NCBI GenBank assembly: GCA_012927585.1 | Contig: JABBOY010000022.1 | Location: forward strand, 124,001-188,000 | Reading direction: 5' to 3' | Length of the DNA stretch: 64,000 nucleotides | Origin: Glaciimonas sp. | GTDB taxonomy: Bacteria; Pseudomonadota; Gammaproteobacteria; Burkholderiales; Burkholderiaceae_D | Shown: positions 1 through 64,000 of the stretch, one piece after another | How positions within the stretch are numbered: the first letter of the stretch is position 1 | Layout of the letters: every line of letters starts with the position of its first letter | Made by a program: the position numbers and the translations under genes | Notes under the pieces: model-generated | Seen by the model: the letters and a program-made list of their open reading frames with translations, nothing else | Told to the model about the DNA's origin: nothing | Database searches by the model: none

Positions 1-1213
1 TCCAAGGTTGGGCGCGCACTGGTCCTTTGGTCTTCCAGACCACGCTAAACTGACCGTCGCCCTGGATTTCGCCGATCATGACCGGCTTGTGCAAATGATG
101 GTTGGTCTGATCCATGGTCAAGGTAAATCCAGACGGTGCCTTGAATGTCTGCCCGCTCATTGCAGCGATCACTTTATCGGTATCGGTTGATTTCGCTTTT
201 TCAACCGCCTGTTTCCACATATGGATACCGACATAGGTTGCTTCCATCGGATCGTTGGTCACCACCGTACTGGCGTTAGGCAGCTTCTTGGCAATTGCAT
301 AGGCTTTCCATTGTTTGATAAAAGCAGCATTGACAGGATTTTTGACGGATTCGAAGTAATTCCAGGCAGCCAGATGTCCTAGTAATGGCTTGCTATCGAC
401 ACCGCGCAGCTCTTCCTCGCCGACCGAGAACGCTATGACGGGAACATCCGTCGCTTTCAAGCCGGCATTCCCGAGCTCTTTGTAAAACGGCACGTTGGAA
501 TCGCCATTGATGGTCGAGATCACTGCAGTCTTGCCGCCGGCTGAAAACTTCTTGATATCGGCAACAATGGTTTGATAATCGGAGTGGCCAAACGGTGTGT
601 AGACTTCACTGATATCGGCATCTTTCACGCCTTTGCTATGCAGGAAAGCGCGCAGGATCTTGTTGGTAGTGCGTGGATAGACATAGTCGGTACCGAGCAA
701 CACAAAACGCTTGGCGCCACCGCCCTCTTTACTCATCAGATATTCGGTCGCTGGAATGGCTTGCTGATTGGGCGCAGCGCCGGTGTAAAACACATTCTTT
801 TCCAGTTCTTCGCCTTCGTATTGCACCGGATAGAACAGTAGGCTGTTGAGCTCTTTAAATACCGGCAAAGTCGACTTTCGCGACACGGAAGTCCAGCAGC
901 CAAACACAACAGAAACCTTGTCCTGCGAAATAAGTTGTCGCGCTTTTTCCGCAAACAGCGGCCAGTTGGAAGCCGGGTCAACGACGACCGCTTCCAATTG
1001 TTTGCCCATCACGCCGCCATGTTTGTTGATCTCATCTATCGTCATTAAAGCAACATCTTTCAATGAGGTTTCAGAGATTGCCATCGTGCCCGACAAGGAA
1101 TGCAGAATGCCGACCTTGATAGTGTCGGCAGCAAATGCCATCGTCACAAACGACGATGTAGCTAAAGTTAAAGCGCCCGCTACGGTCGCTTTCAGAAGAG
1201 TACGACGGGACAT
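1..1213 (-). CDS. urtA: Urea ABC transporter substrate-binding protein UrtA (3' end cut by window edge; absent from the ORF track because it is open)
   Basis: Reverse-strand reading from CAT at 1211-1213: MSRRTLLKATVAGALTLATSSFVTMAFAADTIKVGILHSLSGTMAISETSLKDVALMTIDEINKHGGVMGKQLEAVVVDPASNWPLFAEKARQLISQDKVSVVFGCWTSVSRKSTLPVFKELNSLLFYPVQYEGEE..., open to base 1. Twin-arginine-like/signal peptide and UrtA-type core (GCWTSVSRKS..LFYPVQYEGEE). Confidence 0.93.
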   Translation of the reverse strand, partial: MSRRTLLKATVAGALTLATSSFVTMAFAADTIKVGILHSLSGTMAISETSLKDVALMTIDEINKHGGVMGKQLEAVVVDPASNWPLFAEKARQLISQDKVSVVFGCWTSVSRKSTLPVFKELNSLLFYPVQYEGEELEKNVFYTGAAPNQQAIPATEYLMSKEGGGAKRFVLLGTDYVYPRTTNKILRAFLHSKGVKDADISEVYTPFGHSDYQTIVADIKKFSAGGKTAVISTINGDSNVPFYKELGNAGLKATDVPVIAFSVGEEELRGVDSKPLLGHLAAWNYFESVKNPVNAAFIKQWKAYAIAKKLPNASTVVTNDPMEATYVGIHMWKQAVEKAKSTDTDKVIAAMSGQTFKAPSGFTLTMDQTNHHLHKPVMIGEIQGDGQFSVVWKTKGPVRAQPW

Positions 1214-1276
1214 GTTTGCTCCTGGTGTGCTTGAGATTAAAAGGACGGTAAACTATGCGTGCTGCACGGCATCTTC

Positions 1277-1293
1277 AGCAAAATGCATGCCAA
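1277..1293 (-). promoter_or_regulatory. Putative sigma54 (-24/-12) promoter of urtA
   Basis: Reverse complement TTGGCATGCATTTTGCT matches TGGCAYG-N4-TTGCW with exact GG-N10-GC spacing, about 65 bp upstream of the urtA start. Confidence 0.7.
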
Positions 1294-1496
1294 CTGACTT
1301 TAGTGCGTCCCTACAGCCTCCAACAGAAGATGACATTTTCATAATGGCCGTTAGAACGCTGCCAGGTAGATGCCGTCTGCTCGGATCAGTTGATTCGGCT
1401 ATTGATTGGCGGCGCAGCAGACGGTGTAGGTAAATCGGACGCTACCGGATCGGCATGATGCAAAACTCCCTGCACCGAGCAATCATCATGAAATGG

Positions 1497-1513
1497 TGCA
1501 CATCATTTGTGCT
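1497..1513. promoter_or_regulatory. NtrC-like enhancer site upstream of urtA
   Basis: TGCACATCATTTGTGCT contains GCAC-N7-GTGC, the NtrC dyad, about 220 bp upstream of the sigma54-like promoter. Confidence 0.55.
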
Positions 1514-2184
1514 ACGCACCATTTCGGGGCTTTCCCGATCCGAGAATCTACGCATTGCACCCATGCACTCATTGCATTCAGACCGTTCTGGCAAAGTCGG
1601 TCTGGCCCGAACTCTGCTCTATAGACATATTATTGTTCAAGATTTTGAGTCATAGCTGCCATGCTTGCATCCACACCCCTGTATCTGTCCACGTCTCTTC
1701 CAGTGCCCGAATTCTCTGATGCTGCAAATGTCACTCCAGAGTTGCGGCCCGTACTGGCCCGGACAAGACTTTCCGACCCGTCGGAGCAGGCGGCATCACG
1801 CCCGGGCTCCCAATTGGTGTTGTCGGCCGGCACCGCTGCAAGCCGACAACCAACTGGCATTTTGTAACCTGATTCATGGCTTTGTCTTGAGTCGGTCCCT
1901 GTCGCTCAATGTGCTGATTGCCTTATACCGCCCACAGTAAGCTCGATGTCGCCGGGAACGTTCTGGTACAGATTGACGACGCCACGCCGACGGCATGCTG
2001 GTGACGCAGGTTATCAAGGCCCATCGCGGTCAACTGCCGATTCAGGCAATAGATGTTGCTTATCTATTTGGCAGACTGATGGATAGCGAAAAGCCGGAAC
2101 CAGCAATTACTGGCTGAGACCTGGAAAAATGGCTGCAAACGCTCCCAGGCGGCCCACCGCACCGCGTCTTATATAAAAATAGCG

Positions 2185-2246
2185 GGAGTATCATTAAAAA
2201 AATCTTGTTTTCCGCATATAAATAAAGCGGTATTGTAAAATACAAC
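2185..2246 (+). repeat. 61-bp GGAGTAT/CGCAT/ATACTCC intergenic element, copy 1 (right end degenerate, +1 nt)
   Basis: GGAGTAT-CATTAAAAAAATCTTGTTTTC-CGCAT-ATAAATAAAGCGGTATTGTAAA-ATACAAC. Confidence 0.8.
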
Positions 2247-2465
2247 CGCCTGTACATTGAGCGCACCGCAGCCTGCAAGGCTGTCCCAGCGGCCACCTTG
2301 ATAAACCTGCCTGCCATCCCAAAATACTAACGAAGCCAAGCAATTCCGCTGACGCGGGAATGCCGGATTCCCGCTAGAATCTGCGACAGTCATGCACTCA
2401 TGCGTTTTACTGCAAAACACGCGCCGCACCATTTACGCTTCGCCCAGACAAGAAAAAGGTTTTAT

Positions 2466-3764
2466 ATGGTCCCGCACCTCGTCACCGCACTGAATGGCCC
2501 TCTGCTTGAACTGGAGAAGAAAATTCTGCAAGCCACTCCGGCCATTGAACGTTGGTTCCGGCTCGAATGGCAAGAGCACACGCCACCGTTTTATTGCTCG
2601 GTCGATTTGCGCAATTCCGGCTTCAAGCTGGCGCCGGTAGATACCAACCTGTTTCCGGGCGGCTTCAACAACCTCGCCACTGAAATGCTGCCGCTGGCGG
2701 TGCAAGCTGCGATGGCGGCGATCGAGAAATATTGTCCGGACGCGAAAAACCTGCTGCTGATTCCCGAGCGCCATACCCGTAACACCTTTTATCTGCAAAA
2801 CATCGTGCGGCTGATCCAGATTTTCCACCAGGCCGGTCTGAATGTACGCTTAGGCACCTTTGCCGAAGATGTCACAGAGCCGACCCCAATTACGCTGCCG
2901 GACGGCACCGTGTTGATGCTGGAGCCGCTCGAGCGCACCCATAACGGGCGCCGGGTCGGCCTGAAGAATTTCGATCCATGCACGATTTTGCTCAACAACG
3001 ACCTGTCGGCCGGCCTACCGGCTATCCTGGCCGATTTGCACGAACAGACTCTGCTGCCGCCATTGCACGCCGGCTGGGCGGTGCGGCGCAAGACCAACCA
3101 CTTCGGCGCCTATAACGATGTTGCCAAGAAGTTCGCCAAGCTAATCGACATCGACCCGTGGATGATCAACCCGTATTTTGCCAAGTGTTCCAACATCAAT
3201 TTTCATGAGCGCATCGGCGAAGACTGCCTGGCCACTAGCGTCGATGCGATGTTGGTCAAAATCCGCAAAAAATACAAGGAATACGGCATCAAGGACAAAC
3301 CGTTCGTGATCGTCAAGGCCGATGCCGGTACCTACGGCATGGGCATCATGACCGTTACCGACGCCAGCGAAATCATCGGCCTGAATCGCAAGCAGCGCAA
3401 CAAGATGTCGGTTGTCAAGGAAGGACTGGAAGTATCCGACGTAATCATCCAGGAAGGCGTGCATTCGTTCGAGAACATTAACGAAGCGGTGGCCGAGCCG
3501 GTGGTCTATATGATCGATCGCTATGTGGTCGGCGGCTTTTACCGGGTTCACGCCGAGCGCGGCATCAACGAAAACCTGAATGCGCCGGGCGCGCATTACG
3601 TGCCTCTGGCGTTCGAGCAACAACACAGCTTGCCGGACTTTTCGGCCAAACCGGGCACTACGTCGCCGAACCGCTTCTACATGTACGGCGTAGTGGCACG
3701 GCTAGCCTTACTGGCGGCCTCGCTCGAGCTGGAACGAACCGACCCTAACCCGGAAATCTACTAA
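2466..3764 (+). CDS. gshA: Glutamate-cysteine ligase (proteobacterial GshA family)
   Basis: ORF MVPHLVTALNGPLLELEKKILQATPAIERWFRLEWQEHTPPFYCSVDLRNSGFKLAPVDTNLFPGGFNN..., immediately followed by gshB. ATG at 2466 preferred over the 2400 extension. Confidence 0.93.
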   Translation: MVPHLVTALNGPLLELEKKILQATPAIERWFRLEWQEHTPPFYCSVDLRNSGFKLAPVDTNLFPGGFNNLATEMLPLAVQAAMAAIEKYCPDAKNLLLIPERHTRNTFYLQNIVRLIQIFHQAGLNVRLGTFAEDVTEPTPITLPDGTVLMLEPLERTHNGRRVGLKNFDPCTILLNNDLSAGLPAILADLHEQTLLPPLHAGWAVRRKTNHFGAYNDVAKKFAKLIDIDPWMINPYFAKCSNINFHERIGEDCLATSVDAMLVKIRKKYKEYGIKDKPFVIVKADAGTYGMGIMTVTDASEIIGLNRKQRNKMSVVKEGLEVSDVIIQEGVHSFENINEAVAEPVVYMIDRYVVGGFYRVHAERGINENLNAPGAHYVPLAFEQQHSLPDFSAKPGTTSPNRFYMYGVVARLALLAASLELERTDPNPEIY

Positions 3765-3776
3765 GCCTGAACTCCC

Positions 3777-4715
3777 ATGAAAATCGCCTTCCTCGCAGAC
3801 CCCCTCTCCAGCTTCAAGACTTACAAGGACACCACTTATTCGATGATGATCGAGGCCGGGCAGCGCGGCCACAGCGTGCATGCATTCGAGCCAGCCGACA
3901 TGGCGCTCGACGGCGGTAAGGTGGTAGCCAACGTCGCGCCGGTCACGCTGACGGGCGACCCTGACGACTGGTATCGGCTGGAGCTGCGCGCGCCGCAGCA
4001 ACTGGATACTTATGATGTGATCGTGGTGCGCAAGGATCCGCCATTCGACATGGAATACGTGTACGCGACCTATCTGCTGGAACTGGCGCAACAGACCGGC
4101 GCGCGTATCATCAACCAGCCGCAAGCGATTCGCGATCATAACGAAAAGCTGGCGATTGCGCGTTTTCCACAATTCATCGCGCCAACCCTGGTTTCGCGCG
4201 ACATGGCGCGGCTGCGCGCGTTCCACGCCGCGCATCAGGATGTAATCTTCAAACCGCTGGACGGCATGGGCGGCACCGGCGTGTTTCGCATCGGACCCGA
4301 CGGCCAGAATCTCGGCACGGTGCTGGAAATGTTGAGCGACAACGGCCGCCGCACCATCATGGCGCAACGCTTCATCCCCGCAATTACGCAGGGCGACAAA
4401 CGCATCCTGCTGATCGGCGGCAAAGTGGTGCCGTTTTCGCTGGCGCGCATCCCGCAAAACGGCGAAGTGCGCGGCAATCTGGCCGCCGGCGGACTCGGTG
4501 TGGCGCAAGCCTTGTCGGCACGCGACCTCGAAATCGCCGAAACACTGGCGCCAATTTTGTTCCAGCGCGGCTTGTTGCTGGTAGGATTGGATGTTATCGG
4601 CGATTATCTGACCGAGGTCAACGTTACCAGCCCAACCTGCTTCCAGGAAATCCGGCAGCAGCAAGGCTTTAACGTGGCGGCGATGTTCGTCGATGCGCTG
4701 GAACAGGCCGTTTGA
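3777..4715 (+). CDS. gshB: Glutathione synthase
   Basis: MKIAFLADPLSSFKTYKDTTYSMM...ATP-grasp motifs (KPLDGMGGTGVFRI; LTEVNVTSPTCFQEI). Confidence 0.96.
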   Translation: MKIAFLADPLSSFKTYKDTTYSMMIEAGQRGHSVHAFEPADMALDGGKVVANVAPVTLTGDPDDWYRLELRAPQQLDTYDVIVVRKDPPFDMEYVYATYLLELAQQTGARIINQPQAIRDHNEKLAIARFPQFIAPTLVSRDMARLRAFHAAHQDVIFKPLDGMGGTGVFRIGPDGQNLGTVLEMLSDNGRRTIMAQRFIPAITQGDKRILLIGGKVVPFSLARIPQNGEVRGNLAAGGLGVAQALSARDLEIAETLAPILFQRGLLLVGLDVIGDYLTEVNVTSPTCFQEIRQQQGFNVAAMFVDALEQAV

Positions 4716-4745
4716 TGCGATTCCCTGCAATGGTGCTGACGACCT

Positions 4746-4806
4746 GGAGTATTTTTTAAGACGCCTTATAATCATGCGAGAAACACTATTTTTTTAATCA
4801 TACTCC
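4746..4806 (-). repeat. 61-bp GGAGTAT/CGCAT/ATACTCC element, copy 2 (perfect ends)
   Basis: Minus orientation: GGAGTAT-GATTAAAAAAATAGTGTTTCT-CGCAT-GATTATAAGGCGTCTTAAAAA-ATACTCC. Confidence 0.92.
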
Positions 4807-4823
4807 CGTATTAAATCACATAC

Positions 4824-5231
4824 ATGATTGGAATTCTGCTCTTGACGCATGCACCGCTGGGCCAGGCTTTTATCGAAGCTGCCGCCCACGTATTCCGTGG
4901 TCGGCCCGACCGGATCGAGGCAATTGATGTCGTGGCCGATCAAGATCCGCTGGAAATCAATCGCCTGGCCGAGCGTGCTATCGCACGCCTGGACGATGGC
5001 TCCGGCGTTTTGGTGATCACCGACGTGATGGGCGGGACGCCTTCCAATTGCTGTAACAAACTCAGTCTGCCGGGGCACATCGATGTGATTGCCGGCATCA
5101 GCCTGCCGATGCTGCTGCGCGCACTGACGTACCGCCAGGACACGCTCGATGTCGTGGTTGAGATGGCGCTGGCGGGCGGGCAGAGTGGCGCAGTTCGCGT
5201 CGATAATCGTATTCGCCTTTCTCCACAATAA
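4824..5231 (+). CDS. PTS EIIA component, mannose (EIIA-Man) family
   Basis: MIGILLLTHAPLGQAFIEAAAHVFRG...LVITDVMGGTPSNCCNKL; phosphorylatable His in THAPLG; followed by HPr and EI. Confidence 0.9.
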   Translation: MIGILLLTHAPLGQAFIEAAAHVFRGRPDRIEAIDVVADQDPLEINRLAERAIARLDDGSGVLVITDVMGGTPSNCCNKLSLPGHIDVIAGISLPMLLRALTYRQDTLDVVVEMALAGGQSGAVRVDNRIRLSPQ

Positions 5232-5233
5232 AA

Positions 5234-5503
5234 ATGATCCAGCAAGATATTGAAATCGTTAATAAACTCGGGCTGCACGCGCGGGCCTCGGCCAAGCTGA
5301 CTCAACTGGCCGGCAAGTTCCAGAGTGAAGTCTGGCTGATCCGCAACGGCCGCCGCGTGAATGGCAAATCGATTATGGGCGTGATGATGCTGGCGGCTGG
5401 CAAAGGCGCTAAAGTGACGCTGGAAATCGACGGCGAAGATGAAGACGCATGCCTGCAGGCGATCACGGCCATGATCGCCGATAAATTCGACGAAGGAGGG
5501 TAA
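5234..5503 (+). CDS. ptsH: Phosphocarrier protein HPr
   Basis: NKLGLHARASAKL (active-site His) and GKSIMGVMMLAAGKG. Confidence 0.95.
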   Translation: MIQQDIEIVNKLGLHARASAKLTQLAGKFQSEVWLIRNGRRVNGKSIMGVMMLAAGKGAKVTLEIDGEDEDACLQAITAMIADKFDEGG

Positions 5504-5638
5504 TCAGTACGTATTAAGCTAGTAAGCCAGGACGCGCCAGACAGACCGTCGGCGATTGCGCCGATGACTTGTCGGTGACTTCGCCGGTGGGTTGAGTACC
5601 GGCGCAATACATGAATAAAACTACGCAGACCCACTCCA

Positions 5639-7402
5639 ATGGCATCTTTTTCGCTCCACGGCTTTCCGGTTTCCCGCGGCATTGCCGTGGGCCGCGCCCA
5701 CTTGCTCACGCCCGCTGCGCTGGACGTAAAACATTATCTGGTCGGCCAGACCCAGGTGGAAGCCGAAGTACGGCGTCTGCAAAACGCGTTTGCCGTGGTG
5801 CACCAGGAACTGCGCACTATTTGGGAAGAACTGCCGGCGGACGCGCCGGCCGAGCTGGGCGCGTTCATCGATATCCATATTCTGATCCTGTCCGACCCGA
5901 TGCTGGCGGAAGCACCGCTGGATATCATCCGCAGCCGCCACTACAACGCCGAATGGGCGCTGGTGACCCAAATCGACGAGTTGATCGACCAGTTCAACGA
6001 GATTGAAGACCCCTATTTGCGCGACCGCAAAGCCGATATCTGGCAAGTCGCAGAGCGCGTATTGAAAGTATTGACCGGCACCGCCCAGATATTGCCGGCG
6101 CCGGGCGATGGCGACGAAGCGCAGGCCCGCCTGATCGTGGTCGCACATGACATTTCGCCGGCCGACATGCTGCAGTTTCGCAATCACGCCTTCAGCGGCA
6201 TCGTCACCGATGTCGGTGGGCAGAATTCGCATACGGCGCTGGTGGCCCGTAGTCTGGACATTCCGGCCGCAGTCGGCCTGTCGAATGCCTCGCTGCTCAT
6301 TAGGCAGGATGACTGGCTGATCATCGATGGTACTACCGGCGTGGTCATGGTCAATCCGAGCCAGATGATGCTGGATCAGTACCGCGACACGCAGGCCAAA
6401 ATCCAGCGCGAACGTAAAAAACTCAGCAAACTCAAGAAAACTCCGACCGTCACTCTCGACGGCACTGTCGTTACGTTATTGGCCAACATCGAACTGCCGG
6501 AAGATTGTGCGGGAGCGATGGAGGTCGGCGCCAGCGGCATCGGCCTGTTCCGCTCCGAGTTTTTGTTCATGGGGCATAGCGGCCACGCCAGCACGCTGCC
6601 ATCGGAAGAACAACAATTCGATGCCTACCGGCGCGCTGTAGGCGCAATGAAGGGCCGGCCGGTAACGATACGCACGCTCGATATCGGAGCTGACAAACGA
6701 TTGGCCGGCTTCGAGCAGAGCGCGATCAATCCGGCGCTGGGCCTGCGCGCGATTCGCTATTGCATGGCCGAGCCGCAACTGTTCCTGACCCAGTTGCGCG
6801 CGATCCTGCGCGCCTCCGCTTTTGGCCCGGTCAAATTGCTCATTCCAATGCTATCGCACAGTTTCGAGGTGACCCAGACCCTGTCCATGATCAACCAGGC
6901 CAAAGCGCAACTAATCAAGGCCGGCCAGAAATTCGATGCCGATCTCCAGATCGGCGCCATGATCGAAGTGCCGGCGGCAGCGCTGACGCTGCCGACGTTC
7001 ATCCGGCACCTGGATTTCCTGTCGATTGGCACCAACGACCTGATCCAGTACACGCTGGCGATCGACCGCTCGGACCACGAGGTGGCTCATCTGTATGACC
7101 CGATGCATCCCGCCGTGCTAATGCTGCTGGCAATGACGGTGGCGGCAGCCGCCAAGGCTAACATCCCGGTCTCGATTTGCGGCGGCATGGCGGGCGACGC
7201 CAAGCTGACCCTGCTGCTGTTGGGCATGGGTTTTCGTGAATTGTCGATGCCGGCGGCGCAACTGCTGTCGGTCAAGCAGGAAGTGCTGGGCTGCGATCTG
7301 GAGCGCGTCACGCCGCTGGTCAGAAAAATTCTGCGCAGCGACGACCCCGCGGCCATCAAGCAGATGATTAGCCAGCTGGCCGATGCGACAGCCGTCGTTT
7401 GA
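5639..7402 (+). CDS. ptsI: PTS phosphoenolpyruvate-protein phosphotransferase (Enzyme I)
   Basis: GGQNSHTALVARSLDIPAAVG active-site His motif; DFLSIGTNDLIQYTLAIDR; 587 aa. Confidence 0.96.
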   Translation: MASFSLHGFPVSRGIAVGRAHLLTPAALDVKHYLVGQTQVEAEVRRLQNAFAVVHQELRTIWEELPADAPAELGAFIDIHILILSDPMLAEAPLDIIRSRHYNAEWALVTQIDELIDQFNEIEDPYLRDRKADIWQVAERVLKVLTGTAQILPAPGDGDEAQARLIVVAHDISPADMLQFRNHAFSGIVTDVGGQNSHTALVARSLDIPAAVGLSNASLLIRQDDWLIIDGTTGVVMVNPSQMMLDQYRDTQAKIQRERKKLSKLKKTPTVTLDGTVVTLLANIELPEDCAGAMEVGASGIGLFRSEFLFMGHSGHASTLPSEEQQFDAYRRAVGAMKGRPVTIRTLDIGADKRLAGFEQSAINPALGLRAIRYCMAEPQLFLTQLRAILRASAFGPVKLLIPMLSHSFEVTQTLSMINQAKAQLIKAGQKFDADLQIGAMIEVPAAALTLPTFIRHLDFLSIGTNDLIQYTLAIDRSDHEVAHLYDPMHPAVLMLLAMTVAAAAKANIPVSICGGMAGDAKLTLLLLGMGFRELSMPAAQLLSVKQEVLGCDLERVTPLVRKILRSDDPAAIKQMISQLADATAVV

Positions 7403-7552
7403 CGATACCGGCAGAGTTGGTTATTCTTGCTGCCGTTGCGCCGATTTGATGTCAGCTTGCGGGCGCAGGGGAAAACCAGCCGAGCAGACTCTCGGCGCTC
7501 ACCTCCAAAAACGGCTAAAGCTGCTTGCAGAAATACATAAGCGATGATTTAG

Positions 7553-7583
7553 CCCGATGAGCGGATTGCTATCGGGTTTTTTT
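7553..7583 (+). terminator. Rho-independent terminator after ptsI
   Basis: CCCGAT-gagcggattgct-ATCGGG followed by a T run. Confidence 0.75.
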
Positions 7584-7655
7584 GTATCTGAAATTTTTTT
7601 GACCCACGGCGTCAGGCTGCAACACACTGCAAACTGCGCCCTAATATTGCACACC

Positions 7656-8783
7656 ATGTCATCCCTTGGAATCGTTACCCCGCAATCGATGCACTTTGCC
7701 GCGCCGCTCGCCTTGCAGAGCGGCGCGGCGATTGCCGAATACACCCTGACCTATGAAACCTACGGCAGCCTGAATGCCGCACGCTCGAATGCGGTGCTGG
7801 TCTGCCACGCGCTCAACGCCTCGCACCATGTGGCCGGCGTGTATGCCGACCAGCCAAAAAACGCCGGCTGGTGGGACAACATGGTGGGGCCGGGCAAGGC
7901 GCTCGACACCAACCAGTTTTTTGTCATCGGTGTCAACAATCTGGGCTCTTGCTTCGGCTCGACCGGCCCGATGCACACCAATCCGGCCACCGGCAAGCCC
8001 TACGGCGCGGTGTTCCCGGTGGTCACGGTGGAAGACTGGGTCAATGCGCAGGCGCTGCTGGCCGACGCGCTCGGCATCAGCCAGTTTGCGGCGGTGATGG
8101 GCGGTTCGCTGGGCGGCATGCAGGCGCTGGCCTGGAGCATCATGTATCCGGCCCGGCTGCGGCACTGCATCATTATTGCCTCCACCCCGACACTGTCGGC
8201 GCAGAATATCGCGTTCAACGATGTGGCGCGCCAGGCCATTCTGACCGACCCCGATTTCCACGGCGGCGATTATTACGCGCATGGCGTGGTACCCAAAAAC
8301 GGCCTGTCGGTAGCCCGCATGATCGGCCACATCACCTATCTGTCGGACGACGACATGGCCGAGAAATTCGGCCGCGGCTTGCGCAATGGCGCTTACCAGT
8401 TCAGCTTCGGCGTCGATTTCGAGATCGAATCCTATCTGCGCTATCAAGGCTTGAAGTTTTCCGAATACTTCGATGCCAACACCTATCTGTTGATCACCAA
8501 GGCGCTCGATTATTTCGACCCGGCGCGTTTGTGCGGCGGCGATTTGACCTGTGCGCTGGCAAACACCCAAGCGCAGTTTCTGTTGGTGTCGTTTTCGACC
8601 GACTGGCGCTTTGCACCCGCGCGCAGCCGTGAAATGGTACAGGCGCTGGTCAACAACAAGCGCCGCGTGACCTATGCCGAAATCGATGCGCCGCACGGCC
8701 ACGACGCTTTTTTGCTGGAAGATCCGCGCTACCACAATCTGGTGCGCGCCTATTACGAGCGCGTCGCCCGGGAGTGCGCATGA
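7656..8783 (+). CDS. metX: Homoserine O-acyltransferase MetX
   Basis: [23 protein letters not shown]...[29 protein letters not shown]...[14 protein letters not shown]; overlaps metW. Internal ATG at 7656 preferred. Confidence 0.94.
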
Positions 8784-9382
8784 ATTTCAATCAACTCAGC
8801 GTATTGCGCCCCGATCTGGCCTTCATTGCACATTGGATCAAGCCGAGCGCGCACATTCTCGACGTCGGTTGCGGCGATGGCGTGATGCTGGATTATTTGC
8901 AGACCGATAAAGAGTGCAGCGGCTACGGCATTGAAATCGCCGACGACAAGATTTTAGCCAGCACCCGGCGCGGCATCAACGTGATCCAGCAAGACATGGA
9001 AAACGGCTTGGCGATCTTTGCCGACAAAGCCTTCGATACCGTGTTGTGCCTGTCGTCGCTGCAGATGATGGTCAATGTGGAGGCCATCTTGCGCGACATT
9101 GCCCGGGTCGGGCGCGAAGCGATCGTCTCCTTTCCCAATTTCGCCTATTGGCCGCACCGCCTGGCCCTGATCGGCGGGCGCATGCCGGTTTCCAAATTGC
9201 TGCCATACGAATGGTATGACACCCCGAATATCCGTTGCGCCACTATTTATGACTTCGAAGCACTGGCCAACCAGGTCGGGCTGCAAGTAATCGAGTGCGT
9301 GGCGCTGCACGATGGCAAGCCGGTGACTTTCCTGCCCAACTGGCGCGGCAATCTGGCCGTGTTTCGGCTCCAGAAAAAGTGA
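8780..9382 (+). CDS. metW: Methionine biosynthesis protein MetW (SAM-methyltransferase fold)
   Basis: [15 protein letters not shown]...[36 protein letters not shown]; 4-nt overlap with metX. Confidence 0.93.
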
Positions 9383-9386
9383 TTTC

Positions 9387-10649
9387 ATGACAGGCAAATC
9401 ACCGCCGGCCGCCGTTGGCTGGCATAGCTATCTCAATCGGCGCACGCTGATCTGCGTGTTCCTCGGCTTTAGCTCCGGCTTGCCGCTATTCATCCTACTT
9501 AGCCTGATGCAGGCCTGGCTGGCCAAATCGGGGCTGAACATCAAGACGCTCGGCTTGTTCGCGCTGGTGATGTTCCCCTACACATGGAAGTTCCTGTGGT
9601 CGCCGCTGATGGATCGCTACAGTTTCGGCTCGCTGGGCCGGCGCCGCAGCTGGATGGCATTCACGCAGACCGCGCTGTTCTTCGGCATCGGTGCGATGGG
9701 CATGCTCGACCCGCTGACGCAATTGCCGGCCATTGCCGCTGGCGCCGTGCTGGTGGCGTTCCTGTCGGCCAGCCAAGACATTGTGATCGATGCCTACCGG
9801 CGCGAAATTCTACCCGACAACGAGCAGGGATTGGGCAGCGCGGTGTATGTCAATGCCTACAAGGTAGCCGGCATGGTACCGGGCGCACTGTCGCTGATTC
9901 TGGCTGATTTGATGGCTTGGCAGCCGGTATTCTGGATCACTGCCGCCTTCATGTTGCCGGGCTTGGTCTGCACGCTGCTGATTCAAGAGCCAGTGGTATA
10001 TGGCACGCCGCCGAAAAACCTGCGCGAAGCGGTGCTGCTGCCGTTTCGCGAATTCATCCACCGCGACGGCTGGCGCGGCGCACTCTGGATACTCGGCTTC
10101 ATCTTCCTGTACAAGTTGGGCGACAGCATGGCCACTGCGCTGGCAACCAAATTCTATCTCGACCTCGGCTTTTCGATGACGCAGATTGGCGCAGTCGCTA
10201 AAACTACCGGATTTTGGGCCAGCATCGGCGGCGGCATCATCGGCGGCGTATGGATGGTACAACTCGGCATCAACCGTGGTTTGTGGGTTTTCGGTGTCGC
10301 GCAGGCAGTTGCGATTCTGGGCTTCGCCTGGCTGGCGCAGGCAGGGGCCAATGTCATCGTGCTGGCGGCCGTGATCGGTTTCGAGGCGTTCGGGGTCGGT
10401 CTCGGCACTGCAGCTTTCGTCGCCTACATCGCCAAGACCACCGATCCGCGCTACACCGCGACCCAGTTCGCATTGTTTACCAGTCTAGCCGCCGTGCCGC
10501 GTACTTTTATCAACGCCTCGGTCGGCTTCATCGTCAACGAGACCGGCTGGCTTTTGTTCTTCATCCTGTGTTTCGTGCTGGCGCTGCCCGGCATGTTGAT
10601 GCTGCCGCGCGTGGCGCCGTGGAACGGCGACCAGCCGAACCAGCCGTAA
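9387..10649 (+). CDS. ampG: AmpG-family muropeptide MFS transporter
   Basis: SYLNRRTLICVFLGFSSGLPLFILLSLMQAWL...SASQDIVIDAYRREIL; 12-TM-like. Confidence 0.88.
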   Translation: MTGKSPPAAVGWHSYLNRRTLICVFLGFSSGLPLFILLSLMQAWLAKSGLNIKTLGLFALVMFPYTWKFLWSPLMDRYSFGSLGRRRSWMAFTQTALFFGIGAMGMLDPLTQLPAIAAGAVLVAFLSASQDIVIDAYRREILPDNEQGLGSAVYVNAYKVAGMVPGALSLILADLMAWQPVFWITAAFMLPGLVCTLLIQEPVVYGTPPKNLREAVLLPFREFIHRDGWRGALWILGFIFLYKLGDSMATALATKFYLDLGFSMTQIGAVAKTTGFWASIGGGIIGGVWMVQLGINRGLWVFGVAQAVAILGFAWLAQAGANVIVLAAVIGFEAFGVGLGTAAFVAYIAKTTDPRYTATQFALFTSLAAVPRTFINASVGFIVNETGWLLFFILCFVLALPGMLMLPRVAPWNGDQPNQP

Positions 10650-10670
10650 TCCGGTCAACCATAAACAACA

Positions 10671-10731
10671 GGAGTATGTCAAATAACATACTGTCTACCG
10701 CACATAATTTGTACATAAGAAAAAATACAAC
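10671..10731 (+). repeat. 61-bp GGAGTAT/CGCAT/ATACTCC element, copy 3
   Basis: GGAGTAT-GTCAAATAACATACTGTCTAC-CGCAC-ATAATTTGTACATAAGAAAAA-ATACAAC; begins 22 bp after the ampG stop. Confidence 0.88.
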
Positions 10732-10998
10732 TTGTAGTATGTTTCCCTGTCAGCAAATTCTGAGTCTCCAGACTGGGCGTTTTTGCCGCTCATCCAACAT
10801 AGAACCGAAAAACTCTGCTGATGCGTAAATACGCCCAGAATCGGCAGACCCATATCTTTCGTGCCATATTGCAATATCTATATTTCCTCCATTAAAATAT
10901 TGTTATTATGAAAGATATTAAGCCCGCGTAGTGCATGGTCTACCGATATAGCCCAACCAGCGCTGAAACACAAGTTGATATAGAACACACCCAAGACG

Positions 10999-12261
10999 AT
11001 GAATACCTTCCAAAAGCGCACCGCTATCCGCATTGCTGCCGTCAGCGTTTTACTGGCAACTTTGGCCAGCCCCGTGGCATGGTTTGTCGCACGCGAAAGC
11101 GCGGAAGAAAGCATTGTTTCCCTGGCCATTGAAGAATCAGGCCGATTGCTGCATCACTTCGATGCAATCAATCTGGCCGGGCCGAATGCCGTTGAACATG
11201 CCTCCCTTGCGGCGAAAACTATTTCTGGCGGCTTGTTTGATATTGCTGAAATTTACGACCGCAGTGGCAGCAAGCTTGCCGAATCATTGACCAGAGAGGG
11301 CCATGCGGTTGAATCGTCGATACCCCGCCATGGCTCACCGAACTACACCGTGGCGTCATATCACAGCATCAAACTTCCTGCGGGGCTGTGGGTCTTGCGG
11401 GTTTTTGTACCCTTGCGCGATTCGGCCACAGATATGCGCTTGCCCATTACAGGCTATTTCGAGGGTGTGCGTATTGTGCCAACCTGGCAGCAAGAGCAAA
11501 TCTTCGCCAGCTCCCTGACCGTGGCGCTAATGGTCTGCCTGGCATCTTTGCTGTGCGGTGCGGCGCTGTATCCGGTCGTGATGCATCTGTCAGCGGACAA
11601 TGAACGCAAAGCGCGCGAGGTACTCGATTCCCATATTTCCATGATGGAAGCGCTCGGTCGGGCCATCGCCAAGCGTGACTCCGATACTGGTGCCCACAAT
11701 TATCGAGTCGCATGGATCGCCGCCAGCATTGCCGAGCGCATGGGCCTCAAGGGCAGTGCGATGCAAGCGCTGATTCTAGGCAGCTTTTTGCACGATGTGG
11801 GCAAAATCGGGATTCCCGATGCCATTCTGCTTAAGCCCGGCAAGCTCGACGATGCGGAATTCGTCATTATGCGCACCCACGTGGAACAGGGCGAGAGCAT
11901 TGTTAACGGCATCGGTTGGCTCAGTGGTGCCAGCGCAGTAGTAGCCGGCCATCACGAAAAATGGAACGGCTCCGGCTATCCGCGCAAACTCGCGGGCGAG
12001 GCGATACCGCTCGCGGCGCGTATTTTTGCCGTGGCCGATGTCTTTGATGCCCTTTGTTCAAAACGTCCCTACAAAGAGCCCATGGGCTTTGAGGCAACCA
12101 TGGCAATACTGGAGCAAGACACCGGGAGCCATTTCGATCCCTCGGTGATGGCGGTGTTCCGCACCATGGCGCTGCAGACTTTCAATCGCCTCGCCAATAT
12201 CAGCGAAAGCGATGCCCGACAACTCCTGGAAGACCGCGTGCGGCAGCACTTTGAACTCTAA
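10999..12261 (+). CDS. Membrane HD-GYP domain protein (putative c-di-GMP phosphodiesterase)
   Basis: N-terminal TM plus extracytoplasmic sensor-like region; HNYRVAWIA, HDVGKIGIPD, HHEKWNGSGYP motifs. Confidence 0.9.
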   Translation: MNTFQKRTAIRIAAVSVLLATLASPVAWFVARESAEESIVSLAIEESGRLLHHFDAINLAGPNAVEHASLAAKTISGGLFDIAEIYDRSGSKLAESLTREGHAVESSIPRHGSPNYTVASYHSIKLPAGLWVLRVFVPLRDSATDMRLPITGYFEGVRIVPTWQQEQIFASSLTVALMVCLASLLCGAALYPVVMHLSADNERKAREVLDSHISMMEALGRAIAKRDSDTGAHNYRVAWIAASIAERMGLKGSAMQALILGSFLHDVGKIGIPDAILLKPGKLDDAEFVIMRTHVEQGESIVNGIGWLSGASAVVAGHHEKWNGSGYPRKLAGEAIPLAARIFAVADVFDALCSKRPYKEPMGFEATMAILEQDTGSHFDPSVMAVFRTMALQTFNRLANISESDARQLLEDRVRQHFEL

Positions 12262-12542
12262 TTGGCGGTGCGCGTAGCCCAGGCTGCACGCCGCTATGTA
12301 CAACCAAGGCTTGGTCACGGTCTTTTTTCGACCAAGCTCCCGATCAACTTAAGCTGCTCCTGCTGGATTGCCAATAATTCACTCTACTGGCCTTCTCTGA
12401 ACTAATTAGCGATTAACTGAGGTTTCCAGGAAAATACGTATTTCCTTGGCGATTTACCGTAATTTTTGCCTTTTTTTGCACAATATTCAGGTTAAGATAG
12501 TGCTCAGAAAAACTATTTTTCCGATTCAACCAAGGAGCGAAA

Positions 12543-12791
12543 ATGCAAATAGAACACCATCCGTTGTCTGTAGAATTTCCAGAATTCAAGAATGAGATTC
12601 ACACATTAAAACTGGGCAACCCGCATTTTGCTAAATTGTTCGTTGAGTACGATGACACCGACAAGGCAATCAACCAGGCCGAGAATGGCGTAGAAAATCT
12701 GGCTGGCAATGCACTCGAAAATCTGAAAAAAGTACGCGTTACGCTGAAAGATCAACTGTTCCAATTGCTTCAGACTGAAGCCCAAGTTTAA
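12543..12791 (+). CDS. DUF465 (YdcH-like) small coiled-coil protein
   Basis: MQIEHHPLSVEFPEFKNEIHTLKLGNPHFAKLFVEYDDTDKAI; strong RBS (aaggagcg). Confidence 0.85.
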   Translation: MQIEHHPLSVEFPEFKNEIHTLKLGNPHFAKLFVEYDDTDKAINQAENGVENLAGNALENLKKVRVTLKDQLFQLLQTEAQV

Positions 12792-12872
12792 ATTAGGCTT
12801 TACGCGAAAACGGACATCTTTTCGCCAATTGGTTAACAAAATCAGTTGAAAATCTAAAAAAACAGAAAACAC

Positions 12873-12904
12873 AAGGGGAACCGAAAACGGTTCCCCTTTA
12901 TTTT
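12873..12904 (+). terminator. Rho-independent terminator
   Basis: AAGGGGAACCG-aaaa-CGGTTCCCCTT followed by T-rich tract. Confidence 0.88.
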
Positions 12905-13543
12905 GGGCCCGCTCTCAAATTAGTCTGAGTATAAGGCGGCGAATCATGTGGCGCCTCTGCTGAAATTCACGATGTCCTTGCATTCAAGCGCTCCCGTAGC
13001 CAATCCAGGCACCATTGCCGGCGGCTCCTTCTTGCCGGCGTTGGTTAAATCGCTCGGTGCCCAAATATCTTTGTGGCAAACCCACAAAATGGTGTGCAAT
13101 TTTACGGCTTGCTCGGACTTGCAGGCCGAATAGGTTCGACTTCGATTTGCGGCAGAGGCAATAGGCCGCCCCAACCTGCGGCGACAGACGCGATTGTTGG
13201 CGTAGTTTCAACTTGGATTCTTAATCGATTTTATTAACAACTTGCAAAAACCACTGGGCTTTTCCTTTGGCCGTTATTAAAGCCCATTTCTGGACGGATC
13301 ATTGTAAATAGCGGCTCTATCTGATTTGTATTGTGAAAATTGCGCAATGTTTATACGGATATTCCGCACTGATTTACTCGGCTATTGTTGCTCAATAGAA
13401 CCAAAACGCATAGTATCAAAATCGAATTTTTCATCATGGCCCTCACCAATGGCAAGGGCGAGAACTGCATTCCGAAAAATCAAACCTTTTTCGGGTTAGA
13501 GCCACATAGTCTGGCTTGACGTTTCACAATCAGGAGTACATGC

Positions 13544-14977
13544 ATGAGTAATCAATTGCGGCGCAAGGGGATTCCTGTCGCTTTGGCTTTGTTTGCCGGC
13601 GGCTTGCTGCTGTCGTGGTTCACCCACGGTACCGGAGTGGTTCACGATGACCCCAAACGTAACATCAGCATTCCCAAGCAACTGACTGTGCCGTTGCAGG
13701 TGCAGGCCGCTTACAACGATACCAACATGTTTTTCCGCTACCGCTGGCCGGCAGAAAAACCCGGCATTTTTCATGATGTAGTGAAGTTCGAAGACGGCAA
13801 GTGGATCACCAAGGGTAAGGGGGTTCCTGGCTCGGAACCAGACGGATTGCAGGAAGATCGGGTAGCGATGATGCTGGACGACGGCAGCGTGCCGGAGTTC
13901 GCCCGTTATGGCGGTTACTTGGCGATTGGCGCAGGGATTGACACCTTCACCAAGCATGCAAGCAAGGAAGAGGTGGAGGCGCACCCCCATTTGGGCAAAA
14001 AACTCAAAGGGGATGTTGTCACCAAATCGCTGCCTGAAACCCGCACCGACATCAATAATTGGGCTAGCGTACAGCCTGAAGAAATCCTCAAGGCACAACG
14101 GGAAGCCGGTTATTTCCTCGACCTGTGGCATTGGCGCGCTCACCGTTCCAATCCGATCAATATGTCGGATGATCAGGTGATTGCCGAAGGACGCCTCGGC
14201 GACGCTGGCAAGAGTTCAGCCGGCAGCAATTGGGATAGTGAGAAAAAGCAACCGAAGCTAATGTTCAATGCGACTGTTACCGGTTACAAAGCCCTGAAAT
14301 GGGATGACGTCAAGCAAGGGAAAATTTCTCAGGACTCCACATATTTCCTGCGCGAAGGCGAGGCGGTACCCTTTGATCCGGCTGCCGGCTGGGTTAATGG
14401 CGACACGTTGCCAAAGCGCACTCTGCGCACCCCAGAAGGCTCTATGGCCGATATTGCGGTGCAAGGCAAGGGCCGCTGGGCCGACGGCTACTGGGATGTC
14501 ACGCTGTCACGCAAGCTCAATACCGGCCATCCGCTGGATGACAAAATTCTCAAGGATCAAGGCGCTTATGCTGTCGCATTTGCCATCCATCGCAATGCCA
14601 CGGGCGGTCGCTGGCACTATGTTTCGTTGCCCGCTTCCCTCGGCCTGGGACGTTCCGGCGATATCGTGGCGCAACGTTTTGCAGGTGATGCTCCGCAATG
14701 GAAGGATAAATGGTCAGACGTCGAACTGTTCTACCCAGGTCAAGTCGACTGGCCGCAGCTCAACAGCAAAAAACATGCGGGCGCCGAGTTCATCCGCAAA
14801 GGTCAGCCTGTGACTACCCACCACAGCGTCGCCCAACTCAAGCACTACGGCATTGAAGCCGAGTTTGCCGACGAAATCCGCCGCCAGTGGCTGTGGACTC
14901 TTTTAGCCGGCATCGCTTTGATCGCCGCCTTCGGCATCGCCCTTAACCAGTTACTCAAACGCAACCCAGGAGTTTGA
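13544..14977 (+). CDS. Membrane-anchored ethylbenzene-dehydrogenase gamma-like haem-binding protein
   Basis: MSNQLRRKGIPVALALFAGGLLLSW...FFRYRWP...DRVAMMLDD...DLWHWRAHRSNP...GYWDVTLSRKLNTGHP...YAVAFAIHRNATGGRWHYVSLP; resembles the EbdC/DMSO-reductase-family haem-binding domain; TM helices at both ends; no CXXCH. Confidence 0.7.
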   Translation: MSNQLRRKGIPVALALFAGGLLLSWFTHGTGVVHDDPKRNISIPKQLTVPLQVQAAYNDTNMFFRYRWPAEKPGIFHDVVKFEDGKWITKGKGVPGSEPDGLQEDRVAMMLDDGSVPEFARYGGYLAIGAGIDTFTKHASKEEVEAHPHLGKKLKGDVVTKSLPETRTDINNWASVQPEEILKAQREAGYFLDLWHWRAHRSNPINMSDDQVIAEGRLGDAGKSSAGSNWDSEKKQPKLMFNATVTGYKALKWDDVKQGKISQDSTYFLREGEAVPFDPAAGWVNGDTLPKRTLRTPEGSMADIAVQGKGRWADGYWDVTLSRKLNTGHPLDDKILKDQGAYAVAFAIHRNATGGRWHYVSLPASLGLGRSGDIVAQRFAGDAPQWKDKWSDVELFYPGQVDWPQLNSKKHAGAEFIRKGQPVTTHHSVAQLKHYGIEAEFADEIRRQWLWTLLAGIALIAAFGIALNQLLKRNPGV

Positions 14978-15531
14978 CTATGGCCCCATATCACGTCTTA
15001 ATGGTGCACTTTCCGATCGCTTTGTGGATGACGGCCACACTGGCAATTTTGTATCGCTCTTTTTCTGACAGCCCATTGGCTAAATCGGTAGACCATGCGC
15101 TTGTGCCCCTACTCAGCATCAGCCTGATCTTCGGCATCACCGCGTTTTCCATTGGTCTCATGGTGTGGCCGTGGGAAACCATTTCCGCCTCAGCCCTCGG
15201 GCGCAACCACGTGCTGACTGCGAGTTGGACGTTGGCGTACTGGGCAATAATCCTGTTTGTGCGTTGGCGTCGTGGCGAAGCAGTGTGGAACGGCATGACG
15301 CGCTGGATCACGGCCGGATTGGCACTGCTGGGCAGCGCGCTGCTAGGCATTACCGGAACGCTCGGCGGTCATTTGGTAGGTATCTATACCGAAGTGTCCG
15401 TCGCATTGCGTTTATTGGGTTGGGATGTCTACACCACCTACTACGTGCCGAATATGACCTTGGCAGCCCTCGTCGTCACTGTCGTGCTGTTACTTGCAAT
15501 TGGATTTTCGAGCCGCAGCAAGCCACAGTAA
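14974..15531 (+). CDS. DUF2231-like multi-pass membrane protein, coupled to the upstream haem protein
   Basis: MAPYHVLMVHFPIALWMTATLAILYRSF...; 4-nt overlap with the upstream gene; several TM segments. Confidence 0.7.
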   Translation: MTMAPYHVLMVHFPIALWMTATLAILYRSFSDSPLAKSVDHALVPLLSISLIFGITAFSIGLMVWPWETISASALGRNHVLTASWTLAYWAIILFVRWRRGEAVWNGMTRWITAGLALLGSALLGITGTLGGHLVGIYTEVSVALRLLGWDVYTTYYVPNMTLAALVVTVVLLLAIGFSSRSKPQ

Positions 15532-15555
15532 GTCGCGGTAAGCTGTTGTAAAGAG

Positions 15556-15633
15556 AAATAAGTGTACCGTTTGGGCGGTTCTGGCGGGATGTTATGCTGC
15601 CAGGGTCGCCCCAAATGCGACACTTATTTTTTT
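15556..15633 (+). terminator. Long imperfect hairpin ending in T run (terminator or structured 3' RNA)
   Basis: aaataagtgtaccgtttgggcg ... cgccccaaatgcgacacttattttttt with inner CTGGC/GCCAG stem; lies between the DUF2231 gene and puuD. Confidence 0.65.
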
Positions 15634-15676
15634 ATGCTTTTTGGGGATTTGCGCTGGCAATTAAAAAGGAGAATCC

Positions 15677-16876
15677 ATGGAAACCTTGTTGCTGGCGTAT
15701 GGCGTCGAATGGCTGAACCTGATCGTGCGCTGGCTGCACTTGATTGTCGGCATTGCCTGGATCGGCGCTTCGTTTTATTTCGTCTGGCTCGATAACACAA
15801 TACGGCCACCCAAGCCGGGTTCCGAGCTGGCCGGCAAGGGTGTATCGGGTGAGTTGTGGGCGGTGCATGGCGGCGGCTTTTACAATCCGCAAAAATATTT
15901 GGTCGCGCCCAAGGAACTGCCGCCCGAGTTGCACTGGTTCAAGTGGGAAGCGTATTCGACCTGGTTGTCGGGCTTTGCGCTACTGGTCATCGTGTACTAC
16001 TGCAATGCGTCGGCGATGATGATCGACAAGTCGGTGGCCGATTTGGCAAACTGGCAGGCGGTCGGTATTGGCCTGTCCACGCTGGTGGTGGGCTGGGTTG
16101 TGTATGACTTATTGTGCCGATCAAAGTTGGGCCGGCATGATCTCTGGTTTGGCATCGTGATGTTTGTTTTGATTGTCGCTGCAGCGTATTTTCTGTCCCA
16201 GTTTCTGAGTGGACGCGCTGCGTATATCCATGTCGGCGCGATGATCGGCACCATGATGGTGGGCAATGTGCTGCTGCTGATCATCCCCGGCCAGCGCAAG
16301 ATGGTGGATGCGATGCTGGCCGGCAAGACGCCCGACGCCATCCACGGCCAGAAGGCCAAACAGCGTAGTGTGCACAATAATTATTTCACGCTGCCGGTGC
16401 TGTTCATCATGGTCAGCAACCATTACGCGATGACTTACAACCACGCCTACAACTGGCTGGTGCTGGCAGCGATCATGGCGGCCGGCGTGCTGATCCGGCA
16501 CTTCTTCAATTTGCGCCATAAGGGCCGCATCGAGTGGCGTTATCCGGCGGCGGGCGTCGCAATTCTACTGGCGGTTGCGGTGGCGATTGCACCGAGGCCG
16601 GTTGCACCGAGTTCCACCACTGCCGATTTTGGGCGCGTGCAAGCCATCGTTGGCCTGCGTTGCGCCGGTTGTCATGCTACGCAACCGAGCCAGCCGAGTT
16701 TTGCCGCCGCACCGGCTGGTGTGCTACTGGATACGCCGGAATCAATCCGCCAAAACGCTGCCAGAATTTATCTGCAAGCGGTGCAACTGAAAGCGATGCC
16801 GTTGGGAAATATGACCAACATCACCGACGAGGAGCGCGCTGCGCTGGGTAGCTGGTTCATCGGCGGCGCAAGATAA
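15677..16876 (+). CDS. puuD: Membrane-bound urate hydroxylase PuuD with C-terminal cytochrome c domain
   Basis: METLLLAYGVEWLNLIVRWLHLIVGIAWIGASFYFVWLDNTIRPP... plus C-terminal CAGCH haem motif. Confidence 0.92.
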   Translation: METLLLAYGVEWLNLIVRWLHLIVGIAWIGASFYFVWLDNTIRPPKPGSELAGKGVSGELWAVHGGGFYNPQKYLVAPKELPPELHWFKWEAYSTWLSGFALLVIVYYCNASAMMIDKSVADLANWQAVGIGLSTLVVGWVVYDLLCRSKLGRHDLWFGIVMFVLIVAAAYFLSQFLSGRAAYIHVGAMIGTMMVGNVLLLIIPGQRKMVDAMLAGKTPDAIHGQKAKQRSVHNNYFTLPVLFIMVSNHYAMTYNHAYNWLVLAAIMAAGVLIRHFFNLRHKGRIEWRYPAAGVAILLAVAVAIAPRPVAPSSTTADFGRVQAIVGLRCAGCHATQPSQPSFAAAPAGVLLDTPESIRQNAARIYLQAVQLKAMPLGNMTNITDEERAALGSWFIGGAR

Positions 16877-16879
16877 ATA

Positions 16880-16934
16880 AGTAGTGCAGGCCTCCGTGCC
16901 TGCAACCGATGCAGGCACGCAGGCCTGCACTACT
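16880..16934. repeat. REP-like palindrome
   Basis: AGTAGTGCAGGCCTCCGTGCCTGCA-accga-TGCAGGCACGCAGGCCTGCACTACT; 25-bp arms with one mismatch. Confidence 0.85.
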
Positions 16935-16961
16935 AAACCCACATTAACCTGAACACACGCG

Positions 16962-18209
16962 ATGACCGAAACCAATCTACACGCCCAACTTGCCGCCTGG
17001 ATCGACGCCCATTTCGACGAGGAAGTGGCGTTCCTGCAAGACATGATCCGGGTTCCGACCGATACGCCGCCGGGCAACAATGCGCCGCATGCCGAGATGG
17101 TGGCCGGCAAGCTCGCCACGCTTGGCTGGCATGCCGAAAAGTACCCGGTGCCCGAGAAACTGGTCAAGGATTACGGTCTGACCAGCATCACCAATCTGAT
17201 TGTTCGACGCCAATATGCGCAGCCGGGGCAGACGATTGCCTTGAATGCCCACGGCGATGTGGTGCCGCCGGGCGAAGGCTGGAGCAAGCCGCCCTACGGC
17301 GGGGTGATCGAGGATGGCCGCATTTACGGCCGCGCGGCGGCGGTATCCAAATCCGATTTTGCCACTTACGTGTTCGCTGCGCGCGCGCTGGAAGCACTGA
17401 GCGTCGCGCTGCATGTTGTGCTGAAAGGTGTGCTGGAATTGCATTTCACTTACGACGAAGAATTCGGCGGATTGCTCGGGCCGGGCTGGTTGCTGGAGCA
17501 TCAACTGACCAAGCCGGATTACGTGATCGCGGCCGGATTCAGCTACCAGATCGTGACCGCGCACAATGCTTGCCTGCAACTGGAAATCACCGTCCACGGC
17601 AAAGCCAGTCACGGCGCGATGCCGGAAACCGGCCATGACGCGCTGCAAGCCGCAACCGCCATTCTGCAAGCGATTTATGCGCAGTTGCCGGCGTTGCAAA
17701 ACATCCGCTCGGCCATTCCCGGCATCACGCATCCGACCATGCTGGTGGGTCAGATCGAAGGCGGCAGCAACACCAATGTGGTGCCCGGAAAAGTCGTTCT
17801 GAAAATGGACCGCCGCATGATTCCTGAAGAGAATCCGGCACAAGTGGAAGCGGCATTGCGCGCCTCGATCGAGAACGCGGTCGTCGGTTTGCCGGGCATC
17901 CGGGTTGAGATTCGGCGTTTGCTGCTGTCGCAAGCGCTGCGCCCTTTGCCCGGCCAGGAAAAGCTGGTCGACAGCTTGCGCAAGAATGCACAAGAAGTGC
18001 TGGGTGAGAATATCCCCGCAGTCGGCGTGCCGCTGTATGCGGATGCGCGCCTGTATGGCGAACACGGAATCCCAGTGGTTCTATACGGTGCCGGGCCGCG
18101 CACGGTGCCTGAATCCAACGCCAAGCAAGCCGATGAAAATTTGCTGTTGGAAGACTTGCGCAGCGCTACCAAAGTGGTGGCGCTGACCTTGCTGGATTTT
18201 TTATATTAA
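16962..18209 (+). CDS. M20-family metallopeptidase (ArgE/DapE-like)
   Basis: LNAHGDVVPPGEGWSKPPYGG...TYDEEFGGLLGPGWLL...HGKASHGAMPETGHDA. Confidence 0.85.
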   Translation: MTETNLHAQLAAWIDAHFDEEVAFLQDMIRVPTDTPPGNNAPHAEMVAGKLATLGWHAEKYPVPEKLVKDYGLTSITNLIVRRQYAQPGQTIALNAHGDVVPPGEGWSKPPYGGVIEDGRIYGRAAAVSKSDFATYVFAARALEALSVALHVVLKGVLELHFTYDEEFGGLLGPGWLLEHQLTKPDYVIAAGFSYQIVTAHNACLQLEITVHGKASHGAMPETGHDALQAATAILQAIYAQLPALQNIRSAIPGITHPTMLVGQIEGGSNTNVVPGKVVLKMDRRMIPEENPAQVEAALRASIENAVVGLPGIRVEIRRLLLSQALRPLPGQEKLVDSLRKNAQEVLGENIPAVGVPLYADARLYGEHGIPVVLYGAGPRTVPESNAKQADENLLLEDLRSATKVVALTLLDFLY

Positions 18210-18270
18210 GGGGTATTTTTAAAATAGTACTAATTACATGCGTGAAGTATGGTATTTGCGACGATACTCC
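18210..18270 (-). repeat. 61-bp GGAGTAT/CGCAT/ATACTCC element, copy 4
   Basis: Minus orientation: GGAGTAT-CGTCGCAAATACCATACTTCA-CGCAT-GTAATTAGTACTATTTTAAAA-ATACCCC; starts on the base after the M20 stop codon. Confidence 0.92.
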
Positions 18271-18287
18271 ATCAATACAATTTTCTT

Positions 18288-18358
18288 GTAGGTGCGAATT
18301 TATTCGCATTAATTAATGCACATGAAATAGTGCGGTGTGCGAATAAATTCGCACCTAC
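18288..18358. repeat. REP-like inverted repeat (GTAGGTGCGAATTTATTCGCA type)
   Basis: GTAGGTGCGAATTTATTCGCA ... TGCGAATAAATTCGCACCTAC: 21-bp perfect arms, 29-nt spacer. Confidence 0.9.
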
Positions 18359-18440
18359 GGGTTGCAAAAACGGCGTGGGTTTCACCCCCTACGAAGCCCT
18401 TTAAAATAGTGACTCTATTTTTGTCTCAAAATCCTTTCCC

Positions 18441-19376
18441 TTGAAATCTTCCCTACCGATCCGCGACGGCGTCGCTCCTAGTTACCTTTGGTTGCATCCC
18501 GGAGTGTGGCCGCACATGCTGGCTTTTTTGACCGAGCACTTCCCGGACGTTGCTCCCGCTATCTGGCTGGCGCGCATGGCGCGCGATGAAGTGGTGGATG
18601 AGGCCGGCGTGTGCTTGCGGCCTGACAGCCCTTACCGCCCGGACATCCGTATTTTTTACTACCGCGAAATCGAGGGCGAGACGCCGATTCCGTTAGAAGA
18701 GCGCGTGATCTATCAGGACGACCATATTCTGGTGGCCGACAAGCCGCATTTTCTGCCGGTGATACCGAGCGGGCGTTTTTTACATGAAACTTTGCTGGTG
18801 CGCCTGAAAAAAAAGCTGCAGTTGCCGGACTTGACGCCGATCCATCGGATCGACCGCGAAACCGCCGGGGTGATCATTTTTTCGCACAATATTGCCAGCC
18901 GCGGAGCCTATCAATCGCTGTTTCAAAAGCGCGCAGTGCATAAGGTGTACGAAGCGCTGGCGCCGACTTTGCCCGGCCGTGCTTTCCCATTTACCTATCG
19001 CAGCCGCATGGTCGAGGGCACGCCGTTCTTCCGCATGCAGGAAGCGGCAGGCGAGCCCAATTCCGAAACGCATATCGATCTGATTGAACAGCGCGGCGCA
19101 CTTTCGATGTACCAGTTGCAACCGGTCACCGGCCGCAAGCACCAGTTGCGCGTGCATCTGGCCGCGCTGGGCATGCCGATTGTCAACGATGCTTTTTACC
19201 CTGATTTACAGTCTTTTAAGGCGGACGACATGTCGCAGCCGTTGCAGCTGCTGGCACGCGCGATTGCTTTCGATGATCCGATCAGCGGTGCCAGACGGTA
19301 TTTCGAAAGCACCCGCAAGCTAGCATCAAGCGCCCTCTTTGATCGTAATGTATTAGGTGAGTATAGTAATAAATAG
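18441..19376 (+). CDS. RluA-family pseudouridine synthase
   Basis: LTPIHRIDRETAGVIIFS catalytic HRID motif; PVTGRKHQLRVHLAALGMPIVND. Confidence 0.9.
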   Translation: MKSSLPIRDGVAPSYLWLHPGVWPHMLAFLTEHFPDVAPAIWLARMARDEVVDEAGVCLRPDSPYRPDIRIFYYREIEGETPIPLEERVIYQDDHILVADKPHFLPVIPSGRFLHETLLVRLKKKLQLPDLTPIHRIDRETAGVIIFSHNIASRGAYQSLFQKRAVHKVYEALAPTLPGRAFPFTYRSRMVEGTPFFRMQEAAGEPNSETHIDLIEQRGALSMYQLQPVTGRKHQLRVHLAALGMPIVNDAFYPDLQSFKADDMSQPLQLLARAIAFDDPISGARRYFESTRKLASSALFDRNVLGEYSNK

Positions 19377-19418
19377 GCATATCTCCGCATTGTATTGGTA
19401 CATTTCTTAAAATACTCC
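19358..19418 (+). repeat. 61-bp GGAGTAT/CGCAT/ATACTCC element, copy 5 (overlaps the rluA-like 3' end)
   Basis: TGAGTAT-AGTAATAAATAGGCATATCTC-CGCAT-TGTATTGGTACATTTCTTAAA-ATACTCC. Confidence 0.9.
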
Positions 19419-19609
19419 ACCATTAATTTAGCGTATTCAGGATCTGTCGCGCGATCGATGCCAGAATGTGGACAGTTGTTGATATTTGTCGTGTCTGATC
19501 TGGTTTTGGCGACCGCACGTGGCTAAAAAACCCCCTATACTAATATTAAATTAACTTATTTAGTTATTCCACTAACGTCGTTATATCGACCGATACTTGA
19601 TATTTTTTT

Positions 19610-20032
19610 ATGGAAATCAGCGACTTGCTGCGGCACCGGATAATTAAAAGTCGCATGGCGCAGCACACTGAAAAGGCTGAGGAGGTCGCGATTGACTTAT
19701 GGGCGCAGATGGCGGTGCAAATCATTTCGATCGTCGGTGAAGGTGGTTTCAATTCCCTGTACGCCAGAAGCGTATTCCTTACCCAGTCCGCCTTTCCCTG
19801 GCTCGCGGTCGGCGCAGTGTCGGCACAAACCGATCGCCAGTTCCTGGAACTAAAAACAAGTCTTGAGGGACAAACATCGGCAGAAGCCAGCGCAGCAAAC
19901 TGTCTGTTGCTGATCACTTTCACCGACATCCTGGCTACGTTAATTGGCGAGCAGTTGACCACCAATATTTTACGTTCGGCTTGGGATATTGATGCTGCAG
20001 ACAGTGCCGGCGAGGAGTTGAGGGATGTATAA
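19610..20032 (+). CDS. Orphan ~140-aa helical protein, first gene of the KaiC-like cassette
   Basis: MEISDLLRHRIIKSRMAQHTEKAEEVAIDLWAQMAVQIISIVGEGGFNSLYARSVFLTQSAFPWLAVG...LLITFTDILATLIGEQLTTNILRSAW; 8-nt overlap with the next gene. No family recognised. Confidence 0.8.
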   Translation: MEISDLLRHRIIKSRMAQHTEKAEEVAIDLWAQMAVQIISIVGEGGFNSLYARSVFLTQSAFPWLAVGAVSAQTDRQFLELKTSLEGQTSAEASAANCLLLITFTDILATLIGEQLTTNILRSAWDIDAADSAGEELRDV

Positions 20033-21485
20033 AAAGGTAACTATCCGCCGCCTGAAAACAGGCGTACCAGGTCTGGACAACCTGTTGGGCGGAGGTCTGC
20101 CGGAATTCTCGTTTAACTTGATTGCGGGTACGCCGGGGAGCGGAAAAACGACGCTCGCACACCAAATCATGTTCTCGCTGGCAAGCCCGAAAAATCGGGC
20201 GCTGTTCTTCACGGTATTAGGCGAACCCGTTTTGAAGATGCTGCGTTATCAACAGCAGTTTCCGTTTTTTGACATCAAGAAAGTCAACCAATCGGTGCGC
20301 TACGTCAACCTGTCGGCAGACCTGCTGGAAGGGAATTTTGCGCGTGTATTGTCGCGCATTGCCGAAGAAGTGAAAGACTATGCTCCCAGCCTGATATTTG
20401 TCGATTCGTTCCGGTCCGTCGTGCAATCAGCGAAACGGGAGGATCAGGGCGCGTCCGAACTGCAACAGTTCGTGCAACAACTGGGCATGCAACTGACGAG
20501 TTGGCAAGCGACCACATTTTTAATCGGCGAATATGGAATGCCGGAATCAGAGTCAAGCCCGGTCTTTACCGTGGCCGACGGCATTCTGTGGCTTTCGCAA
20601 AATTTGCACTGCAATTCAATGGTGCGCAAGATGCAAGTGGTCAAAATGCGCGGTCAAGCGCAAGCGCCCGGTTTGCATACGTTCCGTATTAGCGATACGG
20701 GGATTCAGGTTTTCCCGCGCGCGATTATCCAGCAGGGCACAGCGATGGGGTCTGCAGTCAAGTCATCCACTGGAGAACAACGCGTTTCGATGGGAATATC
20801 AGGCCTGGATAAGATGCTGGGCGGCGGTTTGCCAGTAGGATATTCGTTACTCGTGGTGGGGCCTTCCGGCTCTGGAAAAACCATATTGGCGACCGAATTT
20901 CTGGCCGAAGGGGTGCGCCGGGGCGAACCCGGTGTAATTGCAGCATTCGAGAAGAGCCCCAGCCAACTGCTGAACAATAAGCTCAACGCGCTGGTCAAGG
21001 CGGGACAAGTTGGCGTAATCGACACGCATTCTCTGGATTTATCCATTGATGAAACCTTGTACGATCTGATCGAAATGATGCATCGCATGCAAGCAAAGCG
21101 CATCGTGATTGACTCCTTGTCGGGGTTTGAGCTGGCACTGGCGCCGGAATTTAGCGAGGATTTTCGCGGATCGCTATACCGGATGATTGCCGAACTGACA
21201 GGCATGGGAGTGACCGTATTAATGATTGCAGAACTGGAAGACCGCTACACCGATTTGCGCTTTAGTCCCTATGGCAGCGCCTTTCTGGCCGACGCCATCA
21301 TCGTGCAGCGGTATATCGAAATCGTGGGCCAATTCAAACGCGTCCTGTCGGTGGTCAAAGTTCGTGGCAGTGAGCACAGTAAGGACATCCGATTGTTTGA
21401 CATTACCGACGATGGCATCATTATTGGCGATACGTTATCCGAGTACGCCGGAATCATGACAGGCCGGCCGATGGTCAGCCCGTAG
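20025..21485 (+). CDS. KaiC-like double RecA-domain ATPase (no adjacent kaiB)
   Basis: Two P-loops (AGTPGSGKTTLAHQ and VGPSGSGKTILATE); LFVDSFRS- and IVIDSLSGFEL-type Walker B; C-terminal DAIIVQRYIEIVGQFKRVLSVVKVRGSEHSKDIRLFDITDDGI. Confidence 0.9.
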   Translation: MYKKVTIRRLKTGVPGLDNLLGGGLPEFSFNLIAGTPGSGKTTLAHQIMFSLASPKNRALFFTVLGEPVLKMLRYQQQFPFFDIKKVNQSVRYVNLSADLLEGNFARVLSRIAEEVKDYAPSLIFVDSFRSVVQSAKREDQGASELQQFVQQLGMQLTSWQATTFLIGEYGMPESESSPVFTVADGILWLSQNLHCNSMVRKMQVVKMRGQAQAPGLHTFRISDTGIQVFPRAIIQQGTAMGSAVKSSTGEQRVSMGISGLDKMLGGGLPVGYSLLVVGPSGSGKTILATEFLAEGVRRGEPGVIAAFEKSPSQLLNNKLNALVKAGQVGVIDTHSLDLSIDETLYDLIEMMHRMQAKRIVIDSLSGFELALAPEFSEDFRGSLYRMIAELTGMGVTVLMIAELEDRYTDLRFSPYGSAFLADAIIVQRYIEIVGQFKRVLSVVKVRGSEHSKDIRLFDITDDGIIIGDTLSEYAGIMTGRPMVSP

Positions 21486-21520
21486 CCAAACAGACTTGTA
21501 AATTGTAAGGGAGGGAGGCA

Positions 21521-23200
21521 ATGAGAAAAAAACACCCTAGTGACGTTTTGAGTACCGATGACGCAGGTCAACCGGATGTCTTGAGCCAACACAAAGACAG
21601 GTTGTCAACCGTCTTGAAAAAAAATATCACGCGCAGGAAAGACGTTGTCATTAAGGATGCAGCGGCGGTTTTAAAGCGCGAAAAATCGGCCATTGTCCGA
21701 GAGCGTGCCACGCATTTTGGCGAAGGGAAAGCCATCACGCGCGGGCAGGAGATTAGTGCGACAGAGACGATACAGATGACGTCCGACGAGCGCATGGTCA
21801 TGCTGCAGCAAGCGAATGCACATCTGGTCATCGCTATTATCGAAGCACACAAACTGGCTGAACAAATTGAGATAGCTAAAACGCAGCTGGATCATTTGGC
21901 CCATCACGATGCTCTTACCGATTTGCCGAATCGCATGCTACTGCAAGATCGGCTGAAACAGGCCATTGAATTGGCCCATCGTCAGGGCAAGCAACTTGCG
22001 GTGATGTTTCTGGATCTGGACCGATTTAAACATATCAACGACTCGCTGGGGCATGCCGTTGGCGACCAACTGCTGCAGGGAGTGGCACAACGCTTAATCG
22101 GTTGCTTGCGTCACTCGGACACCGTGAGCCGCCAGGGTGGCGATGAATTCGTGTTGCTGCTTTCCAATATCGAGCATGCTGAAGACGCTGCGCTGTCTGC
22201 CCAAAAACTGCTGGCGGCGATTGCGCTGCCATACAGCATCGACCGCCACGATCTCCATATCAGCGCCAGCATTGGCATCAGCATCTACCCCGACGATGGA
22301 CAAAATGCGGAAGCCCTGATCAAGAATGCGGACATCGCGATGTACCATGCCAAGCAAAACGGGCGCAATAATTACAAATTCTTCGAGCCCGACATGAATG
22401 CCCGGGCGGTTCAGCGCCAATCGATCGAAATCGGTCTGCGCCACGCTTTGGCCCGAAAAGAATTTGTGTTGCACTACCAGCCGAAAATAAATCTTCATAG
22501 CGGCAGAATAGTCGGGGTCGAGGCGCTCATCCGCTGGCAGCATCCGAAACGTGGGCTGCTGCTGCCAGCGCAGTTCGTGCCGATTGCCGAAGACTGTGGA
22601 CTGATGCTGCCGATTGGCCGCTGGGTGCTGCGCGAAGCCTGTCTTCAGGCTCGCGCCTGGCAGCAGGCTGGTCTGGCGCCGATCACCGTTGCAGTCAACA
22701 TCTCCGCGCTTGAGTTCCGCGCCAAGGATTTTCTCGAAAATGTACGCACGACGCTTGAGGATACGGGGCTGGAGCCGCGTTTTCTGGAACTGGAACTGAC
22801 CGAAAACGTCCTCATGCGAGATGTCGAGACTACCGATTCCGTTTTAAATACGCTCGCAGACCTGGGTGTAAAGCTTGCGATTGATGACTTCGGCACCGGC
22901 TATTTCAGCCTCAGTTATCTACGGCGATTCCCGATCAATACCCTGAAGATCGACCAGTCGTTCGTGAACCAGATAAGCAACAACCCGGATGATGCCACCG
23001 TCGTCAGTGCCTTGATCGGCATGGGTAAAAGCCTCAAGCAACGCGTCCTTGCCGAGGGCGTGGAAACACCAGAGCAGCATGCATTTCTAATGGCCCAGCA
23101 TTGCGACGAGGGTCAGGGCCACTATTTCAGTCGGCCGGCGGTGCCAACTGCGCTCGCCACCTTACTGCAGACCGGCGTATCATTTGCCCGTCCCAATTGA
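21521..23200 (+). CDS. GGDEF-EAL dual-domain c-di-GMP protein with N-terminal coiled-coil
   Basis: [14 protein letters not shown] (GGDEF); [11 protein letters not shown] (EAL), [29 protein letters not shown]; strong RBS (gggagg). Confidence 0.94.
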
Positions 23201-23231
23201 TCGCTCATCATCTGCCGACTGGAGATATCGC

Positions 23232-24572
23232 ATGCGCCATCCTTTCACTTTGCGCCCGATTGTTCGCCTCGCCTTGGCCTACCTGTTAACGCTGAATCTT
23301 GTTGCCTGTGGCGAAGTGGCAACATTGCCGGATCAGGCAGATTTCGGCCCCCATCCGACATTGCCGCCGCCGAATCCCACTCTCATACCTACCGTCAATA
23401 TAGCCCCGGCCAAAGGTTGGCCGGCAGGGGCGACGCCGACGCCTGCCGCTGGTTTGGCGGTGAGCGCCTTTGCGACCGGTCTCGACCACCCGCGCTGGCT
23501 GTATGTGCTCCCCAACGGCGATGTATTGGTGGCCGAAACCAATGCTCCGCCCAAGCCAGAAGATGGCAAAGGCATTAAAAACTGGGTCATGAAGCGGGTC
23601 ATGAAGCGCGCCGGGGCCGGCGTATCGAGCGCGGACCGCATCACCTTGTTGCGCGATACCAATGGCGACGGCGTAGCAAAAACGCGCACGGTCTTCCTGC
23701 AGGGCTTGCATTCTCCGTTCGGCATGATGTTGGTCGGCAGCGACCTGTATGTCGCCAATTCCGATGGCTTGGTGCGCTTTCCCTATCGAAGCGGGGCGAC
23801 CCGGATCACCGAGCCGGGTGTCAAAGTGGTTGATTTGCCGGCCGGCCCGATCAACCATCACTGGACCAAAAATGTGATTGCCAACCGCGCCGGTTCGCGT
23901 CTGTATGTAACGGTCGGCTCGAATAGCAATGTTGGCGAAAACGGGGTGGCAAACGAAGTCAACCGCGCCGCCATCTGGGAAATCGATCCGGCAACTGGCA
24001 GTGCGCGCATTTTTGCGTCGGGCTTGCGCAATCCGAATGGCCTTGCCTGGCAACCGCACAGCGGTGCACTCTGGACTACCGTCAACGAACGCGATGAAAT
24101 CGGCAGCGACCTGGTGCCCGACTATATGACATCCGTGAAAGACGGTGCTTTCTACGGCTGGCCTTATAGCTATTACGGCCAGCATGCCGATACCAGAGTG
24201 AAGCCGCCGCGGCCTGACCTGGTGGCAAAAGCGATTGCGCCGGATTATGCGCTGGGTGCGCATACCGCTTCACTCGGGCTTGCCTTCTATGAGGGTAATT
24301 TATTGCCGAAGCACTTTAACGGCGGTGCATTCATCGGACAGCATGGCTCCTGGAACCGGAACCCTCGCAGCGGTTACAAAGTGATTTTTGTGCCGTTCGT
24401 CGATGGAGTCCCAGCCGGCAAACCTGAGAATGTGCTGACCGGATTTGTCAATGCGCAAGGTGATGCGCTGGGCCGTCCGGTTGGCGTGGTAGTCGACCGA
24501 ACGGGCGCACTACTGGTGGCCGATGACGTCGGCAACGTCGTATGGCGAGTAACTCCGGCTATAACGAAATAA
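23232..24572 (+). CDS. Lipoprotein PQQ-dependent sugar (sorbosone-type) dehydrogenase-like beta-propeller
   Basis: Lipobox [27 protein letters not shown]...[27 protein letters not shown]...[13 protein letters not shown]...[23 protein letters not shown]. Confidence 0.85.
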
Positions 24573-24645
24573 GGTTCTGATAAGCATCCTGAAAACTGCG
24601 GCAAAACGCTACCGGCAACAGTCAATTCCGCTTTATTAATGAGAA

Positions 24646-24789
24646 TCACATGCCGGGTGTGCAGGTGGTGCCATAAGCGCCACCTTCGATCAACAACACT
24701 CGCTTGCTGTGAATTTTAGCCGCGTGATAGGCGGTCATGCCGGCGCTGCCGGCACCAATGACAGCCACATCCACCTTGAGGATTTTCAT
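24646..24789 (-). pseudogene. Truncated remnant of a dihydrolipoamide dehydrogenase / pyridine nucleotide-disulfide oxidoreductase
   Basis: [50 protein letters not shown]-binding GxGxxG then GTTC just before the expected second redox Cys, then stop. Confidence 0.82.
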
Positions 24790-25109
24790 TTCTGGCTCCT
24801 TGATTCTGCGTGCATAATTTTTGACTTCCGCGTCTCCGTAACCATCTTGCGCGGAGTTCTGCGTGGTGATATTGCGGCCTGTCAATTGCTCCTTAACGGG
24901 TTACACTGACCGTATACCATCCGCAGACCATCGACATGCAACCAGCAAGCCGTTGTGGTCTAGTCGAAATTATCCGAATATAAGACGCTTGGCCGCTGCA
25001 GCCCGGGATGGTGTTTCTCTTATCACTCAGACGGTATTTCAGGGCAAAACTGAGACCGATTTCAAGGCACCATTTCAGGTAGTAATCAATCACCTCGAAG
25101 GAGCATGCG

Positions 25110-27947
<2,838 letters not shown>

Positions 27948-28025
27948 CCGCGCGGCACACACGATGCCGGTCTGAATTCCCAGACCTTAGCAGACTGAAT
28001 AGTTGTAATTTATTAATTATTAACT

Positions 28026-28086
28026 AGAGTATATTTTTAATCGCAATAAATATATGCGGATATTGCCATGAAAATTGACATACCCC
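28026..28086 (-). repeat. 61-bp GGAGTAT/CGCAT/ATACTCC element, copy 6
   Basis: Minus orientation: GGGGTAT-GTCAATTTTCATGGCAATATC-CGCAT-ATATTTATTGCGATTAAAAAT-ATACTCT. Confidence 0.88.
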
Positions 28087-28144
28087 TTATTTTTTAAAAA
28101 GTTTTATAATCGTTCAGCCTGCTAGAAGAGACGCTCAAATGGAG

Positions 28145-28627
28145 TCAGGTGACTGGTTCTGCCAGTTCGTCTTGCGCGGCCAAACCCCGGATGATCTCGA
28201 TGGTATCGGTGTCTGCGGCAAAGTAGGCTGAACGGCGGTACTCGTTGTACATCTCATTGGCGGCATCGGTGGCGGCGTCAAAGCCGTCGTCGTATTCGAA
28301 GCGCACCGACAGGGCGCCCGGCTGTGTTTCCTCGATGTGCATGACCAGGCTGGAGGCGGCAATCTCGCCCTGCGCCGGTACCGCGTAGTGCACTTGATGC
28401 AAGGCATGAAAAGTGACGCAGTCGCGGATCACCAAGTCCCCGTAATGCAACTCGCGCAACACCGTGTTGTCGGTTGCCTCACCTAAATTACACTGCTCCA
28501 GATGCGGCATGAACAGCTTGGGCGCTTTTGCCCGCAATACCAGGCCTGACCATAGCTGCTGGCGCGTCAATGGTGTGATGGACGGATTTTGCGGGTCATT
28601 AATGTCAATGCTGTGGCTAAATTTCAT
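28145..28627 (-). CDS. SRPBCC/DUF1857-like protein
   Basis: MKFSHSIDINDPQNPSITPLTRQQLWSGLVLRAKAPKLFMPHLEQCNLGE..LRELHYGDLVIRDCVTF; family assignment from memory. Confidence 0.65.
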   Translation of the reverse strand: MKFSHSIDINDPQNPSITPLTRQQLWSGLVLRAKAPKLFMPHLEQCNLGEATDNTVLRELHYGDLVIRDCVTFHALHQVHYAVPAQGEIAASSLVMHIEETQPGALSVRFEYDDGFDAATDAANEMYNEYRRSAYFAADTDTIEIIRGLAAQDELAEPVT

Positions 28628-28790
28628 GAGAGTTTCTGGTAAAAGTCGGCGAGCCGGTTTGGCCGCAATAGCAGAATGGTAAAGCAGTCCCGGCATTTCA
28701 GCTTGAAATGGAACAGTAAGCTGAATCTGATCAAGCAAACGCAGCTACTGTTTTCTGCAGCGGCTGCGCTTGAAACGGGGCAATTCTAAT

Positions 28791-30485
28791 TTAAAATTCT
28801 TCCCATTCTTCAGCCGGTAGCGCGCTGCCATTTGCAATCATTTTTTGCTTTTTAGGTGGGGAGATAAGCTTGCGCGGGGCAGGCTGTTTGATTTGCGATA
28901 CAAAATGATGTATCTGGGCGGTTGGCGCCTGCGCTTGCATGCCGTCGAGCTGGAATACGCTGACCACCTGGGCCAGATGGGCAGCCTGCTCCTGCAGGGC
29001 TTCGGACGCTGCTGCCGCTTGTTCCACCAGCGCGGCATTTTGCTGCGTGACTTCATCCATTTGCGCCACCGCCTGGTTGACTTGCTCGATACCCTGGCTT
29101 TGTTCCTGGCTGGCAGAGGTGATCTCGGCCATGATGTCGGCCACTTTTTTAACGCTGGAGACAATCTCCTGCATGGTCGCGCCGGCCTGCCCCACCAGCG
29201 TGCTGCCGGCATTGACTTTTTGCGCCGAGTCGTCGATCAAGGCCTTGATTTCCTTGGCAGCGGAAGCCGAGCGTTGTGCCAGGCTGCGCACTTCGGTGGC
29301 TACCACCGCGAAACCGCGCCCCTGTTCGCCGGCGCGCGCGGCCTCGACTGCCGCATTCAAGGCCAGGATATTGGTCTGAAAAGCGATACCGTCGATGACG
29401 CTGATGATGTCGGCGATTTTTCTGGCTGAGGCATTGATGTCATGCATGGTATCAACCACTTGGGCTACCACCGCACCGCCTTTGACTGCTACTTCCGATG
29501 CCGATGCCGCCAACTGGTTGGCCTGGCGCGCATTGTCGGCATTTTGCTTGACGGTGCCGGTTAGTTCTTCCATTGAGGCGGCGGTCTGTTCCAGCGTGCT
29601 GGCTTGTTCTTCGGTACGCGACGACAGGTCGAAGTTGCCGGCAGCAATCTGGCTGGAGGCAGCCGCTATCGAGTCGGTGCCGCTACGCACCTGCCCGACG
29701 GTTTTGACTAAGCTGGTGTTCATGTCTAGCATTGCTTGCATCAGCCGGCCGGTTTCGTTGGTTGATTTGACGTTAATCCGGCTGGTCAGGTTGCCGGCAG
29801 CAACCGTCTGGGCAACCTTGAGCGCCTCACTCAGTGGACGTGTGATGCTGCGGGTAGTCAGAATGCCTGCCAACACGCTGATGATGCCGGCGCTTATCGC
29901 CAGCAGCATGATCCACAGTTCTGCGTTTTCGGCTTGCTGAATCGATTGCTTGCCGGCCTGTGCCATCAGGCCGTCCTGAAATTGCAGAAATTTTTCAAGT
30001 TCCGCAGTGTATTTCGTTTCCATCGGACGCACTTCAGCCAGTAAAAATGCTGCCGCTTCGTCTTTTTTTCCGCTGTTAAGGAGATTAATAAAATTTGCTT
30101 TCAATGGCAGGTATTGCTGTCTGAACACGGTCAGTGTTTTTATGAACTCCCGGCTTTTTTCCAATATAACCATCTTGTCGAGATTGTCGAACGCAAGACC
30201 TGCTGCCTTACCGCTGTCATTGACGCGGGCGAGCTCTTTGGTCACCTCTGCCGGGTTCGTCATGAGCAATGCATTGCGCATGTAGCGTGCCTGGGCGTTA
30301 ATCTCACGAATGATCTGATTGGCCAATACCGTCATCGGGTAACGGTCATTGGCGGTCAAGGTTATTTCATTTTTAAGGGTTCCAACCCGGCTAAAGCTGA
30401 GTATGGATAACACCAGCAATAACGCAATTACACAGCCAAAAGAAAGAGCCAGCCGTTGGCCGATATTCAAGTTTTTAGTATGCAT
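28791..30485 (-). CDS. Methyl-accepting chemotaxis protein (Tar-like, 4HB-type periplasmic domain) with C-terminal EWEEF tail
   Basis: MCP signalling hairpin ([34 protein letters not shown]); two TMs, HAMP; C-terminal EWEEF. Confidence 0.94.
28979..29690. repeat. Near-identical 712-bp direct repeat (copy 1), inside MCP 1
   Basis: Identical to 34498-35209 (offset 5519) except 29643 A vs 35162 G, by line-by-line comparison. Confidence 0.95.
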
Positions 30486-30549
30486 TTCAGGACTCCAAAT
30501 TATCTTTTTCATTCATTAAATTAATCAGGCAGCGCGTCTTGGTGTGGCA

Positions 30550-31728
30550 TTAGATTAATCGCGCCGCCTCCTGTGCCGCCACGCGGCCTTCGTCCGTCGG
30601 CACTACCCATACCTGCACGCTGCTGCCTGGCTGGTGAATGGTCATCACCGCATCACCTGTGGCCTGCTGATTTAGTGCAGGATCCAACATCACTCCCAGC
30701 CAAGCCAGACGCTCGCACACCTGGGCTCGCAGCACGGCGTCATGTTCGCCAATGCCCCCGCTGAAGGCCAACACGTCCAATCCGCCCAGGCAAGCGATCA
30801 GCGCACCAGATTCGCGCACCACCCGATGAGTAAACAAATCTATGGCCCGCTGCGCCGCAACGCCGCCATCGATACGCAGTCGGCGCATGTCAGCCGAGAT
30901 GCCGGATACACCCAGCAAGCCGCTTTGTTTGTACAGCAGGGTTTGCAGCCGATCATGATCCCAACCCTGCTCCAACAGGTACAGCAGTACACCGGCATCC
31001 AAAGAACCGCTGCGAGTACCCATCATCAGGCCATCAAGCGCTGAAAAACCCATGGTTGTGGCGCAGCTATACCCTTCCCGGGCCGCGCACAGGCTCGCTC
31101 CGTTACCCAAGTGGGCCATGAGGACACGGCCGCCTGCTTGCGTGCTGCACTGCAGCAACACACTCATGATGTACTGATACGACAGGCCATGAAAGCCGTA
31201 GCGGCGCACGCCTTGCTGGGCCAGAGACTGCGGCAAGGCAAAGCTGTAATCCACCTCGGGCAGGGTTACATGGAAGGTGGTGTCAAAGCACGCTACCTGC
31301 GGCGTGGCGGAAAACGCTTTTTGAAACGCCCGAATGCCCTGCAGGTTGTGCGGCTGGTGTAGCGGCGCCAGTGAATTGAGCCTGGCCAGTCTGGCCAGCA
31401 CGTCGTCGGTAACCAGCACACTGGTAGAAAAATCCCGTCCTCCATGCACCACGCGGTGGGCAATGGCGTCAATGGCGGGAATGCTGGGTTCTCCCTCTAG
31501 CAGATCGCCTAAACTACGCAGGGCTTGATCAAACGGATCGCCAGTGGTGGCGGGCAGTTGGCGGGTTTGCTGCTGTCCTCTAAATGTCCAGTCCAATACC
31601 GGCGCACCACCAGGCTCCAGCCCCTGGATACTACCTGCGAGCACACTGGGCTGCACCTGCCCTCCTTGCCGTGGATAAATGGAAAACTTGAGGGTTGAAG
31701 AGCCCGCGTTAACGGCAAGAATAGCCAT
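30550..31728 (-). CDS. ackA: Acetate kinase
   Basis: MAILAVNAGSSTLKFSIY...FDTTFHVTLPEVDYSFALP...GHLGNGASLCA; TMGFSALDGLMMGTRSGSLDAGV. Confidence 0.95.
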   Translation of the reverse strand: MAILAVNAGSSTLKFSIYPRQGGQVQPSVLAGSIQGLEPGGAPVLDWTFRGQQQTRQLPATTGDPFDQALRSLGDLLEGEPSIPAIDAIAHRVVHGGRDFSTSVLVTDDVLARLARLNSLAPLHQPHNLQGIRAFQKAFSATPQVACFDTTFHVTLPEVDYSFALPQSLAQQGVRRYGFHGLSYQYIMSVLLQCSTQAGGRVLMAHLGNGASLCAAREGYSCATTMGFSALDGLMMGTRSGSLDAGVLLYLLEQGWDHDRLQTLLYKQSGLLGVSGISADMRRLRIDGGVAAQRAIDLFTHRVVRESGALIACLGGLDVLAFSGGIGEHDAVLRAQVCERLAWLGVMLDPALNQQATGDAVMTIHQPGSSVQVWVVPTDEGRVAAQEAARLI

Positions 31729-31741
31729 GTCCCACTCCTTA

Positions 31742-33160
31742 TCAGGCTTGATGCAGGTGGTTGCGGCGGGCATCATGGGCCGCTAATTGGGCCAGTAGCG
31801 CCGAAGCCACCCGGGCCATGGGGCCGTCGGCACGACTGGTCAGGGCAATCGGCACCCGTGCGCCGAGCACCAAGCCGGAGCCGGTGGCACCCGCCAGATA
31901 CTCCAGCTGTTTAGCCAGTATATTGCCGGATTCCAGGTCGGGCACAACCAGGATGTCGGCATCCCCCGACACGGCTGATTTGATGTGCTTGACCTGCGCT
32001 GCGTGGGCCGAAATGGCGTTGTCAAAAGCCAGCGGGCCATCGAGTATGCCGCCCGTGATCTGGCCCCGCTCGGCCATCTTGCACAGCGCCGCGGCGTCCA
32101 GCGTGGACGGGATGTTGGGGTTGACGGTTTCCACTGCCGACAGGATGGCGACTTTGGGAATTTTTACGCCCATGATGCGAGCAAAGTCGATTGCGTTCTG
32201 GATAATGTCCACCTTTTCCTGCAGGCTGGGGCGGATGTTGAGCGCGGCGTCGGTGACCAGCAGCGGCTTGCTATATAGCGGCACATCGAAACGGAATACA
32301 TGCGACATGCGCCGTCCAGTGCGCAGTGCCGGGCGGCCCAGTACCGCGTGAATCAGCTCGTCGGTATGCAGACTGCCTTTCATCAGCACCTCCACTTCAC
32401 CATTGGCGGCCATATCGGCTGCCTTTTCCGCGGCCGCATGGCTGTGCGGCACCGAGATAATTTCAACGCCCGTCAGGTCGATGCCAGCTTCTTCGGCAAT
32501 GTGGCGGATGCGTACCTCGGGACCGATCAGCACAGGCACTATCAAGCCGTAGCCGGCTGAATCGATGGCACCGCTAAGCGACTCCACATCGCAGGGGTGT
32601 ACTACTGCACAACGTACTGCCGACATGCCAGTACTTAGCGCTAGTAGTTCTGTGAAACGGGCTTCAGGATCAAACAACTGGATGTGCGGCGCATGGACGC
32701 GCGGCAGGCGCACTTTTTTGGTGGGAGCCAGCACCCGGGCCATGCCGTACAGCACGCGGTCGCCTTTTTGGTTGACTACCTGGCAATCCAGTTCGACATG
32801 CTTCTTAGCGTCGTCCTTACTCACCACCGTGGCCGTCACGGTGAGCGTGTCACCAATCCGAACCGGTTTTGTGAAGTGCAACGCCTGCTCCAGATAAATA
32901 GTGCCGGGGCCGGGAAACTGCGTACCCAGCAAGGCTGAAATCAACGCGCCGCCCCACATGCCGTGGGCAATCACTTCATGATACAAAGTATTGATGGCGT
33001 ACTCGGCATTCAAATGGGCAGGGTTGGAGTCGCCCGATACTGCTGCGAAGGCCTGGATGTCGGCCAGAGTTAAGGTACGTAGCAGACGGGCACTCTGGCC
33101 CAGCGTGATTTCGTCGTATGTGACGTTTTCAATCAGATCCGTGTTCAGGGTCATGTTCAT
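31742..33160 (-). CDS. MaoC-like hydratase / phosphate acyl(acetyl/butyryl)transferase fusion
   Basis: N-terminal MaoC (AVSGDSNPAHLNAEYA...IAHGMWGGALISALLG) and C-terminal Pta/Ptb domain (EVLMKGSLHTDELIHAVL; GGILDGPLAFDNAIS; DILVVPDLESGNILAKQLEYLAGA). Confidence 0.92.
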   Translation of the reverse strand: MNMTLNTDLIENVTYDEITLGQSARLLRTLTLADIQAFAAVSGDSNPAHLNAEYAINTLYHEVIAHGMWGGALISALLGTQFPGPGTIYLEQALHFTKPVRIGDTLTVTATVVSKDDAKKHVELDCQVVNQKGDRVLYGMARVLAPTKKVRLPRVHAPHIQLFDPEARFTELLALSTGMSAVRCAVVHPCDVESLSGAIDSAGYGLIVPVLIGPEVRIRHIAEEAGIDLTGVEIISVPHSHAAAEKAADMAANGEVEVLMKGSLHTDELIHAVLGRPALRTGRRMSHVFRFDVPLYSKPLLVTDAALNIRPSLQEKVDIIQNAIDFARIMGVKIPKVAILSAVETVNPNIPSTLDAAALCKMAERGQITGGILDGPLAFDNAISAHAAQVKHIKSAVSGDADILVVPDLESGNILAKQLEYLAGATGSGLVLGARVPIALTSRADGPMARVASALLAQLAAHDARRNHLHQA

Positions 33161-33209
33161 GGAATTTTCCAGTAGGCAATAGAGTAAGAAATAAGGAAAT
33201 TGCGGGAAG

Positions 33210-33989
33210 TCAGGCTACTGCGTGGCAGCCTGCATCGACGTAAATAGTCTGTCCTGTCATGCCCGAAGAGGCATCGGCGCATAGAAAAACACAGAGTCTG
33301 GCGATTTCATCAAGTGTGACAAGACGGCCCAGTGGCGCCTTGTGAATGGCATTTTTCATGAGATCGTCGAACTCGGGAATGCCCGAAGCGGCACGCGTCA
33401 GGATGGGGCCGGGCGACACGGCATGCACCCGGATGCGCTGGGGGCCCAGCTCCATCGCCATATATCGCACCAACGACTCCAGCGCCGCTTTCACCGGGCC
33501 CATCAGTCCGTAGTGGGGGACTGCTTCGTCGGCACCGAGATAACTCATGGTCAGCAGGCTGCCGCCTGCGGACATATGCGGCGCGCAGAATTTGGCCAGT
33601 GTGGCAAACGAGTGGCACGACACTTCCACGGCTCGGGCAAAGCCGATGCTGGTGCTATCGGTTACCTTGCAGTGCAAGTCTTCCAGCGGCGCCCAGGCAA
33701 TCGAGTGCACCACAAAGTCCAGTCGGCCCATCCGGGCCACAGCGTGCTCCACCAGTGCCTGCAGATCACCCGGCTGCTCGACGTTGCAGGACATGAGATC
33801 GATGCCGGCCGCCTTGGTCAGCGGTTCGATGAAAGGCCGGGCCTTTTCGCTCAGGCACGAAGCTACCACCTCGGCGCCCTGCTGGCGCGCCATCTGGGCG
33901 CAGCCCCAGGCGATGCTGTGTTCATTAGCGAGGCCCAGAATGAGGCCTTTTTTGCCGGCCAGGTTGAAGAAATGGTTGTCGTTGGTCAT
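33210..33989 (-). CDS. fabI: Enoyl-ACP reductase, FabI-type
   Basis: GLANEHSIAWGCAQMARQQGAEV; SYLGADEAVPHYGLMGPVKAALES (Y-x6-K); VSPGPILTRAASGI. Confidence 0.9.
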   Translation of the reverse strand: MTNDNHFFNLAGKKGLILGLANEHSIAWGCAQMARQQGAEVVASCLSEKARPFIEPLTKAAGIDLMSCNVEQPGDLQALVEHAVARMGRLDFVVHSIAWAPLEDLHCKVTDSTSIGFARAVEVSCHSFATLAKFCAPHMSAGGSLLTMSYLGADEAVPHYGLMGPVKAALESLVRYMAMELGPQRIRVHAVSPGPILTRAASGIPEFDDLMKNAIHKAPLGRLVTLDEIARLCVFLCADASSGMTGQTIYVDAGCHAVA

Positions 33990-34306
33990 ATGGGTATTTC
34001 ACAAAAAATATCAGTGGGTATAGCCAAGGTAAGCAATCCGTTTAACAGGAACATACGCATTCCATTTCTACATCAACCGTGCACTTTGTCGGCTTCGCTG
34101 GCCGTACCTGCGTACTGTCTGCGTTTTGTCTACACCTGCCTGCACATTCACGATTGATGTAGAAACGCAATCAGGTGGCCTTTGAACGGTCAAGTGTTGC
34201 CGTTTTATGCGCAAATCTTAGAACGTATTTTGTGGAAAATTGGACTGATAAAGCGTTAACCAAACCTTCTATACACCGGTGCAATTCGGCTGTCAGGCGG
34301 CCGGGC

Positions 34307-36397
34307 TTAGAATTCTTCCCAATCGCTATCCGAGGCGGCTTTAGGATGCACAATCACGCTTCGTTTGGCTGTTCCGCTTGCCAAACGGGCCGCAATCGGC
34401 TGCTTAACGGGCAGCGCGGCAGTGTGTCGAACGCGCCCTATCGGGATAGCGGCCGACATCCCGTTGAGTTTGAAGGCGCTCACTACCTGGGCTAGTTGGG
34501 CAGCCTGCTCCTGCAGGGCTTCGGACGCTGCTGCCGCTTGTTCCACCAGCGCGGCATTTTGCTGCGTGACTTCATCCATTTGCGCCACCGCCTGGTTGAC
34601 TTGCTCGATACCCTGGCTTTGTTCCTGGCTGGCAGAGGTGATCTCGGCCATGATGTCGGCCACTTTTTTAACGCTGGAGACAATCTCCTGCATGGTCGCG
34701 CCGGCCTGCCCCACCAGCGTGCTGCCGGCATTGACTTTTTGCGCCGAGTCGTCGATCAAGGCCTTGATTTCCTTGGCAGCGGAAGCCGAGCGTTGTGCCA
34801 GGCTGCGCACTTCGGTGGCTACCACCGCGAAACCGCGCCCCTGTTCGCCGGCGCGCGCGGCCTCGACTGCCGCATTCAAGGCCAGGATATTGGTCTGAAA
34901 AGCGATACCGTCGATGACGCTGATGATGTCGGCGATTTTTCTGGCTGAGGCATTGATGTCATGCATGGTATCAACCACTTGGGCTACCACCGCACCGCCT
35001 TTGACTGCTACTTCCGATGCCGATGCCGCCAACTGGTTGGCCTGGCGCGCATTGTCGGCATTTTGCTTGACGGTGCCGGTTAGTTCTTCCATTGAGGCGG
35101 CGGTCTGTTCCAGCGTGCTGGCTTGTTCTTCGGTACGCGACGACAGGTCGAAGTTGCCGGCGGCAATCTGGCTGGAGGCAGCCGCTATCGAGTCGGTGCC
35201 GCTACGCACGTTGCCGACGATGGTGGCCAGATGGTCGCGCATGCTCCGCATCGCAAACAATAGGCTGGACTGGTCGCCCGGTTTGAGTTCGATGGTTGCC
35301 GCCAGATCGCCGGCAGCGATTTTTTCGACAATTGAAGCGGCATACGCCGGTTCGCCGCCGAGTTGACGCAGCAGACCACGAGTGATGAGGAAATTGATGT
35401 AGGCCGCCAGCAGACTAAGCAATAAGATGACGCCGCTGAGCAGATACCTGATAGTGGTCAACTGTGCGACGCGGCCTGCGAGCATGGCTTCCAATTCCAC
35501 CAGCGCGACTTCATTGAGCTGGTACTGGGTGTCGATGGCAACCGTGAACTGGTTAAAATAGTCGGGGGCAGGAAACTGTAGTTGTTCCGCCTTGACGATT
35601 TCGTTTCGTGCCAGTTGGATTACCTGAGTGGCGGTGGCAAGCGCAGCTTGGCTGGGTGCGGCTAATTTTTCTTTGAGTTGCGGGCTATGCGAAACGGCTC
35701 TTTCGAGTGAATCGCTTACGCCTGAGTAATGATCATTGGCCTTGTCGAGCAATGCGATTACTTTCATGCGATCTTCCACCGTTGCGCTCTGCGCAGCCAG
35801 CAAGCCGGCACCCGTGGCACGCGTCTGGCCAAATATCTCGGCCAGCATTGGCGCTTGCACCAGCACCGCGTCGATCAGGTAGTAGCTCTGCGCTTCAGGG
35901 TCAAGACTGAGCAGGAAATATTCCATCAATAGCGATTTGACCCTGAATAACTGGGCAATCATTGCGGTGTGCGCGGCGAAGCTCTCCGGTGCTGAAATCG
36001 CGCCTTGCGCTATTTTGCCCTTAAGTACGTTCCAGTCGTTGGTGGTTTGCAGCCAGGCGCTGGCGAGCGCGGGCTGGGTGATGTTTTTGTGCAATTCGGC
36101 ATCAAGCGCAGCGAAGGCCAGATCGGTTTCTGCCATCTTGCTAACGCGCTTCGGCTGGGCTGCGGTATTGCCGTTCAAAACCATCGCAGACAAGCCACGA
36201 TGCTGCTGCGCCATTTTCAGTGCCTGGAAAACTAGACGCATCGGAGCCAGGCCACGGGTTTCCAGCCGGGTAGTACTAATGACTTTGCCGGATTCATTGA
36301 TATACAGAATGAACGGCGCGACCACTAGAATCACGCCGAGTAGAGCCAAAAGGACAAATTTTTGCCATAGTCGGAGTCGGTTTAATAGCGCATTCAT
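34307..36397 (-). CDS. Methyl-accepting chemotaxis protein with large nitrate/nitrite-sensor (NIT)-like periplasmic region and C-terminal DWEEF tail
   Basis: [40 protein letters not shown]...[14 protein letters not shown]...; MCP signalling domain; DSDWEEF end. Sensor-domain label is tentative. Confidence 0.9.
34498..35209. repeat. Near-identical 712-bp direct repeat (copy 2), inside MCP 2
   Basis: See 28979-29690. Confidence 0.95.
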
Positions 36398-36764
36398 TGT
36401 GTTAGTGTTCCTTTGGAAAGTGTGCTGATTGCGCATTTTGAACTGCATGCCTGCAAGGAAAATCATGTTGTAACGAAAACATTTCTCCCGGACTATATCC
36501 TGTAATCGCGCCCAACAAATTGCTTTATGTTAAGTACTGATATACCGCGCGCTCATAATCGAAAAAACATGATGTGCGACATTCACGCGCTGTCAGGCAG
36601 CACGAGCAAGAAGAGGGCGGGTTTGGATAACAGTATCTACGAGAGTATGGTTGGCACTGCACTTGCACAGCCCGATTGCCGTCTCGGCAATTACACCATT
36701 TCGTGCCTTTCGTGGGCAAGTGCGGCACCTTACTGATGCACTTGAAACATGCCGATGGCGTATT

Positions 36765-38327
36765 TCAGTCCAGCCGCGGATAACCGGTAATTTGCTGAAT
36801 TTTCCGATATAGCGGTTGTAGACGCCGGTACATTTTTTGATACACATGACGATATAGCGCATCATAAATTTGATGATTTTTCGGGATCGGCTCGAAGACT
36901 TTGCCAACCCGAGTCATCGCCTTGATCGCGCTAGTGAAATCAGGGTACAAGCCGAGGCCGACCGCCGCATCGATGGCCGCACCAAGGCCGGAAGTTTCGT
37001 AAATATGCGGCCGCACGGTCGGCAAGCCGAAGATGTCGGCGGTCAGTTGCATCGCCGCGTCGCTTTGCGAACCGCCGCCCGAAACACGCAGTTCGGTAAT
37101 CGGCACGCCGCTACGTTTTTCGATGCGCTCCTTGCCCTCGCGCAGCGCATACGCCAAGCCCTCGAGTATCGCTCGGTACATGTGAGCGCGGGTATGCACA
37201 TCGCCAAAGCCGATGATGGCGCCTTTCGCTTCCGGGCCGGGTATCTTGATGCCAGGCGACCAGTACGGCTGTAGCATCAAACCCATCGAGCCGGGCGGCA
37301 CCGCATTGACCAGTGCATCGAACAACTCTTCAGCCGCGACGCCTTGCTCCGCCGCCTGGTGTTTTTCATGATGGCCGAATTGTTCCTTGAACCAGTTGAC
37401 CATCCAGTAACCGCGAAAAATCTGCACTTCGGTACTGTAAGAGCCAGGTATTGCTGCCGGATACGGCGGGATATACGGCGTGACTTCCAGGTATTTCGTG
37501 CTGGTGGTATTGATCGTCGCAGTAGTACCGTAGCTGAGGCAGCCGATATGCGGCTGCTGGCAACCGGCGCCTATCACTTCGCAAGCTTTGTCGGCGGCGG
37601 CGGCAACCAGCGCCGTACCGATAGGTATCCCGGTGTCGGCGGCAGCGGCGGCGTTAATCTGACCGATGATGGCGCCGGGCGGTACCAGATCCGGTAGCGA
37701 ACCGGGCTTGATCGCCAGTGCCTGCCATTTCCAATCATTGTGGCCGGCCCATTTGAGCCGTTTGTAATCGAATGGCAGATAACCGACTTGGGAGCCGATC
37801 GAATCGACAAAACTGCCGCACAGGCGGTAGTTCAGGTAACCCGACAGCATCAGGTATTTTTCGGTCTTGTCCCAGATATCGGGTTGATTGACCTTGATCC
37901 AGTTGGCTTCCGCTTCGCCACGGAAATAATTGATCGTGTTTTCGACGCCAGCCAGTTTGAATGCCATCCGCCACAGCGGATTAATCGGCGGCACTTGGTC
38001 GGTACGGCGCTGATCGAGCCAGGTAATGGCCGCACGCAGTGGCTTGCCATGCCGATCCAGGTTGATCATCGTGCCACGCTGGGTGGTTACTGCCACGCCT
38101 TTGATTGCAGACGGCGGTATCGGATTTTGGGCCCACAGCCGTTGGCACGCGGTGCATACGGCTTGCCAATAATCTTCGGGATCGTGCTCGGCCCAGCCGG
38201 GATGTTCGGAAAAATAGGCTTCCAGATGGACTTGCGCCTTGCCCACGATATTGCCATGCAAATCGAATAGCAACGCGCGCACACTTTGCGTGCCGTTGTC
38301 GATCGACAGAATATATTGTCTGTGCAT
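36765..38327 (-). CDS. FGGY-family carbohydrate kinase
   Basis: YILSIDNGTQSVRALLFD...GVAVTTQRGTMINLDRHGKPLRAAITWLDQR...LRVSGGGSQSDAAMQLTADIFGLPTVRP. Confidence 0.9.
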   Translation of the reverse strand: MHRQYILSIDNGTQSVRALLFDLHGNIVGKAQVHLEAYFSEHPGWAEHDPEDYWQAVCTACQRLWAQNPIPPSAIKGVAVTTQRGTMINLDRHGKPLRAAITWLDQRRTDQVPPINPLWRMAFKLAGVENTINYFRGEAEANWIKVNQPDIWDKTEKYLMLSGYLNYRLCGSFVDSIGSQVGYLPFDYKRLKWAGHNDWKWQALAIKPGSLPDLVPPGAIIGQINAAAAADTGIPIGTALVAAAADKACEVIGAGCQQPHIGCLSYGTTATINTTSTKYLEVTPYIPPYPAAIPGSYSTEVQIFRGYWMVNWFKEQFGHHEKHQAAEQGVAAEELFDALVNAVPPGSMGLMLQPYWSPGIKIPGPEAKGAIIGFGDVHTRAHMYRAILEGLAYALREGKERIEKRSGVPITELRVSGGGSQSDAAMQLTADIFGLPTVRPHIYETSGLGAAIDAAVGLGLYPDFTSAIKAMTRVGKVFEPIPKNHQIYDALYRHVYQKMYRRLQPLYRKIQQITGYPRLD

Positions 38328-38381
38328 ACGCCTCCCCGTAATCTTATTTTTTTGTAGTTGTTCGCTGTTAAGGTAACTACG

Positions 38382-40019
38382 CTATGGCGCTGTAATCGGC
38401 GATTGACGCCAATCTTCGATCTGCTCCTGCGGTGGCAGGCTGTAACACAGCCGCCATAATTCCAGATAAGCCGTTTGCTCGGCCTCCCAGCGCGCATCGC
38501 TCCAGCCCAATTCCGGCTGGCAAATGGCCCGGATGCGCGGCAGGATTTCTGCGCCGCCGCCGCGCAACAACAAGCCGAGACGGGTACGACGTAGCAGCAA
38601 GTCTTCCAGATGCATTACCGCTTCAGTGCGCGCCGTCCAGCGCAATTCGACCCATAAGGTTTCAGTGCCATCGATGATTTTCAGTTCATTTTTTTGCGCG
38701 GCTGCCAGTACTGAGCACGCATGCCGGCCGTAGTGGCCTTGCAGGCGTTGCCGTTGTTGTGTCGTCAGTGCCGCATTTGCAGGCAATGCCTGGGATTGAC
38801 TGAAAATTGGTGTGATTTGCAAAGTATTTTTCCAGTGCGGCAGCAGCGGCGCGACATGCTTTAACGCATCCAGCGCAATCAGGCGGAATGTCGTCAGTTT
38901 GCCGCCCGTCACGGTCAACAAACCTTGCTCCAGCCAGACCGCGTGATCGCGCCCTTCTTTGGATGGATCGCTTTTACCGGTATCGATTACCGGACGCACA
39001 CCGGCATAGGTCGCGATGATGTCGTCCAGTGTCAGTTGCAATTGCGGGAACTGGTAGTCGAGCGCCGCCATCAGATAGCGGACCTCATCCGGCGTGATTG
39101 CCGCTTCCAGCCGCATGTCGGCATTGTGATCGAGGTCGGTGGTGCCGACCAGGGTCACGCCTTCCCAGGGAAAGGCGAATACCGGGCGGCCATCCTTTGG
39201 ATGCATCAGGCTGATCGCCTGCGCAACCGGCAAGCGCCAGGCCGGCAATACCAGATGGCTACCGCGCAAGGGACGCAGTTTTGGTAGGGAGCCCTGTTGC
39301 TGCCGCAAACCGTCGGCCCACGCGCCGGTGGCGTTAATGATCACTTTGGCGTGGACATGATGGACCTCACCGCTGATCGCATCGGCCAGTTCGACACCGC
39401 TCGCACGGCCATCGGTGCGCAGCAATTGGCGCACGGCCAGGTAGTTGACCGCAACTCCGCCGGCGCTGATGGCTTCCTGCAATACCCGCAGCACCAATCG
39501 CGCATCGTCGGTCTTGGCATCGTTGTAGCACATGCCGCCGTTCAAACCGGCTTGTTCGATGTGAGGCGCCAGCAGCAAAAAATCGTCTGCTGGATAGTAA
39601 TGGCGGGATCGCTGGCCTGCCATCAAGTCATACATTGCCAGCCCCAGCGAGAATAGCCAACGCCCCGGTTTGCGTCCCCGATAGTTAGCGAATGCAAAGC
39701 TTTGCTGGTCAACCAGGCCAGCGGCTTCTTGTAGCAGATTCTGCCGTTCTTGCACTGAATCGCGGGTGACCAGCAATTTGCCTTCCTTGATATAGCGCAG
39801 GCCGCCATGCACCAGCTTTGAGGAGCGGCTCGACGTGCCCCACGCAAAATCGCGTTGCTCCACCAGCAAGGCTTTCAGGCCACGGCGCGATGCCTCCAGC
39901 AAGATACCGGCGCCGGTGATGCCGCCGCCGACAATCACAATATCCCAATCCTGCGCCAACCGCGCCGCCATTTGTTCACGCCATGATCCAGTCCACATCG
40001 CGCGGCGCATCGTATTCAT
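38382..40019 (-). CDS. FAD-dependent glycerol-3-phosphate dehydrogenase (GlpD family)
   Basis: DWDIVIVGGGITGAGILLEASRRGLKALLVEQRDFAWGTSSRSSKLVHGGLRYI. Internal ATG at 40019 overlaps the upstream stop (ATGA). Confidence 0.9.
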   Translation of the reverse strand: MNTMRRAMWTGSWREQMAARLAQDWDIVIVGGGITGAGILLEASRRGLKALLVEQRDFAWGTSSRSSKLVHGGLRYIKEGKLLVTRDSVQERQNLLQEAAGLVDQQSFAFANYRGRKPGRWLFSLGLAMYDLMAGQRSRHYYPADDFLLLAPHIEQAGLNGGMCYNDAKTDDARLVLRVLQEAISAGGVAVNYLAVRQLLRTDGRASGVELADAISGEVHHVHAKVIINATGAWADGLRQQQGSLPKLRPLRGSHLVLPAWRLPVAQAISLMHPKDGRPVFAFPWEGVTLVGTTDLDHNADMRLEAAITPDEVRYLMAALDYQFPQLQLTLDDIIATYAGVRPVIDTGKSDPSKEGRDHAVWLEQGLLTVTGGKLTTFRLIALDALKHVAPLLPHWKNTLQITPIFSQSQALPANAALTTQQRQRLQGHYGRHACSVLAAAQKNELKIIDGTETLWVELRWTARTEAVMHLEDLLLRRTRLGLLLRGGGAEILPRIRAICQPELGWSDARWEAEQTAYLELWRLCYSLPPQEQIEDWRQSPITAP

Positions 40020-41617
40020 GCTTCTTCCGGCAACAATTTGCCGGGGTTCATCATGCCGGTTGGATCGAAATAGCGGTATAACTGGCGCATTGCTGCCAAG
40101 CCGAGTGGGCCTTTTTCCGCCGCCAGGTACGGCGCGTGATCGGTACCGACGCCATGCTGATGGCTGATGGTGCCGCCATTGGCCACGATAGCTTCGCAAG
40201 CCGTGGTTTTCAGGCGCAGCCAGCGCGCATGATCCTGCTCAAAATTGCCTGCCAGCCGGTAAACAAAGGTCGTGTAGACACTCGCGCCCTGCGCATATAC
40301 ATGCGACAGATGCGTGTAGGCATGCACGCGCTCGCCACCGCCGGCCAGCGCGTCGGCCGCCGCGTATTCAATCGCTGCCATCATGCGCTTGACCTTCGGC
40401 CAATCGCATGCGGTTTCGATGGTATCGATCGCATAACCCTGCTGCCATAAGGAATTGCGCAGATACACGTTGCGGAACCGGTTCTGTTTCCACTTCTGCC
40501 CCATAGCCTGACCGACATGAATGCCGTTATGACTGCGGGCGATGTGCAGTGCGCTTTTGATTGCATTCGCGACGGTCGATTTCTGGCCGCTAGCGCCAAT
40601 CATCAGCAGGCATTTGTCGTCTTTGCAGCCACGCCAGCCAAGGTAACTTTGCAGCAATCCGACCATTTTTTTGTGGCCTGCCAGCGTCAGGGTAGTCAGG
40701 GTTTCGGTGGGATTGGACAGACGCAACATTGATAGCGGCAATTTGGCCTGGGCGATCATTCGTACCGTATCTTCGGCTTGATCCCAATTCGGGAAAAATA
40801 CCGCATGAAACACTTCCTGCTGTGGCAGCTGCGTGATCCGTACCGTCACTTCGGTCAAAATCCCGATCCGACCTTCCGAACCGAGCACCATTTCACGCAG
40901 ATCGGTACCGGCCGCCGAAGCCGGAAAAGTCGGGATATTCAGTGTACCGACTGGCGTTTCGATGCTTCCGCCGGCGAACAATTGTTCGATCCGGCCATAG
41001 CGCAACGATTGCTGGCCGGACGAGCGCGTCACGACCCAGCCACCGAGCGTCGAGTATTCAAATGATTGCGGGAAATGGCCGAGTGTGTAACCACGTGCGC
41101 GCAATTGGGCTTCCAGATCGGGGCCTAACACACCGGCACCAAAAGTCGCCAGTTGCGCTTTCTGGTCCAGATCGATGAGTCGCGACAGCCGCGACAAGTT
41201 GATGCTCAACACCGGTTGCTCGCCTGGCGGCACCGTCAAATGACCGACTACGCTGGTGCCGCCGCCATACGGAATCACCGCCGCGCCGCAGGCGCTTGCG
41301 TACTCAAGCAATGCGCGCACCTGTTCGCTGCTTTCAGGGAACGCAACCCCGTCTGGAAATGTACCGATCTCGCCAAAACGCATCTTCAGCCAATCCGGCA
41401 GACTTTGCCCGAGGCTGTTGCGCATCCGGGTTTCGGGGCTGGTATCGATCAAGCGGTGCGGCGCCAAGCGGCTAGGAGGGATGCCGCGGCAGGCCTGTGC
41501 TAGCGTCGCATCGATCGATGGCGTCGCTGCACCGATGCGTTGTTGCAGAAATTGCAGTGCATCCGCATTCAGCGCGAATGCTATCGTATCGTCACCCCAG
41601 CCGTTCCAGCGTCTCAT
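40016..41617 (-). CDS. FAD-binding oxidase, alkyldihydroxyacetonephosphate-synthase-like
   Basis: VIPYGGGTSVVGHLTVP...GVLGPDLEAQLRARGYTLGHFPQSFEYSTLGGWVVTRSSGQQSLRYGRIEQL...GTISHQHGVGTDHAPYL...FDPTGMMNPGKL. Confidence 0.88.
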   Translation of the reverse strand: MRRWNGWGDDTIAFALNADALQFLQQRIGAATPSIDATLAQACRGIPPSRLAPHRLIDTSPETRMRNSLGQSLPDWLKMRFGEIGTFPDGVAFPESSEQVRALLEYASACGAAVIPYGGGTSVVGHLTVPPGEQPVLSINLSRLSRLIDLDQKAQLATFGAGVLGPDLEAQLRARGYTLGHFPQSFEYSTLGGWVVTRSSGQQSLRYGRIEQLFAGGSIETPVGTLNIPTFPASAAGTDLREMVLGSEGRIGILTEVTVRITQLPQQEVFHAVFFPNWDQAEDTVRMIAQAKLPLSMLRLSNPTETLTTLTLAGHKKMVGLLQSYLGWRGCKDDKCLLMIGASGQKSTVANAIKSALHIARSHNGIHVGQAMGQKWKQNRFRNVYLRNSLWQQGYAIDTIETACDWPKVKRMMAAIEYAAADALAGGGERVHAYTHLSHVYAQGASVYTTFVYRLAGNFEQDHARWLRLKTTACEAIVANGGTISHQHGVGTDHAPYLAAEKGPLGLAAMRQLYRYFDPTGMMNPGKLLPEEA

Positions 41618-41837
41618 GTCCAGTTCCTTTTATGCATTACGGGGTTTGCTATGGCTATACTTGCAAGCTTCAATTTTTTCTAGGGCGGAAGCCGTAGACG
41701 GCAAGAACATTGCTTTAACACCGAGATTCCAACCGTGCGCCGTGCAGCAGAGTAAACGGACACCCGACTGTCGCAACAAGCATAACCAACCACTTCGATG
41801 ACGTATTGCGCTTTCATGACAATTGATTTGTTCCATC

Positions 41838-42887
41838 ATGCCAACCTCTGCTGCTGCGGCTAGCCGCTCCAGCGGACGGGTAGCTGGGGCGTATTTGCAG
41901 CCGCTGCTCGATGTTGCGGCAGAGCGCGGCGTCACAGTGCGCGCGCTCGCCAACGCCGCCGGACTGGCTGAAAATTGCTTATCACCACTGCCGGAATTGC
42001 TGGACGCAGAAAATTATGTACGTTTGCTGGATGTTGGTGCGCGGTTGGCTGACGATCCGCACTTTGGCTTGCACGTCGGGGAAAAAGTGAAGCTGGGAAC
42101 CTACCACGTCTACGGTTTGATCTTGCTGAGTTGCCGCGACTTCGGGCAGGCATTCCAGCAAACTCTGCGCTATGAAGGGTTGGCCCACGATCTGGGGCGA
42201 TCGGTACTGCAAGTTGAAAATGGGATTGCTGAATACCAATGGCACAGCAATTTCCCTTCAGCCAGCCGGCATCTGGCTGAAAGTGTTTTTGCCGGTATTC
42301 GCGTAATCGGCAACTGGCTGGCCGGGATGCCATTACCTGCGGTACCGATTTTCTTTACCCACCAGGCACCTGGCGATTGCAGTGAACATTTGCGCATTTT
42401 CGACAGCGTCGCTACCTTTGGCAGCCCGCTCAATTGCGCGCGTTTCGATGCCGCGCTGTTGAACTGGCCAGTTCCCAATGCCGACGTCGGTTTGTACCCG
42501 GTTCTGCAGCAGCATGCCGAACAATTGCTGCAAGAGAAATTACGCGCCGAAGCCGACGGCGGCATCGTCGCACTGGTGCGCGCCGCCATCGTCAAAAACC
42601 TGGCGCAAGATCGGGTTCGGCTGCCCATGATCGCCCAAGAGTTAAGCCTGACCCAGCGCACATTGCAAAGAAAGCTCAGTGAAGCCGACACCAGTTTTCA
42701 GCAGGTACTGGACTGCACCCGCCACGAGCTGGCCAAGAATTATTTGTGTCTGCGCAATCTGAGCCTGGCGGATATCGCATTTTTATTGGGTTATCAGGAA
42801 CAAAGCGCATTCAATCATGCGTTCAAGGAGTGGACTGGGATCAGTCCCGGTAGTTATCGCGGCCAATCCGGCACATCACATCACTGA
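41838..42887 (+). CDS. AraC-family transcriptional regulator, divergent from the FAD-oxidase operon
   Basis: N-terminal arabinose-binding-like domain; C-terminal HTH (LSLTQRTLQRKLSEADTSFQQVLDCTRHELAKNYL...SLADIAFLLGYQEQSAFNHAFKEWTGISPGSYR). Confidence 0.9.
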   Translation: MPTSAAAASRSSGRVAGAYLQPLLDVAAERGVTVRALANAAGLAENCLSPLPELLDAENYVRLLDVGARLADDPHFGLHVGEKVKLGTYHVYGLILLSCRDFGQAFQQTLRYEGLAHDLGRSVLQVENGIAEYQWHSNFPSASRHLAESVFAGIRVIGNWLAGMPLPAVPIFFTHQAPGDCSEHLRIFDSVATFGSPLNCARFDAALLNWPVPNADVGLYPVLQQHAEQLLQEKLRAEADGGIVALVRAAIVKNLAQDRVRLPMIAQELSLTQRTLQRKLSEADTSFQQVLDCTRHELAKNYLCLRNLSLADIAFLLGYQEQSAFNHAFKEWTGISPGSYRGQSGTSHH

Positions 42888-43009
42888 AGTCTACTTTCGA
42901 TGAGAAGTCGTCGCCCTATCGGGCACCGTATTGCACCACTTGTGTAGGGTATGCGTGTGCGGCACGCTGCTACAATGATCCGCCTTGTTGTTCTTGAGTC
43001 TGCCTTGCC

Positions 43010-45070
43010 ATGTCCCACGGTCTGAATACCCCGCAACGCGCTGCTGTCCATTACATGGAAGGCCCCTGTCTGGTGCTGGCCGGTGCCGGCTCCGGCAAGA
43101 CCCGCGTGATCACGCAAAAAATTGCCTATCTGATTGAACACTGCGGCTATGAAGCCAAAAACGTCGCTGCGCTGACTTTTACCAACAAGGCGGCGCTGGA
43201 AATGCAGGAACGCATCGCCAAACTGCTGAAGGAACCACGCCAGGCCAAGCAGTTGACGGTATCTACTTTTCATTCGCTGGGCGTGAAAATTTTGCGCCAG
43301 GAAGCCAAGTCGCTCGGGCTGAAAGACCGTTTTTCGATCATGGACAGCGACGACTGCTTTTCGTTAGTGCAGGATTTGGCGATCACCACCGACAAGCAAT
43401 TGATCCGTCGCATCCAGAGCGCAATGTCGCTGTGGAAAAATAGTCTGATCGATCCCGACGCCGCGCTGAACCAGGCCAGTAATGAAGACGAAGCGCAAGC
43501 CGCGCGCATTTACCGCAATTACGTAGCCACATTGTCGGCCTATCAGGCGGTCGATTTCGATGACCTGATCCGCTTGCCGGTTGAGCTGTTTCGCACTGAC
43601 GACGCGGTGCGCGATAAATGGCAGCGCCGCCTGCGTTACCTGCTAGTGGACGAATACCAGGACACCAATACCTGCCAGTACGAGCTGGTCAAGCTGCTGG
43701 TGTCCGGGCCTGGCAAAAAGCCGTTGTTTACCGCGGTGGGCGACGACGATCAGGCGATTTATGCCTGGCGCGGCGCCACGGTAGAAAACCTGAAAACCTT
43801 GCAAGTCGATTTCCCCGACCTGAAAATCATCAAGCTGGAACAAAATTACCGCTCCACTACTCGCATTCTGCATGCAGCCAATGCAGTGATTTCCAACAAT
43901 CCCAAACTGTTTGAGAAAGAACTCTGGTCGGAACACGGCCTGGGGGAGCCGATCAAAGTGCTCGGCATGCAGGATAACGAGCAGGAGGCCGAGCAAATCG
44001 CCATCATGCTGTCAGCCCATCGGTTCGAGCGCCGCACCCAGTATTCCGATTACGCGATCCTGTACCGCGGCAATCACCAGGCGCGGGTGATCGAGCAGGC
44101 GCTGCGCAAGGAGCGCATCCCGTACACGATTTCGGGCGGTCAGAGTTTTTTCGATAAGGCTGAAATCAAGGATATCGTCAGTTATCTGCGCTTGGTCGCC
44201 AATCAGGATGATGACCCGGCCTTCATCCGCGCGGTCACTACGCCCAAGCGCGGCGTCGGCCAATCGACGCTGGAAACCCTCGGCAAGGTCGCCGGCCAGT
44301 GGCAATGTTCATTATTTGAAGCAGTTTTCAAAGGCGGCATCGAGGCGCAATTGGCTGACCGTCAACTGCACCCGCTGCGCCAATTTTGCACTTTCATCAA
44401 CCAGCTCGAAATGCACGCGCACCGGGAAGGGCACGCCGCCGAACTGCTGGACGACATGATGAAAGAAATCAATTACGAAGCCTACCTGTACGATAGCTTC
44501 GATGACCGCCAAGCCCAGAGCAAATGGCAAAACACACTCGACTTCACTACTTGGCTGAAAGAAAAAGGTAGCGGCAAGGGTAAAAACGGCGACGGCAACG
44601 CTGCCGAAAAAAGTTTGCTCGATCTGACCCAGATGGTGGCGCTGATGACAATGCTGGAAGGCCGTGATGAAGAACCTGATGCGGTGCGCATGTCGACGCT
44701 GCACGCAGCCAAGGGGTTGGAGTTTCCGCACGTGTTTCTAGTCGGTGTGGAAGAAGGCATTTTGCCCCACAAGGGCAATGGCGACGATGGCGAAGTGCCG
44801 GTAGAAATCCTGAGCGCCCGTATCGAAGAAGAGCGCCGCCTAATGTACGTCGGCATCACGCGTGCCCAGCGCACTTTGCATGTCAGCTGGTGCAAGAAGC
44901 GCATGCGCGCGCGCGAAAGCGTGCATTGCGACATCTCCCGCTTCATACAGGAAATGAAGCTAGATGAAGGCGATGCCGTACCGACTGAGGATGAAATCAT
45001 CACGCCGCAGAACCGGCTGGCGAATTTGAAAGCATTGCTAGCCAGGCCCAAGACCGGATCAGCGGAATAA
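43010..45070 (+). CDS. rep: ATP-dependent DNA helicase Rep (UvrD/PcrA superfamily)
   Basis: LNTPQRAAVHYMEGPCLVLAGAGSGKTRVITQKIAYLI...LLVDEYQDTN...VGDDDQAIYAWRGA...LHAAKGLEFPHVFLVG. Confidence 0.94.
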   Translation: MSHGLNTPQRAAVHYMEGPCLVLAGAGSGKTRVITQKIAYLIEHCGYEAKNVAALTFTNKAALEMQERIAKLLKEPRQAKQLTVSTFHSLGVKILRQEAKSLGLKDRFSIMDSDDCFSLVQDLAITTDKQLIRRIQSAMSLWKNSLIDPDAALNQASNEDEAQAARIYRNYVATLSAYQAVDFDDLIRLPVELFRTDDAVRDKWQRRLRYLLVDEYQDTNTCQYELVKLLVSGPGKKPLFTAVGDDDQAIYAWRGATVENLKTLQVDFPDLKIIKLEQNYRSTTRILHAANAVISNNPKLFEKELWSEHGLGEPIKVLGMQDNEQEAEQIAIMLSAHRFERRTQYSDYAILYRGNHQARVIEQALRKERIPYTISGGQSFFDKAEIKDIVSYLRLVANQDDDPAFIRAVTTPKRGVGQSTLETLGKVAGQWQCSLFEAVFKGGIEAQLADRQLHPLRQFCTFINQLEMHAHREGHAAELLDDMMKEINYEAYLYDSFDDRQAQSKWQNTLDFTTWLKEKGSGKGKNGDGNAAEKSLLDLTQMVALMTMLEGRDEEPDAVRMSTLHAAKGLEFPHVFLVGVEEGILPHKGNGDDGEVPVEILSARIEEERRLMYVGITRAQRTLHVSWCKKRMRARESVHCDISRFIQEMKLDEGDAVPTEDEIITPQNRLANLKALLARPKTGSAE

Positions 45071-45096
45071 CAGTCCGATTCTCTCTTGTTTTTAAC

Positions 45097-45157
45097 GGAG
45101 TATGTGAATAAATATCATATCCTACGCAATGTAACAAGGCTTAAAAATTTATACTAT
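45097..45157 (+). repeat. 61-bp GGAGTAT/CGCAT/ATACTCC element, copy 7
   Basis: GGAGTAT-GTGAATAAATATCATATCCTA-CGCAA-TGTAACAAGGCTTAAAAATTT-ATACTAT; begins 27 bp after the rep stop. Confidence 0.86.
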
Positions 45158-45631
45158 ATCCCTGTATATGCCATGCGCTCTATTTTCCAAGTCAATCGTT
45201 GGCAGTTGCGCCTTAATCGGAAATTTCCCAGTCGGCGCTATTTTGCAGATGGCTTTCTTTGACATCCTCGATCATCCTGCGATGCGCAATCCGTTTGCGC
45301 ATCAGCTTGGTGTGTTGCTCTGCAGTCATCGGCGGTGCAGTCATCAATTCCTTCAACTGCGCCGTGCTGGTGTAATTGTTTTTAATGATACGGTCCACAG
45401 CAATACCCTCCGTCTTCAACAATAAATCTGAACCTTCAGCATCAATCTGGCGGCCTGTGCCGACGATGCATGTCGTTAGTGCGCGGCAAAAACCATTCTT
45501 AATAAACCTATTCCAATCCAGACAAGCTTGCAATTGCGCAAGGAACTAACAATTTGATACTAGCATAGCCAAACCAGGCACGCCGTTTATGCTGTTTGCA
45601 ACCCTGATCTGTATCAGACTATTTGCGGGAC

Positions 45632-46021
45632 TTAAAAAAGTGGGGACTGGATCGGGATAGGGTGTGCTTCCCACTGTGCCAGATAGCCGGAAAAGGGTAG
45701 TGCATGGTGCTGCTGGCACCACGCCTTGAGTTGTTCAAAGGATGCATACCCTTCTGCCAGCGCAAAATCTTCCGCTTCTGCAGCCGACAAGTCGCACCCA
45801 TCAACTGCCATCAGGTCGCCCCACAGCAATACGGGTCGCACTGCGCAGATACGGCCTTGTGCGATGAGCACCCGATCTTTTTTACCGCTGCCGGAATACA
45901 ATTGCACCCGACTGCCAATCGGCGGAGGCAGACCGCTGGCGGGTAGCGCCGCGACGACCCGGTTCTTGCGCCCGCTGATGATTTCAGGCACCAGTGCAAC
46001 AGGAAAATAATAATCAAGCAT
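45632..46021 (-). CDS. Small hypothetical protein, ASCH/PUA-like fold suspected
   Basis: MLDYYFPVALVPEIISGRKNRVVAALPASGLPPPIGSRVQLYSGSGKKDRVLIAQGRICAV...; similarity judged by eye. Confidence 0.55.
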   Translation of the reverse strand: MLDYYFPVALVPEIISGRKNRVVAALPASGLPPPIGSRVQLYSGSGKKDRVLIAQGRICAVRPVLLWGDLMAVDGCDLSAAEAEDFALAEGYASFEQLKAWCQQHHALPFSGYLAQWEAHPIPIQSPLF

Positions 46022-46265
46022 CAACACTCCAAGGGAAAGTAATGGCATTGCAAACAGCCACAGCCGAATATGCGGTATTTTGGCGCTGGAAGCAATCAAC
46101 TGTTGCCTCCGGCCAAGTGCACAAAGATGCGTTCGCGCCACGTCTATACTGCTGCGGGCCAGGCGGCAGCAGTACACACCAAGTACGGGCCAAGTACATG
46201 TCAGTATAATTGTGCCCATCGATTAATTTATCGCGGGCGGCCACGCCGTTGCGCCCTATTTGCCC

Positions 46266-47987
46266 ATGCTTACCCAACAAAAACAACAAATTCTCGACCT
46301 TTTCAATGCGGCGCTGGCACCCTTGCTGGCCGGCACAGAAGTGCAGGCAAATGTCACGCTGGAGCGCCCGCGCGATCCGGCACATGGCGATGTGGCGTGC
46401 AATATCGCCATGCAATTGTCCAAGCATTTGAAGAAAAACCCGCGTGAGTTGGCGCAAACGATTATTGCCGCGCTAATGGAACAAGCGGCGCAGGGGAACT
46501 TGATCGAAGCAGCCGAGATAGCCGGGCCGGGCTTCATCAATCTGCGTCTGTCGGCTGCGGCGCGGCAGGCGGTAGTCACGACTGTCTTGACGGAAGGCAC
46601 GGAGTACGGCAAAAGCACGGTCGGCGCCGGCCGGAAGGTGGTGGTCGAATTCGTCTCCGCCAATCCGACCGGCCCCTTGCATGTCGGTCACGGCCGTCAG
46701 GGTGCGCTGGGCGATGCGCTGGCAGCGCTGCTAGACGCACAAGGCTACGCTGTTACGCGCGAATTTTATTACAACGATGCCGGGGTCCAGATCGGCAACC
46801 TGGCGCTATCGGTGCAAGCCCGGGCCCGGGGCTTGACGCCGCTTGACGACGCCTGGCCGGCATCCGCTTACAACGGCGATTATATTGCTGAGATTGCGCA
46901 GGATTTCCTGGCCGGCAAGACCGTTACCGCCAGCGACGGCGCATCGACATCGGCCAGCGGCGCGGTTGACGATATCGACTCGATCCGTCAGTTTGCGGTC
47001 GCTTACTTACGGCGCGAGCAAGACCTGGACTTGCTGGCTTTTGGCGTCAAATTCGATCATTACTATCTCGAATCGTCGCTGTACAGCGATGGCAAAGTCG
47101 CCGCCACGGTCGAGACGCTGGTCAAAGCTGGCAAGACCTATGAACAAGATGGCGCGCTATGGCTGCGCACCACCGACTACGGCGACGACAAGGATCGCGT
47201 GATGCAAAAATCCGATGGCACCTACACCTATTTCGTGCCGGACGTCGCTTATCACATTGCCAAATGGCAGCGCGGCTTTACCAAGGCGATCAACGTCCAA
47301 GGCTCCGACCACCACGGTACTATCGCCCGTGTGCGCGCCGGTCTGCAAGCAGTCGATATGGGGGTTCCGAAGGGCTACCCGGATTACGTGCTGCACAAAA
47401 TGGTGACCGTGATGAAGAACGGCGAAGAGGTGAAAATCTCCAAACGCGCCGGCTCCTATGTGACGGTGCGCGACCTGATCGAATGGTCGGCCGGCGAGCA
47501 CAATGCCGGCGATCTCACGCGCGGCCGCGATGCGGTGCGATTCTTCCTGATTTCGCGCAAGGCCGATACCGAATTCGTGTTCGATGTCGATGTCGCGCTG
47601 GCCCAATCGGACGAAAATCCTGTGTATTATGTCCAATACGCGCATGCACGGATATGCCGCATGCTGGAGCTGTGGGGCGGCGACGCGACCACCTTGATTG
47701 GCGTAGACCTGTTACCTTTGACGGCTCTGCGGGAAGCGTCTTTGCTGGCCAAGTTGGCCGAATATCCAGAGGCGCTGGAACATGCACTGGAAGAACTCGG
47801 CCCGCATCAAGTGGCGTTTTACCTGCGCGATTTGGCCGGTGAATTGCATAGTTATTACAATGCGGAACGGGTGCTGGTCGATGATGTGCCGCTAAAAATG
47901 GCGCGATTGGCGCTGGTATGCGCCACGCGGCAAGTACTGCGAAATGGTTTGGCGCTGATTGGCGTCTCGGCTCCAGAAAAAATGTAA
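46266..47987 (+). CDS. argS: Arginyl-tRNA synthetase
   Basis: [30 protein letters not shown] (HIGH-like); [17 protein letters not shown]. Confidence 0.96.
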
Positions 47988-48015
47988 TCGATGTGATCGA
48001 TGTAATTGGAAAAGT

Positions 48016-48666
48016 ATGGCAACCCACCCAAAAAAGAGTAGTACTGTACGCAACTCCGGTCAGCAAGGCGGCACTCTGCTGGGCCTGATTATCGGCCTGA
48101 TCATCGGGCTGGGGATCGCGCTGGCGGTCGCACTGAGCATCACTAAAACCGGCTTGCCCTTCACCAACAAAGGTGCCCAGCCGAGGGCAGTCGAGGACAG
48201 CGGCGGCGCAATTCTGGCTGATCCCAACAAGCCGTTGTACGGCAACAAAGACGCAGCCAAGGAAGCCGCACGCGACTTTGCCAAACCGGCGGCCGAAGAC
48301 GTGCCGGCGGTACTGCCGGAATCGAAGCAGCCGGCCGCCGTCAAGCCGACCGCCGAATCCAAGGCGCCGCTGGTCGAAAAATCAACGGCTGAAAAGCCCA
48401 GCGCCGCCAAACCCGATGCCAGCGAAGAGAAATACATTTATTATCTGCAGGCCGGTGCGTTTCGCGAGCAGGCCGATGCCGACAATGCCAAGGCCAAGCT
48501 GGCGTTGCTCGGGTTTGAGGCGCGCGTGACCGAGCGCCTGTCCGATAGCGGCACGCTGTACCGGGTGCGCGTCGGCCCGTTTAGCCAGATCGAAATAATG
48601 AACGGTACCCGCGAAAAATTGTCACAGAATGGCATCGATGTTGCTGTCGTACGTAGCCCCAAATAA
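48016..48666 (+). CDS. SPOR-domain (FtsN-like) membrane protein
   Basis: N-terminal TM (GGTLLGLIIGLIIGLGIALAVALSITKTGLPF), low-complexity linker, C-terminal YYLQAGAFREQADADNAKAKLALLGFEARV. Confidence 0.88.
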   Translation: MATHPKKSSTVRNSGQQGGTLLGLIIGLIIGLGIALAVALSITKTGLPFTNKGAQPRAVEDSGGAILADPNKPLYGNKDAAKEAARDFAKPAAEDVPAVLPESKQPAAVKPTAESKAPLVEKSTAEKPSAAKPDASEEKYIYYLQAGAFREQADADNAKAKLALLGFEARVTERLSDSGTLYRVRVGPFSQIEIMNGTREKLSQNGIDVAVVRSPK

Positions 48667-48685
48667 ACCAGAAAAGGAAAGTTGT

Positions 48686-49402
48686 ATGCGTTTATTCCCC
48701 AAACTATTTGCCACCCTTGGCCTGAGTCTGCTGGCGTTGTCCGTCAGTGCAACTCCCGACAATCCGAAAAACGGTGTCGATTTCCGCACGCTGGACAAAG
48801 TGCAGCAAACCAGTTCCAGCAAGAAAGTTGAAGTTACCGAATTTTTTTGGTATAGCTGCCCGCACTGCAATGCATTCGAACCGTCGTTGGTGGAATGGCT
48901 CAAAAAGCAGGGCGACAATATCGTTTTCAAGCGGGTACCGGTCGCCTTCAATGAATCTTTCGTGCCGCAACAGCGCCTGTATTACGCACTTGACGCGCTC
49001 GGTCTTGCATCGCAGTTGAACGCAAAAATATTCAGGGCAATCCACGTCGAGCGCCAACCGCTTGACAAGGATGCATCGATTGCCGACTTTATTGCCAAAC
49101 AGGGCGTGGACAAGAAGAAATTCGTCGACATGTACAATTCCTTCGGGGTGCAAGCCAAAGTGCGCACCGCCACCCAATTGCAGGCAGACTATAAAATCGA
49201 TGGCGTACCCACTGTTGCCGTCGGCGGCCACTATATTACCTCGCCATCGATCGCCGGTGCCGGCTTGAACGGTAGTCAGCCGGAAGCCGCGTTGCAGGAC
49301 GCCGCGCTGAAAGTAATGGATTTTTTAGTGGCAAAAACCGCCAGGGAACTGGGTGAAGCAGCCAAGCCAACCATGGCCGCAGCACCCTTGAAGAAGAAAT
49401 AA
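48686..49402 (+). CDS. dsbA: Thiol:disulfide interchange protein DsbA
   Basis: Signal peptide; FFWYSCPHCNAFEPSL; DGVPTVAVGGHYITSPS (cis-Pro). Confidence 0.94.
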   Translation: MRLFPKLFATLGLSLLALSVSATPDNPKNGVDFRTLDKVQQTSSSKKVEVTEFFWYSCPHCNAFEPSLVEWLKKQGDNIVFKRVPVAFNESFVPQQRLYYALDALGLASQLNAKIFRAIHVERQPLDKDASIADFIAKQGVDKKKFVDMYNSFGVQAKVRTATQLQADYKIDGVPTVAVGGHYITSPSIAGAGLNGSQPEAALQDAALKVMDFLVAKTARELGEAAKPTMAAAPLKKK

Positions 49403-49415
49403 AACTTGCCAATCC

Positions 49416-49450
49416 AAAAAATCCGCCACGCTTGCTAGTGGCGGATTTTT
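49416..49450 (+). terminator. Rho-independent terminator after dsbA
   Basis: AAATCCGCCAC-gcttgcta-GTGGCGGATTTTTTT. Confidence 0.9.
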
Positions 49451-49532
49451 TTGGCTATTCATTGTTGCTATTCAGCCTCATTGCGCACATCGACATCACG
49501 AACTGAGCAGTTGCGATTACTTAAAAAGAGCT

Positions 49533-49593
49533 GGAGTATGCTTAAAATAGAGGATTAGACCGCATGTATTCTATGCGGTAATAAAAATTACAG
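49533..49593 (+). repeat. 61-bp GGAGTAT/CGCAT/ATACTCC element, copy 8 (right end degenerate)
   Basis: GGAGTAT-GCTTAAAATAGAGGATTAGAC-CGCAT-GTATTCTATGCGGTAATAAAA-ATTACAG; internal hairpin CCGCAT-gtattct-ATGCGG. Confidence 0.8.
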
Positions 49594-49620
49594 GGGATTG
49601 TATGCATTTTACAACGCAAC

Positions 49621-49645
49621 AAAAAAGCGCCACTGGCGCTTTTTT
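49621..49645. terminator. Bidirectional-type Rho-independent terminator between dsbA and the tlpA-like gene
   Basis: AAAAAAGCGCC-act-GGCGCTTTTTT. Confidence 0.85.
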
Positions 49646-49662
49646 GCATGCGGTTCAGAAGC

Positions 49663-50178
49663 TCAAGCCGCCAGCGCTTTCCCCAGCAACTGATGCAGTT
49701 CCGCAAAGTCGGGTTCACCGACATAACGCTTGAGGATATTGCCTTCTTTATCGATCACGAAAGTGGTCGGGGTCAACTTGATGTCGCCGAATGCCTTGGC
49801 TGCCGCTCCATCGGTATCGAGCGCGACTTTAAACGGCAGGCTGCGGGTTTTGGCGTAGTTCAACACATAATTTGGCGGGTCGTAACTCATCGCGACGGCG
49901 ATAAATTCCAGCCCCTTGCCCTGGAACTTGTTGTAAGTCTTGACCATGTCAGGCATTTCCTTGATGCAGGTAACGCATGAGGTCGCCCAGAAATTGACCA
50001 TCACCACCTTGCCGCGCAAACTCTGGGAAGTTATTTTTTCCCCGGAGAGGCTGGTGTAGGTGAGTTGCGGCGCTGCACTACGAGTGGCCAGTGAAAAATA
50101 GCCGGCAACCGCGATCGCCAGCACAGCAATAATTACGAACACGCCAAGCCAAGGGCGTTTTTTGTCAGGGGATTCCAT
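49663..50178 (-). CDS. TlpA/ResA-family membrane-anchored thiol-disulfide protein (CVTC active site)
   Basis: GKVVMVNFWATSCVTCIKEMPDM; LTPTTFVIDKEGNILKRYVGE. Confidence 0.9.
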   Translation of the reverse strand: MESPDKKRPWLGVFVIIAVLAIAVAGYFSLATRSAAPQLTYTSLSGEKITSQSLRGKVVMVNFWATSCVTCIKEMPDMVKTYNKFQGKGLEFIAVAMSYDPPNYVLNYAKTRSLPFKVALDTDGAAAKAFGDIKLTPTTFVIDKEGNILKRYVGEPDFAELHQLLGKALAA

Positions 50179-50281
50179 GGGATATTTATCCAGTGCTATT
50201 GGTAAATTTATAATTGCGCGACGTCATTATAAGGACTCTGCGGCGCAGGTGCGCGCCGCCGTTGTCAACCGGGGCTAATGT

Positions 50282-50953
50282 TTAATGTGCAGGTTCCTGC
50301 TCATTCGATAACGAGCGCAGCTCGTCTTCCGAAATGTAGTCGAATATCTTGACCACTTTTTGTACGCCGGCCACGCCGCTGGCAATACTACCGGCAAGCT
50401 CGCCTTCGCGCTGGGTAACGCGTCCCATCAGGTAGACACTGCCGCGCTCGGTCACCACTTTGACCGAATTGGCATACATGTCCTTGGCGTCGACGAAGGA
50501 CGCCTTGATTTTGCCGGTGATCAGGGTGTCGTTGGCACGGGACGTAAAACTCGATAGACCGGCGATCTCCAGTTCATTGACCACCGCTTTGGCGCCTTCG
50601 ATCTCTTGTGCTTCGCGTTCGACTGCAGCTTTCATTTGCGCATCGCGCACTTCCCCGGTGAGCAGCACCCGGCGATTAAAGCTGGTCACATTGACGTGCC
50701 CCGCATCGCCCACCAGATTCGGAATGCGTAGTTCGCCTTTGACGACGATAGCCTTGTCTTCCGTTTGCGCACCGAGCGTGCGCCGGTCAGTCGCCGCCAG
50801 CGTTCCCACCACCGCGCCGCCGACCATCATCCCGACACAGCCCTGCAAGCTGACCAGTACGCTAGTGCATAATACGACTGCGGCCAGCGGACGCCTGACT
50901 AGCTGCCAGCGTTGCTGCCAACGCGGTTGCAAATTCTTTTGTTGCTCAATCAT
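50282..50953 (-). CDS. BON-domain lipoprotein (DolP/YraP-like)
   Basis: Lipobox SLQGC; BON repeats ([84 protein letters not shown]). Confidence 0.9.
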
Positions 50954-51545
50954 TACCATCCCCCCCAAATAATGCGACATCGATACCGTCGCACAAACAA
51001 TGAATCGTCAACAAATGGACTTCCTGGATCCGCGCGGTGCGCTCGTGCGGCACGCAAATATGCACATCCGCATGGCCGATCTGCCTGCCGATGGCGCCGC
51101 CGTCGTTACCGGTCAATGCCACTATGCGCATGTCGCGCTCCATTGCGGCTTCGATTGCGGCTATCACGTTGGCTGAATTGCCCGAGGTGGATATTGCCAG
51201 CAGGACATCGCCGGATTGCCCGAAGGCCTGCACTTGCTTGGAGTAGATGTCGCGATAACCATAATCGTTCCCCACCGCAGTCAAAATCGAGCTATCGGTA
51301 GTCAGCGCCAGCGCCGGCAAGGGCAAGCGTTCGCGCTCGAAACGGCCCACCAGTTCGGCCGCGAAATGCTGGCAATCGGCAGCCGAGCCGCCATTGCCGC
51401 AGGCCAGAATCTTGTTGCCGTTGGACAGCGCCATGAACATCAGCTCGATAGCTTGTGCAATCGGCTCGGCCAACTGGGATGCGGCCTGCATCTTGAGTTC
51501 GGCGCTTTCGCGGAAGTGGTCGAGAATGCGTTGGTTTGTCATCAT
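50946..51545 (-). CDS. SIS-domain phosphoheptose isomerase / DiaA-like protein
   Basis: [64 protein letters not shown]. Confidence 0.9.
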
Positions 51546-51577
51546 GTTGGAATTATAGAGCAGTGATTGGAATCGGA

Positions 51578-51970
51578 TTAGGTATCGATGGCATTTTTCA
51601 GCCATTCTAACTGTTCGCCATCCATTGCAATCACGTCGAAACGGCAGGCTGGCGGCATCCGGTAACGTTGCAAATAGATTTGCGCGGCAATAATAAGGCG
51701 CGCCTGTTTGCTGCGGGTCACGCTGGCGGCAGCACCGCCGTGTCGTAGATTGGCGCGCCGGCGCACTTCGACAAAGACCAGCACCTGACCTTCCTGCATG
51801 ACAAGGTCGATCTCGCCGCCCCTGCAGAGGAAATTGCGCTGCAGCAGCGTTAGTCCCTGTGCCGCCAGATAAGCCAGCGCGGCATCCTCGCCGGCCTGGC
51901 CTTTGATTTGCTGCTCGGTCCGACGACGGTTGGCGCCGAGCAGCCGGGGCAGCGCATCAAACAGGCTCAT
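51578..51970 (-). CDS. yraN: YraN (UPF0102) family nuclease-like protein
   Basis: [50 protein letters not shown]. Confidence 0.92.
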
Positions 51971-51972
51971 CG

Positions 51973-52057
51973 TTTAACGTGAAAGTCGCGTAGCGGCTCA
52001 CTTCGCTCCTCTCTCCCGCTTGCGGAAGAGAGGCTGGGAGAGAGGGCGGCCATGGCG
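51973..52057 (+). repeat. Dispersed intergenic repeat (CTCACTTCGCTCCTCTCTCCCGCTTGCGG type), copy 1
   Basis: Shares ttaacgtgaaagtcgcg...ctcacttcgctcctctctcccgcttgcgg[a/g]agagag...agagggcggcc[a/g]tggcg with the reverse complement of 62856-62929. Confidence 0.82.
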
Positions 52058-52091
52058 CCTTCCTGAATTGTGGTGGTATTCGCCACGGCCG

Positions 52092-53372
52092 TTAACGCAT
52101 GCCTGGCAACAACATCGCCCCGTCCTGATACACCGCCTGTAGCGTAATACGGTCGAAACTAGCCCTGCCAGGGCCGAAAGTTACCGCCAGTCGGCCGGTC
52201 ACGCCGTCAATCTCGAATTGTTCGCGGGCCGCAGAGATTTCATGAGCCACACGGTAGGCGTCGATCCCCAGCGCATACAAGCGCTCCATATCAGGATTAC
52301 TTTTCTGGTCGGCGCCCGTAACCAGCCGCGGGTAAGCCATCACTGCCGAGTGGTCAGGTTGCAGTTGCCAAGGCAGATCTACAAAATGCAGTCCTTCAAC
52401 TAAAGGATCGGCTGACTTGTCCGCGCTATCGGCGCCAATCAATGGGTTGATTTGCGAGGTGCCGTAGACCGGGACTTCGGTGCCGATTGCCTGGCGCAAC
52501 TGTCTGGTTAGGCCAGCATCCATCGACACGAATAACAGCACCGGCCGTTCGTTCTGCAGCCGGCTACGCAATTGTGCCAGAGCAGTCGCGTTCAAATAGC
52601 CGTCAACCAGGCCCAACTCGATCGATTGCGACGATAAGCCCAGACGCCGCCACTCTGCCGTAAAGGCACTGGCGGCACGACGTTGCCAGGCTATATTTGC
52701 ACCGACTACAAAGGCGCTGGCACCGGGATGATCCAGACTGGCCCAGCGCGCAACCTGGCGCGCTTCATCTTCGAGCGACAAGCCCATCGCCAGCATTTTC
52801 GGCGGCAAGGGCGCTGCCGCCTCTTCCCGTGCTCCCAACATCGGCTGGTTTAGCGCGATGGTAGGAATGCGCACCGCACCGCTTTGCGCAATTGCCGATA
52901 CGCCGCTGCGCGACAGCGGGCCGACAATCACATCCTGGCTGGCTTGCGCATCGAGATAAGCCGACAGGGTTTGCGCCGCCACATCGTCGGTAGCGATCAC
53001 GGTGACGGTAACGCCTTCCTGCTCGCGCGCATACGCCGCCATGAAACCGGCTCGCACCGCCTCGGCCGCTGTGCCCAGGGTTTCAGAACGTAGCGGCAAC
53101 AACAGCGCGATGCGCGCCGTAAGCGGTTTTCCCGGCATAAATACTGCCACATCCGCTGCGGCCACGCTGCTGGTTTGTGCCTCAGGCACAAGCTGGAACC
53201 CAGTGTCGGGAAGTGGTGTCGCTGTTGCCGCCGGCATGGTTGTATTTGCCGGCACAGGCGCGCACAATGCATTCGCTGCGCCGCAGCGGTCAAATATCGG
53301 GGCCAGGCTAACGCTGCTGCAGCCCACCAACGCGCTGCACAACAGCAGAATTTTTATCCATTGGTACGACAT
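52092..53372 (-). CDS. LppC/LpoA-family penicillin-binding protein activator lipoprotein
   Basis: Lipobox LVGCSS; TARIALLLPLRSETLGTAAEAVRAGFMAAY; between rsmI and yraN, as in E. coli yraL-yraM-yraN. Confidence 0.88.
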   Translation of the reverse strand: MSYQWIKILLLCSALVGCSSVSLAPIFDRCGAANALCAPVPANTTMPAATATPLPDTGFQLVPEAQTSSVAAADVAVFMPGKPLTARIALLLPLRSETLGTAAEAVRAGFMAAYAREQEGVTVTVIATDDVAAQTLSAYLDAQASQDVIVGPLSRSGVSAIAQSGAVRIPTIALNQPMLGAREEAAAPLPPKMLAMGLSLEDEARQVARWASLDHPGASAFVVGANIAWQRRAASAFTAEWRRLGLSSQSIELGLVDGYLNATALAQLRSRLQNERPVLLFVSMDAGLTRQLRQAIGTEVPVYGTSQINPLIGADSADKSADPLVEGLHFVDLPWQLQPDHSAVMAYPRLVTGADQKSNPDMERLYALGIDAYRVAHEISAAREQFEIDGVTGRLAVTFGPGRASFDRITLQAVYQDGAMLLPGMR

Positions 53373-53384
53373 TGACCACTCCTC

Positions 53385-54290
53385 ATGAATCCTGATTCGA
53401 ATAATGCCTCGGGCGCTTTGCCATTGATGGATGAAGTGGCGCGCCAAGTGTATCCCGCGTCCACATTATATGTGCTGGCAACACCGATCGGAAACTTCGC
53501 CGACATCACGCTGCGCGCCTTGCACGTGCTGGCGCTGGTGGACGCGGTGGCCTGCGAAGATACCCGCAATACCGGCCACTTGCTAATGCGCTACGGCTTG
53601 TCCAAAAAACTGATTGCCGCGCATCAGCATAACGAGCGTGAAATCGCTGAAAAACTGATAGTGCGCCTGCAAGCCGGCGAACGCATCGCGCTGGTGTCGG
53701 ACGCCGGCACCCCGGCCATTTCAGACCCGGGTGCGCGCATCGTCGATGCGGTGCGTGCGGCGGGCTTACGCGTGATGCCTTTGCCCGGCCCCTCGGCCGC
53801 CATCGCCGCCTTGTCTGCCAGCGGTCTGGTCTGCGACCAGTTCCACTTTGTCGGCTTTCTGCCGGCCAAGGCCCGGCAACGGGACGCTGCGCTGCACAGC
53901 TTGCGCGACATGGCGGCAACCCTGATATTTTACGAAGCGCCGCACCGCATTAGCGCGGTGGTCGATGCGTTGGCGGCGGTGTTCGAGGGCCAGCGTCAAA
54001 TCGTGTTCGCCCGGGAATTGACTAAGCTATTCGAGGAAGTCCATCGTTGTCATTTGTCCGACGCCGCCGCTTGGGTGGCGCAGGATGCGCACCATCAAAA
54101 AGGTGAGTTCGTGCTGCTGCTGGAAGGTGCACCGCCCGCCGCCGAAGAGGATGGCGCCGAAGCCGAGCGCGTGTTGCGCATCCTGCTGGCAGAATGCACA
54201 GTCAAACAGGCCGCAACGCTGGCCGCGCACATCACAGGACACAAGAAAAATGCGCTGTATGAGCGGGCATTAGTCATAAAAGCGGAGTAA
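53385..54290 (+). CDS. rsmI: 16S rRNA (cytidine1402-2'-O)-methyltransferase
   Basis: STLYVLATPIGNFADITLRALHVL...CEDTRNTGHLLMRYG...LVSDAGTPAISDPGARIV. Confidence 0.95.
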   Translation: MNPDSNNASGALPLMDEVARQVYPASTLYVLATPIGNFADITLRALHVLALVDAVACEDTRNTGHLLMRYGLSKKLIAAHQHNEREIAEKLIVRLQAGERIALVSDAGTPAISDPGARIVDAVRAAGLRVMPLPGPSAAIAALSASGLVCDQFHFVGFLPAKARQRDAALHSLRDMAATLIFYEAPHRISAVVDALAAVFEGQRQIVFARELTKLFEEVHRCHLSDAAAWVAQDAHHQKGEFVLLLEGAPPAAEEDGAEAERVLRILLAECTVKQAATLAAHITGHKKNALYERALVIKAE

Positions 54291-54432
54291 GCGTATAGAT
54301 CGACAATGGATTTGTTGTGTAATTATTGGACTCTATTCGCATTAGGTGTTGCTATAGAGAAAAGCAAAATATCCCGCTTTGCCCAGCATCATTTGCGCCA
54401 TGATGCGCAATGCAAAAAATCTAATTTTTTGG

Positions 54433-54492
54433 GGAGTATGAGCCAAAAATAATCACTCCAGCAATACCTGAAAGCACCGTTAGAAATACACA
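54433..54492 (+). repeat. GGAGTAT/CGCAT/ATACTCC element, copy 9 (most degenerate)
   Basis: GGAGTAT-N20-AGCAA-N21-ATACACA; 1-nt shift relative to consensus. Confidence 0.55.
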
Positions 54493-54515
54493 AAAGCAGT
54501 ATTGTGTATTTTTTT
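54484..54515. terminator. Terminator-like hairpin with T run
   Basis: AAATACACAA-aagcagta-TTGTGTATTT followed by TTTTT. Confidence 0.55.
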
Positions 54516-54618
54516 GGAGCGTAGTGCCCGATCAGCCGGCTTGGTACTAAAAGGCCAAAAATGCATCGATGCTATCGGGGCAAAAACAGTACAGAAAGTT
54601 TTCTCATAGGAAATCGGA

Positions 54619-54984
54619 ATGAACAATAGTTTGACAAAAGATGAATTTGACGCGCTTGGACAAGTCAGTAAGATGCCCAAGTTTACCAAGGCAAACGCGT
54701 GCGTGGCAAGAAACACCAAGCGCCTTGCCGGCCTGAAATATCTTGTGCATGGAAAAGACGGTAGCCTGACACTCACCGAGAAAGGGCAAAAAACATTATT
54801 TGCCCAGCGCTGCATCGATGCGCTGCGCGCCGTATCGACAGACCCGCTCGCCAGACTGGAGGCCGATGTTGTTACCTTCCTGAGCAAAAAAGGCTACATC
54901 AATCCTGGCTTAGAATCGCGCGCATTCGACATCACGCCAAGAGGGCAGGAATGCCTGGCCGACATTGAAGCCACGGGCGGATAG
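54619..54984 (+). CDS. Hypothetical ~121-aa protein, winged-helix-like appearance
   Basis: MNNSLTKDEFDALGQVSKMPKFTKANACVARNTKRLAGLKYLVHGKDGSLTLTEKGQKTLFAQRCIDAL; two 'T-x-T-G-x' wing-like segments. Confidence 0.6.
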   Translation: MNNSLTKDEFDALGQVSKMPKFTKANACVARNTKRLAGLKYLVHGKDGSLTLTEKGQKTLFAQRCIDALRAVSTDPLARLEADVVTFLSKKGYINPGLESRAFDITPRGQECLADIEATGG

Positions 54985-55057
54985 CAGCTTCGCCCGACTG
55001 GACGATGCGCGATGTTTCCACAGCTGCAAAAGCCGTCAAAAAACACCGTGGAAGAAT

Positions 55058-56056
55058 TCAACGTTGCACGATGAACGGCATGGCGGCGCCGGAAGATTGC
55101 ATCTTTTGCGCCGCCTGCTGCGCCTCAGTGCGATTCATATACGGCCCGCTGTACAGGCGATACAGCGCTCCGGTCTGCACTACTTCGATCGGCTGCAAGG
55201 TGCCAGCCCAATTCTGCGCCAACTGGCTACGCATCGAATGCGCGTTATAGGCTTGTCCATAAGCGCCCAACTGCAAATAAAAACCGTTATCCGCTCTATT
55301 TACGTCCGGTTCAGCGGCTGCCATCGCTACCGGCATCGGCGGCAGCTGTGTCTTCGCAAGCAGTTGCGGCTCACTGTGTTTCTCGCTCTGGATACGGGCA
55401 ATATCCGCCGGTAGCAAACGCTCGACTTCTAGTTCGCCGCTGCCCTTGCCCAGATAGCCCAGCTTCAACGCAGCAACATACGACAGGTCTATGATCCGGC
55501 TGGAATGGAATGGTCCGCGGTCGTTGATACGCACGATCACCTGGTTGCCATTGACCTGGTTGGTCACGCGCGCGTAAGACGGAATCGGTAGGGTCGGATG
55601 CGCAGCCGTCATCTGGTACATGTCGTACAGTTCGCCGGAAGAAGTTTTCTGACCGTGAAACTTCTGGCCGTACCAACTGCCGATGCCGCGCTGGCGCAAC
55701 GGGACTTCTTCCATAATCGGCGTATAGGTCTGGCCGAACACCACATACGGCCGGTTGGCACGAGTCGAATAAGGTTCTACTTTCGGATCGGCGTCCGGTA
55801 TCGCAAGCAGATCTTCAGGCGGATTAGCGCCTGGGCCATCGTCCTTGTAATAGCCGCCACGGCCGGAGCCGGCAGCCGGCAGGGCTGGATAGCGCGCAGT
55901 GTGCTGCTGCTTGACGGCAGTGCCGGACTGGCCTGAGGTCGGCGTTGCCGTCTTCGGTAGACTACTACAGCCCCACAGCAGCGCGGCCGATAACAGCACC
56001 ACGCCATATGGGAGGTTTACCAGCCTGGCTGGGGGGTATTTGCCGAACTGCATCAT
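55058..56056 (-). CDS. rlpA: RlpA-family septal ring lytic transglycosylase with SPOR domain
   Basis: GIGSWYGQKFHGQKTSSGELYDMYQMTAAHPTLPIPSYARVTN..IVRINDRGPFHSSRIIDLSYVAALKLG; C-terminal SPOR-like repeat. Confidence 0.92.
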   Translation of the reverse strand: MMQFGKYPPARLVNLPYGVVLLSAALLWGCSSLPKTATPTSGQSGTAVKQQHTARYPALPAAGSGRGGYYKDDGPGANPPEDLLAIPDADPKVEPYSTRANRPYVVFGQTYTPIMEEVPLRQRGIGSWYGQKFHGQKTSSGELYDMYQMTAAHPTLPIPSYARVTNQVNGNQVIVRINDRGPFHSSRIIDLSYVAALKLGYLGKGSGELEVERLLPADIARIQSEKHSEPQLLAKTQLPPMPVAMAAAEPDVNRADNGFYLQLGAYGQAYNAHSMRSQLAQNWAGTLQPIEVVQTGALYRLYSGPYMNRTEAQQAAQKMQSSGAAMPFIVQR

Positions 56057-56160
56057 GCACTCCTGATGGCGCTAAATTGAATGACCGGCGCTATTCCACG
56101 CGAACTGCATAGAATAGCGCTAGCCGGCTTTGAAGCCGCTCCAGAATATTTATACTGCGC

Positions 56161-56221
56161 ATTGTATTTTCTGATATACATGCAAAAATTGCGGAAAAGA
56201 ACGTATTTTTAAGTGTACTCC
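56161..56221 (-). repeat. 61-bp GGAGTAT/CGCAT/ATACTCC element, copy 10
   Basis: Minus orientation: GGAGTAC-ACTTAAAAATACGTTCTTTTC-CGCAA-TTTTTGCATGTATATCAGAAA-ATACAAT. Confidence 0.85.
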
Positions 56222-56281
56222 CACTTACTTCAATAAGTAACAAGCGCTGTTCAGATTCGCGCAGGTGCTGCAAAATCCGAT

Positions 56282-57388
56282 TCAAGTTTGTATCAGCTTA
56301 CGGTGGCGTTGGATGCTCATCAGAATTCCGGCGCCCAAGGCCAGCGTCACCATCGCGGTGCCGCCATAACTCATCAGCGGCAGCGGTACGCCTACCACCG
56401 GCAGAATACCACTGACCATGCCCATATTGACAAATGCGTAAGTAAAGAAAATCAGCGTAATCGCTCCCGCCAACAATCGCGTGAACAAGGTCGGCGCATT
56501 GGCTGCGATCATCAGGCCCCGGATTACCAGTAGCGCATACAGACTAAGCAGAAAGATATTGCCGATTAAGCCAAATTCTTCGGAAAAGACTGCAAAGATA
56601 AAATCGGTAGTGCGCTCGGGAATGAATTCGAGATGCGACTGCGTGCCATGCAGCCAGCCCTTGCCGTAAATGCCGCCGGAGCCGACTGCGATGGTTGACT
56701 GGATGATATGAAAGCCCTTGCCCAGCGGATCCAGGGTCGGATCAATCAACATCATCACCCGCGCACGCTGATAATCATGCAACAGAGTCCAGGCCACTGG
56801 CAGGCTGGCGGCAACCGCGAGAACTAGGCCTAACAGCACTTTCCAAGACAATCCAGCCAGGAAAATCACATAAAACCCGGCTGCCAGCACCAGTACCGCA
56901 GTCCCCAAATCGGGCTGCTTGACGATCAGGCCGACCGGGATTATCAGCAACAGGCCGGCAATCAGGAACTCGCGCCAGTGAACTCTGCCTTCACGTTTCT
57001 GGAAGAACCAGGCCAGCATCAGCGGCATCGCAATTTTCATGATTTCAGACGGCTGGATCACCACGCCGAGATCGATCCAGCGCCGCGCACCTTTCTTCAC
57101 CAGGCCGAATACAGCCACCGCCACCAGCAAGGTAATACCCAATGTATACACCGGCACTGCAATGCGCATCAACGTTTGCGGTGGGATGCTGGCAGCAACC
57201 CATAGCACGCCAAACGCAATCAGGATGTTGCGCAAATGATCTTCAATCCGGCCCGGGAAATCAATGCCGGCCGAATACACGGTGACGATTCCAGTCGCCA
57301 CGATCAGGAACACGATCAGCGCCAGCGGCCCGTCGAATACGTATACGAAGGGCTTGACGACCTGCCACGGGTGGCGCTTCTCAAGCAT
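56282..57388 (-). CDS. rodA: Rod shape-determining peptidoglycan glycosyltransferase RodA
   Basis: SEDS-family protein: FVNMGMVSGILPVVGVPLPLMSYGGTAMVTLALGAGILMS; DLGTAVLVLAAGFYVIFLAG. Confidence 0.95.
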   Translation of the reverse strand: MLEKRHPWQVVKPFVYVFDGPLALIVFLIVATGIVTVYSAGIDFPGRIEDHLRNILIAFGVLWVAASIPPQTLMRIAVPVYTLGITLLVAVAVFGLVKKGARRWIDLGVVIQPSEIMKIAMPLMLAWFFQKREGRVHWREFLIAGLLLIIPVGLIVKQPDLGTAVLVLAAGFYVIFLAGLSWKVLLGLVLAVAASLPVAWTLLHDYQRARVMMLIDPTLDPLGKGFHIIQSTIAVGSGGIYGKGWLHGTQSHLEFIPERTTDFIFAVFSEEFGLIGNIFLLSLYALLVIRGLMIAANAPTLFTRLLAGAITLIFFTYAFVNMGMVSGILPVVGVPLPLMSYGGTAMVTLALGAGILMSIQRHRKLIQT

Positions 57389-57499
57389 GACGTGCGGGCA
57401 GCAACTGCGGCCGTGTATGAATATCGATCATAAATTCTCTTAATAAATTCACGCGCTTATCGAAGCTAACTTAAGCGGTCAACTGCCGTTTTTAGGATG

Positions 57500-59473
57500 T
57501 TAGTCCTCATAAAGATGGGGATCGCTCGCCACCAGTTTTGCACTAGCGGCGGATGCTGCCGGCAGGTTCGGGTTTGAGCCCGCGCGCTTGCTGCTGGCAG
57601 TAACCGGGTTCGAGGGGTCTTGCGGCCGCTTGCCTAGCAGATAGTAATCAAGCGCTTTTTTGACGATGGGAGCCGCAACAGCAGCCCCGAAGCCGCCGTT
57701 TTCAACAATCACGGCAATCGCAATGCGCGGCTTGTCAGCCGGCGCAAAAGCCGTGTACAACGAATGGTCAAGCAAACGTTCCGCCCTCGTTTTGGCATTG
57801 TATTTCTCATTTTTTTTCATGCCGGTAACCTGCGCGGTGCCGGTCTTGCCGCCCGATTCATAGCCGGCATTGGTAAATACCCGCGAGGACGTACCTTCCT
57901 GCGTGACGCCCACCATAGCCCGCTTGATAAAGTCGATATTCTTTTGCGCCAGCTTGATGCGGTAGCTTTCCTTCGGCACTGTAAGTGTGCGCTCGCGGGT
58001 GCGCGTATTCTCCACCATCTTGACCAGATGCGGCTTCATTACCACGCCATTGTTGGCCAGGTTGGCTACCGCATGCGCTAATTGCAATGGCGTAAACGCG
58101 TTGTAACCTTGACCGATGCCAAGTGAAATCGTTTCACCGCCATACCATTTTTGTTGCGCTGCATCTTTGTAAGCCGTGCGTTTCCACGAGGTAGACGGCA
58201 GCAGGCCCGTGCGTTCATGCTCCAGATCGATTCCGGTCAGTTGACCAAAGCCGAACGGCTTCATGAAATCGTGTATGGTATCCACACCCAAGTCATTGGC
58301 CAGCATGTAATAGTAAGTATTGCACGACTGGACGATCGATTTATACATATCGACCGTGCCGTGACCACCGGGCTTGTCATCCATAAATGTATGGTTGCCC
58401 AGATTAAAATAACCGGGGTCCCGGATCGCCATCTCGGGTGTGCGCTTACCGAGCTCCAGTGCGGCTAGCGCCATGAATGGCTTGTAGGTTGATCCCGGCG
58501 GATAGGTGCCTGCCAGTGGGCGATTGAACAACGGTCGATCGATCGAATCGTTCAATGCCTCCCAGCTTTGCTGGTCGATGCCTTCCACAAACAGGTTCGG
58601 ATCGAACGATGGCCGGGATACGAAAGCCAATACATCGCCTGTATTCGGCTCGATTGCCACCAAGGCGCCGCGCCGGTCGCCGAATGCTTGCTCGACAATT
58701 TGCTGCAACTCCATATCGATCGACAGGATCAGATTATTACCGGGCACGGCCGGCGTTCTGGACAAGGTGCGCACCGCTTTGCCGCTGGCTGAGACTTCGA
58801 CCTTTTCGTAGCCGGTGGTGCCATGTAGCGCTGTCTCATAACTTTTTTCCAGGCCATTCTTGCCGATGTAGTTAGTGCCGTTATAGTTGGCAGCGTCATC
58901 CGACTCGTCGATGACATCGGCATCCCTTTGGCTGATGCGGCCGATATAGCCGATTACGTGCGCGGCCGATTCGTTTAACGGATACTGCCGAAACGGCCGG
59001 GCCTGGATATCGACGCCAGGAAAGCGGTAACGCTGTACGGTGAAACGGGCCACCTCTTCATCGGTAAGCCGGGTGCGGATCGGCAAACTTCCCAATTTCC
59101 TGGATTCATCCAGTAGCTTCCTGAAATGCTTGCGATCCCTGGCGTCAATATTAACTAGTGTTGACAGTTCATCAATCACATCGTCGAGCTTGCGGTCCAG
59201 CTTGGAAACCGTTATTTCTAGCGTATAAGCCGAATAATTGTGCGCCAGAATGACGCCATTGCGGTCCATGATGGACCCACGGTTAGGCACCAGCGGGGTG
59301 ATCGAGATCCGGTTATTTTCAGCCCGTGCTGCATAATCGTCATGCCTGTAGACCTGCAACCACAGGAAGCGTGACAACAGCAAGCCAAAGCAGACCAATA
59401 CGAAGATACCCGCCACCGTCAGCCGCAGGCGAAAGAAATATAATTCACGCTCGGTATTCTTGAACTCAGTCAT
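57500..59473 (-). CDS. mrdA: Penicillin-binding protein 2
   Basis: Transpeptidase STYK (PPGSTYKPFMAL) and SGGKTGTAQV; NRGSIMDRNGVILAHNYSAYTLEI. Confidence 0.95.
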   Translation of the reverse strand: MTEFKNTERELYFFRLRLTVAGIFVLVCFGLLLSRFLWLQVYRHDDYAARAENNRISITPLVPNRGSIMDRNGVILAHNYSAYTLEITVSKLDRKLDDVIDELSTLVNIDARDRKHFRKLLDESRKLGSLPIRTRLTDEEVARFTVQRYRFPGVDIQARPFRQYPLNESAAHVIGYIGRISQRDADVIDESDDAANYNGTNYIGKNGLEKSYETALHGTTGYEKVEVSASGKAVRTLSRTPAVPGNNLILSIDMELQQIVEQAFGDRRGALVAIEPNTGDVLAFVSRPSFDPNLFVEGIDQQSWEALNDSIDRPLFNRPLAGTYPPGSTYKPFMALAALELGKRTPEMAIRDPGYFNLGNHTFMDDKPGGHGTVDMYKSIVQSCNTYYYMLANDLGVDTIHDFMKPFGFGQLTGIDLEHERTGLLPSTSWKRTAYKDAAQQKWYGGETISLGIGQGYNAFTPLQLAHAVANLANNGVVMKPHLVKMVENTRTRERTLTVPKESYRIKLAQKNIDFIKRAMVGVTQEGTSSRVFTNAGYESGGKTGTAQVTGMKKNEKYNAKTRAERLLDHSLYTAFAPADKPRIAIAVIVENGGFGAAVAAPIVKKALDYYLLGKRPQDPSNPVTASSKRAGSNPNLPAASAASAKLVASDPHLYED

Positions 59474-59501
59474 GCATTTTCCGCCACCGCATCATATAGC
59501 C

Positions 59502-60014
59502 TCACAGCGGTCGCGTCTCATCCCGGACGATGGACCGCCGCTGCGGCGCCAGCAACAGCCCTGTCACCAGCGGCCACAAGGCAGCTGAGACAAAGCTCTC
59601 CAGGAAAAACGCCCAGCCAGGCATCTTGCCGCTGACGAGCAGTTGCACCAGCATCTGCACCAACTGCGTCATGAGCAATAAAGGCAGGATGTACCAAATC
59701 TGCGACAGGGTGGGAAACCACAGCACGCGGCGGTGAATAGTGATCGCAAAATAGGATAGCAAGGTGTAAGCCAGTGCGTTTTCACCCAGCAGGGCCGCAT
59801 CGTGCACATCCATCAGCAAACCCATCAAGAATGCAACGCCGATACCCACCTTGCGCGGCTGGTGGATGCTCCAGAATACCAACACCAGCGCGACAAAATC
59901 GGGCATCCCAATCCAGCCGCCCAGCGGTTGTAAATTCAGCAGGAATGCACCGACCAGGCTCAAAAAAATGAACCAGGGGTTGGCCGGCAACAGGATGTAA
60001 TGGGGGCGGCTCAT
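59502..60014 (-). CDS. mreD: Rod shape-determining protein MreD
   Basis: 170-aa multi-TM protein between mreC and mrdA; overlaps mreC by 4 nt. Confidence 0.9.
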   Translation of the reverse strand: MSRPHYILLPANPWFIFLSLVGAFLLNLQPLGGWIGMPDFVALVLVFWSIHQPRKVGIGVAFLMGLLMDVHDAALLGENALAYTLLSYFAITIHRRVLWFPTLSQIWYILPLLLMTQLVQMLVQLLVSGKMPGWAFFLESFVSAALWPLVTGLLLAPQRRSIVRDETRPL

Positions 60015-61027
60015 TGCGCGGATTCCGGGTGTTTAAGCGCAGCACTGGCGGATTTTTTGGGATTATCCGCCGCACGCAGCGGGCCAACCCGTTCTTTGAC
60101 CTTTTCCTGCTTACTTGTATTTTGCCTGGCCTTGCCTGGCTTATTCGCGTCTTGCTTGTCCTTGCCAACGATTGCTGGAGCATGGATCTGTTGTTTTGCA
60201 TGCGCCAGCAAAATCAGGAACTGCTTGTTGTTGCCAAGCTCGGCCAGCGGCGCGCTGGTCACGCGTAGAAAAGGATCGTTCAATATATTCTCAACTTGCA
60301 CCACGCGTGCCACCGACAAGCCGGCCGGATAAATTCCGTCGATACCGGAAGTCGTCAGCACATCCCCCTTCTGGATGTCGGCATTGACTGCAATGAAGCG
60401 CAAATCAAGCAGCCCGGATTGGCCATGACCATACGCCACGCTGCGCAAGCCATTGCGCACGGTCATCACGGGAATAGCTTGATCCCGATCCGTCAATAAC
60501 GTGATTTCCGAGGTAAAGGGAAATACCCGCGTAACTTGGCCCACCACCCCTACATCATCAATGACCGGTTGCCCGGCAGCCACGCCATGCCGGGCGCCAC
60601 GGTTGACCACAATCTTGCGGCTATAGGCATCACGCGCATCGTACAGAATTTCAGCCAACACCGACTGAACCAACAAGCGCTCGGCCGCCGCCATCAGTTT
60701 GCGCAACTGGCCGTTCTCTGCTGTCAGTTGCTGCGATTGCTGGATTACCGGGGCATTCTGGAGTTGCCGCAGTCGCAAGCCGTTGACTTCGTTTTGCAGC
60801 GTCGCAACCGATGAAAAATAGTCGCTCACCTGATATGCGGCATCGCGCGGCATCAGCGCCACCATCTGCAGGGGATAGAGCGCAGTGCCAACCGCCTGCC
60901 GAATCAGGCCGAGCGAACGCAGGTGGGAATCGACCACTAGCAATACGATTGCGATCAATGCGAAAAATACCACTTTCACCCGTGCCGAAGCACCTTGCTT
61001 GAAAAGTGGCGGTGGACTGTATTGCAT
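60011..61027 (-). CDS. mreC: Rod shape-determining protein MreC
   Basis: MQYSPPPLFKQGASARVKVVFFALIAIVLLVVDSHLRSL...RKIVVNRGARHGVAAGQPVIDDVGVVGQV. Confidence 0.94.
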   Translation of the reverse strand: MQYSPPPLFKQGASARVKVVFFALIAIVLLVVDSHLRSLGLIRQAVGTALYPLQMVALMPRDAAYQVSDYFSSVATLQNEVNGLRLRQLQNAPVIQQSQQLTAENGQLRKLMAAAERLLVQSVLAEILYDARDAYSRKIVVNRGARHGVAAGQPVIDDVGVVGQVTRVFPFTSEITLLTDRDQAIPVMTVRNGLRSVAYGHGQSGLLDLRFIAVNADIQKGDVLTTSGIDGIYPAGLSVARVVQVENILNDPFLRVTSAPLAELGNNKQFLILLAHAKQQIHAPAIVGKDKQDANKPGKARQNTSKQEKVKERVGPLRAADNPKKSASAALKHPESAQ

Positions 61028-61183
61028 TCAAGTCAATCTAATCTAACTGATGTTACATACGGTGCATGCAAGACACGAAGTACAGGAAAGAATGCATAAC
61101 GCCATCCTTTCGACTGCGGCAGAGAAAGTTTTTTCGTGTCTTTCGTGTTTTTCGTGGACTGAATTTTTTGTACATAGCATCAG

Positions 61184-61217
61184 TTGCAACCTTAATTGCA
61201 ACCTTAATTGCAACCTT
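61184..61217 (+). repeat. 12-bp tandem repeat (TTGCAACCTTAA x2.8) between mreC and mreB
   Basis: ttgcaaccttaa ttgcaaccttaa ttgcaacctt. Confidence 0.9.
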
Positions 61218-61241
61218 GGCAACTTACCAATATCGCACTGT

Positions 61242-62315
<1,074 letters not shown>

Positions 62316-62533
62316 TTAAGCATTTTGAGGTGGTTGTATGTGCCTGCAGCGATGCACCGCGCGCGCCAGCAAGGCATCAACCGGGCATTCTACCTTATAA
62401 TTCAGTGGAACTATGGCCGAACACAGGCCAAACTCAGGTCGCAAATTATTGGACATAGCGCAATTTTGACGCGGTTTTGCACCACCAAAATAATTTTCCC
62501 ATCCTTTCATGCGCACTCAAGCGCCAGCCAGCC

Positions 62534-62836
62534 ATGTCATTAACCATTTCCGACGTCAAACGAATCGCCCATTTGGCGCAACTCGAACTAAGTGAAGCGC
62601 AAGCCGCCACATCGCTGCAGCAACTCAATGGCATCTTTGCCTTGGTCGAGCAAATGCGCGCAGTCGATACCACTGGCATCGAACCTTTAAGCCATCCGAT
62701 CGCCGCCCACATGCCCAACTTGGCGCTGCGGCTGCGGGAAGACCTGGCGACCGAACCCAACCGGCGCGAAGATTATCAAAAAGTCGCCCCCGCCACACAG
62801 GATGGCTTGTATCTGGTGCCCAAAGTAATTGAATAA
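62534..62836 (+). CDS. gatC: Asp-tRNA(Asn)/Glu-tRNA(Gln) amidotransferase subunit C
   Basis: [55 protein letters not shown]. Confidence 0.94.
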
Positions 62837-62855
62837 GCCGCCGCCGGCCTGACGC

Positions 62856-62929
62856 ACCGCCACGGCCGCCCTCTCTCCCGCAAGCGGGAGAGAGGAGCGA
62901 AGTGAGTTGCAGCGCAACTTTTACGTTGA
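62856..62929 (-). repeat. Dispersed intergenic repeat, copy 2 (inverted relative to 51973-52057)
   Basis: Reverse complement tcaacgtaaaagttgcgctgcaactcacttcgctcctctctcccgcttgcgggagagagggcggccgtggcg. Confidence 0.82.
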
Positions 62930-62944
62930 ATGAATACCGACCTC

Positions 62945-64000
62945 ATGCATACCAAAACCATCAAACAACTCTCGGCCCTGCTCCAGGCCAAACAGATTTC
63001 CGCCACCGAACTGGCGGCGCTGCATCTGGAGCGCATCCAGCGCAGCGACCTGAATGCCTTTTTGCATGTGGATGCAGCGCTGACCTTGCAACAGGCGGCA
63101 GCCGCCGACGCCCGCATTGCCGGCAATCAAGCTACGCCGCTGACCGGGATTCCGATTGCGCACAAGGATATTTTTGTGACGCGCGGCTGGCGTTCGACTG
63201 CCGGCTCGAAGATGCTGGAAAATTACACCAGCCCGTTCGATGCCGCCGTGGTGGAACAGTTCAATGCCGCTGGCATGGTGACTTTGGGCAAGCTCAATTG
63301 CGACGAATTCGCGATGGGCTCCGCCAATGAAAATTCGTTCTTCGGCCCGGTCAAAAATCCCTGGGACAAGCGCGCTGTACCAGGCGGGTCGAGCGGCGGG
63401 TCAGCGGCAGCACTAGCGGCACGTTTGACGCCGGCCGCCACCGGCACCGATACCGGCGGCTCCATTCGCCAACCAGCCGCGCTGTGCGGCATTACCGGCA
63501 TCAAACCGACCTACGGCCGGGTATCGCGCTTCGGCATGATCGCCTTTGCTTCCTCGCTGGATCAAGCCGGCCCGATGGCCAGGACGGCCGAAGATTGCGC
63601 GCTATTGTTAAGTACCATGGCCGGCTTCGATGCGCGCGACTCGACCAGCCTCGAATGCGGCAAAGGCGGCGACATTGAGGACTACAGTCGCGACCTGAAT
63701 CAACCGCTGCAAGGCTTGCGCATCGGCTTGCCGAAAGAATATTTCAGCATCGGGTTGGCGTCCGACGTCGAACAAGCGATCCGCGCCGCCTTGCAGGAAT
63801 ATGAAAAGCTCGGCGCAACTCTGGTTGATATTTCGCTACCGAATACTGCGCTATCGATTCCGGTGTATTACGTGATCGCACCGGCTGAAGCATCGTCCAA
63901 CTTGTCCCGTTTTGATGGCGTGCGCTATGGCCATCGCGCCAAGGAATACACGGACTTGTCGGACATGTACAAAAAGACCCGCGCCGAAGGTTTCGGCGAG
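62945..64000 (+). CDS. gatA: Asp-tRNA(Asn)/Glu-tRNA(Gln) amidotransferase subunit A (3' end cut by window edge; absent from the ORF track)
   Basis: [43 protein letters not shown]...[27 protein letters not shown]...[62 protein letters not shown]. Alternative in-frame ATG at 62930. Confidence 0.96.

Follow-up and report, generated by a model that had tools for sequence, protein, structure and literature searches.

The locus described here lies in a window of 64,000 nucleotides (C25:124001-188000; contig JABBOY010000022.1) of a Glaciimonas sp. genome of 4.17 Mb that is 97.75 % complete. Three co-oriented genes form a compact cassette, with the following features given in window positions:

19610-20032, plus strand: orphan partner gene (140-aa ORF), encoding a predicted all-helical protein of an undescribed family
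20025-20032, plus strand: 8-nt overlap of the orphan stop and the kaiC start (kaiC ATG at 20025-20027, orphan TAA at 20030-20032)
20025-21485, plus strand: gene of a double-domain KaiC-family ATPase (486-aa ORF)
21508-21520, plus strand: ribosome-binding region AAGGGAGGGAGGC, within the 35-bp gap between kaiC and the GGDEF-EAL gene, ahead of the ATG
21521-23200, plus strand: GGDEF-EAL gene (559-aa ORF), the putative output enzyme of the Glaciimonas cassette copy
21773-21895, plus strand: putative transmitter helix of the GGDEF-EAL protein (residues 85-125; profile match at G000:C25:145773-145895)

The reading frames, the overlap, the 35-bp gap and a good ribosome-binding site were all confirmed as they had been given in the initial annotation. 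The overlap of 8 nt suggests translational coupling of the orphan gene and kaiC, and from the spacing we infer that all three genes are carried on one transcript. Since the preceding gene stops 233 nt upstream of the orphan gene, the cassette probably begins its own transcript. A promoter-like match at 21397-21424, inside the 3' end of kaiC, does not stand above chance, as seven such sites were found in the region compared to 5.1 expected. The GGDEF-EAL gene is followed on the plus strand by a gene for a PF07995 sorbosone-dehydrogenase-like protein (23184-24572). With its called TTG start it overlaps the end of the GGDEF-EAL gene by 17 nt; translation more likely begins at an ATG at 23233. In the neighbor clustering, this gene family occurs near only three cassettes (L021, L032 and L044).

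The description of the middle protein as a KaiC-family member with two ATPase domains was borne out, as it matches PF06745 (KaiC) in two stretches (E=6.1e-71) with Walker A kept in both. The NCBIfam equivalogs for circadian KaiC stay below their cut-offs, with 159 bits against 546 for TIGR02655 and 234 against 408 for NF006799. In an alignment to solved KaiC, A419 and F420 stand opposite the phosphosites S431 and T432, and these replacements are found in 81/81 and 80/81 clade members, respectively. The glutamate pair of the CII domain is replaced by E309-K310 in all 81. The C-terminal tail, where KaiA docks, is missing beyond the A-loop region; the aligned part stops at residue 482, opposite residue 494 of a 524-residue chain, and only four residues remain. 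As read from the sequence, the CI loop matching the KaiB-binding loop appears about six residues shorter than in cyanobacterial KaiC. Across the 81 clade sequences, both domains retain their Walker A, Walker B and KxR motifs. Because these motifs are kept and the phosphosites are lost, ATP binding and hydrolysis are likely and clock-type autophosphorylation is unlikely.

Neither KaiB (PF07689) nor KaiA (PF07688) was found, and this holds for the whole genome, with the controls from S. elongatus being detected for both; the absence of both genes beside the KaiC homolog, previously noted for the window, thus extends genome-wide. KaiB is also absent in nine of 11 other carrier genomes checked. 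The remaining KaiC-domain matches of the genome are partial and weak, none is a second double-domain KaiC, and their lengths and scores suggest RadA- and RecA-type proteins. The cassette is not a KaiABC system, as the phosphosites, the tail, KaiA and KaiB are all lacking, and the KaiC clade appears to have left the KaiA/KaiB clock chemistry. A simplified timer or hourglass might nevertheless be considered, in which KaiC and the orphan protein, the latter replacing KaiA and KaiB, would run a slow phosphorylation-free ATPase cycle that times the output. Membership in the KaiC family, the intact ATP-binding motifs of both domains and the hourglass proposed for KaiB-less bacterial KaiC in De Luca et al. 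2011 (PMC3164672) would fit such a timer. However, the phosphosites are lost across the clade, neither KaiA nor KaiB is present, and the carriers are mostly non-phototrophs, so that this explanation is considered quite unlikely.

The orphan protein of 140 amino acids has no match in Pfam or NCBIfam, nor did searching the PDB with a profile return anything credible. It is conserved across 83 non-redundant homologs, which rules out a chance ORF. Its AlphaFold model is all-helical without strands (mean pLDDT 86.7). The fold comparison with Foldseek covered the PDB and viral predicted models (BFVD), and no match was found with an E-value below 1.6 or 1.1, respectively. A KaiB in disguise is ruled out, since KaiB has a thioredoxin-like alpha/beta fold, and the PDB comparison likewise offers no KaiA-like or other known fold. 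The earlier view of a helical, non-KaiB protein of no nameable family therefore agrees with both the predicted fold and the empty searches. A viral origin found no support, as there was no BFVD match. A role in anti-phage defense was also rejected because KaiC matched only ATPase-type entries (best mad8, E=1.2e-12) and the orphan and GGDEF-EAL proteins had no matches.

The relationship between the orphan gene and kaiC was approached from both sides. When 80 loci were picked with KaiC as the sole criterion, nearly all of them had directly upstream an orphan homolog, which usually overlaps kaiC or sits within a few bases of it. In addition, a KaiC search and an orphan profile search were run independently on the same 196 family genomes and then compared. 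The KaiC matches in these genomes fall into two groups, a clade with at least 49 % identity and other KaiCs with about 27-34 %. The orphan is present in 65/65 genomes with a clade KaiC and in 66 genomes in all, and at 75 of its 80 places a clade kaiC follows immediately downstream on the same strand. Both places with a clade KaiC and no orphan (G520:C189 and G019:C45) reach contig ends. Five orphan places are left without a KaiC. One of them has only about 150 bases of contig after the orphan (G520:C436), another has a KaiC fragment alongside (G006:C17), and a third lies downstream of KaiC as the second orphan of one cassette (G460:C32, locus L178). The other two, one in G006 with an internal stop and a weak one in G537, are left unexplained. 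In the phylum sample of 399 genomes, the orphan was found in 4/4 genomes with the clade KaiC and in 0/46 with other KaiCs only, the former scoring at least 524 bits and the latter at most 208.

The pair is also duplicated together: one genome encodes five clade KaiCs, every one of them is preceded by an orphan place, and one of these orphan places contains an internal stop. L178, the cassette with the second orphan, belongs to a genome that carries the clade KaiC in five copies. The distances of orphan and KaiC correlate (r=0.87), as do those of GGDEF-EAL and KaiC (r=0.84), and for orphan and KaiC such correlation and linkage are also expected from co-inheritance in an operon. No fusion of orphan and KaiC was found among the loci examined. 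In three related loci (L025, L030 and L032, each 5580-6016), the orphan frame is broken with KaiC intact. In L025 and L032, the break coincides with a poly-C run within a variable loop, and the N-terminal half of the L030 orphan is unrecognizable. Decay, assembly error or length variation may account for these frames; a programmed frameshift in L025 and L032 is unsupported, the poly-C run being its only indication. On the basis of this co-occurrence, the orphan is an obligate partner of one KaiC clade. The proposal of an obligate, conserved and KaiC-linked small partner thus held in every clade genome of both the family and the phylum sample.

The same regularity does not extend to the output. 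The 559-aa protein of the window contains GGDEF (PF00990) and EAL (PF00563) domains, and with the GGDEF motif at 206-210 and E334 of the EAL domain both invariant in the alignment, it is a candidate enzyme for both activities. No sensory domain was recognized with Pfam in this protein or in the kinases scanned. The neighbors of the orphan-KaiC pair are GGDEF-EAL proteins, hybrid HisKA-HATPase-REC kinases or both, and in some cassettes an output gene is missing next to the pair. Occasional further neighbors are a REC-PAS protein or a Crp-type regulator; the Crp-type family (HTH_Crp_2 in the scanned member) occurs near 12 cassettes and mostly upstream, for example in L036, L053, L079 and L083. 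Since the hybrid histidine kinases are about as frequent beside the pair as GGDEF-EAL, the c-di-GMP enzyme is ruled out as the dedicated output that the initial annotation had taken it for, and a KaiC module with interchangeable outputs is indicated instead. Of the conserved neighborhood expected at that stage, the linkage of the orphan family to KaiC stood, but GGDEF-EAL is only one output among several. On the KaiC tree, parsimony counts 13 changes between the kinase and GGDEF-EAL states, although this was a quick tree with many weak forks and its supported branches alone force only several.

Despite their different catalytic domains, the kinases and GGDEF-EAL proteins share some 40 residues immediately ahead of the catalytic domain, with the motif L-Q-x-A-N-x-x-L-V-I-A-T-x-x-A in 79 of 82 neighboring outputs. 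The AlphaFold model of the GGDEF-EAL protein has one continuous helix here, from residue 88 to 128 and up to the GGDEF domain. A profile of this helix was detected in 63 of the 196 family genomes, 60 of which bear the orphan (Fisher 1.9e-39). As the profile was built from cassette neighbors, its presence beside cassettes (66 of 76 places within 6 kb of the orphan in the family genomes) is expected; its near absence outside cassette genomes is not built into the profile. In the phylum sample, strong matches occur in three genomes only, all with the orphan. The helix went undetected in six genomes that carry the orphan. Conversely, three genomes contain it but neither the orphan nor a clade KaiC; in one of these three, the gene lies close to the beginning of a short contig. 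L174 (G574) and L175 (G024) contain helix-bearing frames with neither KaiC nor orphan within the 8 kb extracted, and these are possibly remnants of a lost cassette.

The position of the helix relative to the catalytic domains is constrained. The distance from the motif Asn to GGDEF is 107 residues in 37/37 proteins, a constancy within one enzyme type that partly reflects common descent. The distance to the His of the kinase H-box is 33 or 47 residues, and the difference of exactly 14, corresponding to two heptads, is based on two kinase types. The length of the segment preceding the motif is variable. As judged from these alignments, the shared helix, which was absent from the initial annotation, would unite two unrelated classes of output enzymes.

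This helix also bears on the explanation that only the first two genes form a functional core, with the orphan as a chaperone or assembly factor of KaiC and the outputs as loose passengers carrying a generic signaling helix. The linkage of orphan and KaiC is indeed stricter than that of either output type, and generic S-helices of similar length precede histidine kinase and GGDEF domains (PMC1592074). In contrast to a generic helix, however, the one found here is nearly confined to cassette genomes and mostly close to the orphan, and the outputs have no other recognized input domain. A mere two-part core is therefore regarded as rather improbable, although it deserves some weight.

The nearest match to the KaiC gene of the window, with 93 % identity, comes from a Glaciimonas assembly. 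In the KaiC tree, its close relative L021 groups with Rhodoferax among Nitrotoga, Methylobacter and Thiobacillus and apart from most KaiCs of Oxalobacteraceae. Two of the three sampled genomes of the same genus lack both the orphan and the clade KaiC. The simplest interpretation is that the cassette was transferred horizontally, with the reservation that several of the relatives are metagenome bins and could be misnamed. One cassette, L064, lies on a contig labeled Myxococcales and hence outside Pseudomonadota, by transfer or misbinning.

Starting from the composition, order and linkage of the cassette, the lost phosphosites and the shared helix, all of which were read from sequences, our preferred reading is a KaiC-type ATPase module without KaiA/KaiB chemistry, in which KaiC and its partner act in trans on the helix of the output enzyme. 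We assign this reading a probability of about 55 %. KaiC would form a hexameric ring whose nucleotide state is set or read by the small orphan partner, and the output dimer would receive this state at its transmitter helix. The helix may then shift the dimer between active states, thereby switching kinase or c-di-GMP output; for the Glaciimonas copy, the output would be synthesis or breakdown of c-di-GMP. Candidate stimuli are the ATP/ADP ratio, redox, light or time. The broader generalization, that a KaiC ring without phosphosites and an adaptor of new fold serve as a general input in trans that is plugged into unrelated outputs through one portable docking helix, is put forward tentatively, at somewhat less than even odds.

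The opposite direction of signaling was also considered. Here, the GGDEF-EAL protein or kinase would control KaiC and the orphan, for instance via c-di-GMP or phosphotransfer, and KaiC would act on a different target, DNA or a secretion motor being examples. KaiC does belong to the RecA/DnaB superfamily, and the REC-PAS or Crp-type neighbors of some cassettes could be accommodated. Nevertheless, no common c-di-GMP receptor was recognized in the orphan or KaiC, and the sole feature common to both enzyme classes is the helix, which is located at the input side of their catalytic domains. Such a reversal is therefore very improbable.

KaiCs of non-cyanobacteria were described years ago, but there is no agreement on what they do. 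A large clade of them now gains a defined composition of KaiC, an obligate partner and a transmitter helix on the output, so that three purified proteins and simple assays of c-di-GMP or kinase activity would allow a direct test of its function. If the preferred reading of an input module acting in trans is true, KaiC ATPases can act as exchangeable input modules that do without clock chemistry, and the partner family together with the helix provides a sequence signature for finding such systems. Altogether, the evidence points to a widespread non-clock KaiC signaling module.

In the cyanobacterial KaiABC-SasA clock, KaiC has two domains and its state is read in trans by output enzymes. The Glaciimonas cassette likewise has a double-domain KaiC-family ATPase, but it lacks KaiA and KaiB, has lost the phosphosites and the tail, and contains an unrelated helical partner. 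By analogy, the output would read KaiC much as SasA does, via a coiled-coil helix in place of the KaiB-like domain of SasA-type outputs.

Within the open-licence literature, the only directly relevant paper found on the arrangement of KaiC with kinases or GGDEF-EAL proteins is that of De Luca et al. (PMC3164672), and no report was found of a constant orphan partner or a common output helix. Its third (black) group, as characterized there, comprises KaiB-less KaiCs with poor phosphosites (an AF profile is listed) that adjoin genes for histidine kinases or GGDEF/EAL proteins in an arrangement termed heterogeneous. Therefore, a KaiB-less KaiC near such genes is not new. A figure legend names 'hypothetical protein' neighbors, and the passages on this group discuss neither a constant partner nor a common output helix. 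Sharing the missing KaiB, the poor phosphosites and the neighbors, the Glaciimonas KaiC most likely belongs to this group, by described features and not by tree position. The KaiC-Nt_HK pair of Ramlibacter, from the second group, also consists of a KaiC followed by a signaling kinase without KaiB. According to the account given there (PMC3164672), the Ramlibacter KaiCs mostly keep phosphorylatable residues and the kinase has a KaiB/SasA-like N-terminus, in both of which the pair differs from the Glaciimonas clade and its outputs. Archaeal KaiC-like ATPases have been described as signaling hubs (Makarova et al. 2017, cited in PMC5847659) and thus resemble the cassette as KaiC-family signaling outside the clock, albeit in archaea. 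The transmitter helix itself is best compared with the S-helix, which also spans about 40 residues ahead of kinase or GGDEF domains and almost always lies between two domains of one protein (PMC1592074). Here, however, no Pfam domain is found on its N-terminal side in the window protein or the scanned kinases, and the helix occurs together with KaiC and the orphan, so that it is apparently an S-helix-like element that would be fed in trans.
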